From Nitrospirota bacterium (GTDB lineage: Bacteria > Nitrospirota > Thermodesulfovibrionia > Thermodesulfovibrionales > UBA1546), in contig JAPLLK010000066.1 in the NCBI GenBank assembly GCA_026387575.1, positions 1-46,631 on the forward strand: 46,631 nucleotides of DNA, written 5' to 3'. The notes under the pieces are model-generated. The model was not told where the DNA came from. It did no database searches and saw only the letters and a program-made list of their open reading frames with translations. How positions within the stretch are numbered: position 1 is the stretch's first letter; each line of letters begins with the position of its first letter. Positions 1 through 46,631 of the stretch are shown here, one piece after another. The position numbers were made by a program, and so were the translations under genes.

Positions 1-979
1 GCCATGAGCCGGGGTTTTCTTTGTCAAGCAGAACAGGGGGTGCGATAACAAGAGTCCTGCCGTCTATCTGTCCGGCAAGAAGCGCGGCAATATATGTCTT
101 GCCAAGTCCAACCACATCGGAAATGAATACGCCTCCATATTCTTCCAGTATCTTTTTAGCATTAAGTATCGCCTGCTCCTGATACTCCAGTCTTTTGAAA
201 TCCTGCGGGAGATATTTCGCAAAGACCTCGTCAGAACTGCCAAGCTCATCTTTGAAATATTCATAGAGACATTTCAGGTAAAGCTGATAAGGGGTTATAT
301 TCTGATTGAGCCATGTTTTGCCTTCAATGGTGTTAATGTATTTTTCGCTGACATTAACGGCATCTTTCCAGAGCTGCTCAAACTTGTCTTTTGCAAATTC
401 ATAGTCGGAGCGGTTCTTGAGTTCCACATTGAATTCAAGATTATCTATAAAACCAGCTTCGGTAAAGTTGCTTGAGCCTGTTATAACCCTGCCAGCATCC
501 CTGTCGCCTTCAGCAAAAGTCATAATATAAAGCTTGGCATGGATATTTTGCGAAGGGTATGCCCTGATTTCCAGTTTGCCGCTGCGAATCCATTCAATAA
601 ATTTTACAACACCGTCTTCCACCTTGCTATTGTCTTCGGAATCTTCCATCTCTTTTTCTACCAATCCGCCGATTTCCTGTTTTGTTTCTGAATGAGAGAA
701 CTGAAGCGATTGCTGATTGTCTTGCACGGCAGTCTTTAATAAATCATAAGTCTGCCTGCTTGTACTTATGCCGATGAGGATTCTGACTTTCTCTGTTTTT
801 TCTAATGACTTATAAATGGCATGGAAACCACTCGTATAAAAATAACCGACAAGGCAGTCAAACAGTTTTGTATCTTTAATCAGGACTTCAAACCTCTTTT
901 TGAGGTTTTGACTGTGTTCGTTAGTAATAAAGGTAAGGTCTGTGATTGGTTTATGCCTTCCTGCCTCTTTTTCAGACAT
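1..979 (-). CDS. PLD-domain DEAD/SNF2-type helicase, 5' part only
   Basis: Read on the minus strand from an ATG at 979; the gene runs off the window after about 326 codons. The N-terminal 200 residues look like a phospholipase D-type nuclease domain: a GYFYTSGFHAIYKSL segment, then HAKLYI followed about 20 residues later by GSSNFTEAG, the usual HxK...N/S pattern of a single HKD motif. Near residue 300 comes SDVVGLGKTYIAALLAG, a Walker A (motif I) of superfamily 2 helicases, followed by a TLVIAPP motif Ia. Full-length relatives are about 1,000 residues long and belong to the DEAD/SNF2 ATPases with an N-terminal PLD domain, often in defence or restriction contexts. The start lies 46 bp behind the xerD stop on the same strand, so the two may be co-transcribed. 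The function is inferred from domains only. Confidence 0.85.
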   Translation of the reverse strand, partial: MSEKEAGRHKPITDLTFITNEHSQNLKKRFEVLIKDTKLFDCLVGYFYTSGFHAIYKSLEKTEKVRILIGISTSRQTYDLLKTAVQDNQQSLQFSHSETKQEIGGLVEKEMEDSEDNSKVEDGVVKFIEWIRSGKLEIRAYPSQNIHAKLYIMTFAEGDRDAGRVITGSSNFTEAGFIDNLEFNVELKNRSDYEFAKDKFEQLWKDAVNVSEKYINTIEGKTWLNQNITPYQLYLKCLYEYFKDELGSSDEVFAKYLPQDFKRLEYQEQAILNAKKILEEYGGVFISDVVGLGKTYIAALLAGQIDGRTLVIAPPVLLDKENPGSW

Positions 980-1025
980 AGAGTAAGGTATCAGGATTAC
1001 AGTAAATTTTCAAGAATTAAAACTG

Positions 1026-1904
1026 CTACGCCCTTGGATGATGTTCGGTATATACCTTCTTGATTCTGTCGGTTGAGACTTTAGTATATATCTGCGTTGT
1101 GGATATGTCCGAATGGCCGAGCATTTTCTGAACAGAGCGCAAATCTGCCCCGCCTTCAAGCAGATGTGTTGCAAATGAATGCCGCAGAGTATGAGGCGAG
1201 AGGTCAATGCCGATCTGTTTTCCGTATTTCTTAATCGTCTGCCAGAAACGCTGCCTTGTCATTGCGCTGCCCCTGTTTGTGACAAAGAGATAGTCAGACT
1301 GCTTTTTCTTTAAGATGGCAGGCCTGAGCTCTTTTGTATATTTTTTAATTTTATCCGAAGCTCTTGAGTTTATAGGAACAAGCCTTTCCTTTGAGCCCTT
1401 ACCCATAATTCTCAGGAAGCCCGCCTCAAGATTTAAATTATTAAGCTTAAGAGAGACAAGTTCGCTGACACGGAGGCCCGAAGAATAAAGAATCTCCAGC
1501 ATTGCCGTGTCCCTTAAAAATGTAGCGTTGTCGGTCCTGCTGTCAAGGAGAGATATGACGTCTTCAAGGCTTAGAGCCTTTGGAAGCCTTTCCCACTTTT
1601 TAGGGGTCTGAAGATTTTCCGAGGGGTCTTCCTTAATGATCTTTTCTATTATCATATATCTGCAAATGCCGCGCAGGGAGGATATAAATCTGCAAATACT
1701 GGTAGTTGAATATCCTTTGTCCTTCACATCATTCAGGAAATCTAAAATATCTGCCCTTGAGAAAGAGTCAAGCCCTTTGTTTTTTGGAGTCAGAAGTTTT
1801 TGAAACAGCCCGATATCTCTCGAATACGCCTCAACCGTGTTTTGAGACAGCCCTCTTTCCACATACAGGTAGATAAGGAAATCTTTTAATATCTTCACCA
1901 ACAC
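1026..1904 (-). CDS. xerD: Tyrosine recombinase, XerC/XerD type
   Basis: Site-specific tyrosine recombinase of 292 residues, the usual XerC/D length. It has an N-terminal SAM-like core-binding domain (residues about 1-90) and a catalytic domain with all expected residues: R145 (SSGLR), K169 (GKGSK), H238 and R241 (HTLRHSFATHLL), H264 (LGH) and the nucleophile Y273 (QIYT). The family resolves chromosome dimers at dif sites with FtsK. It looks more like XerD than an integron integrase, because the extra alpha-helical insert of IntI is absent. The start is GTG at 1904 (or the TTG one codon on), with a GGAGG box just upstream. A PLD-helicase gene follows 46 bp downstream; the divergent neighbour is the glutamate synthase operon. 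XerC versus XerD identity is not certain. Confidence 0.9.
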   Translation of the reverse strand: MLVKILKDFLIYLYVERGLSQNTVEAYSRDIGLFQKLLTPKNKGLDSFSRADILDFLNDVKDKGYSTTSICRFISSLRGICRYMIIEKIIKEDPSENLQTPKKWERLPKALSLEDVISLLDSRTDNATFLRDTAMLEILYSSGLRVSELVSLKLNNLNLEAGFLRIMGKGSKERLVPINSRASDKIKKYTKELRPAILKKKQSDYLFVTNRGSAMTRQRFWQTIKKYGKQIGIDLSPHTLRHSFATHLLEGGADLRSVQKMLGHSDISTTQIYTKVSTDRIKKVYTEHHPRA

Positions 1905-1935
1905 TGCCCCTCCGCTTTCTACCTCTCAGGCCTTA

Positions 1936-1965
1936 TGATAAATCTTTTCTCTTTTCTGTTGTCAA
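1936..1965 (-). promoter_or_regulatory. Possible sigma-70-type promoter of xerD
   Basis: On the minus strand TTGACA (1965-1960) is followed after 18 bp by TTATCA (1941-1936), about 30 bp before the xerD start. The -35 box is one arm of an inverted repeat shared with the divergent promoter. Confidence 0.4.
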
Positions 1966-1978
1966 GTTATTATACCGT

Positions 1979-2008
1979 TTGACAAAGAATACCTTTAGTT
2001 TTTATTAT
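1979..2008 (+). promoter_or_regulatory. Sigma-70-type promoter of the glutamate synthase operon
   Basis: TTGACA at 1979-1984, an 18-bp spacer, and TATTAT at 2003-2008 lie about 110 bp upstream of the first glutamate synthase gene. TTGTCAA at 1959-1965 and TTGACAA at 1979-1985 form an inverted repeat that spans the two divergent -35 boxes and could be an operator. Confidence 0.55.
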
Positions 2009-2116
2009 ACATGCACGGTAGTTTGATGCCATTATTAGCGTCTAATAACATGACAAATACAAGATGGTATAGACGCTTTTTTGCCAGATAATAACTAAAC
2101 GTTGAGGTAATGTAGA

Positions 2117-3226
2117 ATGTGCAGACTGGCTGCGATAACATCAAATAAATATTTCTCTCCCATGGAGAATATCCTCGCCCTTGAAACAATGAAGGAAGGG
2201 CATGACGGTTCAGGACTTGGCCTTACGTTAAAGAACCTCGGCGGCGAATTTGAGGACTTAAAAGCATACCCTGTTATGTCCGGCATCTGTTCGAGAAGAG
2301 GGGTAGAAATACTCGACGATTACATGGACAAACTCGGCTTCAAGCTCAAACATGAATGGACACCTAAAATAAAACCTGTTAAAGGCATAGTTCAGCGCGA
2401 TTATTATTTTGCAAAGGCATATGACTATCCAAAATCATACAGGGATAAACCCATGCATGAAAAAGAAGACCTGCTTATGAACACACGGATCGCTTTGAGA
2501 AAAATCGGCGAGCCTGACGAATCAATCTTTGTGTTCTCTTTTTACCCTGATGTTATCACCTTAAAAGAAGTCGGTGACCCTCTTGAGCTTGGCGAGTTCT
2601 TCGGACTTGACAGGGATGGTTTAAAGGCAAAGATCATATTTGCGCAAGGCAGGCAGAATACAAACTACCAGATATATCTCTACGCATGCCATCCGTTTTT
2701 TATCCAGGGATATTGTTCAATGACAAACGGCGAAAATACCGCATTTGTTCCAATCAGAGAGTTTCTGACGAGCAGGGGATTCCCCGGATACATGGGTTAT
2801 AACAGCGACAGCGAGGTTTTCACTCATATACTTCACTATGCGGTGAGGCAGTTGAATTTTCCCCTGATATATTACAAGGACGTAGTTACACCCCTTAAAA
2901 TATCAGAGATAGAAAACAGAAAAGAAAGCGGAGCGCTTAGGCTTATCAAACAGTCACTGCGCCCGCTTTGCATAGACGGGCCCAATATGGTTATCGGATT
3001 CACCCCTGACGGAACATGCTTTATGGTGCAGGACTCAAAGAAACTTCGTCCTGGGGTTGTTGCAGGCATTAAGGGGAAATATGCGCTTATGTCAGAGGAA
3101 TGCGGCATAGATAAGGCTATTCCGAAAAGAGACAAATCCATGGATATCTTCCCGATGAAATACGATATGGTGATTGTTTCACCCGGAGCAGAGGAGGTTA
3201 AGGTATGGAACCAGCTGCAGGGCTAA
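2117..3226 (+). CDS. Glutamate synthase, class II glutaminase subunit
   Basis: Stand-alone glutamine amidotransferase subunit (369 residues) of a split, archaeal-type glutamate synthase. It starts MCRLAAI, so Cys2 becomes the N-terminal nucleophile after Met removal, as in class II (Ntn) amidotransferases. NGENTAFVP around residue 200 and GFPGYMGYNSDSE around residue 220 fit the glutamine-binding part of the fold. It releases ammonia from glutamine for the synthase subunit encoded next. Its last 22 bp overlap that downstream gene, which suggests translational coupling. In E. coli this activity is the N-terminal domain of the single large GltB protein; here it is a separate polypeptide. Confidence 0.88.
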   Translation: MCRLAAITSNKYFSPMENILALETMKEGHDGSGLGLTLKNLGGEFEDLKAYPVMSGICSRRGVEILDDYMDKLGFKLKHEWTPKIKPVKGIVQRDYYFAKAYDYPKSYRDKPMHEKEDLLMNTRIALRKIGEPDESIFVFSFYPDVITLKEVGDPLELGEFFGLDRDGLKAKIIFAQGRQNTNYQIYLYACHPFFIQGYCSMTNGENTAFVPIREFLTSRGFPGYMGYNSDSEVFTHILHYAVRQLNFPLIYYKDVVTPLKISEIENRKESGALRLIKQSLRPLCIDGPNMVIGFTPDGTCFMVQDSKKLRPGVVAGIKGKYALMSEECGIDKAIPKRDKSMDIFPMKYDMVIVSPGAEEVKVWNQLQG

Positions 3227-4872
3227 GACTGGATCATAACCATCAGCTCTCGTTAAGAGAATTCCCATACATAATCCGTTGGCGCGATGACAGGTGCAAA
3301 AGGTGCGGCAAATGCACCGCTGTATGCCCTGTAAAGGCAATAGAGCCCACTGTGAAAGTCCAAAGGCATGTGTCTTCTGAAGGTGATTTCCCTGCTCCAA
3401 AGGCAGAAAGAAAGGTCATCCAGATTGTTGAGCAGGTAACTGATATGGAAAGATACTGTACAGGCTGTGGGACCTGCACACTTGTTTGCCCCAATGAAGC
3501 AATAGAGCCTGAATTTAACCCGCAGAATAAATTCCTCCACTACAAAAATAAAGGAGGAGAAGGATACAAGAGAGGCGGGAGGAGAAACGACCCCGCCATA
3601 TCAACCCTGGACAGGCTCAAGTTCACAAGAATCTCAATGCTTACTGACCCTGCGCTCGACGCAGGAAGACATGAATTTCGCGTAAGGACTCTTTTGGGAA
3701 GGATACTTCCTCCTGAAGAGCTTCCATTAAAGATTGAAAACAACAAACTCTTCGTGAACAAAGACAGCTCAAAATTCATTCCGCCTGTGCGTGAGATATA
3801 TCCCATAATGATAGGAAGCATGTCAGTTGGCGCTCTTTCTCCCCCAATGTGGGAAGGCCTTGCAATGGGAGTTTCATACCTCAATGAAGTTGAAGGAATG
3901 CCTGTTGTAATGTGCTCCGGTGAAGGTGGAATGCCGCCGAGACTTCTTAAATCAAAATATCTGAAATACTTTATCATTCAGATTGCATCAGGTTATTTCG
4001 GATGGGATGAGATAATCCACGCCCTCCCCCACATGGTCGAAGACCCTGCCGCTATAGAGATCAAATATGGCCAGGGCGCAAAGCCCGGCGACGGCGGACT
4101 TCTGATGGCACAGAAGGTATTGAAGCTTATAGCAAGCATTCGCGGTGTTCCGCAGTTTATTGATCTTGCTTCGCCTCCTACACACCAGACAAAGTACTCG
4201 ATTGAGGAAGCGGTCGCAAAGATGATTCAGTCCATGTCAATGGCATGGGGATTCAGAGTGCCGGTGTATCCAAAGATATCAGGAACAAGGACAGCAAGGG
4301 CTGTTTTAAATAACCTTGCAAGAAACCCCTATGCGGCAGCTCTCTCAATCGACGGAGAAGACGGAGGAACAGGCGCAGCATACAATGTGTCTATGGATAA
4401 GATGGGGCATCCAATAGCTTCAAATCTAAGGGAATGCTATCTCGACCTGGTAAAACAAGGCAAACAGAACGAACTCCCGCTAATCGCTGCAGGAGGCATA
4501 GGTAAAAAAGGCAATCTCGCGGCAAATGCGGCAGCGCTGATAATGCTGGGAGCATCTGCTGTTTCTATCGGCAAATACCTAATGCAGGCTGCGGCAGATT
4601 GTTTCGGAGACGAATCCAACAGATGCAACCTCTGCAATACAGGAAAATGTCCGCGAGGAATCACAACTCAGGATCCGAAGCTTTACAGGAGGCTTGACAG
4701 TGACAAAGTCGCAGAGCGCGTTGTAGAGACTTTCAAGGCGGCAGACGTTGAACTAAGAAAGATATTTGCCCCCATGGGAAGAAGCACAGAGCTTCCTATA
4801 GGAATGTCAGACGGCCTGAGCACTGATGATAAGGCAATGGCAGAGAGATTGGGTGTCAGCTATGCGTGCTAA
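3205..4872 (+). CDS. Glutamate synthase, FMN/Fe-S synthase subunit with ferredoxin domain
   Basis: Central synthase subunit (555 residues). Residues about 28-100 carry two [4Fe-4S] motifs (CKRCGKCTAVCP and CTGCGTCTLVCP). Residues about 190-500 are the FMN-binding barrel: IGSMSVGALSPP, SGEGGMPP, IEIKYGQGAKPGDGG, PKISGTRTARAV, SIDGEDGGTGAA and the phosphate-binding AAGGIGKKG. A cysteine-rich CNLCNTGKCPRG follows, as in the 3Fe-4S loop of glutamate synthases. It condenses ammonia with 2-oxoglutarate using electrons from ferredoxin or the GltD-like partner. The ATG at 3205 has a GGAGG box 7 nt upstream and lies inside the end of the glutaminase gene. This ferredoxin-bearing, split form is known from archaea and several anaerobic bacteria. 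Confidence 0.92.
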   Translation: MEPAAGLRLDHNHQLSLREFPYIIRWRDDRCKRCGKCTAVCPVKAIEPTVKVQRHVSSEGDFPAPKAERKVIQIVEQVTDMERYCTGCGTCTLVCPNEAIEPEFNPQNKFLHYKNKGGEGYKRGGRRNDPAISTLDRLKFTRISMLTDPALDAGRHEFRVRTLLGRILPPEELPLKIENNKLFVNKDSSKFIPPVREIYPIMIGSMSVGALSPPMWEGLAMGVSYLNEVEGMPVVMCSGEGGMPPRLLKSKYLKYFIIQIASGYFGWDEIIHALPHMVEDPAAIEIKYGQGAKPGDGGLLMAQKVLKLIASIRGVPQFIDLASPPTHQTKYSIEEAVAKMIQSMSMAWGFRVPVYPKISGTRTARAVLNNLARNPYAAALSIDGEDGGTGAAYNVSMDKMGHPIASNLRECYLDLVKQGKQNELPLIAAGGIGKKGNLAANAAALIMLGASAVSIGKYLMQAAADCFGDESNRCNLCNTGKCPRGITTQDPKLYRRLDSDKVAERVVETFKAADVELRKIFAPMGRSTELPIGMSDGLSTDDKAMAERLGVSYAC

Positions 4873-4873
4873 C

Positions 4874-4932
4874 AGAGCAGTAGTATTTTCTTTAAACTGT
4901 TGCTCTGCTGCTCTACTGCTCTACTGCTCCAG
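4874..4932 (+). repeat. 8-bp tandem repeat with inverted arm between synthase genes
   Basis: Four near-identical 8-bp units (TGCTCTGC, TGCTCTAC, TGCTCTAC, TGCTCCAG) run from 4901 to 4932. AGAGCAGTAG at 4874-4883 is the exact reverse complement of CTACTGCTCT at 4913-4922, so the 75-bp spacer can fold into a hairpin just before the next ribosome binding site. Confidence 0.8.
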
Positions 4933-4947
4933 CGTGGTGGCGCAATA

Positions 4948-7272
4948 ATGAAAAAGATTGTGATAAGCGGCAATGTGAAGGGTAAAAGAACTACTTCACG
5001 TATCCTTGAGGAGCAAATTCAACATGCAGTTCAGGAAGGCGCAAAGCAGCTCCACATAATCGCAGACGGCCAGCACGGCATAGGAGGCAGAATCTGGCCA
5101 AGAGGAGAGGCTGTAAAGATAACTGTTGAAGGTCCTGTAGGCCAGCGTCTTGGAAGCATGGGAATGCCGGGCACTGAGATTTCTGTAAATGGAAGTGTCT
5201 CTGATGATGTGGGATGGCTCAACTGCGGCGCAAAGATAACTGTGCTTGGTGATGCAACTAACGGCGCATGGAATGCCGCTGCGCAGGGAACCCTGTACGT
5301 GCAGGGAAGCGGAGGCGCCAGATGCGACACCATGACAAAGCATAACCCCAGATTTGATCCTCCCCAGTCATGGTATTTCAGGGATGTGGGGGATTCATTT
5401 GCAGAATTTAAAGCTGGAGGCATTGCTGTAATATGCGGTGTTAATCCAAGGAATCCAAAAAATATCATAGGCTATCGCCCTTGCGTTGGAATGGTTGGCG
5501 GAACAATATATTTCAGAGGGCATATTCAGGGTTACAGCGAAAGAGACGTAAAGCTTGTTGACCCGACTCCTCAGGACTGGGAATGGCTAAAGGTAAATAT
5601 GAAACCATTCCTTAAGGCAATTGACAGGCTGTCATATTACGACGAACTCACCCGCTCTTCTGATGACTGGAAAAAACTTATTGCCTATACACCGCAGGAA
5701 AAACGCGGCAGAAAGTGGCTCGGGGTATCCCTTCCTGATTTCAGAAAAAACATGTGGGATAAGGAAGTCGGCGGCGGAGGTATATTTGCGGAATACCTGG
5801 ATCATGAACTCTCTTTATTGCCATACATTACTACAGGGACTGATAGGCGTAACAGGCCCATATGGGCAAATGAAAAATTTGCTCCTCCATGCGCTTATGC
5901 ATGCCCGACACATATTCCGTCGCACAAAAGGGCTTCATTAATAAGGCAGGGAAAACTGAATGAGGCCCTTGAGCTTGTATTGCAATACAGCCCCCTGCCG
6001 GCAACTGTCTGCGGCGAGATATGCCCTAACCTCTGCATGCAGGCATGCACAAGGGCAAGGCTTGATAAGCCTCTGGCAATAGACAAGCTTGGAGAACTCT
6101 CGCTTGGCTTACCTGCTCCGGAAAAAGCAGCTCCGACAGGGCATAAAATTGCTGTTATAGGCGGTGGCCCGGCTGGAATGAGCGCTGCATGGCAGCTTGC
6201 ATTAAAGGGGCATACTGTTGACCTCTATGAGTCAACAGGGGAACTGGGCGGAAAGATAGAACTCTGCATTCCGAGGGAGCGCCTGCCTCACGAGATACTT
6301 GAAAAAGAAAGATCCAGGTTCAAAGAGCTTGGAGTGAATCTGCATCTGAATATAAAGGTGGATAAGAATAAATTCAACGAAATTTATAAAGGGCATGAGG
6401 TTGTAGTCCTGGCATGTGGAGCGCACCAACCGAGAAAGATTAGATTCCCCGGCGCAGATGATACGGTGTCAGCCTATGATTTCCTAAAAGACATAAACCT
6501 TGGGAAAAAACCCGAGCTTAAAGGCAACAAGGTTGTTGTTATAGGCGCAGGAAATGTCGGAATGGATGCAGCTTCAGAGGCATATAACAGCGGCGCCGAA
6601 TCAGTAGTTGCTGTTGATATCCAGAAACCTGCTGCATTCGGCGAAGAGATGAAAATAGCAATGGCAAAAGGAACTCAGGTGCTATGGCCCAAGCTTACAG
6701 ACAGATATGACAAGAAGAGCGGAAAGCTTTTTTTCAAGGATGGTTCATCTATTGATGCAGATTTTGTTGTAATGGCAATTGGCGATGTGCCGCAACTGGA
6801 TTTCCTTCCGCCATCTGTGCATACAGAAAAAGGCTGGATTCCTGTGAATGAAAATTACCAGACGTCGGATGTGAAGGTCTTTGCCATAGGTGATGTGACA
6901 GGCCTTGGCCTTGTGACACACGCCATTGGTCATGGCAGGCTTGCTGCAGACTACATAAACTATCAGATAATGCATGCACCCAGATGGCCGGAAATAAAAC
7001 AGCCGTTAGCTTATGAAAGAATAAAAACAGAATACTACGATGCTTGTCGAGGTGATTTCCCGATTGAGAAGGAAGCAGAGAGGTGTATGTCATGCGGTAC
7101 ATGCCGTGATTGCCGCATGTGCGAGGCAACATGCTACTGGGGAGCGATAAGCAGGGTTGAACATAAAGACGGCTCGTACGAATATGTTGTTGACGATAAC
7201 CTCTGCATAGGCTGCGGTTTCTGTGCAGGAATATGCCCATGCGGTGTATGGGAAATGGTGGAAAATATTTAA
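4948..7272 (+). CDS. Glutamate synthase GXGXG domain fused to GltD-like oxidoreductase and ferredoxin
   Basis: A 774-residue fusion. Residues about 1-230 form the GXGXG beta-helix domain normally at the C-terminus of the GltB large subunit. Then comes a cysteine-rich Fe-S domain (CAYACPTHIP, CGEICPNLCMQAC), an FAD motif IGGGPAGMSAAWQLA, an NAD(P)-binding GAGNVGMDAASEA and FAIGDVTGLGLV, as in the GltD small subunit. The C-terminus has two cysteine clusters (CMSCGTCRDCRMCEATC and CIGCGFCAGICPCG) of 2[4Fe-4S] ferredoxin type. It would carry electrons from NAD(P)H or ferredoxin to the FMN subunit. The start was set at MKKIVISG (4948); an upstream in-frame start would translate the 8-bp repeat. 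It is the last gene of the operon. Confidence 0.9.
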   Translation: MKKIVISGNVKGKRTTSRILEEQIQHAVQEGAKQLHIIADGQHGIGGRIWPRGEAVKITVEGPVGQRLGSMGMPGTEISVNGSVSDDVGWLNCGAKITVLGDATNGAWNAAAQGTLYVQGSGGARCDTMTKHNPRFDPPQSWYFRDVGDSFAEFKAGGIAVICGVNPRNPKNIIGYRPCVGMVGGTIYFRGHIQGYSERDVKLVDPTPQDWEWLKVNMKPFLKAIDRLSYYDELTRSSDDWKKLIAYTPQEKRGRKWLGVSLPDFRKNMWDKEVGGGGIFAEYLDHELSLLPYITTGTDRRNRPIWANEKFAPPCAYACPTHIPSHKRASLIRQGKLNEALELVLQYSPLPATVCGEICPNLCMQACTRARLDKPLAIDKLGELSLGLPAPEKAAPTGHKIAVIGGGPAGMSAAWQLALKGHTVDLYESTGELGGKIELCIPRERLPHEILEKERSRFKELGVNLHLNIKVDKNKFNEIYKGHEVVVLACGAHQPRKIRFPGADDTVSAYDFLKDINLGKKPELKGNKVVVIGAGNVGMDAASEAYNSGAESVVAVDIQKPAAFGEEMKIAMAKGTQVLWPKLTDRYDKKSGKLFFKDGSSIDADFVVMAIGDVPQLDFLPPSVHTEKGWIPVNENYQTSDVKVFAIGDVTGLGLVTHAIGHGRLAADYINYQIMHAPRWPEIKQPLAYERIKTEYYDACRGDFPIEKEAERCMSCGTCRDCRMCEATCYWGAISRVEHKDGSYEYVVDDNLCIGCGFCAGICPCGVWEMVENI

Positions 7273-7310
7273 GAGTCCATACGGTTAGAGCATAGCTTTT
7301 AAACCAAAAA

Positions 7311-7826
7311 TCAATTATCCAACTGAATCTTTATATATGCCTTTGTCCTTAAGTCTTCTATATGCTTTTTCAGCCTTATATTGACCTCTTTTTCAACAAG
7401 ATATTCCTCAATCTTTTCCCTTGCATCGTCAAAATCAGCCTTTCCGAATTCTTTTCTATTGTTCTCATAGAATTCCCTAAGATCGTCCTCTGTTATCTTT
7501 ATGAATGTCTTGAGCTTTAACTCTATATACTCCCTGAGAACCTCATCCTCATTTGCTCCCTCTATACGCAGCTTCTTTGCCTCGCGCAAAAGGAGCATCC
7601 TGTTTATCTTCGTGTTCAACACCTCTTCTTTTTTTATATCAGGCCTCAGTTTCACCGCAGTCTTGTAATTATCTTCAAGGTTGCTGAGAGTTATTGCCTT
7701 ATCGTCAACAAAGGCAACTACCCTGTCAATTATTTCGGCAGAGGCAGCAGACAGATTGACAGCAAGCAGAAAGGCAAGATTTAAAAACAACAAAAGCAAT
7801 AGTTTCTTGGTTTCAAGCTGTTTCAT
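7311..7826 (-). CDS. Periplasmic SurA-N-like chaperone domain protein
   Basis: A 171-residue secreted protein. Residues 1-30 form a signal peptide (KKLLLLLFLNLAFLLAV core, cleavage near SAASAE). The mature part begins IIDRVVAFVDDKAITLSNLE, the usual opening of SurA/PrsA/PpiD-type N-terminal chaperone domains, and continues as charged helices. No parvulin isomerase domain follows, so the protein is shorter than SurA (about 430 residues). A role in periplasmic or outer-membrane protein folding is inferred. It is convergent with the glutamate synthase operon and divergent from hisG. Confidence 0.8.
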   Translation of the reverse strand: MKQLETKKLLLLLFLNLAFLLAVNLSAASAEIIDRVVAFVDDKAITLSNLEDNYKTAVKLRPDIKKEEVLNTKINRMLLLREAKKLRIEGANEDEVLREYIELKLKTFIKITEDDLREFYENNRKEFGKADFDDAREKIEEYLVEKEVNIRLKKHIEDLRTKAYIKIQLDN

Positions 7827-7881
7827 TGTGATTTTAGATTTTATACCAAAGACTGCTTTTCCTTCAAGGCTATGTTTAAAT

Positions 7882-7911
7882 TTGAATAAATCCCATACCC
7901 TTGTGTATTAT
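7882..7911 (+). promoter_or_regulatory. Probable promoter of the his operon
   Basis: TTGAAT at 7882-7887, an 18-bp spacer and TATTAT at 7906-7911, about 100 bp before hisG. No leader peptide rich in histidine codons is seen between it and hisG. Confidence 0.45.
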
Positions 7912-7925
7912 ATGAATCACAGCGT

Positions 7926-7956
7926 CCGGCTGTCGGCTTTTAATTCAGAGAGCCGG
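7926..7956. repeat. GC-rich palindromic element (CCGGCTGTCGG)
   Basis: CCGGCT at 7926-7931 pairs with AGCCGG at 7951-7956. The 11-mer CCGGCTGTCGG (7926-7936) recurs in reverse complement at 18321-18331, also in a hairpin, so this is probably a copy of a dispersed GC-rich palindrome. It may sit in the hisG 5' untranslated region. Confidence 0.5.
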
Positions 7957-8009
7957 CAGATTAAAATTAAAAACCGCATTTAAAACATGGATACGAGAGG
8001 AAGAGGAAG

Positions 8010-8921
8010 ATGAATATGAAGATGAATATGAAGATGAAGATGAATATGAACAAAAAACTAAAACTCGGTATTCCCAAGGGAAGCCTTCAGGAGTCAACAT
8101 TAAAACTTTTCAGAAAGGCAGGATACCACATCTCGGTATCGAGCCGTTCCTACTATCCGTCCTTTGACGACATTGAAGTTGAGGCGATGCTGATAAGGGC
8201 GCAGGAGATGGCAAGATATGTTGAGGACGGAATACTTGACTGCGGACTTACAGGCAAAGACTGGATACTGGAGCAGAATGCCGACGTGCATGAGGTTGCA
8301 GAACTTATCTATGCAAAGGAAGGTCTAAGGCCTGTAAAATGGGTCATTGCCGTGCCGGACGACTCAAAGATAAAGAGCGTAAAAGGCTTGAACGGCAAAC
8401 GCATTGCAACAGAGCTTGTAGGGTTTACGAAGAGATACCTCAAGGCAAAAGGGATAAAGGCAGATGTTGATTTTTCATGGGGTGCAACAGAGGTAAAACC
8501 GCCCTACCTTGCCGATGCCATAGTTGAGCTTACAGAGACAGGCACGTCTTTAAGGGCAAATAATCTGCGAATCGTTGAAACTATTCTTGAGTCAAGCACA
8601 AGATTCATTGCAAACAAAAAGGCGTGGCAGGACAGGTGGAAAAAACAGAAGATGGAAAATATTGTAATGCTCCTGAAAGGCGCATTGTCTGCCGAGGAAA
8701 AAGTCGGGCTCAAGATGAATGTCCCTGAGAGGTCTTTTAAACGCGTGATGACTCTTCTCTCAGCCATGCACTCACCGACCATATCTGCACTTTCGGATAA
8801 GGGGTGGTATGCCCTTGAAGTGATAATTGACGAGAAAGTTGTGCGGGATATTATTCCGAAACTGAAGACTGCGGGCGCATCAGGCATAGTGGAGTATCAG
8901 TTAAATAAAGTGATACCTTAA
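8010..8921 (+). CDS. hisG: ATP phosphoribosyltransferase, long form
   Basis: First enzyme of histidine synthesis: joins ATP and PRPP to N1-phosphoribosyl-ATP. At 303 residues it is the long, self-contained form. The catalytic lobes begin [12 protein letters not shown], with CGLTGKDW and [14 protein letters not shown] (PRPP loop region), and the C-terminal ACT-like regulatory domain (residues about 220-300) ends with a [17 protein letters not shown] motif, so histidine feedback is expected. The ATG at 8010 follows an AGAGGAAGAGG purine box. The first 14 residues are an odd Met/Asn/Lys run ([14 protein letters not shown]) from tandem ATGAA(T/G) units, giving several in-frame starts; the family core begins at about residue 16. 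It heads a hisG-hisC-hisB operon. Confidence 0.95.
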
Positions 8922-8997
8922 ATTATGAGAAGGACAGGATATAGCATCTTCTTCGCTATTCTCGCTGCGCTGTTATGGGCTGAGAGGAAGAATTAGA

Positions 8998-10056
8998 ATG
9001 AAGATAAACATAAAGAGCCTTATCAGTCCGAACATCCGCAATCTCAGGGCATATAGCGCAAAAGAGATTCCATGCAGGGTAAAGCTTGATGCGAATGAAA
9101 GCCCGTACGGATTTGAGATTAATGCCGATATTCTCAAGGCAACAACCACTAATCGTTATCCTGACCCTGAGGCAAAGACACTAAAAAAAATAGTCTCAAA
9201 AAATCTGCGGCTGAATCCTGAGAACATCCTCTTTGGAAACGGCTCTGATGAGCTGATATATTATCTCATAATTGTTTTCGGCGGCCCTGTTCTGTATCCT
9301 GTTCCAGCGTTTTCAATGTACGGCATTATCTCTCAGGCGCTCGGAGAGAAAAGAATAGAAGTTCCTCTTGATGATGAATTTGACCTTGATACAGACAGAA
9401 TACTGTCTTTAATTAAAAAAGAAAAACCGAGGATTATCTTCCTGAGCAGTCCTAATAACCCCACAGGCAATTGTTTTTCGGCAGACAGGATTTTAAAGAT
9501 AGTTGAATTTACCTCGTCATCTGTCACTGGTCACTGGTCACTGGTTGTAGTTGACGAGGCATATCAGCCATTTTCAAGCGAAAAAGGTTTTCTGCCGATG
9601 TTAAGCGACTATAAAAACCTCGTGATTCTCAGAACCCTGAGCAAGATAGGTTTTGCAGGATTGCGGGTAGGCTTTATGATTGCTGACAGTGAGATAATAA
9701 ATGAGGTTAACAAGGTAAGGCTGCCATTTAACCTTAATTCTCTTTCACAGTCGGTTGCAGCAGCATTGATAAAAGACAGCAACATAATAAAATTACACGT
9801 AGGGCTTATTACCTCTGAGAGAGAGCGGCTTCTTAATGAACTGTGGAAAACAAAGGGAATAAAACCCTACCCGTCTGAGGCTAATTTTATATTATTCAAA
9901 GTTAAAAATTCTGATAAAATCTATGACAGGCTGCTTAAAAAAGGCATACTTGTGAGGAACATGAGAGAAACTGTTAACGGATGTCTCAGGGTAACTGTTG
10001 GGACAAAAAAAGAAAACAATATTTTTATCAAAGCGCTTAAAGAGGTGATGAAATGA
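8998..10056 (+). CDS. hisC: Histidinol-phosphate aminotransferase
   Basis: PLP-dependent class I/II aminotransferase (352 residues) that converts imidazole-acetol phosphate and glutamate to histidinol phosphate. Visible: KLDANESPYGF near the N-terminus, GNGSDELI, SSPNNPTGN (PLP contact Asn), VVDEAYQPF, and the PLP lysine K216 in TLSKIGFAGLRVGF. About residues 176-182 (SSVTGHW) are encoded by three tandem TCACTGG heptamers, apparently a repeat insertion in the loop between the NNPTG and VVDEAY motifs that kept the frame. The stop overlaps the hisB start by 4 bp (ATGA). Confidence 0.95.
   Translation: MKINIKSLISPNIRNLRAYSAKEIPCRVKLDANESPYGFEINADILKATTTNRYPDPEAKTLKKIVSKNLRLNPENILFGNGSDELIYYLIIVFGGPVLYPVPAFSMYGIISQALGEKRIEVPLDDEFDLDTDRILSLIKKEKPRIIFLSSPNNPTGNCFSADRILKIVEFTSSSVTGHWSLVVVDEAYQPFSSEKGFLPMLSDYKNLVILRTLSKIGFAGLRVGFMIADSEIINEVNKVRLPFNLNSLSQSVAAALIKDSNIIKLHVGLITSERERLLNELWKTKGIKPYPSEANFILFKVKNSDKIYDRLLKKGILVRNMRETVNGCLRVTVGTKKENNIFIKALKEVMK
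9524..9544 (+). repeat. Heptamer repeat (TCACTGG)x3 inside hisC
   Basis: Three exact tandem copies of TCACTGG, the reverse complement of an AGTNNNN-type unit. The 21-bp length leaves the hisC frame intact. Confidence 0.9.
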
Positions 10057-10640
10057 GAAAGGCAGTATTGAAGAGAAAGACAAAAGAGACAAATATCTCC
10101 TTAGACTTAAACCTTGACGGCAGAGGAAGTTATTCAATTAACACCTCGATCCCGTTTCTTGACCATATGCTTTCCCTGATGTGCAAACACGGACTCTTTG
10201 ATATTAAACTGAAAGCAAAAGGCGATATAGATATTGATGACCATCATACAGTGGAAGACACCGGAATAGTGCTCGGCAAAGCTCTTAAGCAGGCAGTCGG
10301 AGACATGAAAGGGATAGCGAGATACGGACAGGCATCTGTGCCTATGGATGAGGCACTTGCCTCGGTAAGCCTTGATATCAGCGGAAGGCCCTATTTTGTT
10401 TATAAAGTGGAATTCCCGAAAAAGAGCAAACTGAAGGACTTTGACCCTGACCTTATAGAAGACTTCCTTCAGGCTTTCGTGAGCAGCAGCAGCATTACAC
10501 TGCATATCAGTGTTCTTTACGGCAGGAACATACATCACATAATTGAAGCAATTTTTAAGGGGCTTGGCAGGGCGCTCAGAGAAGCAGTCTCCGTAAACCA
10601 AAAAATAAAAAGCATTCCTACTACAAAGGGCCTGATATAG
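10053..10640 (+). CDS. hisB: Imidazoleglycerol-phosphate dehydratase
   Basis: Monofunctional dehydratase (195 residues), the sixth step of histidine synthesis. The two metal-binding histidine motifs are present: DDHHTVEDTGIVLG (residues about 60-75) and the later HHIIEAIFKGLGRALREA (residues about 160-177). FLDHMLSLMCKHG is also characteristic. No phosphatase domain is fused, unlike E. coli HisB. It is translationally coupled to hisC by an ATGA overlap and followed 26 bp later by a HAD phosphatase gene. Confidence 0.95.
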   Translation: MRKAVLKRKTKETNISLDLNLDGRGSYSINTSIPFLDHMLSLMCKHGLFDIKLKAKGDIDIDDHHTVEDTGIVLGKALKQAVGDMKGIARYGQASVPMDEALASVSLDISGRPYFVYKVEFPKKSKLKDFDPDLIEDFLQAFVSSSSITLHISVLYGRNIHHIIEAIFKGLGRALREAVSVNQKIKSIPTTKGLI

Positions 10641-10666
10641 TCCCTGAGAGGAAATCAAAAGAAAAG

Positions 10667-11329
10667 ATGTCACTGCTTTCTAAAATCCCTCTTAATGAAA
10701 TTAAATATGTCCTCCTTGATATGGACGGGACTCTTCTTGATAAGTATTTTGACGATTACTTCTGGGAGCATCTTGTCCCTGAAAAATATGCTGAGAAAAA
10801 CTGCATCACATTTGGAAAGGCAAAGGCAGAGCTCCTCATAAAATACAAACGCCATGAAGGCACTTTGAACTGGACTGACATAGATTTCTGGTCAAGAGAG
10901 CTTGCTCTTGATATCCCTGCGCTTAAGGAGCAGATAAGGCACATGATAGAGGTTCATCCGCACGTAGAGGATTTTCTGAAGATGCTGAAAAAAAAGAAAA
11001 AGACAATATTTCTTGTTACAAATGCGCACTACAAGGTTCTTGACCTGAAGTTCAAAAAAACAGAGATAGGAAAATATTTTGACGATGCAATCACTTCATT
11101 TGAGATGGGGCATCCAAAAGAGACGCTTGAATTCTGGGAAAAGGCTGAAAAGAAGCTCGGATTTAAAAAAGAGAATACTCTGTTTATTGACGATACAGAG
11201 GAGGTATTAAGAACAGCAAAAAAATTCGGCATCAGATATATACTCCATAAGGTTATAGCAAGCTCAAAACTTGCACCAAAGCTGTCAAAGGATTTCATTC
11301 ATATTTTTAATTTTAGTGAGTTGATGTGA
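10667..11329 (+). CDS. HAD-superfamily phosphatase (YrfG-like)
   Basis: A 220-residue haloacid-dehalogenase hydrolase. Motif I is VLLDMDGTLLD (nucleophile Asp about residue 18), motif II is FLVTNA, and motifs III/IV are a Lys in the HPKETLEFW segment and FIDDTEEVLRTA. The cap starts YFDDYFWEHLVPEKYA, as in the GMP/IMP nucleotidase YrfG branch. Its place behind hisG-hisC-hisB raises the possibility that it serves as histidinol-phosphate phosphatase, but nothing in the sequence proves this; a purine 5'-nucleotidase is equally possible. Confidence 0.85.
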   Translation: MSLLSKIPLNEIKYVLLDMDGTLLDKYFDDYFWEHLVPEKYAEKNCITFGKAKAELLIKYKRHEGTLNWTDIDFWSRELALDIPALKEQIRHMIEVHPHVEDFLKMLKKKKKTIFLVTNAHYKVLDLKFKKTEIGKYFDDAITSFEMGHPKETLEFWEKAEKKLGFKKENTLFIDDTEEVLRTAKKFGIRYILHKVIASSKLAPKLSKDFIHIFNFSELM

Positions 11330-11374
11330 GAAATCCGCTCAAACGCTATGCTCTGTTTATCAAGCAAATAACGT

Positions 11375-12961
11375 ATGAATATAGAAACCGTTGATTTTCT
11401 AATTATTGGAAGCGGAGTGGCTGGGCTGAGGGCTGCAATAGAGCTTGCGCCTCACGGGAATGTCCTTGTCGCAACAAAAGATATGCCCAAAGAAAGCAGC
11501 ACAGAATACGCGCAGGGTGGCATAGCTGTTGCGCTGAGCGATGAAGACAAAGTCGGGATACATTTCGAAGATACACTAAAGGCTGGCGATGGACTCTGCA
11601 ACGAGAACGCGGTAAAAATTCTTGTTGAGGAGGGGCCTGAAAGGATTCTTGAGCTTATTTCATGGGGCGCTGAATTTGACAAGGAAGGGACCAAGCTTGA
11701 CTTCACGATAGAGGCAGCCCACTCAAGGAAAAGAGTCCTGCACGCCAGAGGAGATTCCACAGGCAAGGAACTGGAGCGCGTGCTTCTGAACAAAGTGCGT
11801 TCTTTCCCTTCGGTAAAAAAATATCCGTTTGCATTCACAGTTGACCTGATTATAAAGGACGGTGAGTGCTGCGGCGCGTATATTCTGAAGGACCGGAAGA
11901 TTACTGCTGTCATTGCAAGAGCGACAATATTGTGCACAGGAGGCGCAGGACAGATATTCGCAAGAACAACCAACCCTATGGTAGCTACAGGAGACGGAAT
12001 GGCAATAGCCTTCCGTGCAGGCGCTCAGCTTGAAGATATGGAATTTATTCAGTTTCATCCCACAAGCCTCTACTCTCAGTATGCCCCGCAGTTTCTGCTC
12101 AGCGAGGCAATGAGAGGTGAAGGGGCGATTTTAAGGAATATAAACAAAGAACCTTTTATGAAAATTTATCACCGCGATGCGGAACTTGCACCAAGAGACA
12201 TTGTATCAAGGGCGATAATCTCAGAGATGGTTAAAACTGAAAGCAGCCATGTGTATCTTGACATGACCCATCTCGAAAAAGATTTTGTCAGAAAACGGTT
12301 CCCTCAAATTTATTCCACATGCCTTCGATACAACATAGACATAACAAGCGGCCTGATACCTGTATCACCAGCTGCCCATTACATCATGGGAGGAGTAAGA
12401 ACTGACCTCAACGGCGTTACAAGCATAAAAAGACTCTATGCGGCAGGCGAAGTCGCATCCACAGGCGTGCACGGCGCAAATAGGCTTGCAAGCAACAGCC
12501 TCCTTGAAGGGCTTGTCTACGGCGCGCGTACAGGAAAGTCAGCGCTTGAGTTCGGAGTTCAAAGTTCGGTCTCCACAGGCAACTCGCCGAGGCGAGAGTT
12601 CGGAGTTTCAGGCTATCCGCAGACATACCACACCATCCCGGAACATGATGAAATAAGAATGACTCTGAGAAAGCTCATGTGGGACAGGGTTGGAATAATA
12701 AGGTGCGGTGTGTCTCTTGAAGAGGCGAGGAAAAAACTTTCAGAATGGACATTCATACTTGATAAGGTCTTTTACACAAGGCGTGAACTTGAATTGAAAA
12801 ATATGCTTACTGTTGCAATGATGAGCACAGAGGCCGCCTCTCTCAGAAAAGGAAGCGTGGGAGCCCATTACAGATCTGATTTTCCGGAAAAGGGCAAAGA
12901 CTGGCAGAAACATATTGCGCTGGCAAGAGAAGATGATAGAATAAAACATAGTCTGGTGTAA
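11375..12961 (+). CDS. nadB: L-aspartate oxidase
   Basis: Flavoenzyme (528 residues) that oxidises L-aspartate to iminoaspartate, the first step of NAD synthesis; fumarate can serve as acceptor in anaerobes. The FAD dinucleotide motif is IIGSGVAGLRAAIEL (residues about 10-24). The succinate-dehydrogenase-like signatures ESSTEYAQGGIAVAL, HARGDSTGKE, MEFIQFHPTSL, ISPVSPAAHYIMGG-type (here PVSPAAHYIMGGV) and GVHGANRLASNSLLE are clear. Between the flavoprotein core and the C-terminal helical domain, about residues 392-412 are encoded by AGTTCGG-type heptamer repeats, an in-frame insertion in a variable linker. Confidence 0.94.
   Translation: MNIETVDFLIIGSGVAGLRAAIELAPHGNVLVATKDMPKESSTEYAQGGIAVALSDEDKVGIHFEDTLKAGDGLCNENAVKILVEEGPERILELISWGAEFDKEGTKLDFTIEAAHSRKRVLHARGDSTGKELERVLLNKVRSFPSVKKYPFAFTVDLIIKDGECCGAYILKDRKITAVIARATILCTGGAGQIFARTTNPMVATGDGMAIAFRAGAQLEDMEFIQFHPTSLYSQYAPQFLLSEAMRGEGAILRNINKEPFMKIYHRDAELAPRDIVSRAIISEMVKTESSHVYLDMTHLEKDFVRKRFPQIYSTCLRYNIDITSGLIPVSPAAHYIMGGVRTDLNGVTSIKRLYAAGEVASTGVHGANRLASNSLLEGLVYGARTGKSALEFGVQSSVSTGNSPRREFGVSGYPQTYHTIPEHDEIRMTLRKLMWDRVGIIRCGVSLEEARKKLSEWTFILDKVFYTRRELELKNMLTVAMMSTEAASLRKGSVGAHYRSDFPEKGKDWQKHIALAREDDRIKHSLV
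12548..12608 (+). repeat. AGTTCGG-type heptamer repeats inside nadB
   Basis: GAGTTCG, GAGTTCA and AAGTTCG run in tandem at 12548-12568. After a short GC-rich stretch, GAGTTCGGAGTTTC follows at 12595-12608. The same heptamer occurs at the start of the Mut7-C gene (33792-33842). Confidence 0.8.
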
Positions 12962-12984
12962 GAGATGCCTCAGAAGAGGAGATA

Positions 12985-14403
12985 ATGAATACCAGAAAAA
13001 CCAAGATTGTCTGCACAATAGGCCCGGCTTCATCAAGCCGTGAGGCAATACGCTCTCTTATAAGAAAGGGAATGGATGTTGCAAGGCTGAACTTCTCTCA
13101 TGGCGACCATGTCACTTACAAAAAGATTGCAAAACTTATAAGAAAAGAATCCGGAAATCTTAAAAAGGCAGTGGCAATCCTGCAGGACCTTCAGGGCATA
13201 AAAATAAGGGTCGGGCTTGTCAGCAACGGTTCAGTAGAGCTTAAAAAAGGTGCAGAGATATTTCTGCACAGCGGCAAAGAGGTCAGCAATGACAAGCATA
13301 TATTCATTTCATATCCTGCGCTCAGAAAAGATATAAAGACAGGCGACAGGATACTCTTTGATGACGGTTTGATTCAGGCAAATGTAATAGGCAAAACCCG
13401 TGACGGCTTAAAGGTAAAAATCGTTGAGGGCGGTGTTTTAAGAGATAAAAAAGGAGTCAATTTCCCTCATGTGAAAACAACCTTGCCGGCCTTCACGGAT
13501 AAAGATAAGAACGACCTCAGCTTCGGGTTAACAATCGGTGTTGATTATGCAGCGCTGTCATTTGTAAGAACCGCAAGTGACGTAAGAGTTGTGAAGGAAT
13601 GGCTTAAAAAAAGGCATGCCTCGCTGCCTCTCATAGCAAAGATTGAAAAGCCTGAGGCTATTGATGATATTGACGGCATACTTGATGAGGCGGACGGAAT
13701 AATGATTGCAAGAGGAGACCTCGGAGTTGAGATATCGCCTGAAGAGGTTCCAATAATACAGAAGATGCTTATCAGCAAAGCCAATGAGAAAGGAAAGCTT
13801 GTGATAACGGCAACACAGATGCTGGAATCAATGACAGAACACTCAAGGCCGACAAGGGCAGAGGCAACAGATGTTGCAAACGCTGTAATAGACGGCAGTG
13901 ATGCGCTTATGCTCTCCGCAGAGACTGCGACAGGGAAATATCCTGTAATTGCGGTAAAGATGATGGACAGGATTATAAGATATACAGAGTCTCAATCCTT
14001 AGCCAGACATGATTATTCCGGCTTCGTCATGCTCTTCTCTGACTTTTCAGGCGCTGTTGCCGAAGCGGCATGCACTGCAGCAGGGGATATTCATGCAAAA
14101 GCCATAGTTGCATTCACTCAATCGGGGTTTACGGCAAGGCTTGTATCAAAGTTCAGGCCCAAAGTTCCGATAATAGGCGTTACTCCTTATGACAATGTTA
14201 GGCATAGGATGTCTCTTTACTGGGGGGTTACACCGATGCTCATATCTCACGTATCTAATACGGACAATATGATTCAGAAAGTAGAAAAATTACTGATTGG
14301 CTCCAAGATAGCAAAAAAGACTGACAATATCGTCATAACTGCAGGCTCGCCACTTATGAAAGGGGGCACAACAAATCTCATAAAACTGCACAAAATTTCG
14401 TAG
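12985..14403 (+). CDS. pyk: Pyruvate kinase
   Basis: A 472-residue pyruvate kinase (phosphoenolpyruvate + ADP to pyruvate + ATP). It begins TKIVCTIGPASSS, with MDVARLNFSHG, LQDLQGIKIRVG, the metal and substrate site KIEKPEAIDDIDGI...IMIARGDLGVEI (residues about 215-250), TATQMLESM and RPTRAEATDVANAV. The B domain is present at about residues 75-165 and the C-terminal regulatory domain at about 350-472. A GAGGAG box precedes the ATG. The stop codon abuts the stop of the convergent response-regulator gene with no spacer and no visible terminator. Confidence 0.96.
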   Translation: MNTRKTKIVCTIGPASSSREAIRSLIRKGMDVARLNFSHGDHVTYKKIAKLIRKESGNLKKAVAILQDLQGIKIRVGLVSNGSVELKKGAEIFLHSGKEVSNDKHIFISYPALRKDIKTGDRILFDDGLIQANVIGKTRDGLKVKIVEGGVLRDKKGVNFPHVKTTLPAFTDKDKNDLSFGLTIGVDYAALSFVRTASDVRVVKEWLKKRHASLPLIAKIEKPEAIDDIDGILDEADGIMIARGDLGVEISPEEVPIIQKMLISKANEKGKLVITATQMLESMTEHSRPTRAEATDVANAVIDGSDALMLSAETATGKYPVIAVKMMDRIIRYTESQSLARHDYSGFVMLFSDFSGAVAEAACTAAGDIHAKAIVAFTQSGFTARLVSKFRPKVPIIGVTPYDNVRHRMSLYWGVTPMLISHVSNTDNMIQKVEKLLIGSKIAKKTDNIVITAGSPLMKGGTTNLIKLHKIS

Positions 14404-15750
14404 CTAAGGGACTTTTATTTCATATGTCTTAATCTTGCGGTGCAGATTGCTTCTTTCCATATCCAGAATCTCAGCTGTCCTTGATATATTCCAGTTATTT
14501 TCCTCAAGCTTCTTTGTAATATAGTCTTTCTCAAAAGAATCTCTCGCATCCTTAAGAGTTTTGTATTGAAAATAGTCGGATCCCTCGTGTTCGACCGGGA
14601 TAAAGAGATTCTTGGCGTCTATTATATTTGAAGGCGTCATTATAACAAGCCTTTCTATGACATTCTTAAGTTCTCTGACATTCCCGGGCCAGTCGTACGC
14701 CTGCAGATATTTCAATGCCTCGGGCAGTATCTTTCTGGGAGGCTTGCCGTATTCTGCCGCAAGAGAATCAAGGAAGTATTCAACAAGGATCGGGATGTCT
14801 TCTTTTCTTTCCCTCAAAGGTGGAATAAATAACGGTATGACATTCAGCCTGAAAAAAAGGTCTTCTCTGAAACTGCCTTTCTTTCCCTCTTCCCTGAGGT
14901 CTTTATTGGTGGCGGCAATTATCCTGACGTCAACATTTATATTCTTGTTTCCCCCTACCCGCTGAAACTCCTGAGTCTCAATTACACGCAGAACCTTTGC
15001 CTGAGTCTGAAGTGACATGTCCCCTATCTCGTCAAGAAACAATGTCCCTCCGTCAGCAAGTTCAAACTTCCCGTTTTTCTTCTCAAATGCGCCTGTGAAA
15101 GAGCCCTTCTCATGCCCGAAAAGCTCGCTCTCTATGAGTTCCTGCGGAATGGCGGCGCAATTTACCTCAATAAAAGGCTTCCCGGCCCTCAGACTTTTTT
15201 CATGCAGGAGTCTTGCAGCAACTTCTTTGCCGGTACCGCTTTCTCCGAATATCAGGACACGGCTGTTGCTCCGGGCTGCCATCTCCACCTGTTCCCGCAA
15301 ATCTCTTATTTTCTGTGATTCGCCGACAAGCTTCCACTTTCTTGTAAGGTTTTCCTTAAGTATAATATTTTCTCTCTCAAGCGTCCTCTTTTCAATCGCC
15401 CTCTTTGACACAAGAAGCACCCTTTCGAGAGAAAGGGGTTTTTCGAGAAAATCATAGGCGCCTGTCTGTGTGGCCTTCACTGCAAGTTCAATACTGCCGT
15501 GCCCTGATATCATTATTACCGGGACATCAGGCTTCATCGCCTTTATCTCCTGCAGTGTTTTAATTCCATCCATGCCGGTAAGCCATATATCTAGAAAAAT
15601 AAGATCAGGGAAAGTCTCCCTGAGTATCTTTACTGCTTCCTCTCCTGAGTCTGCAGTTAAAATATCATAACCCTCATCTTCCAGTATGCCTGACAGGCTT
15701 TCTCTTATTCCTTCTTCATCGTCCACTATAAGAATTACAGGTTTTGACAC
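14404..15750 (-). CDS. NtrX-like sigma-54-dependent response regulator
   Basis: A 448-residue bacterial enhancer-binding protein. The receiver domain has acidic residues D10-D11 and phospho-acceptor D54 (LIFLDIW). The AAA+ domain carries Walker A GESGTGKE (about 170), the GAFTGA loop as GSFTGAFEKK, Walker B GGTLFLDEIGDM, and the R-finger region FREDLFFRLNVIPL. A Fis-type helix-turn-helix ends the protein (ISRTAEILDMERSNLHRKI). It would activate sigma-54 promoters when phosphorylated. The partner kinase gene lies directly upstream, but its ATPase domain is broken, so the phosphate source is unclear. Confidence 0.93.
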   Translation of the reverse strand: MSKPVILIVDDEEGIRESLSGILEDEGYDILTADSGEEAVKILRETFPDLIFLDIWLTGMDGIKTLQEIKAMKPDVPVIMISGHGSIELAVKATQTGAYDFLEKPLSLERVLLVSKRAIEKRTLERENIILKENLTRKWKLVGESQKIRDLREQVEMAARSNSRVLIFGESGTGKEVAARLLHEKSLRAGKPFIEVNCAAIPQELIESELFGHEKGSFTGAFEKKNGKFELADGGTLFLDEIGDMSLQTQAKVLRVIETQEFQRVGGNKNINVDVRIIAATNKDLREEGKKGSFREDLFFRLNVIPLFIPPLRERKEDIPILVEYFLDSLAAEYGKPPRKILPEALKYLQAYDWPGNVRELKNVIERLVIMTPSNIIDAKNLFIPVEHEGSDYFQYKTLKDARDSFEKDYITKKLEENNWNISRTAEILDMERSNLHRKIKTYEIKVP

Positions 15751-15769
15751 TTTCCCTCTCCTTCTGAGT

Positions 15770-17633
15770 CTATATATCTCTTATTGGCAGTTCTATAGTA
15801 AAGATTGTGCCCTTAGGGCTATTGTCTCTTACCCTGATATATCCCCTGTGTTCCATAACAATTTTGTTTGCAATAGCCAGCCCCAGCCCTGTGCCGAATA
15901 TTAATCATCACTCGTTTGAACTGCTCTCCATCCATTTCAACAGGCGGCATATCGCCGGGCAATAAGACCTTCACATTGAATCCTTTATAATCTTTATAGA
16001 GTTCCAGCGCCTCATTTATTATACTTGCAAGGTTTGTCGGCATCTTTTTTATCTCCGGCATCTTGCCAAATCTTGAGAACTCATCAACAAGCCTCTTAAG
16101 GCTGTCAACCTCATTCACTATTGTCCTTGTAGAGCGTTCAAATATCTGGTCAAAATCCTTATCCTTCTGCTCCCACTTCTTCATCATTCTTTCTGTTGAA
16201 AGCTTTATAGGCGTAAGCGGATTCTTTATCTCATGCGCTATTCTCCTTGCAACTTCTTCCCATGCAATTGCCTTCTGAGCTTTTATGACATCAGTAAGGT
16301 CGTCAAAGACGACTAACAACCCTATTGGAATTGATGCCTTGTCTCTGAGAGTGGTAACAAAGACTCTCAGTATAAGCCTTTTATCTCCCATCGTCACCCT
16401 TACGTCTTTTTCTATGCCTTTGAGGTCTTTAATTATTATCCCGCTGATAAGAGTGTTAAGCTCTTCCGATGCAATCATTGCTGTCAGTTCCCTATAGTTT
16501 TTATTAAGTACATCTTCGGCGTTCACATTCAATATAGAACATGCAGCGACGTTGATTGTCAGTATCTTGCCATGCACATCAAGGAACACAACCCCGGAAT
16601 TAATATTTGCAAGTATGTTCTCCATCCAGAGCCTCTCCCTGTCAGATTTCACATAAGCCTTCTGGAGTGTTTCTTTCCCATCCTTCAATCCGGCCACCAT
16701 ATGGTTGAAAGAATTTATCAGCAGCCCTATCTCATCTTCCCTTCTGAGATTAAGGCGGACATCAAGATTTCCGGATGCAACCTCCTCTGTGGCCTGCGCA
16801 AGGCTCTGTATAGGGTCCGTAATGCCTCTTGCAATCCTCAGCGCCACCCAGAGGGCCATGAACACAACAATCAAAGTAAAGAAGGCAAGTATTAAAAGAT
16901 AGTTCATCTTCAAGGGCACTTTCCATGATTCCATGTTCAAATAATCTTCGTATGCGCTTTTTATCCTTTCAACATTGACCGCAATATCTTTTGGCAGAGT
17001 GACTATAATGCCTGTCATTTTCCCTTGGGAATATTCCGGAACAGCTGCCCTTATAGTATCCCCATTTTCGCCGGATATGACCTCTGTCCCCTCTTTACCA
17101 TCAAATGCGGACTTAATCGTCTCTGTTGGATTTTCAGGGCTTCTGTTCATACGAACTGTCCTGTAGCCTGAAGCAGATTTTTCACCTGACACAACTGCCC
17201 TTGCAAATTCCATAGTCCTCTGCCTTTCCATCTCATAAACAGCCTTAGCGACATTAAGTGAACTGGTAAGAGGCTGCCTGAACTGGGGAGTCAGAAATTT
17301 GTCTATGTAATTTGTAACAAGCCCGCTTGCCACAAAGAACAGAAGCGCTGCAGGTATAGACGTAAGCACAACAAAGATTACGACAATCTTTGTCTTGAAT
17401 TTATAACCAAGAATTTTCTGTTTTCTCTCTATGTAGAGCTTTATAAGGTTCTTGCTGACAAAAAATACCAAGGTCAGAAGCGCAATTATATTCAGGTTCA
17501 GAAGAACGAGGAGGATTACTATTGTCAAAACCGATACTGTTTCAAGCCTGATGTAATGCAGTTCAATCGCTGAAGCAGCAATTATAAAAATAAAAAACCC
17601 TAAGAATAGCAATCCCTTTCTAATATTTTTCAT
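15770..17633 (-). pseudogene. NtrY-like sensor histidine kinase with deleted and frameshifted ATPase domain
   Basis: The intact part has several N-terminal membrane segments (first about 130 residues), a periplasmic stretch, another membrane helix (about 240-265), a HAMP domain, a PAS domain (about 340-440), and the HisKA box ARRIAHEIKNPLTPIKL. The ATPase domain reaches [14 protein letters not shown], the N-box asparagine. There the frame breaks: translation in the original frame ends with unrelated residues at 15819. In the neighbouring frame the typical G2 box and C-terminus resume ([18 protein letters not shown], then [12 protein letters not shown]) and stop at 15770. Some 50-60 residues between N box and G2 box, including G1, are missing. 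The junction lies at about 15895-15903. This is a decayed gene or an assembly collapse. It overlaps the DUF4390 gene by 4 bp. Confidence 0.85.
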
Positions 17634-18205
17634 TTCTCCTGCCCCACACTGAAATTTGAAGAGTCCTTCACTTTGGTAAACTCCTTTTCCGGCACAAAGA
17701 AAAACAGATAACTTATAACGGGAGGAAGCTTTCTTAATCTGGACTCAACTGTTATTCTTACAAAATAGTCGTCGGGTTCAAGTTCTCTTGTATTTGTAAG
17801 CTTAATATCTCTGATGCTTAAAGCCCATTTCAACAATGAATCAAGCGCATTAAATCGTTTTTCTACTATTGTCATGCCATCTGACGATGCCGCTACATAT
17901 TCCTTCTTAACAGGATCAACCCGCAGCGTCTTAACAATAATCTTTCCGAGAACAAATTCATCTGGCCACATATTCCAAACCCTGAACAGGTCTATGTAAA
18001 ATGTAATCTCTTTCGCTATCCCGTTTTTTACGTCTTGCAATTGTTTCTCATCAAGCATGAGTCCTGTTGTAACATGTATTTCGTTGTTTACAATCTTCGT
18101 TTCCGGCCCGATTATCTCAGCAGACCTTGTTATAGAAGGAAAAAATAATAAACAACAAAAAAGGAGTAAAAAGCAAAAAGCGATCTGCCATCTCTTGTAT
18201 ATCAA
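17630..18205 (-). CDS. DUF4390 family exported protein
   Basis: A 191-residue protein with a strong N-terminal hydrophobic segment (AFCFLLLFCCLLFFPSITRSAE, likely a cleaved signal) and a beta-rich remainder matching the DUF4390 pattern: ...DVKNGIAKEITFYIDLFRV, then a VKTLRVD...EYVAAS stretch and VRITVESRLRKLPPV. This family commonly lies just upstream of ntrYX-type genes, as here (ATGA overlap with the kinase). The function is unknown. No ATG is available: the probable start is TTG at 18205, with a GAGGAGA purine stretch about 14 nt upstream. Confidence 0.8.
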   Translation of the reverse strand: MIYKRWQIAFCFLLLFCCLLFFPSITRSAEIIGPETKIVNNEIHVTTGLMLDEKQLQDVKNGIAKEITFYIDLFRVWNMWPDEFVLGKIIVKTLRVDPVKKEYVAASSDGMTIVEKRFNALDSLLKWALSIRDIKLTNTRELEPDDYFVRITVESRLRKLPPVISYLFFFVPEKEFTKVKDSSNFSVGQEK

Positions 18206-18267
18206 TTTAGCCTTGACATCTCCTCTGAAAAAATTTATTTTTATTATACCATACTAAAAATACTTGA

Positions 18268-18355
18268 GAGTTTAAAGTTAAAAGTGTAAAGTTATAATAA
18301 CTCTTAATTTTTAACCCTGCCCGACAGCCGGCAGGCGGGTCTTAACTCATAACTT
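18268..18355. repeat. Heptamer-repeat hairpin with GC-rich palindrome in its loop
   Basis: The left arm is GAGTTTA, AAGTTAA, AAGTGTA, AAGTTAT (18268-18295). The right arm carries TTAACTC and ATAACTT (18342-18355). Between them sits a GC-rich palindrome with CCTGCC/GGCAGG arms, containing the reverse complement of the CCGGCTGTCGG element at 7926. It lies 17 bp before the adenosine-specific kinase start codon. Confidence 0.7.
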
Positions 18356-18372
18356 CTTAAAGAGGAGGAATT

Positions 18373-18855
18373 ATGGAAATTAAAACCGTAAAGATAGATA
18401 TTCCTGAAAACTGCAATGTCATACTTGGACAGACACATTTTATAAAAACAGCGGAAGACCTTTATGAAATTGTAGTGACAACCGTTCCACATGCAAATTT
18501 TGGAATTGCATTTACAGAAGCTTCAGGCCCGTGCCTGATAAGGACAGAGGGTAACGACAACGGGCTTATAGATGCCTGCGTCAAAAACCTTCAAGCGCTT
18601 GGCGCAGGACATGTATTCTGCATACTAATGCGCGGAGCCTATCCTATAAATGTGCTCAACCAGATTAAGAACTGTCCTGAAGTATGCAGGATATTCTGTG
18701 CAACGGCAAATCCAGTTGAAGTTATTGTAGCTGCTCTATCCCATGGGAACGGTGTCTTGGGAGTTGTGGACGGTTTAGGACCGAAAGGCATAGAGACGCC
18801 TGAAGATAAGGCACACAGGAAAGAATTCTTAAGAAAGATCGGATATAAGCTGTAA
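18373..18855 (+). CDS. Adenosine-specific kinase family protein
   Basis: A 160-residue protein matching the small 'adenosine-specific kinase' family (PF04008 type) known mainly from archaea and thermophilic bacteria: GQTHFIKTAEDLYEIV, FGIAFTEASG, the glycine stretch LGAGHVFCILMRGAYP, CRIFCATANPVEVIV, and GVLGVVDGLGPKGIET near the C-terminus. The assignment rests on pattern recognition; the biochemical role in bacteria is poorly established. An AGAGGAGG box precedes the ATG. A zinc-ribbon protein gene follows after 6 bp, so the two are probably one transcript. Confidence 0.85.
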   Translation: MEIKTVKIDIPENCNVILGQTHFIKTAEDLYEIVVTTVPHANFGIAFTEASGPCLIRTEGNDNGLIDACVKNLQALGAGHVFCILMRGAYPINVLNQIKNCPEVCRIFCATANPVEVIVAALSHGNGVLGVVDGLGPKGIETPEDKAHRKEFLRKIGYKL

Positions 18856-18861
18856 AAAACT

Positions 18862-19242
18862 ATGCGAATTAGTGGCAGGGGCAAAGAGCCATTATGTCCA
18901 TTCTGCAACGAACCGTTTAAAAGGCTGGAGGATATAAAGACCAGGCTTGGAAATGTTTTCACAGGCGGAAGATGTAAATGCGGAGCAGCATACGTCTTTG
19001 ACCGTTCAGGACACAATCTCGGTGAGGCTTACGTTGACGCCCTTGTATTTGCCTGTAACGGCGATTGGGAAACAGCATGGACACTAACGCCTGACGTAGA
19101 CTATAAAATAGAATCTTTCCACTATGATCAAGGAAGCCATCAATTAATAGAAAGCATAAAAAAAGGCTTACGGACAAGCGAAAATATCCTGTTAATTAAA
19201 GTGGTAAATAAAGCGCCAAGCGGTCATGAAAACAGCAAGTGA
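18862..19242 (+). CDS. Zinc-ribbon protein of unknown function
   Basis: Not recognised as a named family. It has 126 residues; the N-terminal half has two cysteine pairs, CPFC at residues 12-15 and CKC near residue 38, consistent with a small zinc ribbon, followed by a GHNLGEAYVDALVFACNGDWETAW stretch. The rest is a helical region with no membrane segment. It lies 6 bp behind the adenosine-specific kinase gene and is the last gene before dsrC, separated from dsrC by a 222-bp regulatory gap. No strong ribosome binding site is visible, which fits translation coupled to the upstream gene. Confidence 0.65.
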   Translation: MRISGRGKEPLCPFCNEPFKRLEDIKTRLGNVFTGGRCKCGAAYVFDRSGHNLGEAYVDALVFACNGDWETAWTLTPDVDYKIESFHYDQGSHQLIESIKKGLRTSENILLIKVVNKAPSGHENSK

Positions 19243-19280
19243 AAATAAATAAATATAATTGGCCAATAACTTTTTTTTAC

Positions 19281-19307
19281 TTGACCGAATATGTAAAGAT
19301 ATATTAT
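19281..19307 (+). promoter_or_regulatory. Possible dsrC promoter
   Basis: TTGACC at 19281-19286 and TATTAT at 19302-19307 with a short 15-bp spacer, about 160 bp before dsrC in an AT-rich gap. The spacing is below optimum, so this is tentative. Confidence 0.3.
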
Positions 19308-19400
19308 TGTTTATAGTTAAATTGAGAATGTGATTGCCTTCGAATAATTATTTTTATCCTGTAAGAAAGGATTATTTGGAAATTAAGACAAATATTGAGC

Positions 19401-19414
19401 GGGAGATTTCTCCC
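19401..19414. promoter_or_regulatory. 14-bp perfect palindrome upstream of dsrC
   Basis: GGGAGA, TT, TCTCCC at 19401-19414, 50 bp before the dsrC start, in the likely 5' untranslated region. It could be an operator or a short RNA hairpin. Confidence 0.5.
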
Positions 19415-19464
19415 TTACTTATATTTAACAAGGAAAAATTTCAACAAAAAGGAGGGACGTAAAA

Positions 19465-19800
19465 ATGCCAATGATGAATTTTCAGGGGAAACAGATTGAG
19501 GTTGATGAGGACGGATATATTATTAATCTTGACGACTGGGACAAGGAAGTCGCCGTACAATTGGCGTTACAGGACGGTGTTACACTGACGGATGCTCACT
19601 GGGAAGTTATTAACTTCCTCAGAGATTACTACAAACAGTATCAGATTGCCCCCATGATAAAGATTCTCGTTAAAGAGCTCGGAAAGGCGATGGGGCCTGA
19701 AAAAGGCAACACAAAGTACCTTTACGAACTTTTTCCGGGCGGGCCTGCAAAGCAGGCATGTAAGTATGCAGGGCTTCCAAAACCAACGGGTTGCGTATAA
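19465..19800 (+). CDS. dsrC: DsrC, sulfur-carrier partner of dissimilatory sulfite reductase
   Basis: A 111-residue DsrC. The C-terminal arm has both redox cysteines: the penultimate Cys (GCV end) and a second Cys exactly 10 residues before it (CKYAGLPKPTGC). This two-cysteine pattern marks true DsrC rather than TusE. DsrC receives sulfur as a trisulfide from DsrAB, and DsrMKJOP is thought to reduce it. GGAGGGACG precedes the ATG at good spacing. A strong hairpin terminator follows, so dsrC can be expressed separately from, and more highly than, the downstream membrane-complex genes. dsrAB are not in this window. Confidence 0.96.
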   Translation: MPMMNFQGKQIEVDEDGYIINLDDWDKEVAVQLALQDGVTLTDAHWEVINFLRDYYKQYQIAPMIKILVKELGKAMGPEKGNTKYLYELFPGGPAKQACKYAGLPKPTGCV

Positions 19801-19807
19801 GGAATTA

Positions 19808-19853
19808 AAGAAGTAAGGGGTTTTCTGCCTCTTACTTCTTATTTTTATTTTTT
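19808..19853 (+). terminator. Rho-independent terminator after dsrC
   Basis: AAGAAGTAAG (19808-19817) pairs with CTTACTTCTT (19831-19840), followed by a T-rich tract to 19853. It may be partly read through into the dsrM operon. Confidence 0.8.
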
Positions 19854-19932
19854 AAGAAAGCACTGATGATATTTGTGCGGGAGTTTAATCTCCACCGATC
19901 CAAAGAGTTACCGGGAGGGAACAAAGCCAGAT

Positions 19933-20505
19933 ATGAAACTGAACAGCCTCTTAGCAGATAAAAAGGATGCCATTTTAGAGAAATGGTTTGATGTAATAAT
20001 AGAAAGTTACCCTCCTGACACCTCAAATTTTTTGAAGAATCAGAGTAACCGATTTGCCAATCCTGCAGGGTCGGCTATTTCTCAGGGAATAGAAAATATA
20101 TTTGATGAACTCCTCAGAGGACTTAATCAGGAAAACACCTTACAGTTCCTTGATAATATTGTGAGAATAAGGGCAGTTCAGGATTTTACTCCCTCTCAGG
20201 CACTCTCTTTTATCTTCCCTCTGAAGAGAATTATCAGAGAAGAACTCACTGTTGAAATAGCTGGGAACCAACTTTTAGATGAAATCCTTGCCCTTGAATC
20301 TAAAATAGATGACCTCGCACTTTCAGCATTTGATATTTACATGAAGTGCAGGGAAAAGATTTATGAGATAAAGGCTAATGAGGTTAAGAGCATGACCTTT
20401 AGACTGTTGCAGATGGCTAATCTGATAAACGACACTGAGGGACACGAACCTGATTTCAAAGGAAACAATAAGCTTAAAATAAAAAGAGGAGAGGTAAAGA
20501 AATGA
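19933..20505 (+). CDS. RsbRD N-terminal domain-like protein of the dsr operon
   Basis: A 190-residue soluble helical protein resembling the globin-like RsbRD N-terminal domain (MKLNSLLADKKDAILEKWFD..., then LRGLNQENTLQFLDNIVRIRAVQDFTPSQAL). No STAS domain follows. Such a gene often precedes dsrM in sulfate reducers, so it may be a sensor or regulator of the complex; this is inference. ATG at 19933 was chosen over an in-frame TTG at 19873. A GGGAGGG box lies 12 nt upstream, a long spacing. It overlaps dsrM by 4 bp (ATGA). Confidence 0.75.
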   Translation: MKLNSLLADKKDAILEKWFDVIIESYPPDTSNFLKNQSNRFANPAGSAISQGIENIFDELLRGLNQENTLQFLDNIVRIRAVQDFTPSQALSFIFPLKRIIREELTVEIAGNQLLDEILALESKIDDLALSAFDIYMKCREKIYEIKANEVKSMTFRLLQMANLINDTEGHEPDFKGNNKLKIKRGEVKK

Positions 20506-21491
20506 GAATCCTATTTTCCTTCTTTGCTGTTATCGCGCTTGTTCTGTCTGCTTACGCAGGGGTGAAGATAGCAAACCTTCAATTTCTTTTTGGAGTTGTT
20601 ATTCCCTATATTGCAATTGCAATATTTATTCTGGGGTTCATCTATCGTGTGCTGAAATGGGGAAGCTCTCCTGTGCCGTTCCGCATACCTACAACCTGCG
20701 GACAACAGAAATCTCTGCCATGGATAAAACAGAACAGGATTGAAAACCCATCAAGCATCTCAGGCGTGATCATCAGAATGGCACTTGAGGTGCTGCTCTT
20801 CCGATCACTCTTCCGAAACTTAAAGACACAACTTAAGGAAGGCAAACTTGTATATGGGGAGGCTAAATGGCTCTGGCTGGCAGGTTTGGCGTTTCACTGG
20901 TCTTTCCTCATTATCTTTGTCAGGCATTTCAGGTTGTTCCTCCAGAATACTCCTTCCTTTATAAAAATGATTGAGGGACTTGATAGTTTTCTGCAACTGG
21001 GCGTCCCCGTGCTTTACATGACAGACGTTGTTCTTCTCGGATCTGTAACATACCTATTTCTGAGAAGGGTTTTCATTCCGCAGGTAAACTATATCTCCCT
21101 CGCAGCCGACTACTTCCCGCTTTTTCTGATACTTGGCATAGGCACATCAGGCGTGTTGATGAGATATTTTTACAAAGTGCATATTGTGAGTGTTAAGGAA
21201 CTCGTTATAGGGCTTGCAAGTTTACACCCTGTGATACCTCAGGGTATCGGTGTACTTTTTTATATCCACCTGTTTTTGATATCCACATTGCTTGTCTACT
21301 TCCCACTCAGCAAGCTGATGCATATGGGTGGGGTCTTCCTCAGCCCTACAAGAAATATGGTGAACAACAGCCGTATGGTAAGACATATAAATCCATGGAA
21401 TTATCCGGTGCATGTCCACACATATGAGGAATATGAGAATAATTTCAGGGGAAAAATGAAAAAAGCCGGAATACCTGTAGAAAAGGAGTGA
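20502..21491 (+). CDS. dsrM: DsrM, cytochrome b subunit of the DsrMKJOP complex
   Basis: A 329-residue integral membrane protein of the NarI-like cytochrome b family. Hydrophobic helices lie at about residues 3-22, 25-48, 120-145, 168-190, 205-225 and 245-270. Histidines in GLAFHWSFLIIFVRHFRLF and in the later helices are candidate heme b ligands. DsrM exchanges electrons with menaquinone and passes them to DsrK. It is the first membrane subunit in the order dsrMKJOP; dsrK starts 3 bp after its stop. Confidence 0.93.
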   Translation: MRILFSFFAVIALVLSAYAGVKIANLQFLFGVVIPYIAIAIFILGFIYRVLKWGSSPVPFRIPTTCGQQKSLPWIKQNRIENPSSISGVIIRMALEVLLFRSLFRNLKTQLKEGKLVYGEAKWLWLAGLAFHWSFLIIFVRHFRLFLQNTPSFIKMIEGLDSFLQLGVPVLYMTDVVLLGSVTYLFLRRVFIPQVNYISLAADYFPLFLILGIGTSGVLMRYFYKVHIVSVKELVIGLASLHPVIPQGIGVLFYIHLFLISTLLVYFPLSKLMHMGGVFLSPTRNMVNNSRMVRHINPWNYPVHVHTYEEYENNFRGKMKKAGIPVEKE

Positions 21492-21494
21492 CAT

Positions 21495-23111
21495 ATGGCA
21501 AAAAAATTTACTGCAAAACCAGATGAACTTTCAAAGGTAGACTACAAGCCGCCTAAAAAAGGATGGATGGACACACCTGCTGAATTCAAGGAACACACAT
21601 TCTGCTGGGGCGCAAAAGGCAAAAACCTCGATGCTGTTAATTTTCCGAATGCACGTGACTGGTCTCCTGCAGAGGAAGACTGGAAGCTTCCGGAAAACTG
21701 GCAGGAGATTTTCCTTGAAGGCATAAGGGAAAGATTAGGCAAGTACCGTTCCTTCAAACTCTTTATGGATATATGCGTTAGGTGCGGTGCATGCGCTGAT
21801 AAATGTCATTTTTTTATAGGCGGAGGAGACCCGAAGAATATGCCGGTGCTCAGGGCAGAGCTTCTCAGGTCGATTTATAGGAAATATTTTACCGCATCAG
21901 GCAAAATGCTTGGGAAAATTGCAGGAGCCAGAGAGCTCACTCTCGATGTATTGAAGGAAATCTGGTATTACTATTACCAGTGTACGGAATGCAGGCGCTG
22001 TTCAGTCTTCTGCCCGTACGGAATTGACCAGGCTGAGATAACAATGGTGGGAAGAGAACTTACAAATCTGCTTGGACTGAATACAGATTGGATTGCAGGG
22101 CCTGTTGCCAATTGCTACATAAAAGGCAACCACATCGGTCTTGAACCGCACACAATAACAAACAGCGTGGAATTCTTCCTTGATGACATAGAGACAATAA
22201 CAGGCATAAGAATTAAGCCTACTTTCAATAGAAAGGGAGCAGAAATCCTTTTTGTAACTCCATCAGGCGACCTCTTTGCCGACCCCGGCACTTATACTGC
22301 AATGGGCTACCTTATGCTCTTCCATGAACTCGGTCTTGACTACACATGGAGCACATATGCCTCCGAAGGAGGAAACTTTGGGTTATTTACTTCCAATGAG
22401 ATGGCAAAAAGGCTCAATACAAAGATTTATGCAGAGGCAAAGAGACTCGGAGTAAAATGGATCATTGGAGGAGAATGCGGCCATATGTGGAGGGTTATAA
22501 ATCAGTACATGGATACATGGAACGGCCCTGCTGATTTCCTTGAGGAGCCTGTTTCTCCTATAACAGGCACAAAGTTTGAGAACGCAAAATCCACAAAGAT
22601 GGTTCATATAGCAGAATTCACTGCTGACCTTATCAAGAACGGAAAACTAAAGCTTGACCCGAGCAGGAATGACCGCCTCAAAGTCACATGGCACGACTCG
22701 TGTAACACAGCAAGAGGGATGGGGATTCTTGATGAACCAAGATATGTTCTGCGGAATGTATGCAACCACTTCTATGAAATGCCTGAAGACACCATCAGGG
22801 AAAAGACCTTCTGCTGCGGCAGCGGCGCTGGCCTGAACGCATCCGAAAATATGGATCTAAGGATGAGAGGCGGATTCCCCAGAGCAAATGCTGTTAAATA
22901 CGTCCGAGATAATTATGGCGTAAACATGCTGGCAAACATCTGCGCAATTGACAGGGTAGCTCTAAAGACATTAATGGAATACTGGGTGCCTGATGTGATG
23001 GTAACAGGACTTCATGAACTGGTAGGGAACGCCCTCGTAATGACGGGTGAAAAGAAAAGGACACAGGATTTGCGTCTTGAACCACTACCTGAAAAGGAGG
23101 CTAAAGAATAA
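21495..23111 (+). CDS. dsrK: DsrK, HdrD-like iron-sulfur subunit
   Basis: A 538-residue cytoplasmic catalytic subunit related to heterodisulfide reductase HdrD. Two [4Fe-4S] motifs appear: CVRCGACADKC (about residue 93) and CTECRRCSVFCPYG (about 163). The C-terminal CCG domain has GGECGHMW, WHDSCNTARGMG and FCCGSGAGLN, the ligands of the special cluster used for disulfide/trisulfide reduction. The proposed substrate is the DsrC trisulfide. Its stop overlaps the dsrJ start by one base (TAATG). Confidence 0.96.
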   Translation: MAKKFTAKPDELSKVDYKPPKKGWMDTPAEFKEHTFCWGAKGKNLDAVNFPNARDWSPAEEDWKLPENWQEIFLEGIRERLGKYRSFKLFMDICVRCGACADKCHFFIGGGDPKNMPVLRAELLRSIYRKYFTASGKMLGKIAGARELTLDVLKEIWYYYYQCTECRRCSVFCPYGIDQAEITMVGRELTNLLGLNTDWIAGPVANCYIKGNHIGLEPHTITNSVEFFLDDIETITGIRIKPTFNRKGAEILFVTPSGDLFADPGTYTAMGYLMLFHELGLDYTWSTYASEGGNFGLFTSNEMAKRLNTKIYAEAKRLGVKWIIGGECGHMWRVINQYMDTWNGPADFLEEPVSPITGTKFENAKSTKMVHIAEFTADLIKNGKLKLDPSRNDRLKVTWHDSCNTARGMGILDEPRYVLRNVCNHFYEMPEDTIREKTFCCGSGAGLNASENMDLRMRGGFPRANAVKYVRDNYGVNMLANICAIDRVALKTLMEYWVPDVMVTGLHELVGNALVMTGEKKRTQDLRLEPLPEKEAKE

Positions 23112-23548
23112 TGAAGATATATGGCGGAGGAAAGATATTCGTTGGCTTGATTATCTTTATCGGCTTGGCGACATCTCCTTTCTTATTTAATATCGGGAAA
23201 TCCAGTATTGTCCGGGATACAAAAGCTGCCGAAATCATGCAATCGATGGGACTACAGTGTGTAGAGAAAAAGGCATTTATGCTCCCTAATCATATGCGAT
23301 TATTGGACAAGTGGAGAGATTCAGTAGTTCGTAAAGGCAATAGACTTTATAAAGCCTCCGACGGTAAAGAGTATGAAATGAGCCTTCAGAACACATGCCT
23401 GAATTGCCATTCGGAAAAGAATGAAACCTGCAATGCATGCCACAGTAATATGGCAAGAAAGCATACCTGCAATGGGTGCCACAATTATATGGCAGTTAAC
23501 CCTTACTGCTGGGACTGCCATATTAAACCAAAGGAGACGAAGTCATGA
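23111..23548 (+). CDS. dsrJ: DsrJ multiheme cytochrome c, with four CxxCH motifs
   Basis: A 145-residue periplasmic cytochrome anchored or exported by an N-terminal hydrophobic segment (about residues 8-25). The DsrJ signature LQCVEKKAFMLPNHMRLLDKWRDSVVR carries the conserved Cys thought to ligate a heme. Known DsrJ proteins are triheme; this one has four CxxCH motifs (CLNCH, CNACH, CNGCH, CWDCH, residues about 97-137). Motifs two and three come from two adjacent 39-bp units, so the extra heme site looks like a tandem duplication. It overlaps dsrO by 4 bp (ATGA). Confidence 0.93.
   Translation: MKIYGGGKIFVGLIIFIGLATSPFLFNIGKSSIVRDTKAAEIMQSMGLQCVEKKAFMLPNHMRLLDKWRDSVVRKGNRLYKASDGKEYEMSLQNTCLNCHSEKNETCNACHSNMARKHTCNGCHNYMAVNPYCWDCHIKPKETKS
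23426..23503 (+). repeat. 39-bp tandem duplication of a heme-binding module in dsrJ
   Basis: Units 23426-23464 and 23465-23503 are adjacent, in frame, and identical at 30 of 39 positions. They encode TCNACHSNMARKH and TCNGCHNYMAVNP. Confidence 0.85.
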
Positions 23549-24369
23549 GCATGAATAGAAGAGACTTTTTAAAGATAGCAGGCATTTCTACAATAGCCGG
23601 TATTGGAGGCACAGCGATTGTCGGCGGATTGCAGAAAGGCGTGATAGAGGCTGCTCAGACTGCACCGGATACTGATACCCTCACAGGAAAGAAATGGGGA
23701 ATGGCTATTGACATGGATAAGATTAAATCAGAGGAAACTCTCAAGAGAGTTACAGAAGCCTGTCACCGCATTCACAATGTTCCGGACTTCAGCAATACAA
23801 AAGACGAGGTAAAGTGGATATGGACTGAAACCTTTGAGCATTCTTTCCCCGGGCAGGAACATCAATTTATGCCTGATGCCATAAAACACAAGCCTTTTCT
23901 GTTGCTCTGCAACCACTGTGACAAACCTGCATGTGTAAGGGTCTGTCCTACAAAAGCTACTTTCAAGCGGAAGGACGACGGAATTGTTATGCAGGATATG
24001 CACAGATGCATCGGATGCAGATTCTGCATGGCGGCTTGCCCTTTCGGTGCAAGGAGCTTCAATTATCGTGATCCGAGAACCGGGCTTAAGCCTGAAGAAA
24101 TTAACCTTGACTATCCAACAAGGACAAAAGGGGTGGTGGAAAAATGCACTTTCTGCCGTGAGAGACTTGCAAAAGGTCTTCAGCCTGCGTGCGTTGAAGC
24201 ATCTAACGGCGCATTGGTATTTGGCGACCTTAATGATCCCACATCCGAGATTAGAAGGATTCTCGCTTCAAAATATACCATCAGGCGCAAACCAGAACTC
24301 GGGACAGAGCCGAACATTTACTACATAATAGGAGGTAGTGACTATGCTGTTGTACCTGAAATCAAATAA
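23545..24369 (+). CDS. dsrO: DsrO, periplasmic ferredoxin-like subunit
   Basis: A 274-residue iron-sulfur protein with a Tat signal (NRRDFLKIAG, then a hydrophobic stretch), so it is exported folded. The cysteine clusters CNHCDKPACVRVCP, CIGCRFCMAACPFG and CTFCRERL with a later C...EAS place it with DmsB/HybA-type four-cluster ferredoxins. It is the electron link between DsrJ and the NrfD-like DsrP on the periplasmic side. dsrP follows 36 bp downstream with its own GGAGG box. Confidence 0.95.
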   Translation: MSMNRRDFLKIAGISTIAGIGGTAIVGGLQKGVIEAAQTAPDTDTLTGKKWGMAIDMDKIKSEETLKRVTEACHRIHNVPDFSNTKDEVKWIWTETFEHSFPGQEHQFMPDAIKHKPFLLLCNHCDKPACVRVCPTKATFKRKDDGIVMQDMHRCIGCRFCMAACPFGARSFNYRDPRTGLKPEEINLDYPTRTKGVVEKCTFCRERLAKGLQPACVEASNGALVFGDLNDPTSEIRRILASKYTIRRKPELGTEPNIYYIIGGSDYAVVPEIK

Positions 24370-24405
24370 ATATTATGTCCTGTTCGGAATAGGAGGTAAC
24401 TTATA

Positions 24406-25578
24406 ATGCTTGAAAAAGCTCTGAGCGGAAGCAAAAAATACTGGACATGGATTTTTATCCTGCTCGTTCTCATAGGGATAGGAACCGTTAACTATCTCAG
24501 GCAGTTTCAGACAGGCCTTGCAATAACAGGGCTTAGCAGGGACGTTTCATGGGGTCTGTATATAGGGCAGTTCACATTCCTTGTCGGCATAGCTGCATCC
24601 GGCGTCATGCTTGTTCTGCCATACTACCTGCACAATTTCAAACAGTTCGCAAATATTACAATACTCGGTGAGTTTCTGGCTGTATCAGCAGTCACAATGT
24701 GTATGCTATTCATTTTTGTTGATATGGGCCAGCCGATGAGGATTTTGAATGTGTTACTTTATCCGACGCCGAACTCAATCCTTTTCTGGGATTCAATAGT
24801 TTTAAGCGGTTACCTTGCCTTAAATATAACCATAGGCTGGGTCGTGCTTGGCTCTGACAAAAAAGGCATTGCTCCTCCGAAATGGATTAAACCCTTAATT
24901 TATATTTCAATAGCATGGGCGCCCTTAATCCACATAGTCACCGCATTTATCTATGCAGGAATTCCCGGAAGGCACTTCTGGCTGACTGCAATCATGGCAG
25001 CCAGATTCCTTGCATCAGCATTTTCAGGAGGTCCGGCGCTCCTTATAATTCTTGCCTTGATTATAAGGAAATTCACAAAGTTTGACCCCGGGAAAGAGGC
25101 TATCCAGACACTCGGAAAGATTGTTACATACTTCATGCTTACAAACGTATTCTTCTTCGCTCTTGAGTTTTTCACAGCTTTCTACAGCAATATACCTGGT
25201 CACATGCATCCGTTCGTATACCTTTTTGCAGGCCTTGATGGACATGCCAAACTTGTACCATTGATGTGGACATCAGTGATACTTGCAGTTGTATCGCTCC
25301 TGCTTCTCATATTCCCGGCTACAAGAAGGAATGAAGCAACCCTTGCAATAGCTGCTGCAATGGTCTTTATATCCCTCTGGATTGACAAGGGATTCGGCCT
25401 CATTATTGGCGGATTTGTTCCTAATATGTTCGAGAAGGTAACAGAGTACTGGCCAACGCTTCCCGAGGTACTGATTACAATCGGGGTATGGGCTACAGGA
25501 TTTCTGGTGCTTACCATCCTATATAAGATTGCGATTTCTGTGCGAGAAGAGACTGCAGGGATAGAAATAGAGCACTGA
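24406..25578 (+). CDS. dsrP: DsrP, NrfD-family membrane subunit
   Basis: A 390-residue integral membrane protein of the NrfD/PsrC family with about ten hydrophobic helices, starting at residues 13-30 (YWTWIFILLVLIGIGTVNYL) and ending near 355-378. TGLSRDVSWGLYIGQFTFLVGIAASG is a typical NrfD opening. It probably oxidises or reduces menaquinone and exchanges electrons with DsrO. It is the last gene of dsrMKJOP; a strong terminator follows 24 bp after the stop. Confidence 0.95.
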   Translation: MLEKALSGSKKYWTWIFILLVLIGIGTVNYLRQFQTGLAITGLSRDVSWGLYIGQFTFLVGIAASGVMLVLPYYLHNFKQFANITILGEFLAVSAVTMCMLFIFVDMGQPMRILNVLLYPTPNSILFWDSIVLSGYLALNITIGWVVLGSDKKGIAPPKWIKPLIYISIAWAPLIHIVTAFIYAGIPGRHFWLTAIMAARFLASAFSGGPALLIILALIIRKFTKFDPGKEAIQTLGKIVTYFMLTNVFFFALEFFTAFYSNIPGHMHPFVYLFAGLDGHAKLVPLMWTSVILAVVSLLLLIFPATRRNEATLAIAAAMVFISLWIDKGFGLIIGGFVPNMFEKVTEYWPTLPEVLITIGVWATGFLVLTILYKIAISVREETAGIEIEH

Positions 25579-25602
25579 AAAGCATTCTCACTATGACTTT
25601 AT

Positions 25603-25638
25603 AAAAAGGGCTTCTTTTAATAAAAAGAAGCCCTTTTT
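25603..25638. terminator. Terminator after dsrMKJOP
   Basis: A near-perfect hairpin with arms AAAAAGGGCTTCTTTT and AAAAGAAGCCCTTTTT, ending in a T tract; it could work in both directions. Confidence 0.9.
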
Positions 25639-25773
25639 ATTTTGCGGCACTGATAAAAATTTGGTGGATTTTTTTATAGATTTTATTTTATTATTACAAA
25701 GGTTCTCCCAATTCAAGAAGACCAATAAAAAAGTTTTGAACAACAGAAATTTTTCGAGGAGGTGAGTGTTTAA

Positions 25774-25959
25774 ATGTGGTTAGTAACAGTGGATGCAGAT
25801 AAGTGTGAGGGTTGCGAGGAATGCGTTAACAATTGTCCTGTTGCAGTATTTAAGATGGAAACTGATAAGGCAAACCCTTATCAGGCAGACCTGTGCGAGG
25901 GTTGCGAAACCTGCGTAAGCGTCTGCCCAACAGGAGCAGTTACTCTTAAGGAAATGTAG
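25774..25959 (+). CDS. 2[4Fe-4S] ferredoxin
   Basis: A 61-residue ferredoxin with two clusters: CEGCEECVNNCP (residues 11-22) and CEGCETCVSVCP (residues 45-56). An AGGAGGTGA box precedes the ATG. It stands alone between two strong hairpin terminators, so it is its own transcription unit. Acting as electron donor to the ferredoxin-linked glutamate synthase or near the Dsr pathway is plausible but not shown. Confidence 0.92.
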   Translation: MWLVTVDADKCEGCEECVNNCPVAVFKMETDKANPYQADLCEGCETCVSVCPTGAVTLKEM

Positions 25960-25974
25960 GGTCTTCTCTAAAAC

Positions 25975-26024
25975 AATAAATAAAAAAGGGGATACAGAAT
26001 CTCTGTTCCCCTTTTTTATTTATT
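25975..26024. terminator. Bidirectional terminator after the ferredoxin gene
   Basis: A 17-bp perfect inverted repeat (AATAAATAAAAAAGGGG at 25975-25991 and its complement at 26008-26024) with an inner ACAGA/TCTGT stem. Confidence 0.9.
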
Positions 26025-26067
26025 GAGGCTTTCAGTGAAGTTTCAAAATTATAACACTTCCTATTTA

Positions 26068-26097
26068 TTGACTGTAACTGTATAGTTCTTGTATATT
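26068..26097 (+). promoter_or_regulatory. Promoter of the thrS-infC operon
   Basis: TTGACT at 26068-26073, an 18-bp spacer and TATATT at 26092-26097, 44 bp before thrS. No T-box-like leader fits in the short remaining space. Confidence 0.5.
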
Positions 26098-26141
26098 ATT
26101 CACTACTTTTCACTATAGACTTGTTTTGAATTTTAAAGGAG

Positions 26142-27896
26142 ATGAAAATTAAACTTAACGCGGCCACTTTTGATTCACATGAAGGCAGGGAGCTTTACAG
26201 ACACAGCACATCCCATATCATGGCGCATGCCGTCAAGGAGATATTCCCCGCTGTAAAACTCGCAATAGGCCCAGCAACAGAAGAAGGTTTCTATTACGAT
26301 TTTGATATGGACCGGCCGTTTACACCGGAAGACCTTGGCTTGATAGAAAATAAAATGAAAGAACTAATAAAAAAAGATAACCCGTTTACAAGAAAAACTA
26401 TGCCGAGGAAAGATGCGATAGGGTTATTTAAAAAGATGGGCGAGGATTATAAAGTAGAAATCCTCTCGGAGATTGCAGATGATGAAGTATCCGTATATGA
26501 AGAGGGAGGATTTGTTGACCTGTGCAGGGGCCCCCACGTTCCGGCAACAGGCTTTATTAAGGCGTTCAAGCTCCTCAGCATTGCAGGCGCATACTGGCGC
26601 GGAAGTGAAAAAAACAAGATGCTCCAGAGGATTTATGGAACAGCCTTCTATAACGAAAAAGACTTAAAAGAGTATCTTGTTTTTCTTGAAGAGGTCAAAA
26701 AAAGAGACCACAGAAAACTTGGCAAAGAACTTGACCTTTTCAGCATCAGCGAAGATATCGGGCCAGGATTAATCCTCTGGCATCCTAACGGCGCAATTAT
26801 AAGAAAAACTATAGAGGACTTCTGGAGGGATGAACATTACAAAGCCGGTTATAGCCTCCTCTATTCACCTCACATAGCAAAACTTAACCTCTGGCAGAAG
26901 AGCGGGCATCTTGATTTCTACAGAGAAAATATGTATTCACCGATGGAGATAGAAGGCATAGAATATGAACTCAAGCCGATGAACTGCCCGTTTCACATAA
27001 ACGTCTACAACAGTTCTCTCAGGAGTTACAGGGAACTTCCAATAAGATATGCAGAACTTGGAACAGTTTACAGATACGAGCGTTCAGGTGTGCTCCACGG
27101 GCTTTTGAGGGTCAGAGGTTTTACACAGGATGACGCACACATATTCTGCAGGGAAGACCAGATAGAAAGCGAGATATTAAGTATTCTTGACTTTACGCTT
27201 TTTATTCTTAAGACTTTCGGCTTTGATTCATATGATGTTTACCTTTCAACCAAGCCAGAGAAATATGTCGGGACACTTGAAAACTGGGAAAGGTCAACAA
27301 ATGCACTGAAACAGGCGCTTGAGAAAAAAGGGCTGTCATACCAGATAGATCCAGGCGAAGGTGTTTTCTACGGCCCGAAAATAGACATAAAGATAAAAGA
27401 CTCATTGAACAGGTCATGGCAGTGCAGCACAATTCAGGTTGACTTTAACAACCCGGAGAGATTTGATGTTACTTACAGGGGAAGCGATGGAAAAGACCAC
27501 AGGCCTATAATGATCCACCGCGCCCTTATGGGTTCGCTTGAAAGGTTTTTCGGAATTCTCATAGAGCATTACGCCGGTGCATTCCCATTATGGCTTGCGC
27601 CCGTTCAGATCGGAATACTCACAATTGCAGAAAGACATTCTGATTATGCGCTAAAAACTGCTGCTACTTTTAAGCTTAATGGAATCAGGATTGAGACCAA
27701 TCTTGAAAACGAAAAAATCGGATATAAAATCAGAGAAAGCACTATCAGAAAAGTGCCTTATTTGGTTATAATAGGTGATAAAGAATTAGATGAGAACAAG
27801 CTGACGGTAAGAAAGCGCAATGGTGAAAATATGGGCTCGTTCACAATGGACGAGCTTATACAGATGATAAAGACTGAAATAGGAAGCAGGCATTAA
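26142..27896 (+). CDS. thrS: Threonyl-tRNA synthetase lacking the TGS domain
   Basis: A 584-residue class II synthetase charging tRNA-Thr. It opens almost directly with the N2 editing domain (GRELYRHSTSHIMAHAVKEIFP; the HxxxH site is present, and VDLCRGPHVPATG). The catalytic core shows motif 1 context GPGLILWHPNGAIIRK, KPMNCPFHINVY with the zinc Cys, RYERSGVLHGLLRVRGFTQDD (motif 2) and HRALMGSLERFFGILIEH (motif 3). The C-terminal anticodon-binding domain is complete. The N-terminal TGS domain (about 60 residues) found in most bacterial ThrS is absent, and no in-frame extension exists upstream. An AAAGGAGATG start region supports 26142. Confidence 0.95.
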   Translation: MKIKLNAATFDSHEGRELYRHSTSHIMAHAVKEIFPAVKLAIGPATEEGFYYDFDMDRPFTPEDLGLIENKMKELIKKDNPFTRKTMPRKDAIGLFKKMGEDYKVEILSEIADDEVSVYEEGGFVDLCRGPHVPATGFIKAFKLLSIAGAYWRGSEKNKMLQRIYGTAFYNEKDLKEYLVFLEEVKKRDHRKLGKELDLFSISEDIGPGLILWHPNGAIIRKTIEDFWRDEHYKAGYSLLYSPHIAKLNLWQKSGHLDFYRENMYSPMEIEGIEYELKPMNCPFHINVYNSSLRSYRELPIRYAELGTVYRYERSGVLHGLLRVRGFTQDDAHIFCREDQIESEILSILDFTLFILKTFGFDSYDVYLSTKPEKYVGTLENWERSTNALKQALEKKGLSYQIDPGEGVFYGPKIDIKIKDSLNRSWQCSTIQVDFNNPERFDVTYRGSDGKDHRPIMIHRALMGSLERFFGILIEHYAGAFPLWLAPVQIGILTIAERHSDYALKTAATFKLNGIRIETNLENEKIGYKIRESTIRKVPYLVIIGDKELDENKLTVRKRNGENMGSFTMDELIQMIKTEIGSRH

Positions 27897-27964
27897 ATAT
27901 ATAATGTATATAATTCAGTACGCATAAGGCGTTATGTTTTATAAATAAAAATGGAGGTGAAAGT

Positions 27965-28465
27965 ATAAGCAAACACATAAGGGTAAACGAACAGATAAGG
28001 GCAAAGGAAGTCAGGCTTATTGACGCTGACGGTAAACAGGCAGGGATTGTTTCTGTCAGAGAGGCTTTAGAACTTGCTGACCAAAAAGAACTTGATCTGG
28101 TGGAGGTATCGCCTGAGGCAACTCCTCCAGTCTGCAAGCTGCTTGATTTTGGTAAATATAAATACCAGATTAGCAAAAAACAGGCTCCGAGCAAAAAGAT
28201 TGACATAAAAGAGATAAAGATAAGACCTCAGATAGGCATACACGATCTGGAGTTGAAAGTAAGGAATATACGGCGTTTTCTGGATGAGGGGCATAAGGCT
28301 AAGGTGATGATGTTCTTCCGGGGAAGAGAGATGGCAAGGCCGGAGCTTGGATTGATGGTTTTCGAAAAGCTGACACAGATGCTGCCCGGCAAGTTTAATA
28401 TAGAGTTGAAGCCAAAACTTGAAGGTAATCATATTACCATGGTGATTGGACCAAGCAGTAAATAG
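27965..28465 (+). CDS. infC: Translation initiation factor IF-3, probable AUA start
   Basis: IF-3 of 166 residues. The reading frame is homologous from its first codons: SKHIRVNEQIRAKEVRLIDADGKQAGIVS, then DLVEVSPEATPPVCKLLDFGKYKY, KEIKIRPQIGIHDLE, KVMMFFRGREMARPELG. No ATG, GTG or TTG lies before the conserved N-terminus. The only codon at the right place is ATA at 27965, behind a strong GGAGGTGA (27953-27960) at 4-nt spacing. IF-3 genes often use AUU-type starts so that IF-3 discriminates against its own mRNA, and an AUA start would serve the same autoregulation. The first in-frame ATG (28100) would remove 45 conserved residues. Confidence 0.9.
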   Translation: MSKHIRVNEQIRAKEVRLIDADGKQAGIVSVREALELADQKELDLVEVSPEATPPVCKLLDFGKYKYQISKKQAPSKKIDIKEIKIRPQIGIHDLELKVRNIRRFLDEGHKAKVMMFFRGREMARPELGLMVFEKLTQMLPGKFNIELKPKLEGNHITMVIGPSSK

Positions 28466-28470
28466 AGGAC

Positions 28471-28525
28471 AGTGTCAGTTTTCAGTGTTAGTTTTTTACT
28501 GACACCTACACTAAACACTGACACT
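28471..28525. repeat. Heptamer-type hairpin between infC and rpmI
   Basis: AGTGTCAG (28471-28478) pairs with CTGACACT (28518-28525). The interior has GTGTCAG, TTTTCAG, TGTTAGT with 7-bp spacing, then T6, then partial inverted copies. The element nearly fills the spacer. Confidence 0.75.
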
Positions 28526-28545
28526 ACATGAAATAGGAGGTTATG

Positions 28546-28743
28546 ATGCCAAAGATTAAAACACATAGAGGGGCGGCAAAGAGATTTAAGGTTACAGGCA
28601 CAGGGAAAATAAAGAGGAGCAAGGCTTATAAAAGCCATATCCTTACAGGCAAACCCTCAAAAAGAACAAGAAAGCTTAGGACTGCGACTCTCGTTTCAAA
28701 GGCAGAGTACAGCAACATAAAAAAACTTTTACCATACATGTAA
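28546..28743 (+). CDS. rpmI: 50S ribosomal protein L35
   Basis: A 65-residue basic protein: [21 protein letters not shown]..., ending IKKLLPYM, the full L35 pattern. The second of two adjacent ATG codons (28546) was chosen: it lies 5 nt after AGGAGG, while the first is only 2 nt away. It is the middle gene of the conserved infC-rpmI-rplT order. Confidence 0.96.
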
Positions 28744-28810
28744 AGTGAATAGTGAACAGTAGATAGTGAATAGCTTTTTTCTGTTCACTAAATACTATTC
28801 ACTGACGACT
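28744..28810. repeat. Inverted AGTNNNN heptamer arrays between rpmI and rplT
   Basis: Left array AGTGAAT, AGTGAAC, AGTAGAT, AGTGAAT begins one base after the rpmI stop. A CTTTTTTCT-type loop follows, then the inverted array GTTCACT, AAATACT, ATTCACT, GACGACT. All units are exactly 7 bp. Confidence 0.9.
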
Positions 28811-28830
28811 TGCAATTTAGGAGGATTAAA

Positions 28831-29190
28831 ATGCCAAGGTCTAAAGGTGGATTTAAAACAAGACAGAGAAGAAAGAAAGTTCTTGAACAGGCAAAGGGCT
28901 ATTATAGCGCAAAGAGCCGTCTATTCAGGATAGCAACAGAAGCGGTTGACAAGGCACTGCAATATGCTTACAGAGACCGCAAGGTAAAAAAACGCGAGTT
29001 CAGGTCTCTCTGGATTATAAGGATCAATGCGGCTGTCAGGGCAGCAGGTTTGACTTACAGTCAATTTATTGCAGGGGTCAAAAAGGCAAAGATTGCTCTC
29101 AACAGGAAAGCATTGGCTGATATGGCTTACAATGATCCAAAGGCATTCAGCGAACTCACAGAGTCAGTTAAGAAAAAGCTTGCTGCATAA
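28831..29190 (+). CDS. rplT: 50S ribosomal protein L20
   Basis: A 119-residue L20: [29 protein letters not shown]..., [47 protein letters not shown]. The ATG at 28831 has AGGAGG upstream. L20 often represses its own operon through the mRNA; no such site was identified here. pheS follows after 20 bp. Confidence 0.97.
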
Positions 29191-29210
29191 AAGAGGCGGC
29201 AGCTCACCAA

Positions 29211-30224
29211 ATGCTTGACACAGACTCTTTCAAAAAAGTGTTTCTCAGTGAATTAGATAAGGCTGCGTCTACATCTGAGCTTCAGCAGGTGCGGATTAAA
29301 TACCTCGGGAAAAAGGGATTACTGACAGCTCAGCTTAAAAATCTTTCTACGATGCCTGCCGAAGAAAAACGGTCTTTTGGAAAAGCGGTAAATGAGCTTA
29401 AAGGATTTGTTGAAAACGAGATCGCCTTAAAAGAGTCTGCTTTGGGCAATGCAGACCTTAAGAAAAGACTCTCCTCAGAGACTATAGATGTAACACTTCC
29501 TGGGAAATACACACCAGTAGGCAGGGAACATCCGATAAATAAAGTTCTGCGGGAGATTGAAGATATTTTTATCTCGATGGGTTTTGGCGTTGAAGAGGGA
29601 CCGCAGGTTGAACTTGATTACTATAACTTTGAGGCATTGAACATGCCGAAAGACCATCCTGCGCGGGACATGCAGGATACATTCTACATCACAGATGACG
29701 TGATACTGAGGACTCACACATCTCCTGTTCAGATAAGGACAATGGAGAAAAAGAAACCGCCCCTGAGATTCATTGCGCCGGGCAAGGTTTACAGATGCGA
29801 CGCTGATATTTCCCATACGCCGATGTTTCATCAGGTTGAAGGCCTGATGGTTGATACAGATATCTCTTTCAGCGACCTCAAGGGCGTGCTTGAGACATTC
29901 ATCCATAGGATATTCAATCCTGAGACTTCTGTAAGGTTCAGACCGAGTTTCTTCCCATTTACAGAACCATCAGCAGAGGTTGATATCGGCTGCATATTCT
30001 GTAAAGGCAGTGGCTGTCAGGTATGCAAGGGAACAGGATGGCTTGAGATACTTGGCGCCGGCATGGTAAACCCTCGAGTATTTGAGATGGTGGGATACAA
30101 TCCCGCAATCTATACCGGCTTCGCATTCGGCATGGGCGTGGAAAGAATAACCATGCTCAAGTATGGGATTGATGATATCAGGCTGTTTTTTGAGAATGAC
30201 CTCCGCTTTCTGAGACAGTTTTAG
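29211..30224 (+). CDS. pheS: Phenylalanyl-tRNA synthetase alpha subunit
   Basis: A 337-residue alpha chain of the alpha2beta2 enzyme. An N-terminal coiled coil (about 1-85) is followed by the class II core: [74 protein letters not shown], and [19 protein letters not shown] with a CxxC...CxxC cysteine set, ending [32 protein letters not shown]. pheT, which nearly always follows, is not here: an accessory island begins immediately after the stop. Confidence 0.96.
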
Positions 30225-30504
30225 AAACTCATTACCCGCCTAAAATGATTAGCCTTGTTTGAGAATTTCACCTGCAAATACGCAGGCATCTAACATCAAA
30301 ACAGTTATTAAGTACTACACGAACTGTGCAATTGCGATGTATCGGCATATTCCGCGTGTTTCATCAAAAAGAAATCAGCGGTGACAATTTCCCAATGTTT
30401 TACGACCTTTCGCTTTTAGTCCATATTCCCGCAAAAAGCCAAGTATCGCATATTGCTTTCCATTGATTTATATGTTATACGCCTTAATAAACAGGGAGGG
30501 AAAA
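30225..30504. other. Gene-free stretch after pheS
   Basis: No convincing gene is seen in these 280 bp. Small hairpins occur (CCTGC/GCAGG near 30272-30287, and ACAGTT/AACTGT near 30301-30327). GTTATAC at 30474-30480 resembles a cassette core site and is identical to the one at 32069-32075. A short open frame on the minus strand (about 30 codons, 30380-30465) matches nothing I recognise. No remnant of pheT is visible. Confidence 0.5.
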
Positions 30505-30969
30505 ATGAAACGTTTTGACCTGCGAGTACTCTTCTTATTAGCCCTTGTACTTTTTCCTTTAGAATCTTTGGCCGAAGATACAGCCCATACTATCCCCATC
30601 GGTACATGGCAGGGAGAATGGAGTAATATAGGAGGCTACGTTTATGTTGCAGAGCTGGTTTTACAAGATTCGCGCGATGGGGAAATTGGGAAGATAGAGG
30701 GTTACATCAAATGGATATTGCGAAAGTCGCCACGCGCCGAAGAACAATCGAAGCTTGGCTCGGCGGGGACAGAATACGTTAGGGGTACATATGACCCCAT
30801 TAACCGAGTGCTCAGCGTTGACGGATATGACAAAACTGATCCAAACAACATCCTTGGTCTGGACAAATATAGATTAGTATTCGCCGAGAATGGGAAGGCG
30901 TTGGGAGGAATCACATGGAATAACGGGAATTGGCAAGGAAAAATATTTCTTGTACGTACTCCCCAATAG
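30505..30969 (+). CDS. Secreted beta-rich protein of unknown function
   Basis: A 154-residue protein not assigned to a family. Residues 1-22 form a signal peptide (LRVLFLLALVLFPLESLA, cleavage near AED). The mature part alternates short beta stretches (IGTWQGEWSNIGGYVYVAELVL, then GKIEGYIKWIL, VRGTYDPINRVLSVDGYD, KYRLVFAENGKALGGITWNNGNWQGKIFLV), suggesting a small beta-barrel or sandwich. The ATG at 30505 sits behind GGGAGGG; a start at 30463 would add 14 residues ahead of the signal. It is the first of four same-strand orphan genes in the cassette island; its own attC was not clearly found. Confidence 0.7.
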   Translation: MKRFDLRVLFLLALVLFPLESLAEDTAHTIPIGTWQGEWSNIGGYVYVAELVLQDSRDGEIGKIEGYIKWILRKSPRAEEQSKLGSAGTEYVRGTYDPINRVLSVDGYDKTDPNNILGLDKYRLVFAENGKALGGITWNNGNWQGKIFLVRTPQ

Positions 30970-31080
30970 CCTGCGGTGTTACATATACATTAAACATCTG
31001 CTAATGATGATTTCTCTTGACTCAACCCACGGTTTTTCCCTAAAGTATCACAAGAAGACGCATGCGGCATAAAAAACAAT

Positions 31081-31087
31081 GTTGGGC
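31081..31087 (+). other. attC core site (GTTGGGC), left end of cassette A
   Basis: A consensus GTTRRRY heptamer. Its complement GCCCAA(A)C appears at the other end of the same unit. A convincing palindrome to its left, which would be the attC of the preceding gene, was not found. Confidence 0.5.
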
Positions 31088-31160
31088 GTCAACAATGGCA
31101 ATCGATTTCAGGCATCCTTCGGATGCTTATCATCACCACATAGACAAAAGGAAGGCTTAA

Positions 31161-31364
31161 ATGCGTAACGTAATTTTTGTTGTTTTGGCTGTCATTCTGT
31201 CAGGGTGTGCAAGTCAAGCTGGTCCATTCGTCACTAACATTAGTAGCGATGGACGAGGCGGCCTCACAGTTGAAAAGTGCATGGTTCGGCTTGATCGCAT
31301 GATCAATACTGTCGAGGCTTCAAACTGCACAAACACGACAATAACCCTCAACAACGGGCGCTAA
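31161..31364 (+). CDS. Small lipoprotein of unknown function
   Basis: A 67-residue protein with a clear lipoprotein signal: NVIFVVLAVILSGC, a lipobox LSGC with Cys at residue 15. The mature 53 residues include two further cysteines (EKCMVRLDRM and ASNCTNT) and end TITLNNGR. It has the size and secreted nature typical of integron cassette genes. An AAGGAAGG box precedes the ATG. The stop lies 5 bp before the attC-like site. No named family is recognised. Confidence 0.7.
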   Translation: MRNVIFVVLAVILSGCASQAGPFVTNISSDGRGGLTVEKCMVRLDRMINTVEASNCTNTTITLNNGR

Positions 31365-31369
31365 ATTTA

Positions 31370-31438
31370 CGCCCAAACAGGCGCTCCAGCCACGGGCCAC
31401 AAAAAGCCGTGGCCCGTGGCTGAGCTTGGTCGTTAGGA
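31370..31438 (+). other. attC-like recombination site A
   Basis: R'' CGCCCAAAC (31370-31378), then GCTC, an unpaired C (31387) and AGCCACGGGCCAC (31388-31400). An 8-nt loop follows, then the exact complement GTGGCCCGTGGCT (31409-31421), GAGC (31422-31425) and R' GTTAGGA (31432-31438). Paired arms with one extrahelical base on one side and short spacers next to the core sites are the attC design. Confidence 0.7.
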
Positions 31439-31449
31439 GAACATAATAA

Positions 31450-31980
31450 ATGAATACTACGGCATTAAAAAAAGAATATAAAGGCAATGTAGGCTTATTC
31501 CTGGTTTGCCTCGAAATCTCCAAAATGAATCTGATCGCATTGCCCACGTCAAGAAATACAAAGGGCTTGGATCTAATTGCGCTTCATCCCGAAACAAACA
31601 AGGCAATCGGGCTGCAAGTGAAATGCAGCGATAAAAAGAAATCGCCAATTTTAGCGTCGTATTGGCATAACTACAAGGAAACAATACAGAACAAAATAAT
31701 ATCGCCTTTTATTTTCGTAGATATATCTGTACTGGAGAAACCGCAATACTTTATATTGTCAAAAACACAGATAACAAGAATCCTAACAAAACTTATTGAG
31801 GATTACATCAAAGATTATACGCAACGCAACGGTGTCACTTTTGAAGACATCTGTACTAAGGAACAATTGAAGGACAAGGACAAGGACAAGAACAAGAACG
31901 CTGATAACTGGGTATTGAATTATGACCAATTCGCAGCATATCTCAATAAATGGGACTCTATAACAAACCTGATAAAATAA
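31450..31980 (+). CDS. PD-(D/E)XK nuclease-fold-like cassette protein
   Basis: A 176-residue protein. The N-terminal half resembles the restriction-endonuclease-like fold: a helix (GNVGLFLVCLEISKMN), then TSRNTKGLDLIAL with a candidate catalytic Asp, and IGLQVKCSDKK, matching the (D/E)xK strand as QVK. Proteins of this form occur in integron cassettes and near defence genes. The C-terminal part is helical and contains a low-complexity KDKDKDKNKN from 6-bp repeats (AAGGAC). Nuclease activity is unproven; the gene could also encode an inactive nucleic-acid-binding protein. It lies between attC-like sites A and B. Confidence 0.7.
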   Translation: MNTTALKKEYKGNVGLFLVCLEISKMNLIALPTSRNTKGLDLIALHPETNKAIGLQVKCSDKKKSPILASYWHNYKETIQNKIISPFIFVDISVLEKPQYFILSKTQITRILTKLIEDYIKDYTQRNGVTFEDICTKEQLKDKDKDKNKNADNWVLNYDQFAAYLNKWDSITNLIK

Positions 31981-31983
31981 TAA

Positions 31984-32075
31984 CTCCTAACACGCAAATC
32001 AACCCGACTGGCGATAATGGCGGTTTGGTTTTCGTCTTTTGTCTGTGCGCCAGCGGGTTATTTTTTTCGTTATAC
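31984..32075 (+). other. attC-like recombination site B
   Basis: R'' CTCCTAAC (31984-31991), a 9-nt spacer, then AACCCG, an extra A (32007) and CTGGCG (to 32013). A 34-nt loop follows, then CGCCAGCGGGTT (32048-32059), a 9-nt spacer and R' GTTATAC (32069-32075). The arms are complementary except for one extrahelical base, and the spacers are symmetric. Confidence 0.72.
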
Positions 32076-32102
32076 ATCAGACATAAGCAGCGGTGATATC
32101 AA

Positions 32103-32612
32103 ATGATAGAATCAGGTTCAAAAGATACAATTGAGGCAATCTTCGAGCGCGCAATAGAAATTGAATACAAAGCTGCTGGTATTTACAGAGACTTCTCGCA
32201 AGTATTCTCACATATTCCGAAAGTTTCTGCTTTCTGGCGAGAATTGTCTGAGGATGAAATGCAGCATGCGAACACGCTACAAGATGTTCGCAAATCATTG
32301 ACTGTCGAGCAGCTTCTATCGCCCTGTGATAAAGAAATGTCGGAGAAAGTTGCAAGAGTCCAACGCATGCTGAGTGAGGATTTAGCTGCTTCAATCAAGA
32401 ACTTAGATGATGCCTACGAGTTGGCGCACGAATTGGAGTCCTCTGAAGTGAATGCTATATTCGAATTCCTAACAATTGAGTTTGTCCCGTCTGAAGAACG
32501 GATACGATTCATTGTTTCGGTAATAACGCAGCACCTGCTGAAGCTCGTGGATTTTAGCCGCAATTTCGGAGATAGAGATTGGAGAAAAGAGATCAGCATT
32601 CACGCTGTTTAA
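32103..32612 (+). CDS. Ferritin-like (rubrerythrin-type) protein
   Basis: A 169-residue, all-helical protein resembling the ferritin/rubrerythrin diiron family. Helix 1 has AIEIEYKAAGIYRDFSQVF with a ligand-type Glu, helix 2 has FWRELSEDEMQHANTLQ (the ExxH-like DEMQH), and helix 3 has YELAHELESSEVNAIFEFL. No rubredoxin domain follows. It may bind iron or handle peroxide; the two-iron site is not complete enough to be sure. Its last codons overlap the R'' core of attC-like site C. Confidence 0.7.
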   Translation: MIESGSKDTIEAIFERAIEIEYKAAGIYRDFSQVFSHIPKVSAFWRELSEDEMQHANTLQDVRKSLTVEQLLSPCDKEMSEKVARVQRMLSEDLAASIKNLDDAYELAHELESSEVNAIFEFLTIEFVPSEERIRFIVSVITQHLLKLVDFSRNFGDRDWRKEISIHAV

Positions 32613-32724
32613 CATGGTCAGCCTCTATCCAGAAAAATTGAAACAAGCAGACATGTCGTTTTCTTAAAAATGCGTGTTCCTGTGAGAAATCCGCAATCCT
32701 TCATAGAGACTCTGATTGTTTAGT
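32607..32724 (+). other. Possible attC-like site C
   Basis: R'' GTTTAAC overlaps the stop of the ferritin-like gene. TCAG (32618-32621) and CTCTAT (32623-32628) pair with ATAGAG (32703-32708) and CTGA (32712-32715), followed by GTTTAGT (32718-32724). The match is weaker than at sites A and B. Confidence 0.4.
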
Positions 32725-32779
32725 TTAGGAAGAAAGTCGTATTAAACATTAGCCCGATTTTTACAGACAAATCAACAAC

Positions 32780-33277
32780 TCACCTGTAATTCACAAACTC
32801 CATATGTATCCCGAAATCTTTCCCTTTGAGCATTGTCATGACTAATTGCAAGTCGTCTATCTTTTTGGCTCTGACTCTTAATTGGTCTTTCTGAATCTCT
32901 GCCTGAACCTTCATCTTTGAATCCTTAATAATCTTCGCAATCTCCTTTGCCTTCTCCTGCGCTATCCCCTGCTGAAGCTTTATGACCTGCCTTACGGTGC
33001 CGCCTGCTGCCGGCTCAATTTTACCGTAATCAAGGGATTTAAGCGATACACCGCGCTTTACGAGCTTTGACTGGAGTATGTCTACTACGCTCTTGATCTT
33101 GTTCTCATCATCAGAGATTAGGGTAATCTCTGCGTTTTCCTTGTTGAAATCTATACTGCTCTTGCTCCCTTTGAAATCAAACCTCTGGCCAATCTCTTTT
33201 GTTGCCTGCTGAACAGAGTTTAATACCTCCTGCATGTCAACCTTGCTTACTATGTCAAACGAATGTTCATCTGCCAT
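32780..33277 (-). CDS. yajQ: YajQ family nucleotide-binding protein
   Basis: A 165-residue YajQ protein with two ferredoxin-like subdomains: [20 protein letters not shown], then [76 protein letters not shown], and the C-terminal [11 protein letters not shown]. Some members bind cyclic di-GMP; the general role is unclear. The ATG at 33277 was chosen because GAGGAGG lies 7 nt upstream. It follows the Mut7-C gene by 18 bp and ends the rpo-operon strand. Confidence 0.93.
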
Positions 33278-33295
33278 CTGCAAACCTCCTCATTA

Positions 33296-33844
33296 TTAGT
33301 TTACCGCCGGTTTTTCATTTTTAAAAGTTAATCCTGATATGCGGCGAATTGTCTCTCTGAATCTTTTCATGTGAGAGCCTTCCCAGTATATACTGCCGCA
33401 GTCCTCACATTTAAGAAATTTATCAAAATGCATATAAATATGCTCAGGCACCAGCCCCTTCACTCTTTCCCTCTCTACGCTCCCGACGAGGACACCATTA
33501 CACTTCGTGCATCTGCTGATGCTAAACTCTTTTATGTTCAGGGCTGTTATTGTCTCAATTAGCTGCTCAAGAGTATTATTTGAACTGACAAGAAGAAAAT
33601 CGCTGAGATTCTTGAACTGCAAAAAATGTGTATCCCTTGTGAGAATAAATCTGTCCTGCTGTCTTGCAATCTTAAGAAGGCTCGCATCGCTTTTGTCAGA
33701 GTAATAAAGCGTATCAAAACCCAGCATCCTGAGCCACCTTGCAAGCCGTCCAAGCATTGCATCCGCTATAAATCTAAAGGTTGGGGTGTTTAGTTCGGAG
33801 TTCGGAGTTTTTATTTCATTCCTGACTCCTAACTCCGAACTCAT
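33296..33844 (-). CDS. Mut7-C RNase domain protein with zinc ribbon
   Basis: A 182-residue protein of the Mut7-C/DUF82 family: a PIN-like RNase domain beginning FIADAMLGRLARWLRMLGFDT (catalytic Asp) with ILTRDTHFL, and a C-terminal zinc ribbon with CTKCNG and CEDCGSIYW. It probably cleaves RNA. The N-terminal extension SSELGVRNEIKTPNSELNTP is encoded by an AGTTCGG heptamer hairpin: the only ATG before the domain is at 33844, inside the repeat and 7 nt after the rpoC stop. The start is therefore uncertain. Confidence 0.85.
   Translation of the reverse strand: MSSELGVRNEIKTPNSELNTPTFRFIADAMLGRLARWLRMLGFDTLYYSDKSDASLLKIARQQDRFILTRDTHFLQFKNLSDFLLVSSNNTLEQLIETITALNIKEFSISRCTKCNGVLVGSVERERVKGLVPEHIYMHFDKFLKCEDCGSIYWEGSHMKRFRETIRRISGLTFKNEKPAVN
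33792..33842. repeat. AGTTCGG heptamer hairpin at the Mut7-C start
   Basis: AGTTCGG, AGTTCGG, AGTTTTT on one arm, then CTCCTAACTCCGAACTC on the other, separated by an AT-rich loop. The minus-strand reading is translated as the Mut7-C N-terminus. Confidence 0.85.
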
Positions 33845-33851
33845 AACTTTT

Positions 33852-36800
33852 TTATTCTTCTGGAGGAGCAGGTTCTGCAGATGCAAATAGCTGCTGTATT
33901 TCTCTCTTCACAAATGTATTACGGTATTTTGCTATGCCTGTGCCTGCAGGGATAACTCTCCCCATTATCACATTTTCTTTCAGCCCCCTGAGTTCATCGA
34001 CAGAACCGTTTATGGCAGCTTCTGTAAGAACCCTTGTAGTTTCCTGGAAGGATGCTGCAGATACAAAACTCTCTGTTGCCAGAGATGCCTTGGTTATGCC
34101 TAAAAGCAATGGCTTGGCCTGCGCAGGCTTTTTGCCTTTTCCTTTTATTTTTGCGTTTTCTTTCTGGAACACCACCCTGTCCACCTGTTCTCCTAACAAT
34201 AAGCTTGTGTCTCCGGGGTCTTCAATCCTTACTTTCTTCATCATCTGCCTGACGATAACCTCAATGTGTTTATCGTTTATAGAAACGCCCTGCAGACGAT
34301 AAACCTTCTGAACCTCATCAACAAGATATCTCTGGAGCTCTTTAGGCCCTAGGATATCAAGTATGCTATGCGGATTTACCGCTCCATCCATTAACGGCTC
34401 GCCTGCCTTGACCCAGTCTCCTTCATGGACGCTGACATGTTTGCCCTTTGGTATGAGGTATTCTCTTAAGTCGCTGCTTCCCTTAACCACAACAACCCTC
34501 ATGCCTTTATGCGCGCCCTTGAATTCCACCATGCCGTCAATCTCCGTAACAATTGCCTGCTCTTTTGGCCGCCTTGCCTCAAACAGTTCCGCAACCCTCG
34601 GAAGACCGCCTGTTATATCCTTTGTCTTTGTGGTTTCACGAGGCATCTTCGCAAGGATATCGCCGGGAGCAACAATTTGGTTTCTGTCAACGAGTATATG
34701 CGCACCTGCCGGCAACAGATACCGCGCGAGGTTGCCTGTCCCCGGAATCTTGAGGGTTACCTTGCCATGTTCATCCTTTATTGATATCCTGGGCCTCATG
34801 TTGGTGGGATAATCAATGATAACCTTGTGGGAAAGACCTGTCATCTCATCCACTTCTTCACTGATAGTCACGTTCTCAGCAATATCGCCAAGCGCTATTC
34901 TCCCGCCTACCTCTGTCAGTATCGGAGTTGAATAAGGATCCCATTCAACCAGCCTCTGAGCAATTTCCACCTTCTGCCCGTTGTCGACAAGAAGCTTTGC
35001 TCCATAGACGATAGGGTATTTCTCTTTTTCCCTGCCCTTTGAATCTATAACAGCAATGCTTCCGTTTCTGTTCATCACAACCAGTAAACCTTCCCTGTTT
35101 TTAACTGTGCTTATATTTACGAACTTTATAGTCCCTGAGTTCTTTGCCTCAAGCACTGTCTGTTCAACGATCTTTGAAGCTGCTCCACCTATATGGAACG
35201 TCCTCATTGTCAGCTGTGTGCCTGGTTCGCCTATGGACTGAGCCGCTATGACTCCTACTGCTTCCCCGAGTTCAACAGGCTCGCCCCTTGCAAGGTCTCT
35301 TCCATAACATGCTGCGCAAGCGCCAAACATAGACTGGCAGGTAAGAACAGACCTTATCTTTACCCTGTCTATTCCGGCATCTATTATTTTTTGGGTCAGT
35401 TCTTCATCTATCGGACTATTCTTGCCTGCAATTTTCTCTTTTGATATCGGGTCTTTTACGTCTTCAGCGATTGTCCTTCCCAGAATCCTTTCTTCTAGAG
35501 GCTGAATTATTTCACCGCCCTCTATAAGGGAAGTAACAACTATCCCATCAATAGTGCCGCAATCTTCCTCCATTATAATTACATCCTGGGCAACATCAAC
35601 CAGCCTCCTCGTAAGATACCCTGAATTAGCTGTTTTCAAAGCTGTGTCAGCAAGGCCTTTCCTTGCGCCATGTGTAGAGATGAAGTACTGCAGCGGGGTG
35701 AGGCCTTCCCTGAAGTTTGCAGTAATCGGAGTTTCAATAATCTCGCCGGAAGGCTTCGCCATAAGGCCTCTCATGCCTGCAAGCTGCCTTATCTGCGCTG
35801 TGCTTCCCCTTGCCCCTGAATCAGCCATCATAAAGATGCTGTTAAATGACCTTCTTTCCTTGAGGTCTTCCTCTGAAAATTTCTTGCCGTCTTCCGCGCC
35901 GAGTTCCTTCATCATCTCATCGGCTATTTTTTCTGTGACATTAGCCCATATATCTATTACCTTATTGTACCGCTCGCCATGGGTGATAAGCCCATCTCCA
36001 TACTGCTTCTGCACGTCAATAACTTCATGTTCGGCTTCTCTTATAAGTTCCGCCTTCTTGGATGGTATATGCATATCTGCCATGCATATGGACATCCCTG
36101 ACTTTGTGGCATACTCAAATCCGAGTTTCTCAAGATTATCAAGAAACACCACCGTTTCCCTCTTGCCGGCATTTGCATAGGAGTATTCTATTATCTTTGT
36201 GAGTTCCTTCTTGGTAAGCGTCTTGTTAACAGAAGAAAACGGAATTGCCTTCGGAACTATCTCGCTGAACAGCGCCCTTCCGCATGTGCTGTCAACAAAC
36301 TGCCCGTCCATCTTCACCTTTATCCTTGCATGTTCATCAAGGACTTCTGCGTCATAAGCAATCCTCACATCCTCTGCCCCGGAAAACACCTTGCCCTCGC
36401 CTTTTGCGCCTGTCTTCTCTTTCGTCAGATAATATATTCCAAGAACCATATCCTGCGTAGGCACAAGTATCGGTTTTCCGTTTGCAGGCGAAAGGATATT
36501 GTTAACAGCCATCATCAGAACCCGCGCCTCTATCTGCGCTTCTATTGACAATGGCACATGAACTGCCATCTGGTCACCGTCAAAATCAGCGTTGAACGCT
36601 GTACAGACCAAGGGATGAAGCTTTATTGCCTTGCCTTCAACAAGTATAGGATCAAATGCCTGGATACCAAGCCTGTGAAGGGTAGGAGCACGGTTTAAAA
36701 GTACAGGATGTTCTCGGATGACTTCTTCCAGCGCATCCCATACCTCAGGCTGTTCTTTTTCAACAAGTTTTTTTGCAGCCTTTATTGTGGTAGCAAAGCC

Positions 36801-37967
36801 CTTTTCCTCAAGCCTGCTGAACACAAGAGGTTTGAAGAGTTCCAGTGCCATCCTCTTTGGAAGACCGCACTGGTGAAGCTTAAGCTCAGGACCTACTACA
36901 ATAACAGACCTGCCTGAATAGTCAACACGCTTTCCTAAAAGATTCTGGCGGAAACGTCCCTGCTTTCCTTTTATCATGTCACTCAGAGACTTCAACGGCC
37001 TCTTCGTTGCCGTCTTCAATACACGACCTCTCCTGCCGTTATCAAACAAGGCATCAACTGCTTCCTGAAGCATCCTTTTCTCATTCTTTATAATTACACT
37101 TGGAGCCTTTAATTCCATCAGCCTCTTCAATCTGTTGTTCCTGTTTATAACCCTCCGGTAAAGGTCATTCAGGTCTGATGTCGCAAACCTTCCGCCTTCA
37201 AGCGGTACCAATGGCCTGAGGTCAGGCGGCAGAACCGGTATTACATCCATTATCATCCATTCGGGCTTGTTACCTGAATTTTTGAAAGACTCTACAACCT
37301 TGAGCCTCTTGGTGAATTTCTTTTTAACGCCTATGGATACCGTATCTTTTATCTTATACTTCATTTCTTTACTGAGAACATCAAGGTCAACTCTCCTGAG
37401 AAGTTCCCTTATTGCTTCAGCGCCCATTCCTGCTTTGAATCTGGCGCCAAGCTCTGCGCTCTTTTTCTTATATTCGTCTTCTGTGAGAAGTTCTTTCTCC
37501 TTAAGCTTTGTATCCCCGCAGTCAATCACAACATAGCTTTCAAAATACAGCACCTTTTCGAGGTGCCGCATTGTCATGTCAAGCAATGTGCCTATTCTGC
37601 TCGGCACACCTTTGAGGAACCAGATATGCGCAACCGGAGTTGAAAGTTCAATATGCCCCATCCTGTATCTTCTGACCTTGGACTGTATTACCTCAACACC
37701 GCACTTATCGCAAACAACCCCTCTGTGCTTCATTCTCTTGTATTTTCCGCATATGCACTCCCAGTCCTTCATCGGGCCGAAGATTTTTGCACAGAAAAGG
37801 CCGTCACGTTCAGGCTTGAATGTGCGGTAGTTTATCGTCTCAGGTTTCTTGATCTCTCCGTAAGACCACTCCCTTATTTTTTCAGGCGAGGCAAGTTTAA
37901 TTCTCAGCGCCTCATAGTCGGTCGGATTTTTCGGCCTTTGAAAAATAGTATAGGTTTCCTCTGCCAA
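33852..37967 (-). CDS. rpoC: RNA polymerase beta' subunit
   Basis: A 1,371-residue beta' chain. The zinc-binding N-terminal region [23 protein letters not shown], the catalytic [12 protein letters not shown] with three Asp for Mg2+, the bridge/trigger region [38 protein letters not shown] and the second zinc set [19 protein letters not shown] are all present. The start is TTG at 37967 behind AGGGGG, one base after the rpoB stop; an upstream ATG would sit inside rpoB and lengthen the protein by 16 non-family residues. The Mut7-C gene follows 7 bp after its stop. Confidence 0.97.
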
Positions 37968-37968
37968 G

Positions 37969-40900
37969 CTATTCCCCCTTATCTTTTTTCTCCAGAAGCT
38001 CGACATCAAGCGCAAGACTCTGGAGTTCTTTTATTAATACATGGAAAGACTCAGGAACGCCTGGCTCCAGAGTCGCATCGCCCTTAACTATCGCCTCGTA
38101 CATACGGGTTCTGCCGGTTACATCATCACTTTTTACAGTGAGGAATTCCTGCAGGATATGGGCTGCGCCGTATGCCTCCAGTGCCCAGACTTCCATTTCA
38201 CCCAGCCTCTGACCTCCGAACTGCGCCTTTCCCCCGAGCGGCTGCTGTGTTACCAGTGAATAAGGCCCTATTGAACGCGCATGCATCTTGTCGTCAACAA
38301 GATGATGAAGTTTCAGCATATACATATGCCCGACAGTCACAGGCCTCTTGAACGGTTCGCCTGTCCTGCCGTCACAAAGTGTTATCTGACCTGTGATGGG
38401 GAGTCCTGCTTTCTTCAGCATATCCTTTATCTCACCCTCTTTTGCTCCTTCAAATACAGGTGTGGCAACATAAAGTCCCAGTGTCTTTGCTGCCCATCCC
38501 AGATGTGTTTCAAGTATCTGCCCCACGTTCATTCTTGAAGGAACGCCCAGCGGATTCAGGACTATATCTACAGGCGTGCCGTCAGGAAGATAAGGCATAT
38601 CCTCCTCGGGCAATACCATTGCCACTACGCCTTTATTCCCGTGTCTGCCCGCCATCTTATCGCCAATCTGCAGCTTGCGCTTCATGGCTATATATACTTT
38701 AACAAGCTTGTTTACTCCGTGCGGAAGCTCATCGCCCCTTTTAACTCTGTCAATGCGCTCATCATACCTTGATTCAAGATAGCGTACATACTGGTTTGCT
38801 TCATTGTTTACAATATCTATTTTTTCTTTCACATCAAAATCAGCTAGCTTTACACCGATTAGATGCTCATTCTTGATTCTATCTATCTGCTTTTCCTCAA
38901 GTTTTTTGCCTTTCTGGCATATAACTTCCTTTGTCTTGGAGTCTTTTACATCATCTAAAACCTTCTGGGCAGCAAGCAGATGTCTTATCTTGCGGAACTT
39001 ATCTTCCTTTATTATCCGTATTTCTTCCTCAAGATCGCGCTGAAGCCTCAGAATATCTTCTTCCTCTATACTCTTTGCCCTTCCGTCTTTCTCTGCGCCC
39101 TTTCTTGAAAATACTCTTGCATCTACAACCGTCCCCTCTATTCCAGGCGGCACATAAAGACAACTCTCCTTGACATCTTCAGCCTTTTCCCCGAATATTG
39201 CTCTTAAAAGTTTTTCCTCTGGAGTAAGCTGCGTCTCTCCTTTCGGCGTTACCTTTCCTACAAGTATATCGCCGGGCTTTACCTCAGCCCCGATTCTGAT
39301 TATGCCGCTTTCATCCAGATCCTTAAGCGCTTCCTCTCCAACATTGGGAATATCTCTTGTAATTTCTTCCGGGCCGAGCTTTGTCTCTCTCGACTCCATT
39401 TCAAACTCTTCTATATGAACAGATGTGAAAACATCTTCTTTTACAAGCCTTTCACTTATGAGGATTGCGTCTTCAAAGTTATATCCTCCCCACGGCATGA
39501 ATGCTACAAGCACGTTCTTGCCAAGAGCAAGATCCCCCATGTCAGTGCAAGGCCCGTCTGCAAGAACACTGTCTTTTGTAACCGTATCGCCTACATTCAC
39601 TACAGGTTTCTGGTTTATGCAAGTAGCCTGATTCGACCTTTGAAATTTTATAAGGCTGTATATATCAACTCCGCCTCCGTCTTCCTTGCTCTTCACAACA
39701 ATTCTTGAGGCGTCAACACTTTCAACTATGCCTGCTCTCTTTGCGATAACAAGCGCACCCGAGTCCCTTGCAGCCACATATTCCATTCCTGTTCCTACAA
39801 TAGGCGCAGATGAAGAAAGCAAAGGCACTGCCTGCCTCTGCATATTGGATCCCATCAACGCCCTGTTTGCGTCATCGTTTTCAAGAAAAGGAACCAGGGC
39901 AGCCGATATGCCGACAATCTGTTTCGGGGATACGTCCATATACTGCACTTCCTTAGGCGTCACCATCCTGAAATCTCCGCCTACCCTTGCAGAGACAGTC
40001 TCACCGACAAGCTGCCCCTTTTTATCTACAGGTGAAGTCGCCTCGGCAACAATAAACTTCTCACCATCAATAGCAGACAGATATTCAACCTCTTCTGTCA
40101 CTCTTCCATCCGCAACTTTTCTGTATGGAACCTCTATAAACCCGAATTCATTAACTCTTGCATATGTTGCAAGTGATGTTATCAATCCGATGTTGGGACC
40201 TTCCGGCGTCTCTACAGGACATATTCTTCCGTAATGTGTAGGATGAACATCCCTGACCTCAAAACCTGCACGCTCTCTGGTGAGCCCCCCGGGGCCAAGC
40301 GCTGAAAGTCTTCTTTTATGCGTAATCTCAGACAGAGGATTTGTTTGATCCATAAACTGGCTGAGCTGGCTTGTGCCGAAGAACTCCTTAACAGCAGCCA
40401 TCACAGGTTTTGCATTTATCAGGTCGTGCGGCATTGCTTCATCAAGCTCTGTAAGTGATAACTTTTCTTTTGTTGTTCGCTCCATTCTGACAAGCCCTAT
40501 CCTAAACTGATTTTCAAGCAGTTCTCCAACGCCCCTTATGCGTCTGTTCCCAAGGTGATCTATATCGTCAACCTCACCTTTGCCTGTCCTCAATGAAAAG
40601 AGATAACGTACGATCTCAACTATATCTTTATCTGTAAGGACTCTGGTCTCAAGCGGTGTATCAACACCAAGCCTCTTATTTATCTTTAGCCTGCCAACCG
40701 GCGAAAGATCGTATCTTTTTGCATCAAAAAAAAGGCCCTTAAACAGTTCCTTCGCTGCGTTGATAGTAGGCGGTTCCCCAGGCCTGAGTTTTCTGTATAT
40801 CTCAACCAGTGCCTCATCCTTCACATTGACTTTATCTGTCAACAGCGTATCCCTGAGGGAAGAAAGATAATGCACATTATCTATAAACAACAGAGCGAGA

Positions 40901-41898
40901 GAATCTATCTTGGCAATGAGCATCTTATTAAAAATCTCCTCTGTTATAATCTCATTGCCTTCAAGTATCACTTCACCTGTAGTAGGATCCACTATGTCCT
41001 TAAGTGTAATTCTCTCTATTATATCTTCCTTTGAAATCGGTATTTCCTTTATATGCAAGGCTTCCATCTTCTTTATTGCACCTTTTGTAATTTTGCTTCC
41101 CTCTTTCACAATCAACTCCTTTGTGTGAGGGGCAATTATGTTCTGGACAGCCTTTACTCCGACAAGAATATCTCTGACAACTCTCGTAAAATTATTGCCT
41201 TTTATCCTGACCGTTTCTATAGGGTAGAATTCCTCTAGAAGTCCCTCATTGCTGTAGCCGAGCGCCTTGAGCACTATAGTCGCAGGGAGTCTTTTCTTCC
41301 TATCAATTCTCACATAGAGGATGTCCTTCGTATCAAATTCAAAGTCAAGCCATGAACCTCTTGACGGTATAACACGGGCTGAATATAAAATCCTGCCGCT
41401 TGTATGAGTCTTACCCTTATCATGGCTGAAAAATACGCCTGGAGAGCGATGAAGCTGGCTGACTATAACACGCTCCGTACCATTGATGATAAATGTGCCT
41501 GTTTCTGTCATCAGCGGTATCTCTCCTATATAAACCTCCTGTTCCCTTGACTCTTTCAGCCTCTTATTTTTGCCTTCGACTTCATAGATATTAAGCCTTA
41601 CTTTTATCTTCAATGGTGCTGAATATGTAATACCCTTCTGAAGGCACTCCCTGACATTGAACTTAGGCTCTTTCATAACATAGCCCAGGAACTCAAATGC
41701 AGATGTTTCGTTATAGTCTGTTATGGGGAAAATACTCAAAATAGCTGCCTGAAGTCCAACATCCTGTCTCTTGTCAGGCGGGACGTCTTTCTGCAGAAAC
41801 TGCTCATAAGAATTTTTCTGAATGTCTATAAGGTTTGGCACTTCTAAGAAAGAAGTAACTTTCCCGAAATTCAACCTTTCTCTGAGAATTCTTGCCAT
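37969..41898 (-). CDS. rpoB: RNA polymerase beta subunit
   Basis: A 1,309-residue beta chain with the usual features: rifampicin region [33 protein letters not shown], then [60 protein letters not shown], and the C-terminal [25 protein letters not shown] clamp. It lacks long lineage insertions. A heptamer-repeat hairpin fills the spacer between rplL and rpoB, where many bacteria have an attenuator or RNase III site. Confidence 0.98.
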
Positions 41899-41920
41899 AC
41901 GTCTCCTTTTTATTAATAAA

Positions 41921-42007
41921 AGTTATCAGTGACAAGTAACGAGTGGCGAGTTTAAAAATACTATATTCCACTCGTTACTTGTCATTTGTTGCTTATTACT
42001 CGTTACT
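41921..42007. repeat. Inverted AGTNNNN heptamer arrays between rplL and rpoB
   Basis: Five left units (AGTTATC, AGTGACA, AGTAACG, AGTGGCG, AGTTTAA) and six right units (TTCCACT, CGTTACT, TGTCATT, TGTTGCT, TATTACT, CGTTACT). The 17-bp segments 41930-41946 and 41968-41984 are perfect complements. The last unit contains the rplL stop codon. Confidence 0.92.
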
Positions 42008-42377
42008 TTATTTCTACTTTTGCTCCCTGTTCTTCAACCTTCGCCTTAATAGAGTCAGATTCTTCCTTCGTGACTCCGGTCTTAATAGGCTTTGGAGCGC
42101 CATCTACAAGGTCTTTTGCTTCTTTGAGTCCGAGTCCTGTAATCTCACGAATAACTTTTATTACCTGGATTTTCTTATCACCAGTCGAAGCAAGAATTAC
42201 ATCAAAACTTGTCTTCTCTTCTGCCGCAACAGCAGGTGCGCCTGGAGCGGCTGCCATTGCCATCGGGGCCGCTGCTGTAACTCCATATCTCTCCTCAAAC
42301 TCCTTAACGAACTTTGACATATCAAGCACTGTCATATTGTCAAAGAATTCAAAAATCTGTTCTTTTGTTACTGACAT
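42003..42377 (-). CDS. rplL: 50S ribosomal protein L7/L12
   Basis: A 124-residue stalk protein: an N-terminal dimerisation helix region ([29 protein letters not shown]), an Ala/Pro hinge ([18 protein letters not shown]), and the globular domain [45 protein letters not shown]. The stop codon lies inside the downstream heptamer repeat. Confidence 0.97.
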
Positions 42378-42402
42378 TGTTTATCCTCCTGTTTTTTATT
42401 AT

Positions 42403-42469
42403 GTAGTAAGTAGTCAGCAGCGGGTAGTTAAGGGAGTTTCATTTTCCCTAACTACTGCCTACTAACTAC
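42403..42469. repeat. Inverted GTAGTNA heptamer arrays between rplJ and rplL
   Basis: GTAGTAA, GTAGTCA, GCAGCGG, GTAGTTA (42403-42430), then an AGGGAG...TTCCCT inner stem, and the inverted units TAACTAC, TGCCTAC, TAACTAC (42449-42469). The array supplies the last two serine codons and the stop of rplJ. Confidence 0.9.
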
Positions 42470-42980
42470 TTCTTTTACTTTCCAACGCTTTTACTGCATA
42501 TGCAAAACTACTGACTGTCGCCGACAAGGCTCCTGCCATTTTGCTTAGCGGCGCATTAAATACGCCTGCCAGCATACTGAGGAGAATTTCTCTCGGAGGC
42601 AGTGCGGCTATGGACTTAATGTCTTCAGCATTGCATAGCCTGCCTTCAACTACTCCACCGCTTACCTTCAGCTTATTATTCTTCTTGGAATACTCAATGA
42701 CCTTCTTTGCAACCTGCGCAGGATCGGCATAACCAATAGCAATCCCAACAGGGCCTTTTAATAAATCACTGATTACAGACAGGCTTGTTTTTGCAGATGC
42801 TGCTCTTGCAAGCGTATTCTTTACTACCTTGTACTCAATCCCTGCACCGCGCAACAATCGCCGCAATTCAAAAAGCTCAGCAACGGTTAATCCTTTATAA
42901 TCCGTCAGAACCACTGCATTTGCCTTTTTGAATCTATCCTTAAGCTCAGCTATAAGGTGTGTTTTTTCTTCCCTTTTCAG
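42462..42980 (-). CDS. rplJ: 50S ribosomal protein L10, probable CUG start
   Basis: A 172-residue L10: (L)KREEKTHLIAELKDRFKKANAVVLTDYKGLTVAELFELRRLLR..., with VVKNTLARAA and LLKGPVGIAIGYADP, followed by the C-terminal helix that binds L12. No ATG, GTG or TTG exists in front of the conserved KREEK segment. CTG at 42980 has GGAGGG 6-7 nt upstream, so a CUG start is the best fit; a GTG at 42914 would remove 22 conserved residues. The C-terminal Ser-Ser-stop is encoded by the adjoining heptamer repeat. Confidence 0.9.
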   Translation of the reverse strand: MKREEKTHLIAELKDRFKKANAVVLTDYKGLTVAELFELRRLLRGAGIEYKVVKNTLARAASAKTSLSVISDLLKGPVGIAIGYADPAQVAKKVIEYSKKNNKLKVSGGVVEGRLCNAEDIKSIAALPPREILLSMLAGVFNAPLSKMAGALSATVSSFAYAVKALESKRSS

Positions 42981-42997
42981 TTTATCCCTCCTTTCCC

Positions 42998-43077
42998 AGA
43001 GACAGGGAAAGCGTCTTGGTAGGCTGGCATATGCCGATTAAAGCCCCAACGACACGTCGAGGCTGCCTACTGTCTCT
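42998..43077 (-). promoter_or_regulatory. L10 leader (autoregulatory mRNA structure)
   Basis: Directly upstream of rplJ the leader can fold with outer arms AGAGACAG (42998-43005) / CTGTCTCT (43070-43077) and inner GTAGGC (43019-43024) / GCCTAC (43065-43070). These resemble the conserved stems of the L10-binding leader through which the L10-L12 complex represses rplJL. Confidence 0.65.
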
Positions 43078-43093
43078 GACTTAAATTTAATAT

Positions 43094-43128
43094 AGTTAAG
43101 AGTTTTAAACTATTAACTATTAACTCCC
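43094..43128. repeat. AGTTAAG/AACTATT heptamers between rplA and rplJ
   Basis: AGTTAAG, AGTTTTA, then AACTATT, AACTATT, AACTCCC in exact 7-bp register (43094-43128). The two halves are partly complementary. Confidence 0.85.
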
Positions 43129-43132
43129 AAAC

Positions 43133-43825
43133 TTATTTAGCTGCTGCCAGCTTGCCAACATCAATCTTTACACCAGGCCCCATCGTAGATGATACAGCCA
43201 CCTTTTTTAGATATTTGCCTTTGCTTGTAGGCGGCTTAGCCTTTATTATTGCGTCAATCACTGCCATGGCATTCTCTATAAGCTTCTTATCATCAAACGA
43301 GACCTTACCAATCGGCACATGTATCAATCCTGCCTTTTCTGTTTTATACTCTACCTTCCCGGCCTTTATCTCTTTTACAGCCTTTGCCAGATCAAAGGTA
43401 ACCGTTCCAAGCTTGGGATTCGGCATAAGTCCCCTCGGGCCCAACAATTTACCAAGCTTTCCAACGAGACCCATTATATCGGGCGTTGCAACTACCTTAT
43501 CAAAATCAAACCAGCCCTGCTGTATCTTTTCAATAAGGTCTTCAGCGCCAACATAATCTGCGCCCGCATCTCTCGCCTCTTTCTCTTTCTCACCTTTTGC
43601 AAATACAATAACTCTTACCTTTTTGCCTGTCCCATGAGGAAGAACAACAGCGCTTCTGACCATCTGGTCTGTTTTTTTGGCATCAATTCCGAGATTTACA
43701 GCCATGTCAACAGTCTCATTAAATTTTGTAAAGGAAGCTTTCTTTACAAGACCTATGGCATCCTCAATAGAATACTCTTTTCCTCTCTCAATTTTTTCTC
43801 TGGCTTCTTTAATCTTCTTGCCCAT
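43133..43825 (-). CDS. rplA: 50S ribosomal protein L1
   Basis: A 230-residue L1: [29 protein letters not shown], then [48 protein letters not shown]-type (here [17 protein letters not shown]), and [21 protein letters not shown]. The ATG at 43825 is preceded by GAGGTGA; an in-frame start 21 bp earlier would add residues foreign to the family. It may also repress the rplKA mRNA, as L1 does elsewhere. Confidence 0.97.
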
Positions 43826-43880
43826 TTTCACCTCACAAAAATTCAAAATTTCCTTAAATTTTGCATTTTAAATTTCAATC

Positions 43881-44309
43881 TCAATCTACTACATCCACTC
43901 CCATGCTTCTTGCGGTTCCGCTGATAATCTTTACTGCAGCGTCAATAGAGTTCGCATTGAGATCTGGAAGCTTTGTCTGCGCTACTTCTTTGACCTGCGC
44001 AGAAGTTATCCTGCCAACCTTGTCCTTATTGGGAGTGCCTGACCCCTTAATGATCCCTGCCGCTTTTTTTATTAATTCGGATGCCGGAGGTGTCTTTGTT
44101 ATGAATGTAAACGACCTGTCCGAATATACGGTTAAAACAACAGGAATTATAGTGTCACCCAGCGCCTGTGTCTGTGCATTGAATGTCTTGCAAAATTCCA
44201 TTATGTTGATACCGTGCGGGCCAAGCGCCGGGCCTACGGGAGGCGCCGGATTTGCCTTTCCTGCAGGTATCTGCAGTTTCACCTGAGCTGTTACTTCTTT
44301 CTTAGCCAT
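43881..44309 (-). CDS. rplK: 50S ribosomal protein L11
   Basis: A 142-residue L11: [36 protein letters not shown], with the proline-rich thiostrepton region, [19 protein letters not shown], and the C-terminal RNA-binding domain [21 protein letters not shown]...GTARSMGV. A strong AGGAGGAG box precedes the ATG at 44309. Confidence 0.97.
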
Positions 44310-44325
44310 TTATCTCCTCCTAAAT

Positions 44326-44368
44326 AGTGTCAGTTTTATTTACTTCACTGCTGCTGGACACTGACACT
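44326..44368. repeat. Hairpin AGTGTCAG...CTGACACT between nusG and rplK
   Basis: AGTGTCAG (44326-44333) pairs with CTGACACT (44361-44368). The same arm sequence occurs at the infC-rpmI hairpin (28471-28525). Confidence 0.8.
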
Positions 44369-44373
44369 TGTCT

Positions 44374-44898
44374 TTATGCCCGTTCCACCTGGAAAAAATT
44401 AAGTTCAACAGGTGTCTGTCTGCCGAATATGCTGACCATTACCTTGAGCCTTCCATGATCCATGTCAACATCCTCAATATATCCAACAAAATTAGTGAAG
44501 GGCCCGTCCGTTATCCTGACTGTCTCATTCTTCTGATACTGTGTCTTAACCTGAGGGGCATGGCCTTTTTCCATTTGCTGCAATATAACATCGACCTCTT
44601 CCTGTGATAATGCCACGGGATTTGATCCCCCCACAAAACCAGTCACTCTCGGCGTCTTCCTGACAAGATGCCATGAATCGTCGTCAAGTTCCATCTCAAT
44701 AAGAATGTATCCAGGATAGAATTTCTTATCGCTCTCTTTTTTCCCGCCGCCTTTGAGTTCAATTATACGTTCAGTGGGAACCAGAACCTGAAATATCTTA
44801 TCCCTAAGATTTTTCTTGTCTGCCTTGTTCTCTATAGCCTGCTTTACCTTTTCTTCCGAACCTGAATAAGTATGTACAACATACCAGTTTTTTCCCAT
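44374..44898 (-). CDS. nusG: Transcription antitermination/elongation factor NusG
   Basis: A 174-residue NusG: NWYVVHTYSGSEEKVKQAIE at the N-terminus (NGN domain), the FYPGYILIEMELDDDSWHLVRKTPRVTGFVGG core, and a C-terminal KOW domain (VRITDGPFTNFVGYIEDVD...RLKVMVSIFGRQTPVELNFFQVE). It binds RNA polymerase and couples it to the ribosome or Rho. It lies 3 bp after secE, the usual secE-nusG-rplKA order. Confidence 0.97.
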   Translation of the reverse strand: MGKNWYVVHTYSGSEEKVKQAIENKADKKNLRDKIFQVLVPTERIIELKGGGKKESDKKFYPGYILIEMELDDDSWHLVRKTPRVTGFVGGSNPVALSQEEVDVILQQMEKGHAPQVKTQYQKNETVRITDGPFTNFVGYIEDVDMDHGRLKVMVSIFGRQTPVELNFFQVERA

Positions 44899-44901
44899 TT
44901 C

Positions 44902-45087
44902 TTACCTCAATAACCTGCTCACTAATTTTGATAACCCGAGGTCAACAACTCCCAAAAACAGCGATACCACCACAACTGCAATAATAACCACCCATGTAGA
45001 CCCTATAAGTTCGTCTTTGCCTGGATAAGCAACCTTTTTAATCTCAATCTTCACTTCTTTAAAGAATTCCTTAATTCTGTTAAACAT
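44902..45087 (-). CDS. secE: Preprotein translocase subunit SecE
   Basis: A 61-residue single-membrane-helix SecE: an amphipathic N-terminus RIKEFFKEVKIEIKKVAYPGKDELIGSTWVVI, then the transmembrane helix AVVVVSLFLGVVDLGLSKLV. This is the short form typical outside the enterobacteria. It forms the SecYEG channel. It sits between tRNA-Trp and nusG. Confidence 0.95.
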   Translation of the reverse strand: MFNRIKEFFKEVKIEIKKVAYPGKDELIGSTWVVIIAVVVVSLFLGVVDLGLSKLVSRLLR

Positions 45088-45135
45088 ATTTTCTTTCGCC
45101 TTTACCTTTTATTTATAACTCTAACCTTTTTAAAG

Positions 45136-45212
45136 TGGCAGGCCAGGAGGGATTCGAACCCCCAACCCTCGGATTTGGAGTCCGACGCTCTAGCCGTTAG
45201 AGCTACTGGCCT
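45136..45212 (-). tRNA. tRNA-Trp (anticodon CCA)
   Basis: A 77-nt cloverleaf on the minus strand. The acceptor AGGCCAG pairs with CTGGCCT, the 3' CCA is encoded, the anticodon loop CTCCAAA lies in a TCGGA/TCCGA stem, and the T arm contains GGTTCGAATCC. It starts 2 bp after the rpmG stop. A tRNA-Trp between rpmG and secE is a common arrangement. Confidence 0.96.
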
Positions 45213-45214
45213 TT

Positions 45215-45367
45215 TTATGGCTTTGTCTCCTTATGCAATGTATGCTTTCTGCAATGCCTGCAGTATTTCTTAAGCTGCAACTTCTCAGTCGTATTCTTTT
45301 TGTTCTTCATCGTTGAATAATTTCTCTCTTTACACTCAGTACACTGAAAAAGAATTATATCGCGCAT
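45215..45367 (-). CDS. rpmG: 50S ribosomal protein L33
   Basis: A 50-residue zinc-binding L33: [20 protein letters not shown], then [18 protein letters not shown]. The four cysteines (CTEC and CRHC) mark the zinc-binding (C+) form. It is too short for many gene callers' size limit but complete, with a purine-rich GAGATAAAAG box upstream. It lies between tuf and tRNA-Trp in the usual order. Confidence 0.95.
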
Positions 45368-45386
45368 CTTTTATCTCCCACTCGCT

Positions 45387-45407
45387 CTAACTTTTAACTT
45401 TGACTTT
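45387..45407. repeat. Single-arm heptamer repeat between tuf and rpmG
   Basis: CTAACTT, TTAACTT, TGACTTT in 7-bp register at 45387-45407. No inverted partner is seen. Confidence 0.6.
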
Positions 45408-45416
45408 TTAATTTCA

Positions 45417-46616
45417 TTATTGTATTACCTCTGTCACAACCCCTGCTCCCACTGTACGGCCGCCCTCTCTTATAGCAAACCTTAATTCCTTCTCCATTGC
45501 TATCGGCGCTATCATCTCTACTGTTATGGTTGCGTTGTCCCCGGGCATCACCATCTCTACTCCCTCAGGCAGCTGCGCTACTCCTGTTACGTCCGTTGTC
45601 CTGAAGTAAAACTGAGGCCTGTAGCCTTTGAAGAACGGCGTATGTCTTCCGCCCTCTTCTTTTGTCAGTATGTATACCTCTGCCTTGAATTTGGTGTGCG
45701 GGGTTATGCTGCCGGGTTTTGCCAAGACCATTCCACGCTCTACTTCGTCTTTGCCGGTGCCCCTTAACAGTACTCCTATGTTGTCTCCTGCTCTTCCTTC
45801 ATCAAGCAGTTTTCTGAACATCTCTACCCCTGTTGCTACTGTCTTCCTGGTCTCTCTTAATCCTATTATCTCTAATTCTTCTCCTACTTTGACTATCCCT
45901 CTTTCTACTCTGCCTGTTACTACTGTGCCTCTTCCTGATATGCTGAATACGTCTTCTATCGGCATTAAGAATGGCTTGTCTATCGGCCGTTCAGGCGTTG
46001 GTATGTAGCTGTCTACTGCTGCCATTAGTTCATGTACGCATTTGTATTCGGCTGCATTTGTGTCCGTGCTTGTTGATTCCATTGCCTTTAATGCGCTGCC
46101 TTTGATTATCGGTATCTTGTCTCCGGGAAACTGGTACTTTGACAGAAGTTCTCTTACTTCAAGTTCTACAAGGTCAAGAAGCTCCGGGTCATCTACCATG
46201 TCTACTTTGTTCATGAATACTACTATGAAGGGCACTCCTACCTGCCTTGCCAGCAGTATGTGCTCTCTTGTCTGAGGCATGGGCCCGTCTGCCGCGCTTA
46301 CTACTAGTATCGCTCCGTCCATCTGCGCTGCTCCGGTTATCATGTTCTTTACATAGTCGGCATGCCCGGGACAGTCTACGTGCGCATAGTGACGGTTGTC
46401 TGTCTCGTATTCTACATGCGCTGTGGCTATGGTTATTCCTCTTGCCTTTTCCTCAGGTGCATTGTCTATTGAGTCGTATGCCCTGAATTGCGCCTGACCC
46501 TTGAATGACAACACTTTCGTTATTGCTGCCGTTAGTGTTGTCTTGCCGTGGTCTACATGCCCTATTGTCCCTACGTTGCAATGCGGCTTCGTCCTCTCAA
46601 ATTTTGCCTTCGCCAT
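45417..46616 (-). CDS. tuf: Elongation factor Tu
   Basis: A 399-residue EF-Tu, complete. G1 is [10 protein letters not shown] (residues 19-28), switch II region [13 protein letters not shown]4 NKVD, and the beta-barrel domains follow ([13 protein letters not shown], then the ending [16 protein letters not shown]). It delivers aminoacyl-tRNA to the ribosome. An AGGAGGC box precedes the ATG at the right edge of the window, so the promoter lies outside. Codon use and the high C/G third-position pattern differ mildly from neighbours, as usual for a highly expressed gene. Confidence 0.98.
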
Positions 46617-46631
46617 TATTGCCTCCTATAA

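Follow-up and report, generated by a model that had tools for sequence, protein, structure and literature searches.

A leader-headed, integrase-free integron cassette cluster between pheS and yajQ in a Nitrospirota genome, and its dispersed relatives

The usual picture of an integron is a single landing site with a single integrase beside it. Among the described systems that resemble the locus presented here are the CALINs of IntegronFinder (two or more attC sites with less than 4 kb between them, in one orientation, with short orphan genes and no adjacent intI), of which the IntegronFinder 2.0 survey of RefSeq found only two in Nitrospira (PMC9024848). The chromosomal integrons of Nitrospirota and Thermodesulfovibrionales (intI, attI and cassettes, as on contig C220 of genome G004) share with it a homologous leader and the attC architecture. 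The IMU and other MITE-bounded integrons hold an integron segment between inverted ends, with no transposase inside (PMC13367494); delta-attI-type cassettes tie attI-derived sequence to cassettes outside its normal position (PMC12901181); and insertion at attG, as cited in PMC12444791, places cassettes at many non-integron loci.

The unit described here differs from each of these systems. Unlike a CALIN, it starts with a detached intI-attI leader, closes with a conserved right end and has many dispersed copies; unlike the chromosomal integrons of the order, it keeps only the first ~5 codons of intI. The IMU is a Tn3-derived MITE pair around a plasmid resistance integron (PMC13367494), whereas the repeats found here are short, chromosomal and, as far as seen, unrelated to those of the IMU. 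Delta-attI-type cassettes have their attI remnant as a 3' site (PMC12901181), whereas here it heads the unit together with the start of intI, and in contrast to attG insertion the units include the leader. CALINs are already known; dispersed, leader-headed, integrase-less platforms with a defined left end look like a new variation on them. The open-licence literature searched held nothing relevant on such platforms or on a detached or ectopic attI; since the search covered open-licence papers only, this argues just weakly for novelty.

The stretch of DNA analysed (46,631 nucleotides, hereafter the window) is contig C76 of G000, a genome of 1.63 Mb that is 92% complete; the named relatives of its pheS reach 74% identity at best and place it near Thermodesulfovibrionales, Nitrospirota. 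Genes for DsrC and then DsrMKJOP-like proteins, at window positions 19465-25578, point to sulfur or sulfite respiration. The whole unit between pheS and yajQ spans ~30336-32692 and comprises the leader, four cassettes, two good attC sites and the right end (Table 1).

Table 1. Features of the pheS-yajQ region, in window positions
Feature	Position	Strand	Remarks
pheS, host gene 5' of the unit	29211..30224	+	ORF; 90-96% identical in congeners
Left flank of the unit	30336..30382	+	87% to G001 C18 over 30336-30469
Detached integron leader	30383..30474	+	Homologue of the DNA that separates intI from the cassettes in intact integrons
Cassette 1, core GTTATAC	30474..31080	+	attC degenerate or lost; no covariance-model match
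ORF of cassette 1	30505..30969	+	154 aa, probably secreted, no family
Cassette 2, core GTTGGGC	31081..31431	+	ORF 31161-31364, 67 aa, lipoprotein-like
attC site A	31371..31438	+	R'' CCCAAAC, R' GTTAGGA; 18.8 bits, E 0.0074; fold z -5.8
Cassette 3, core GTTAGGA	31432..32068	+	ORF 31450-31980, 176 aa, no family
attC site B	31985..32075	+	R'' TCCTAAC, R' GTTATAC; 51.9 bits, E 5.2e-12
Cassette 4, core GTTATAC	32069..32635	+	ORF 32103-32612, 169 aa, rubrerythrin/ferritin-like, Pfam PF02915 E 2e-7
Conserved right end (trailer), ~57 bp	32636..32692	+	Ends ...CTGTGAGAAATCC; copies elsewhere in genus
yajQ, convergent host gene 3' of the unit	32780..33283	-	NF003819 E 4e-63

The original prediction had placed three orphan genes between core-like heptamers and three palindromic spacers behind them. 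The heptamers are as it stated (GTTGGGC at 31081-31087, GTTAGGA at 31432-31438, GTTATAC at 32069-32075), with the correction that there is a fourth gene, that of cassette 1, and a larger unit. Two of the spacers are attC sites, A and B, whereas the attC of the last cassette is truncated, its R'' (TGTTTAAC at 32606-32613) being followed by an incomplete remainder. Rfam returned only a tRNA at the gathering threshold, and PADLOC matches to the cassette proteins were weak (E about 0.02) and were set aside.

A strict core pattern (RYYYAAC...GTTRRRY) missed both window sites and most attC sites of Nitrospirota, and a relaxed hairpin scan, in which no other hairpin of the window ranked above site A, gave many background matches. 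Because of these two outcomes a covariance model was built from 15 attC sites, five from class 1 integrons of plasmids and ten from beside intact intI genes of the same order, with no sequence from the window genome. With filters off, this model recovered sites B and A as its two best matches in the window (Table 1), the third-ranked match in the 46.6 kb scoring 10.6 bits. Site B is the top attC of the whole genome by this model; site A, which has a short loop, is weak at the genome-wide scale (E 0.26). The bottom strand of site A folds into a strong hairpin at -24 kcal/mol, against -11.9 for shuffled sequences (0/200 shuffles), and that of site B folds with a z of -1.8. Both sites have R''/R' cores and complementary arms with an extrahelical base in the left arm of the top strand, as had been predicted: an extra C relative to the right arm in each (GCTCCAGCC/GCTCAGCC at site A), of the same polarity as the extra base in the attC sites of aadA2, gcuF and catB3. 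By sequence, A and B are genuine attC sites, which makes two out of three spacers.

When a cassette is excised as a circle, its start completes its own R'' core. This closure is exact over 8 nt in cassette 3 (GTTAGGAG/CTCCTAAC) and holds at 7/8 positions in cassette 4; cassette 2 closes only if a 1-base indel is admitted. Elsewhere in the genome it is exact for all cassettes tested, three on contig C93 and one on C44. In the pooled pairs of own 5' end and R'', 31/35 variable positions match, a value reached by 10/20,000 permutations. A row of ordinary orphan genes separated by chance hairpins or terminators, to which the modest genome-wide score of site A might point, has next to no probability left: it is refuted by the E-value of site B (5e-12), by closure, by the homology of the leader to integrons, and by a survey of the phylum with the covariance model at E <= 1e-5 and stricter filters, in which 127/296 genomes have attC matches and 169/296 have none.

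Sites A and B lie about 550 bp apart, well under 4 kb (by our covariance model rather than that of IntegronFinder, and with site A weak genome-wide), and no integron integrase lies nearby, the window containing only XerD. The description of the locus as an integrase-free, CALIN-like cassette cluster behind pheS is borne out by the attC model matches, by closure, by the absence of the cluster in other genera and by the differing contents of congeners. The absence of intI is true of the window; the genome as a whole has no TIGR02249 match above cut-off (at 92% completeness) and no functional intI beside an attI and an array, but the final ~31 aa of such an integrase survive on contig C62 (TIGR02249 positions 284-314, E 3e-8), beside a cassette-like gene whose attC scores 31.8 bits. 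At this place (C62 6012-6856; locus L005 1501-2347) the cassette is DUF336/GlcG-like, its attC is clear, and fragment and cassette lie between tlyA-like and comEC-like genes, named by reading the sequence. About ten attC matches of >=30 bits are spread over seven contigs of the genome, one site being counted on both strands. On contig C93 (locus L157 2830-6123) a three-cassette array lies beside a broken tyrosine integrase and is flanked on both sides by repeated tRNA-end-like sequences (ORFs containing SEPCRIRTCDPLIK); it is probably a decayed integrative element.

The idea that cassettes would be unusual in Nitrospirota does not hold, as the phylum survey above already indicates. An intI above the NCBIfam cut-off is present in 46/176 genomes of the order, several of which hold two or three intI genes, and integrons are therefore ordinary in this lineage. 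Three congeners (G001, G004, G005) have a full intI. Covariance-model attC sites occur in 16/16 genomes of the family, including some without an intI over the reported threshold, and the printed matches show the full attC anatomy.

The leader of the window unit retains the first ~5 codons of intI, divergent and with a mutated start codon, and the attI/leader motif CTTTTAGTCCATATT(A/C)CCGCAAAA. The start of intI in the leader reads ...GGACAATTTTGCCAT, the reverse complement of ATG GCA AAA TTG TCC, and the IntI of G004 begins MGNLS; a promoter-like TGTGCTATATT is present in other leader copies and deleted from that of the window. Its homologues are the gaps that separate intI from the first cassette where integrons of the order are intact (G004 C220, G046 C64, G063 C24, G118, G025, G114 and G123), and from this position and homology we regard the leader as a putative attI-type site and attI/Pc region. 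Further copies lie on contigs C44, C93, C85 and C19 of the window genome; copies without intI are scattered across most genomes of the family and leader dispersal is order-wide, all leader counts being lower bounds. Among 62 leader matches (a few of the loci overlap, and most were picked by the leader alone), 27 have an attC on the same strand within <=3.5 kb downstream and none has one on the opposite strand; the other 35 have no downstream attC match, in some cases owing to contig ends or low-scoring attC sites.

About 20 loci with unrelated upstream DNA share the left end (G)GACAATTTTGCCAT, beginning at GAC, 15 nt inside intI (codon 5), within 1-2 nt of each other; about seven other leader loci run on into intI. 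The recurrence of one left end speaks against random decay, and thus bears on a reading in which the locus is the relic of a complete integron whose intI, once between pheS and the leader, was deleted, the scattered copies being several old integrons that had each lost intI and the leader units never having been mobile by themselves. Such an origin is conceivable but doubtful. It would fit with the two or three intI genes of several genomes of the order, with the intI remnants kept by G062 (a C-terminus at the leader), by contig C138 of G005 (45 N-terminal aa) and by C62 of the window genome, and with the usual interpretation of CALINs as degraded integrons (PMC9024848). Random deletions would, however, be expected to leave scattered breakpoints rather than this shared start, and one leader with its RsgA-like cassette is found at two different loci (see below). 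In G062 (L175, L203) the leader is fused directly to the C-terminus of intI, from about residue 360-379, an internal deletion of intI that begins near the codon-5 position of the dispersed units.

The junction bases at the left end vary (GGAC/GAC), and a simple G^TT crossover was for this reason not adopted there. The same variation, which does not consistently fit G^TT, counts against off-target insertion by IntI, in which cassettes would have entered attG-like chromosomal sites directly, with one event per locus. The scatter of cassettes over many loci reported in E. coli (cited in PMC12444791) provides a precedent, and attC matches of the window genome also occur on contigs without a detected leader (C75, C58), leader counts again being lower bounds. 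But the leader, present in the window unit and in many others, is not something that the mere insertion of cassettes would bring along, and we consider this route improbable.

Comparison with relatives shows how the locus varies. In other genera of the family (G008, G011) the gap between pheS and yajQ is 6-8 bp, whereas in the congeners G001, G002 and G006 1.3-1.7 kb of other sequence separates the two genes. The original suggestion that the cluster interrupts a pheS-pheT pair is rejected, because pheS-yajQ is the synteny of the family and yajQ is the downstream neighbour here; G005 (L040) alone has pheS and pheT adjacent, while other family members show pheS-yajQ, and pheT has therefore relocated at least once. 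Different genes stand behind the same leader at orthologous pheS-yajQ loci. G001 has an RsgA-like GTPase cassette in a unit inverted relative to that of the window; G002 has one gene, again a different one, whose attC-like site was recognised by eye only. The predicted gain and loss of cassettes between relatives is thus seen in sister species as different cassettes or an inverted unit. At another locus, G011 and G015 have the same leader in the same place, followed by different genes, no attC being detected in G015; G014 was considered as a possible empty counterpart of the G011 unit and discarded, the region being rearranged.

The unit on contig C44 of the window genome and that on C18 of G001 (the pheS-yajQ locus) have the leader and the RsgA-like cassette in common, with 92% identity over 1291 bp at different loci, and their homology begins exactly at GACAATTT. 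The RsgA-like cassette thus occurs in two species (L037 2530-3812 and L158 6280-7560), where the genes are 92% identical and the attC arms differ. At the locus of the C44 unit, G003 has no unit but does carry TGACAATTT; because this unit-less site has those bases, part of the left end may be target sequence or scar. Contigs C17 and C18 of G001 share the leader flank and the 57-bp right end around different cassettes, the unit on C18 likewise has the leader and the right end in common with the window unit and with G006 C8, whose cassettes differ from its own, and the left flank of the window unit recurs at several different loci within the genus (G001 C17, G003 C134, G006 C8, G002). Four genomes of the genus contain 11 occurrences of the right end, most of which immediately follow the R' of an attC.

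The two ends form an imperfect terminal inverted repeat, the left end GGATTTCTACACGTAACTCGC matching the reverse complement of the right end, GGATTTCTCACAGTACCTCGC, at 16/21 positions, which 5/200,000 random pairs reach when the choice of the end start points is left uncorrected. Terminal inverted repeats common to independent copies are a mark of mobilization units and MITEs, and the leader-cassette block might accordingly be a non-autonomous element moved by a transposase acting in trans. The match of the ends, their sharing by units at different loci and the inversion of the unit in G001 all point this way. Against it, no target-site duplication was recognised at the unit junctions examined, no transposase or recombinase was seen linked to the platform ends in a non-systematic inspection, and the inverted-repeat ends occur only in this genus (g1) while leader dispersal is order-wide. 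Taken as the explanation by itself, it is rather unlikely; it is compatible with the explanation that we favour below and would supply its missing step, and both it and the relic reading may be partly true.

The attC sites, the closure, the leader homology, the right end and the differing contents in relatives can all be read from the DNA. We consider it probable that the cluster is an integrase-less integron at an ectopic platform, whose cassettes were inserted and exchanged by IntI acting in trans, and that such platforms have spread as units. IntI recombination (attC x attI or attC x attC) would bring cassettes into the detached attI-type site and take them out again, with IntI presumably supplied by a full integron elsewhere in the genome; some sister species would still have this donor integron whole, and the window genome just a 3' fragment of it. 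The leader-headed platforms themselves may have spread as units, which in this genus seem to have short inverted repeats at their ends. The lack of a recognisable attC in cassette 1 and the incomplete attC of cassette 4 speak against this explanation. As only the 3' fragment of intI remains in the genome, the window cluster is probably frozen, and current activity is doubtful because no intact intI was found in a genome that is 92% complete.

A broader proposal, which we put forward tentatively as a possibility, is that Thermodesulfovibrionales harbor 'satellite integrons', mobile integrase-less attI-Pc platforms filled by IntI in trans, so that one integrase would serve many sites; the left end of such platforms would lie at a defined point within intI, and in one genus their ends would be inverted repeats. 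If this is true, many chromosomal loci per genome would capture cassettes and might express them, and the single or paired orphan attC sites that surveys discard or call decay would be explained. Comparisons between sister species make both the movement of the units and the action of IntI in trans testable.
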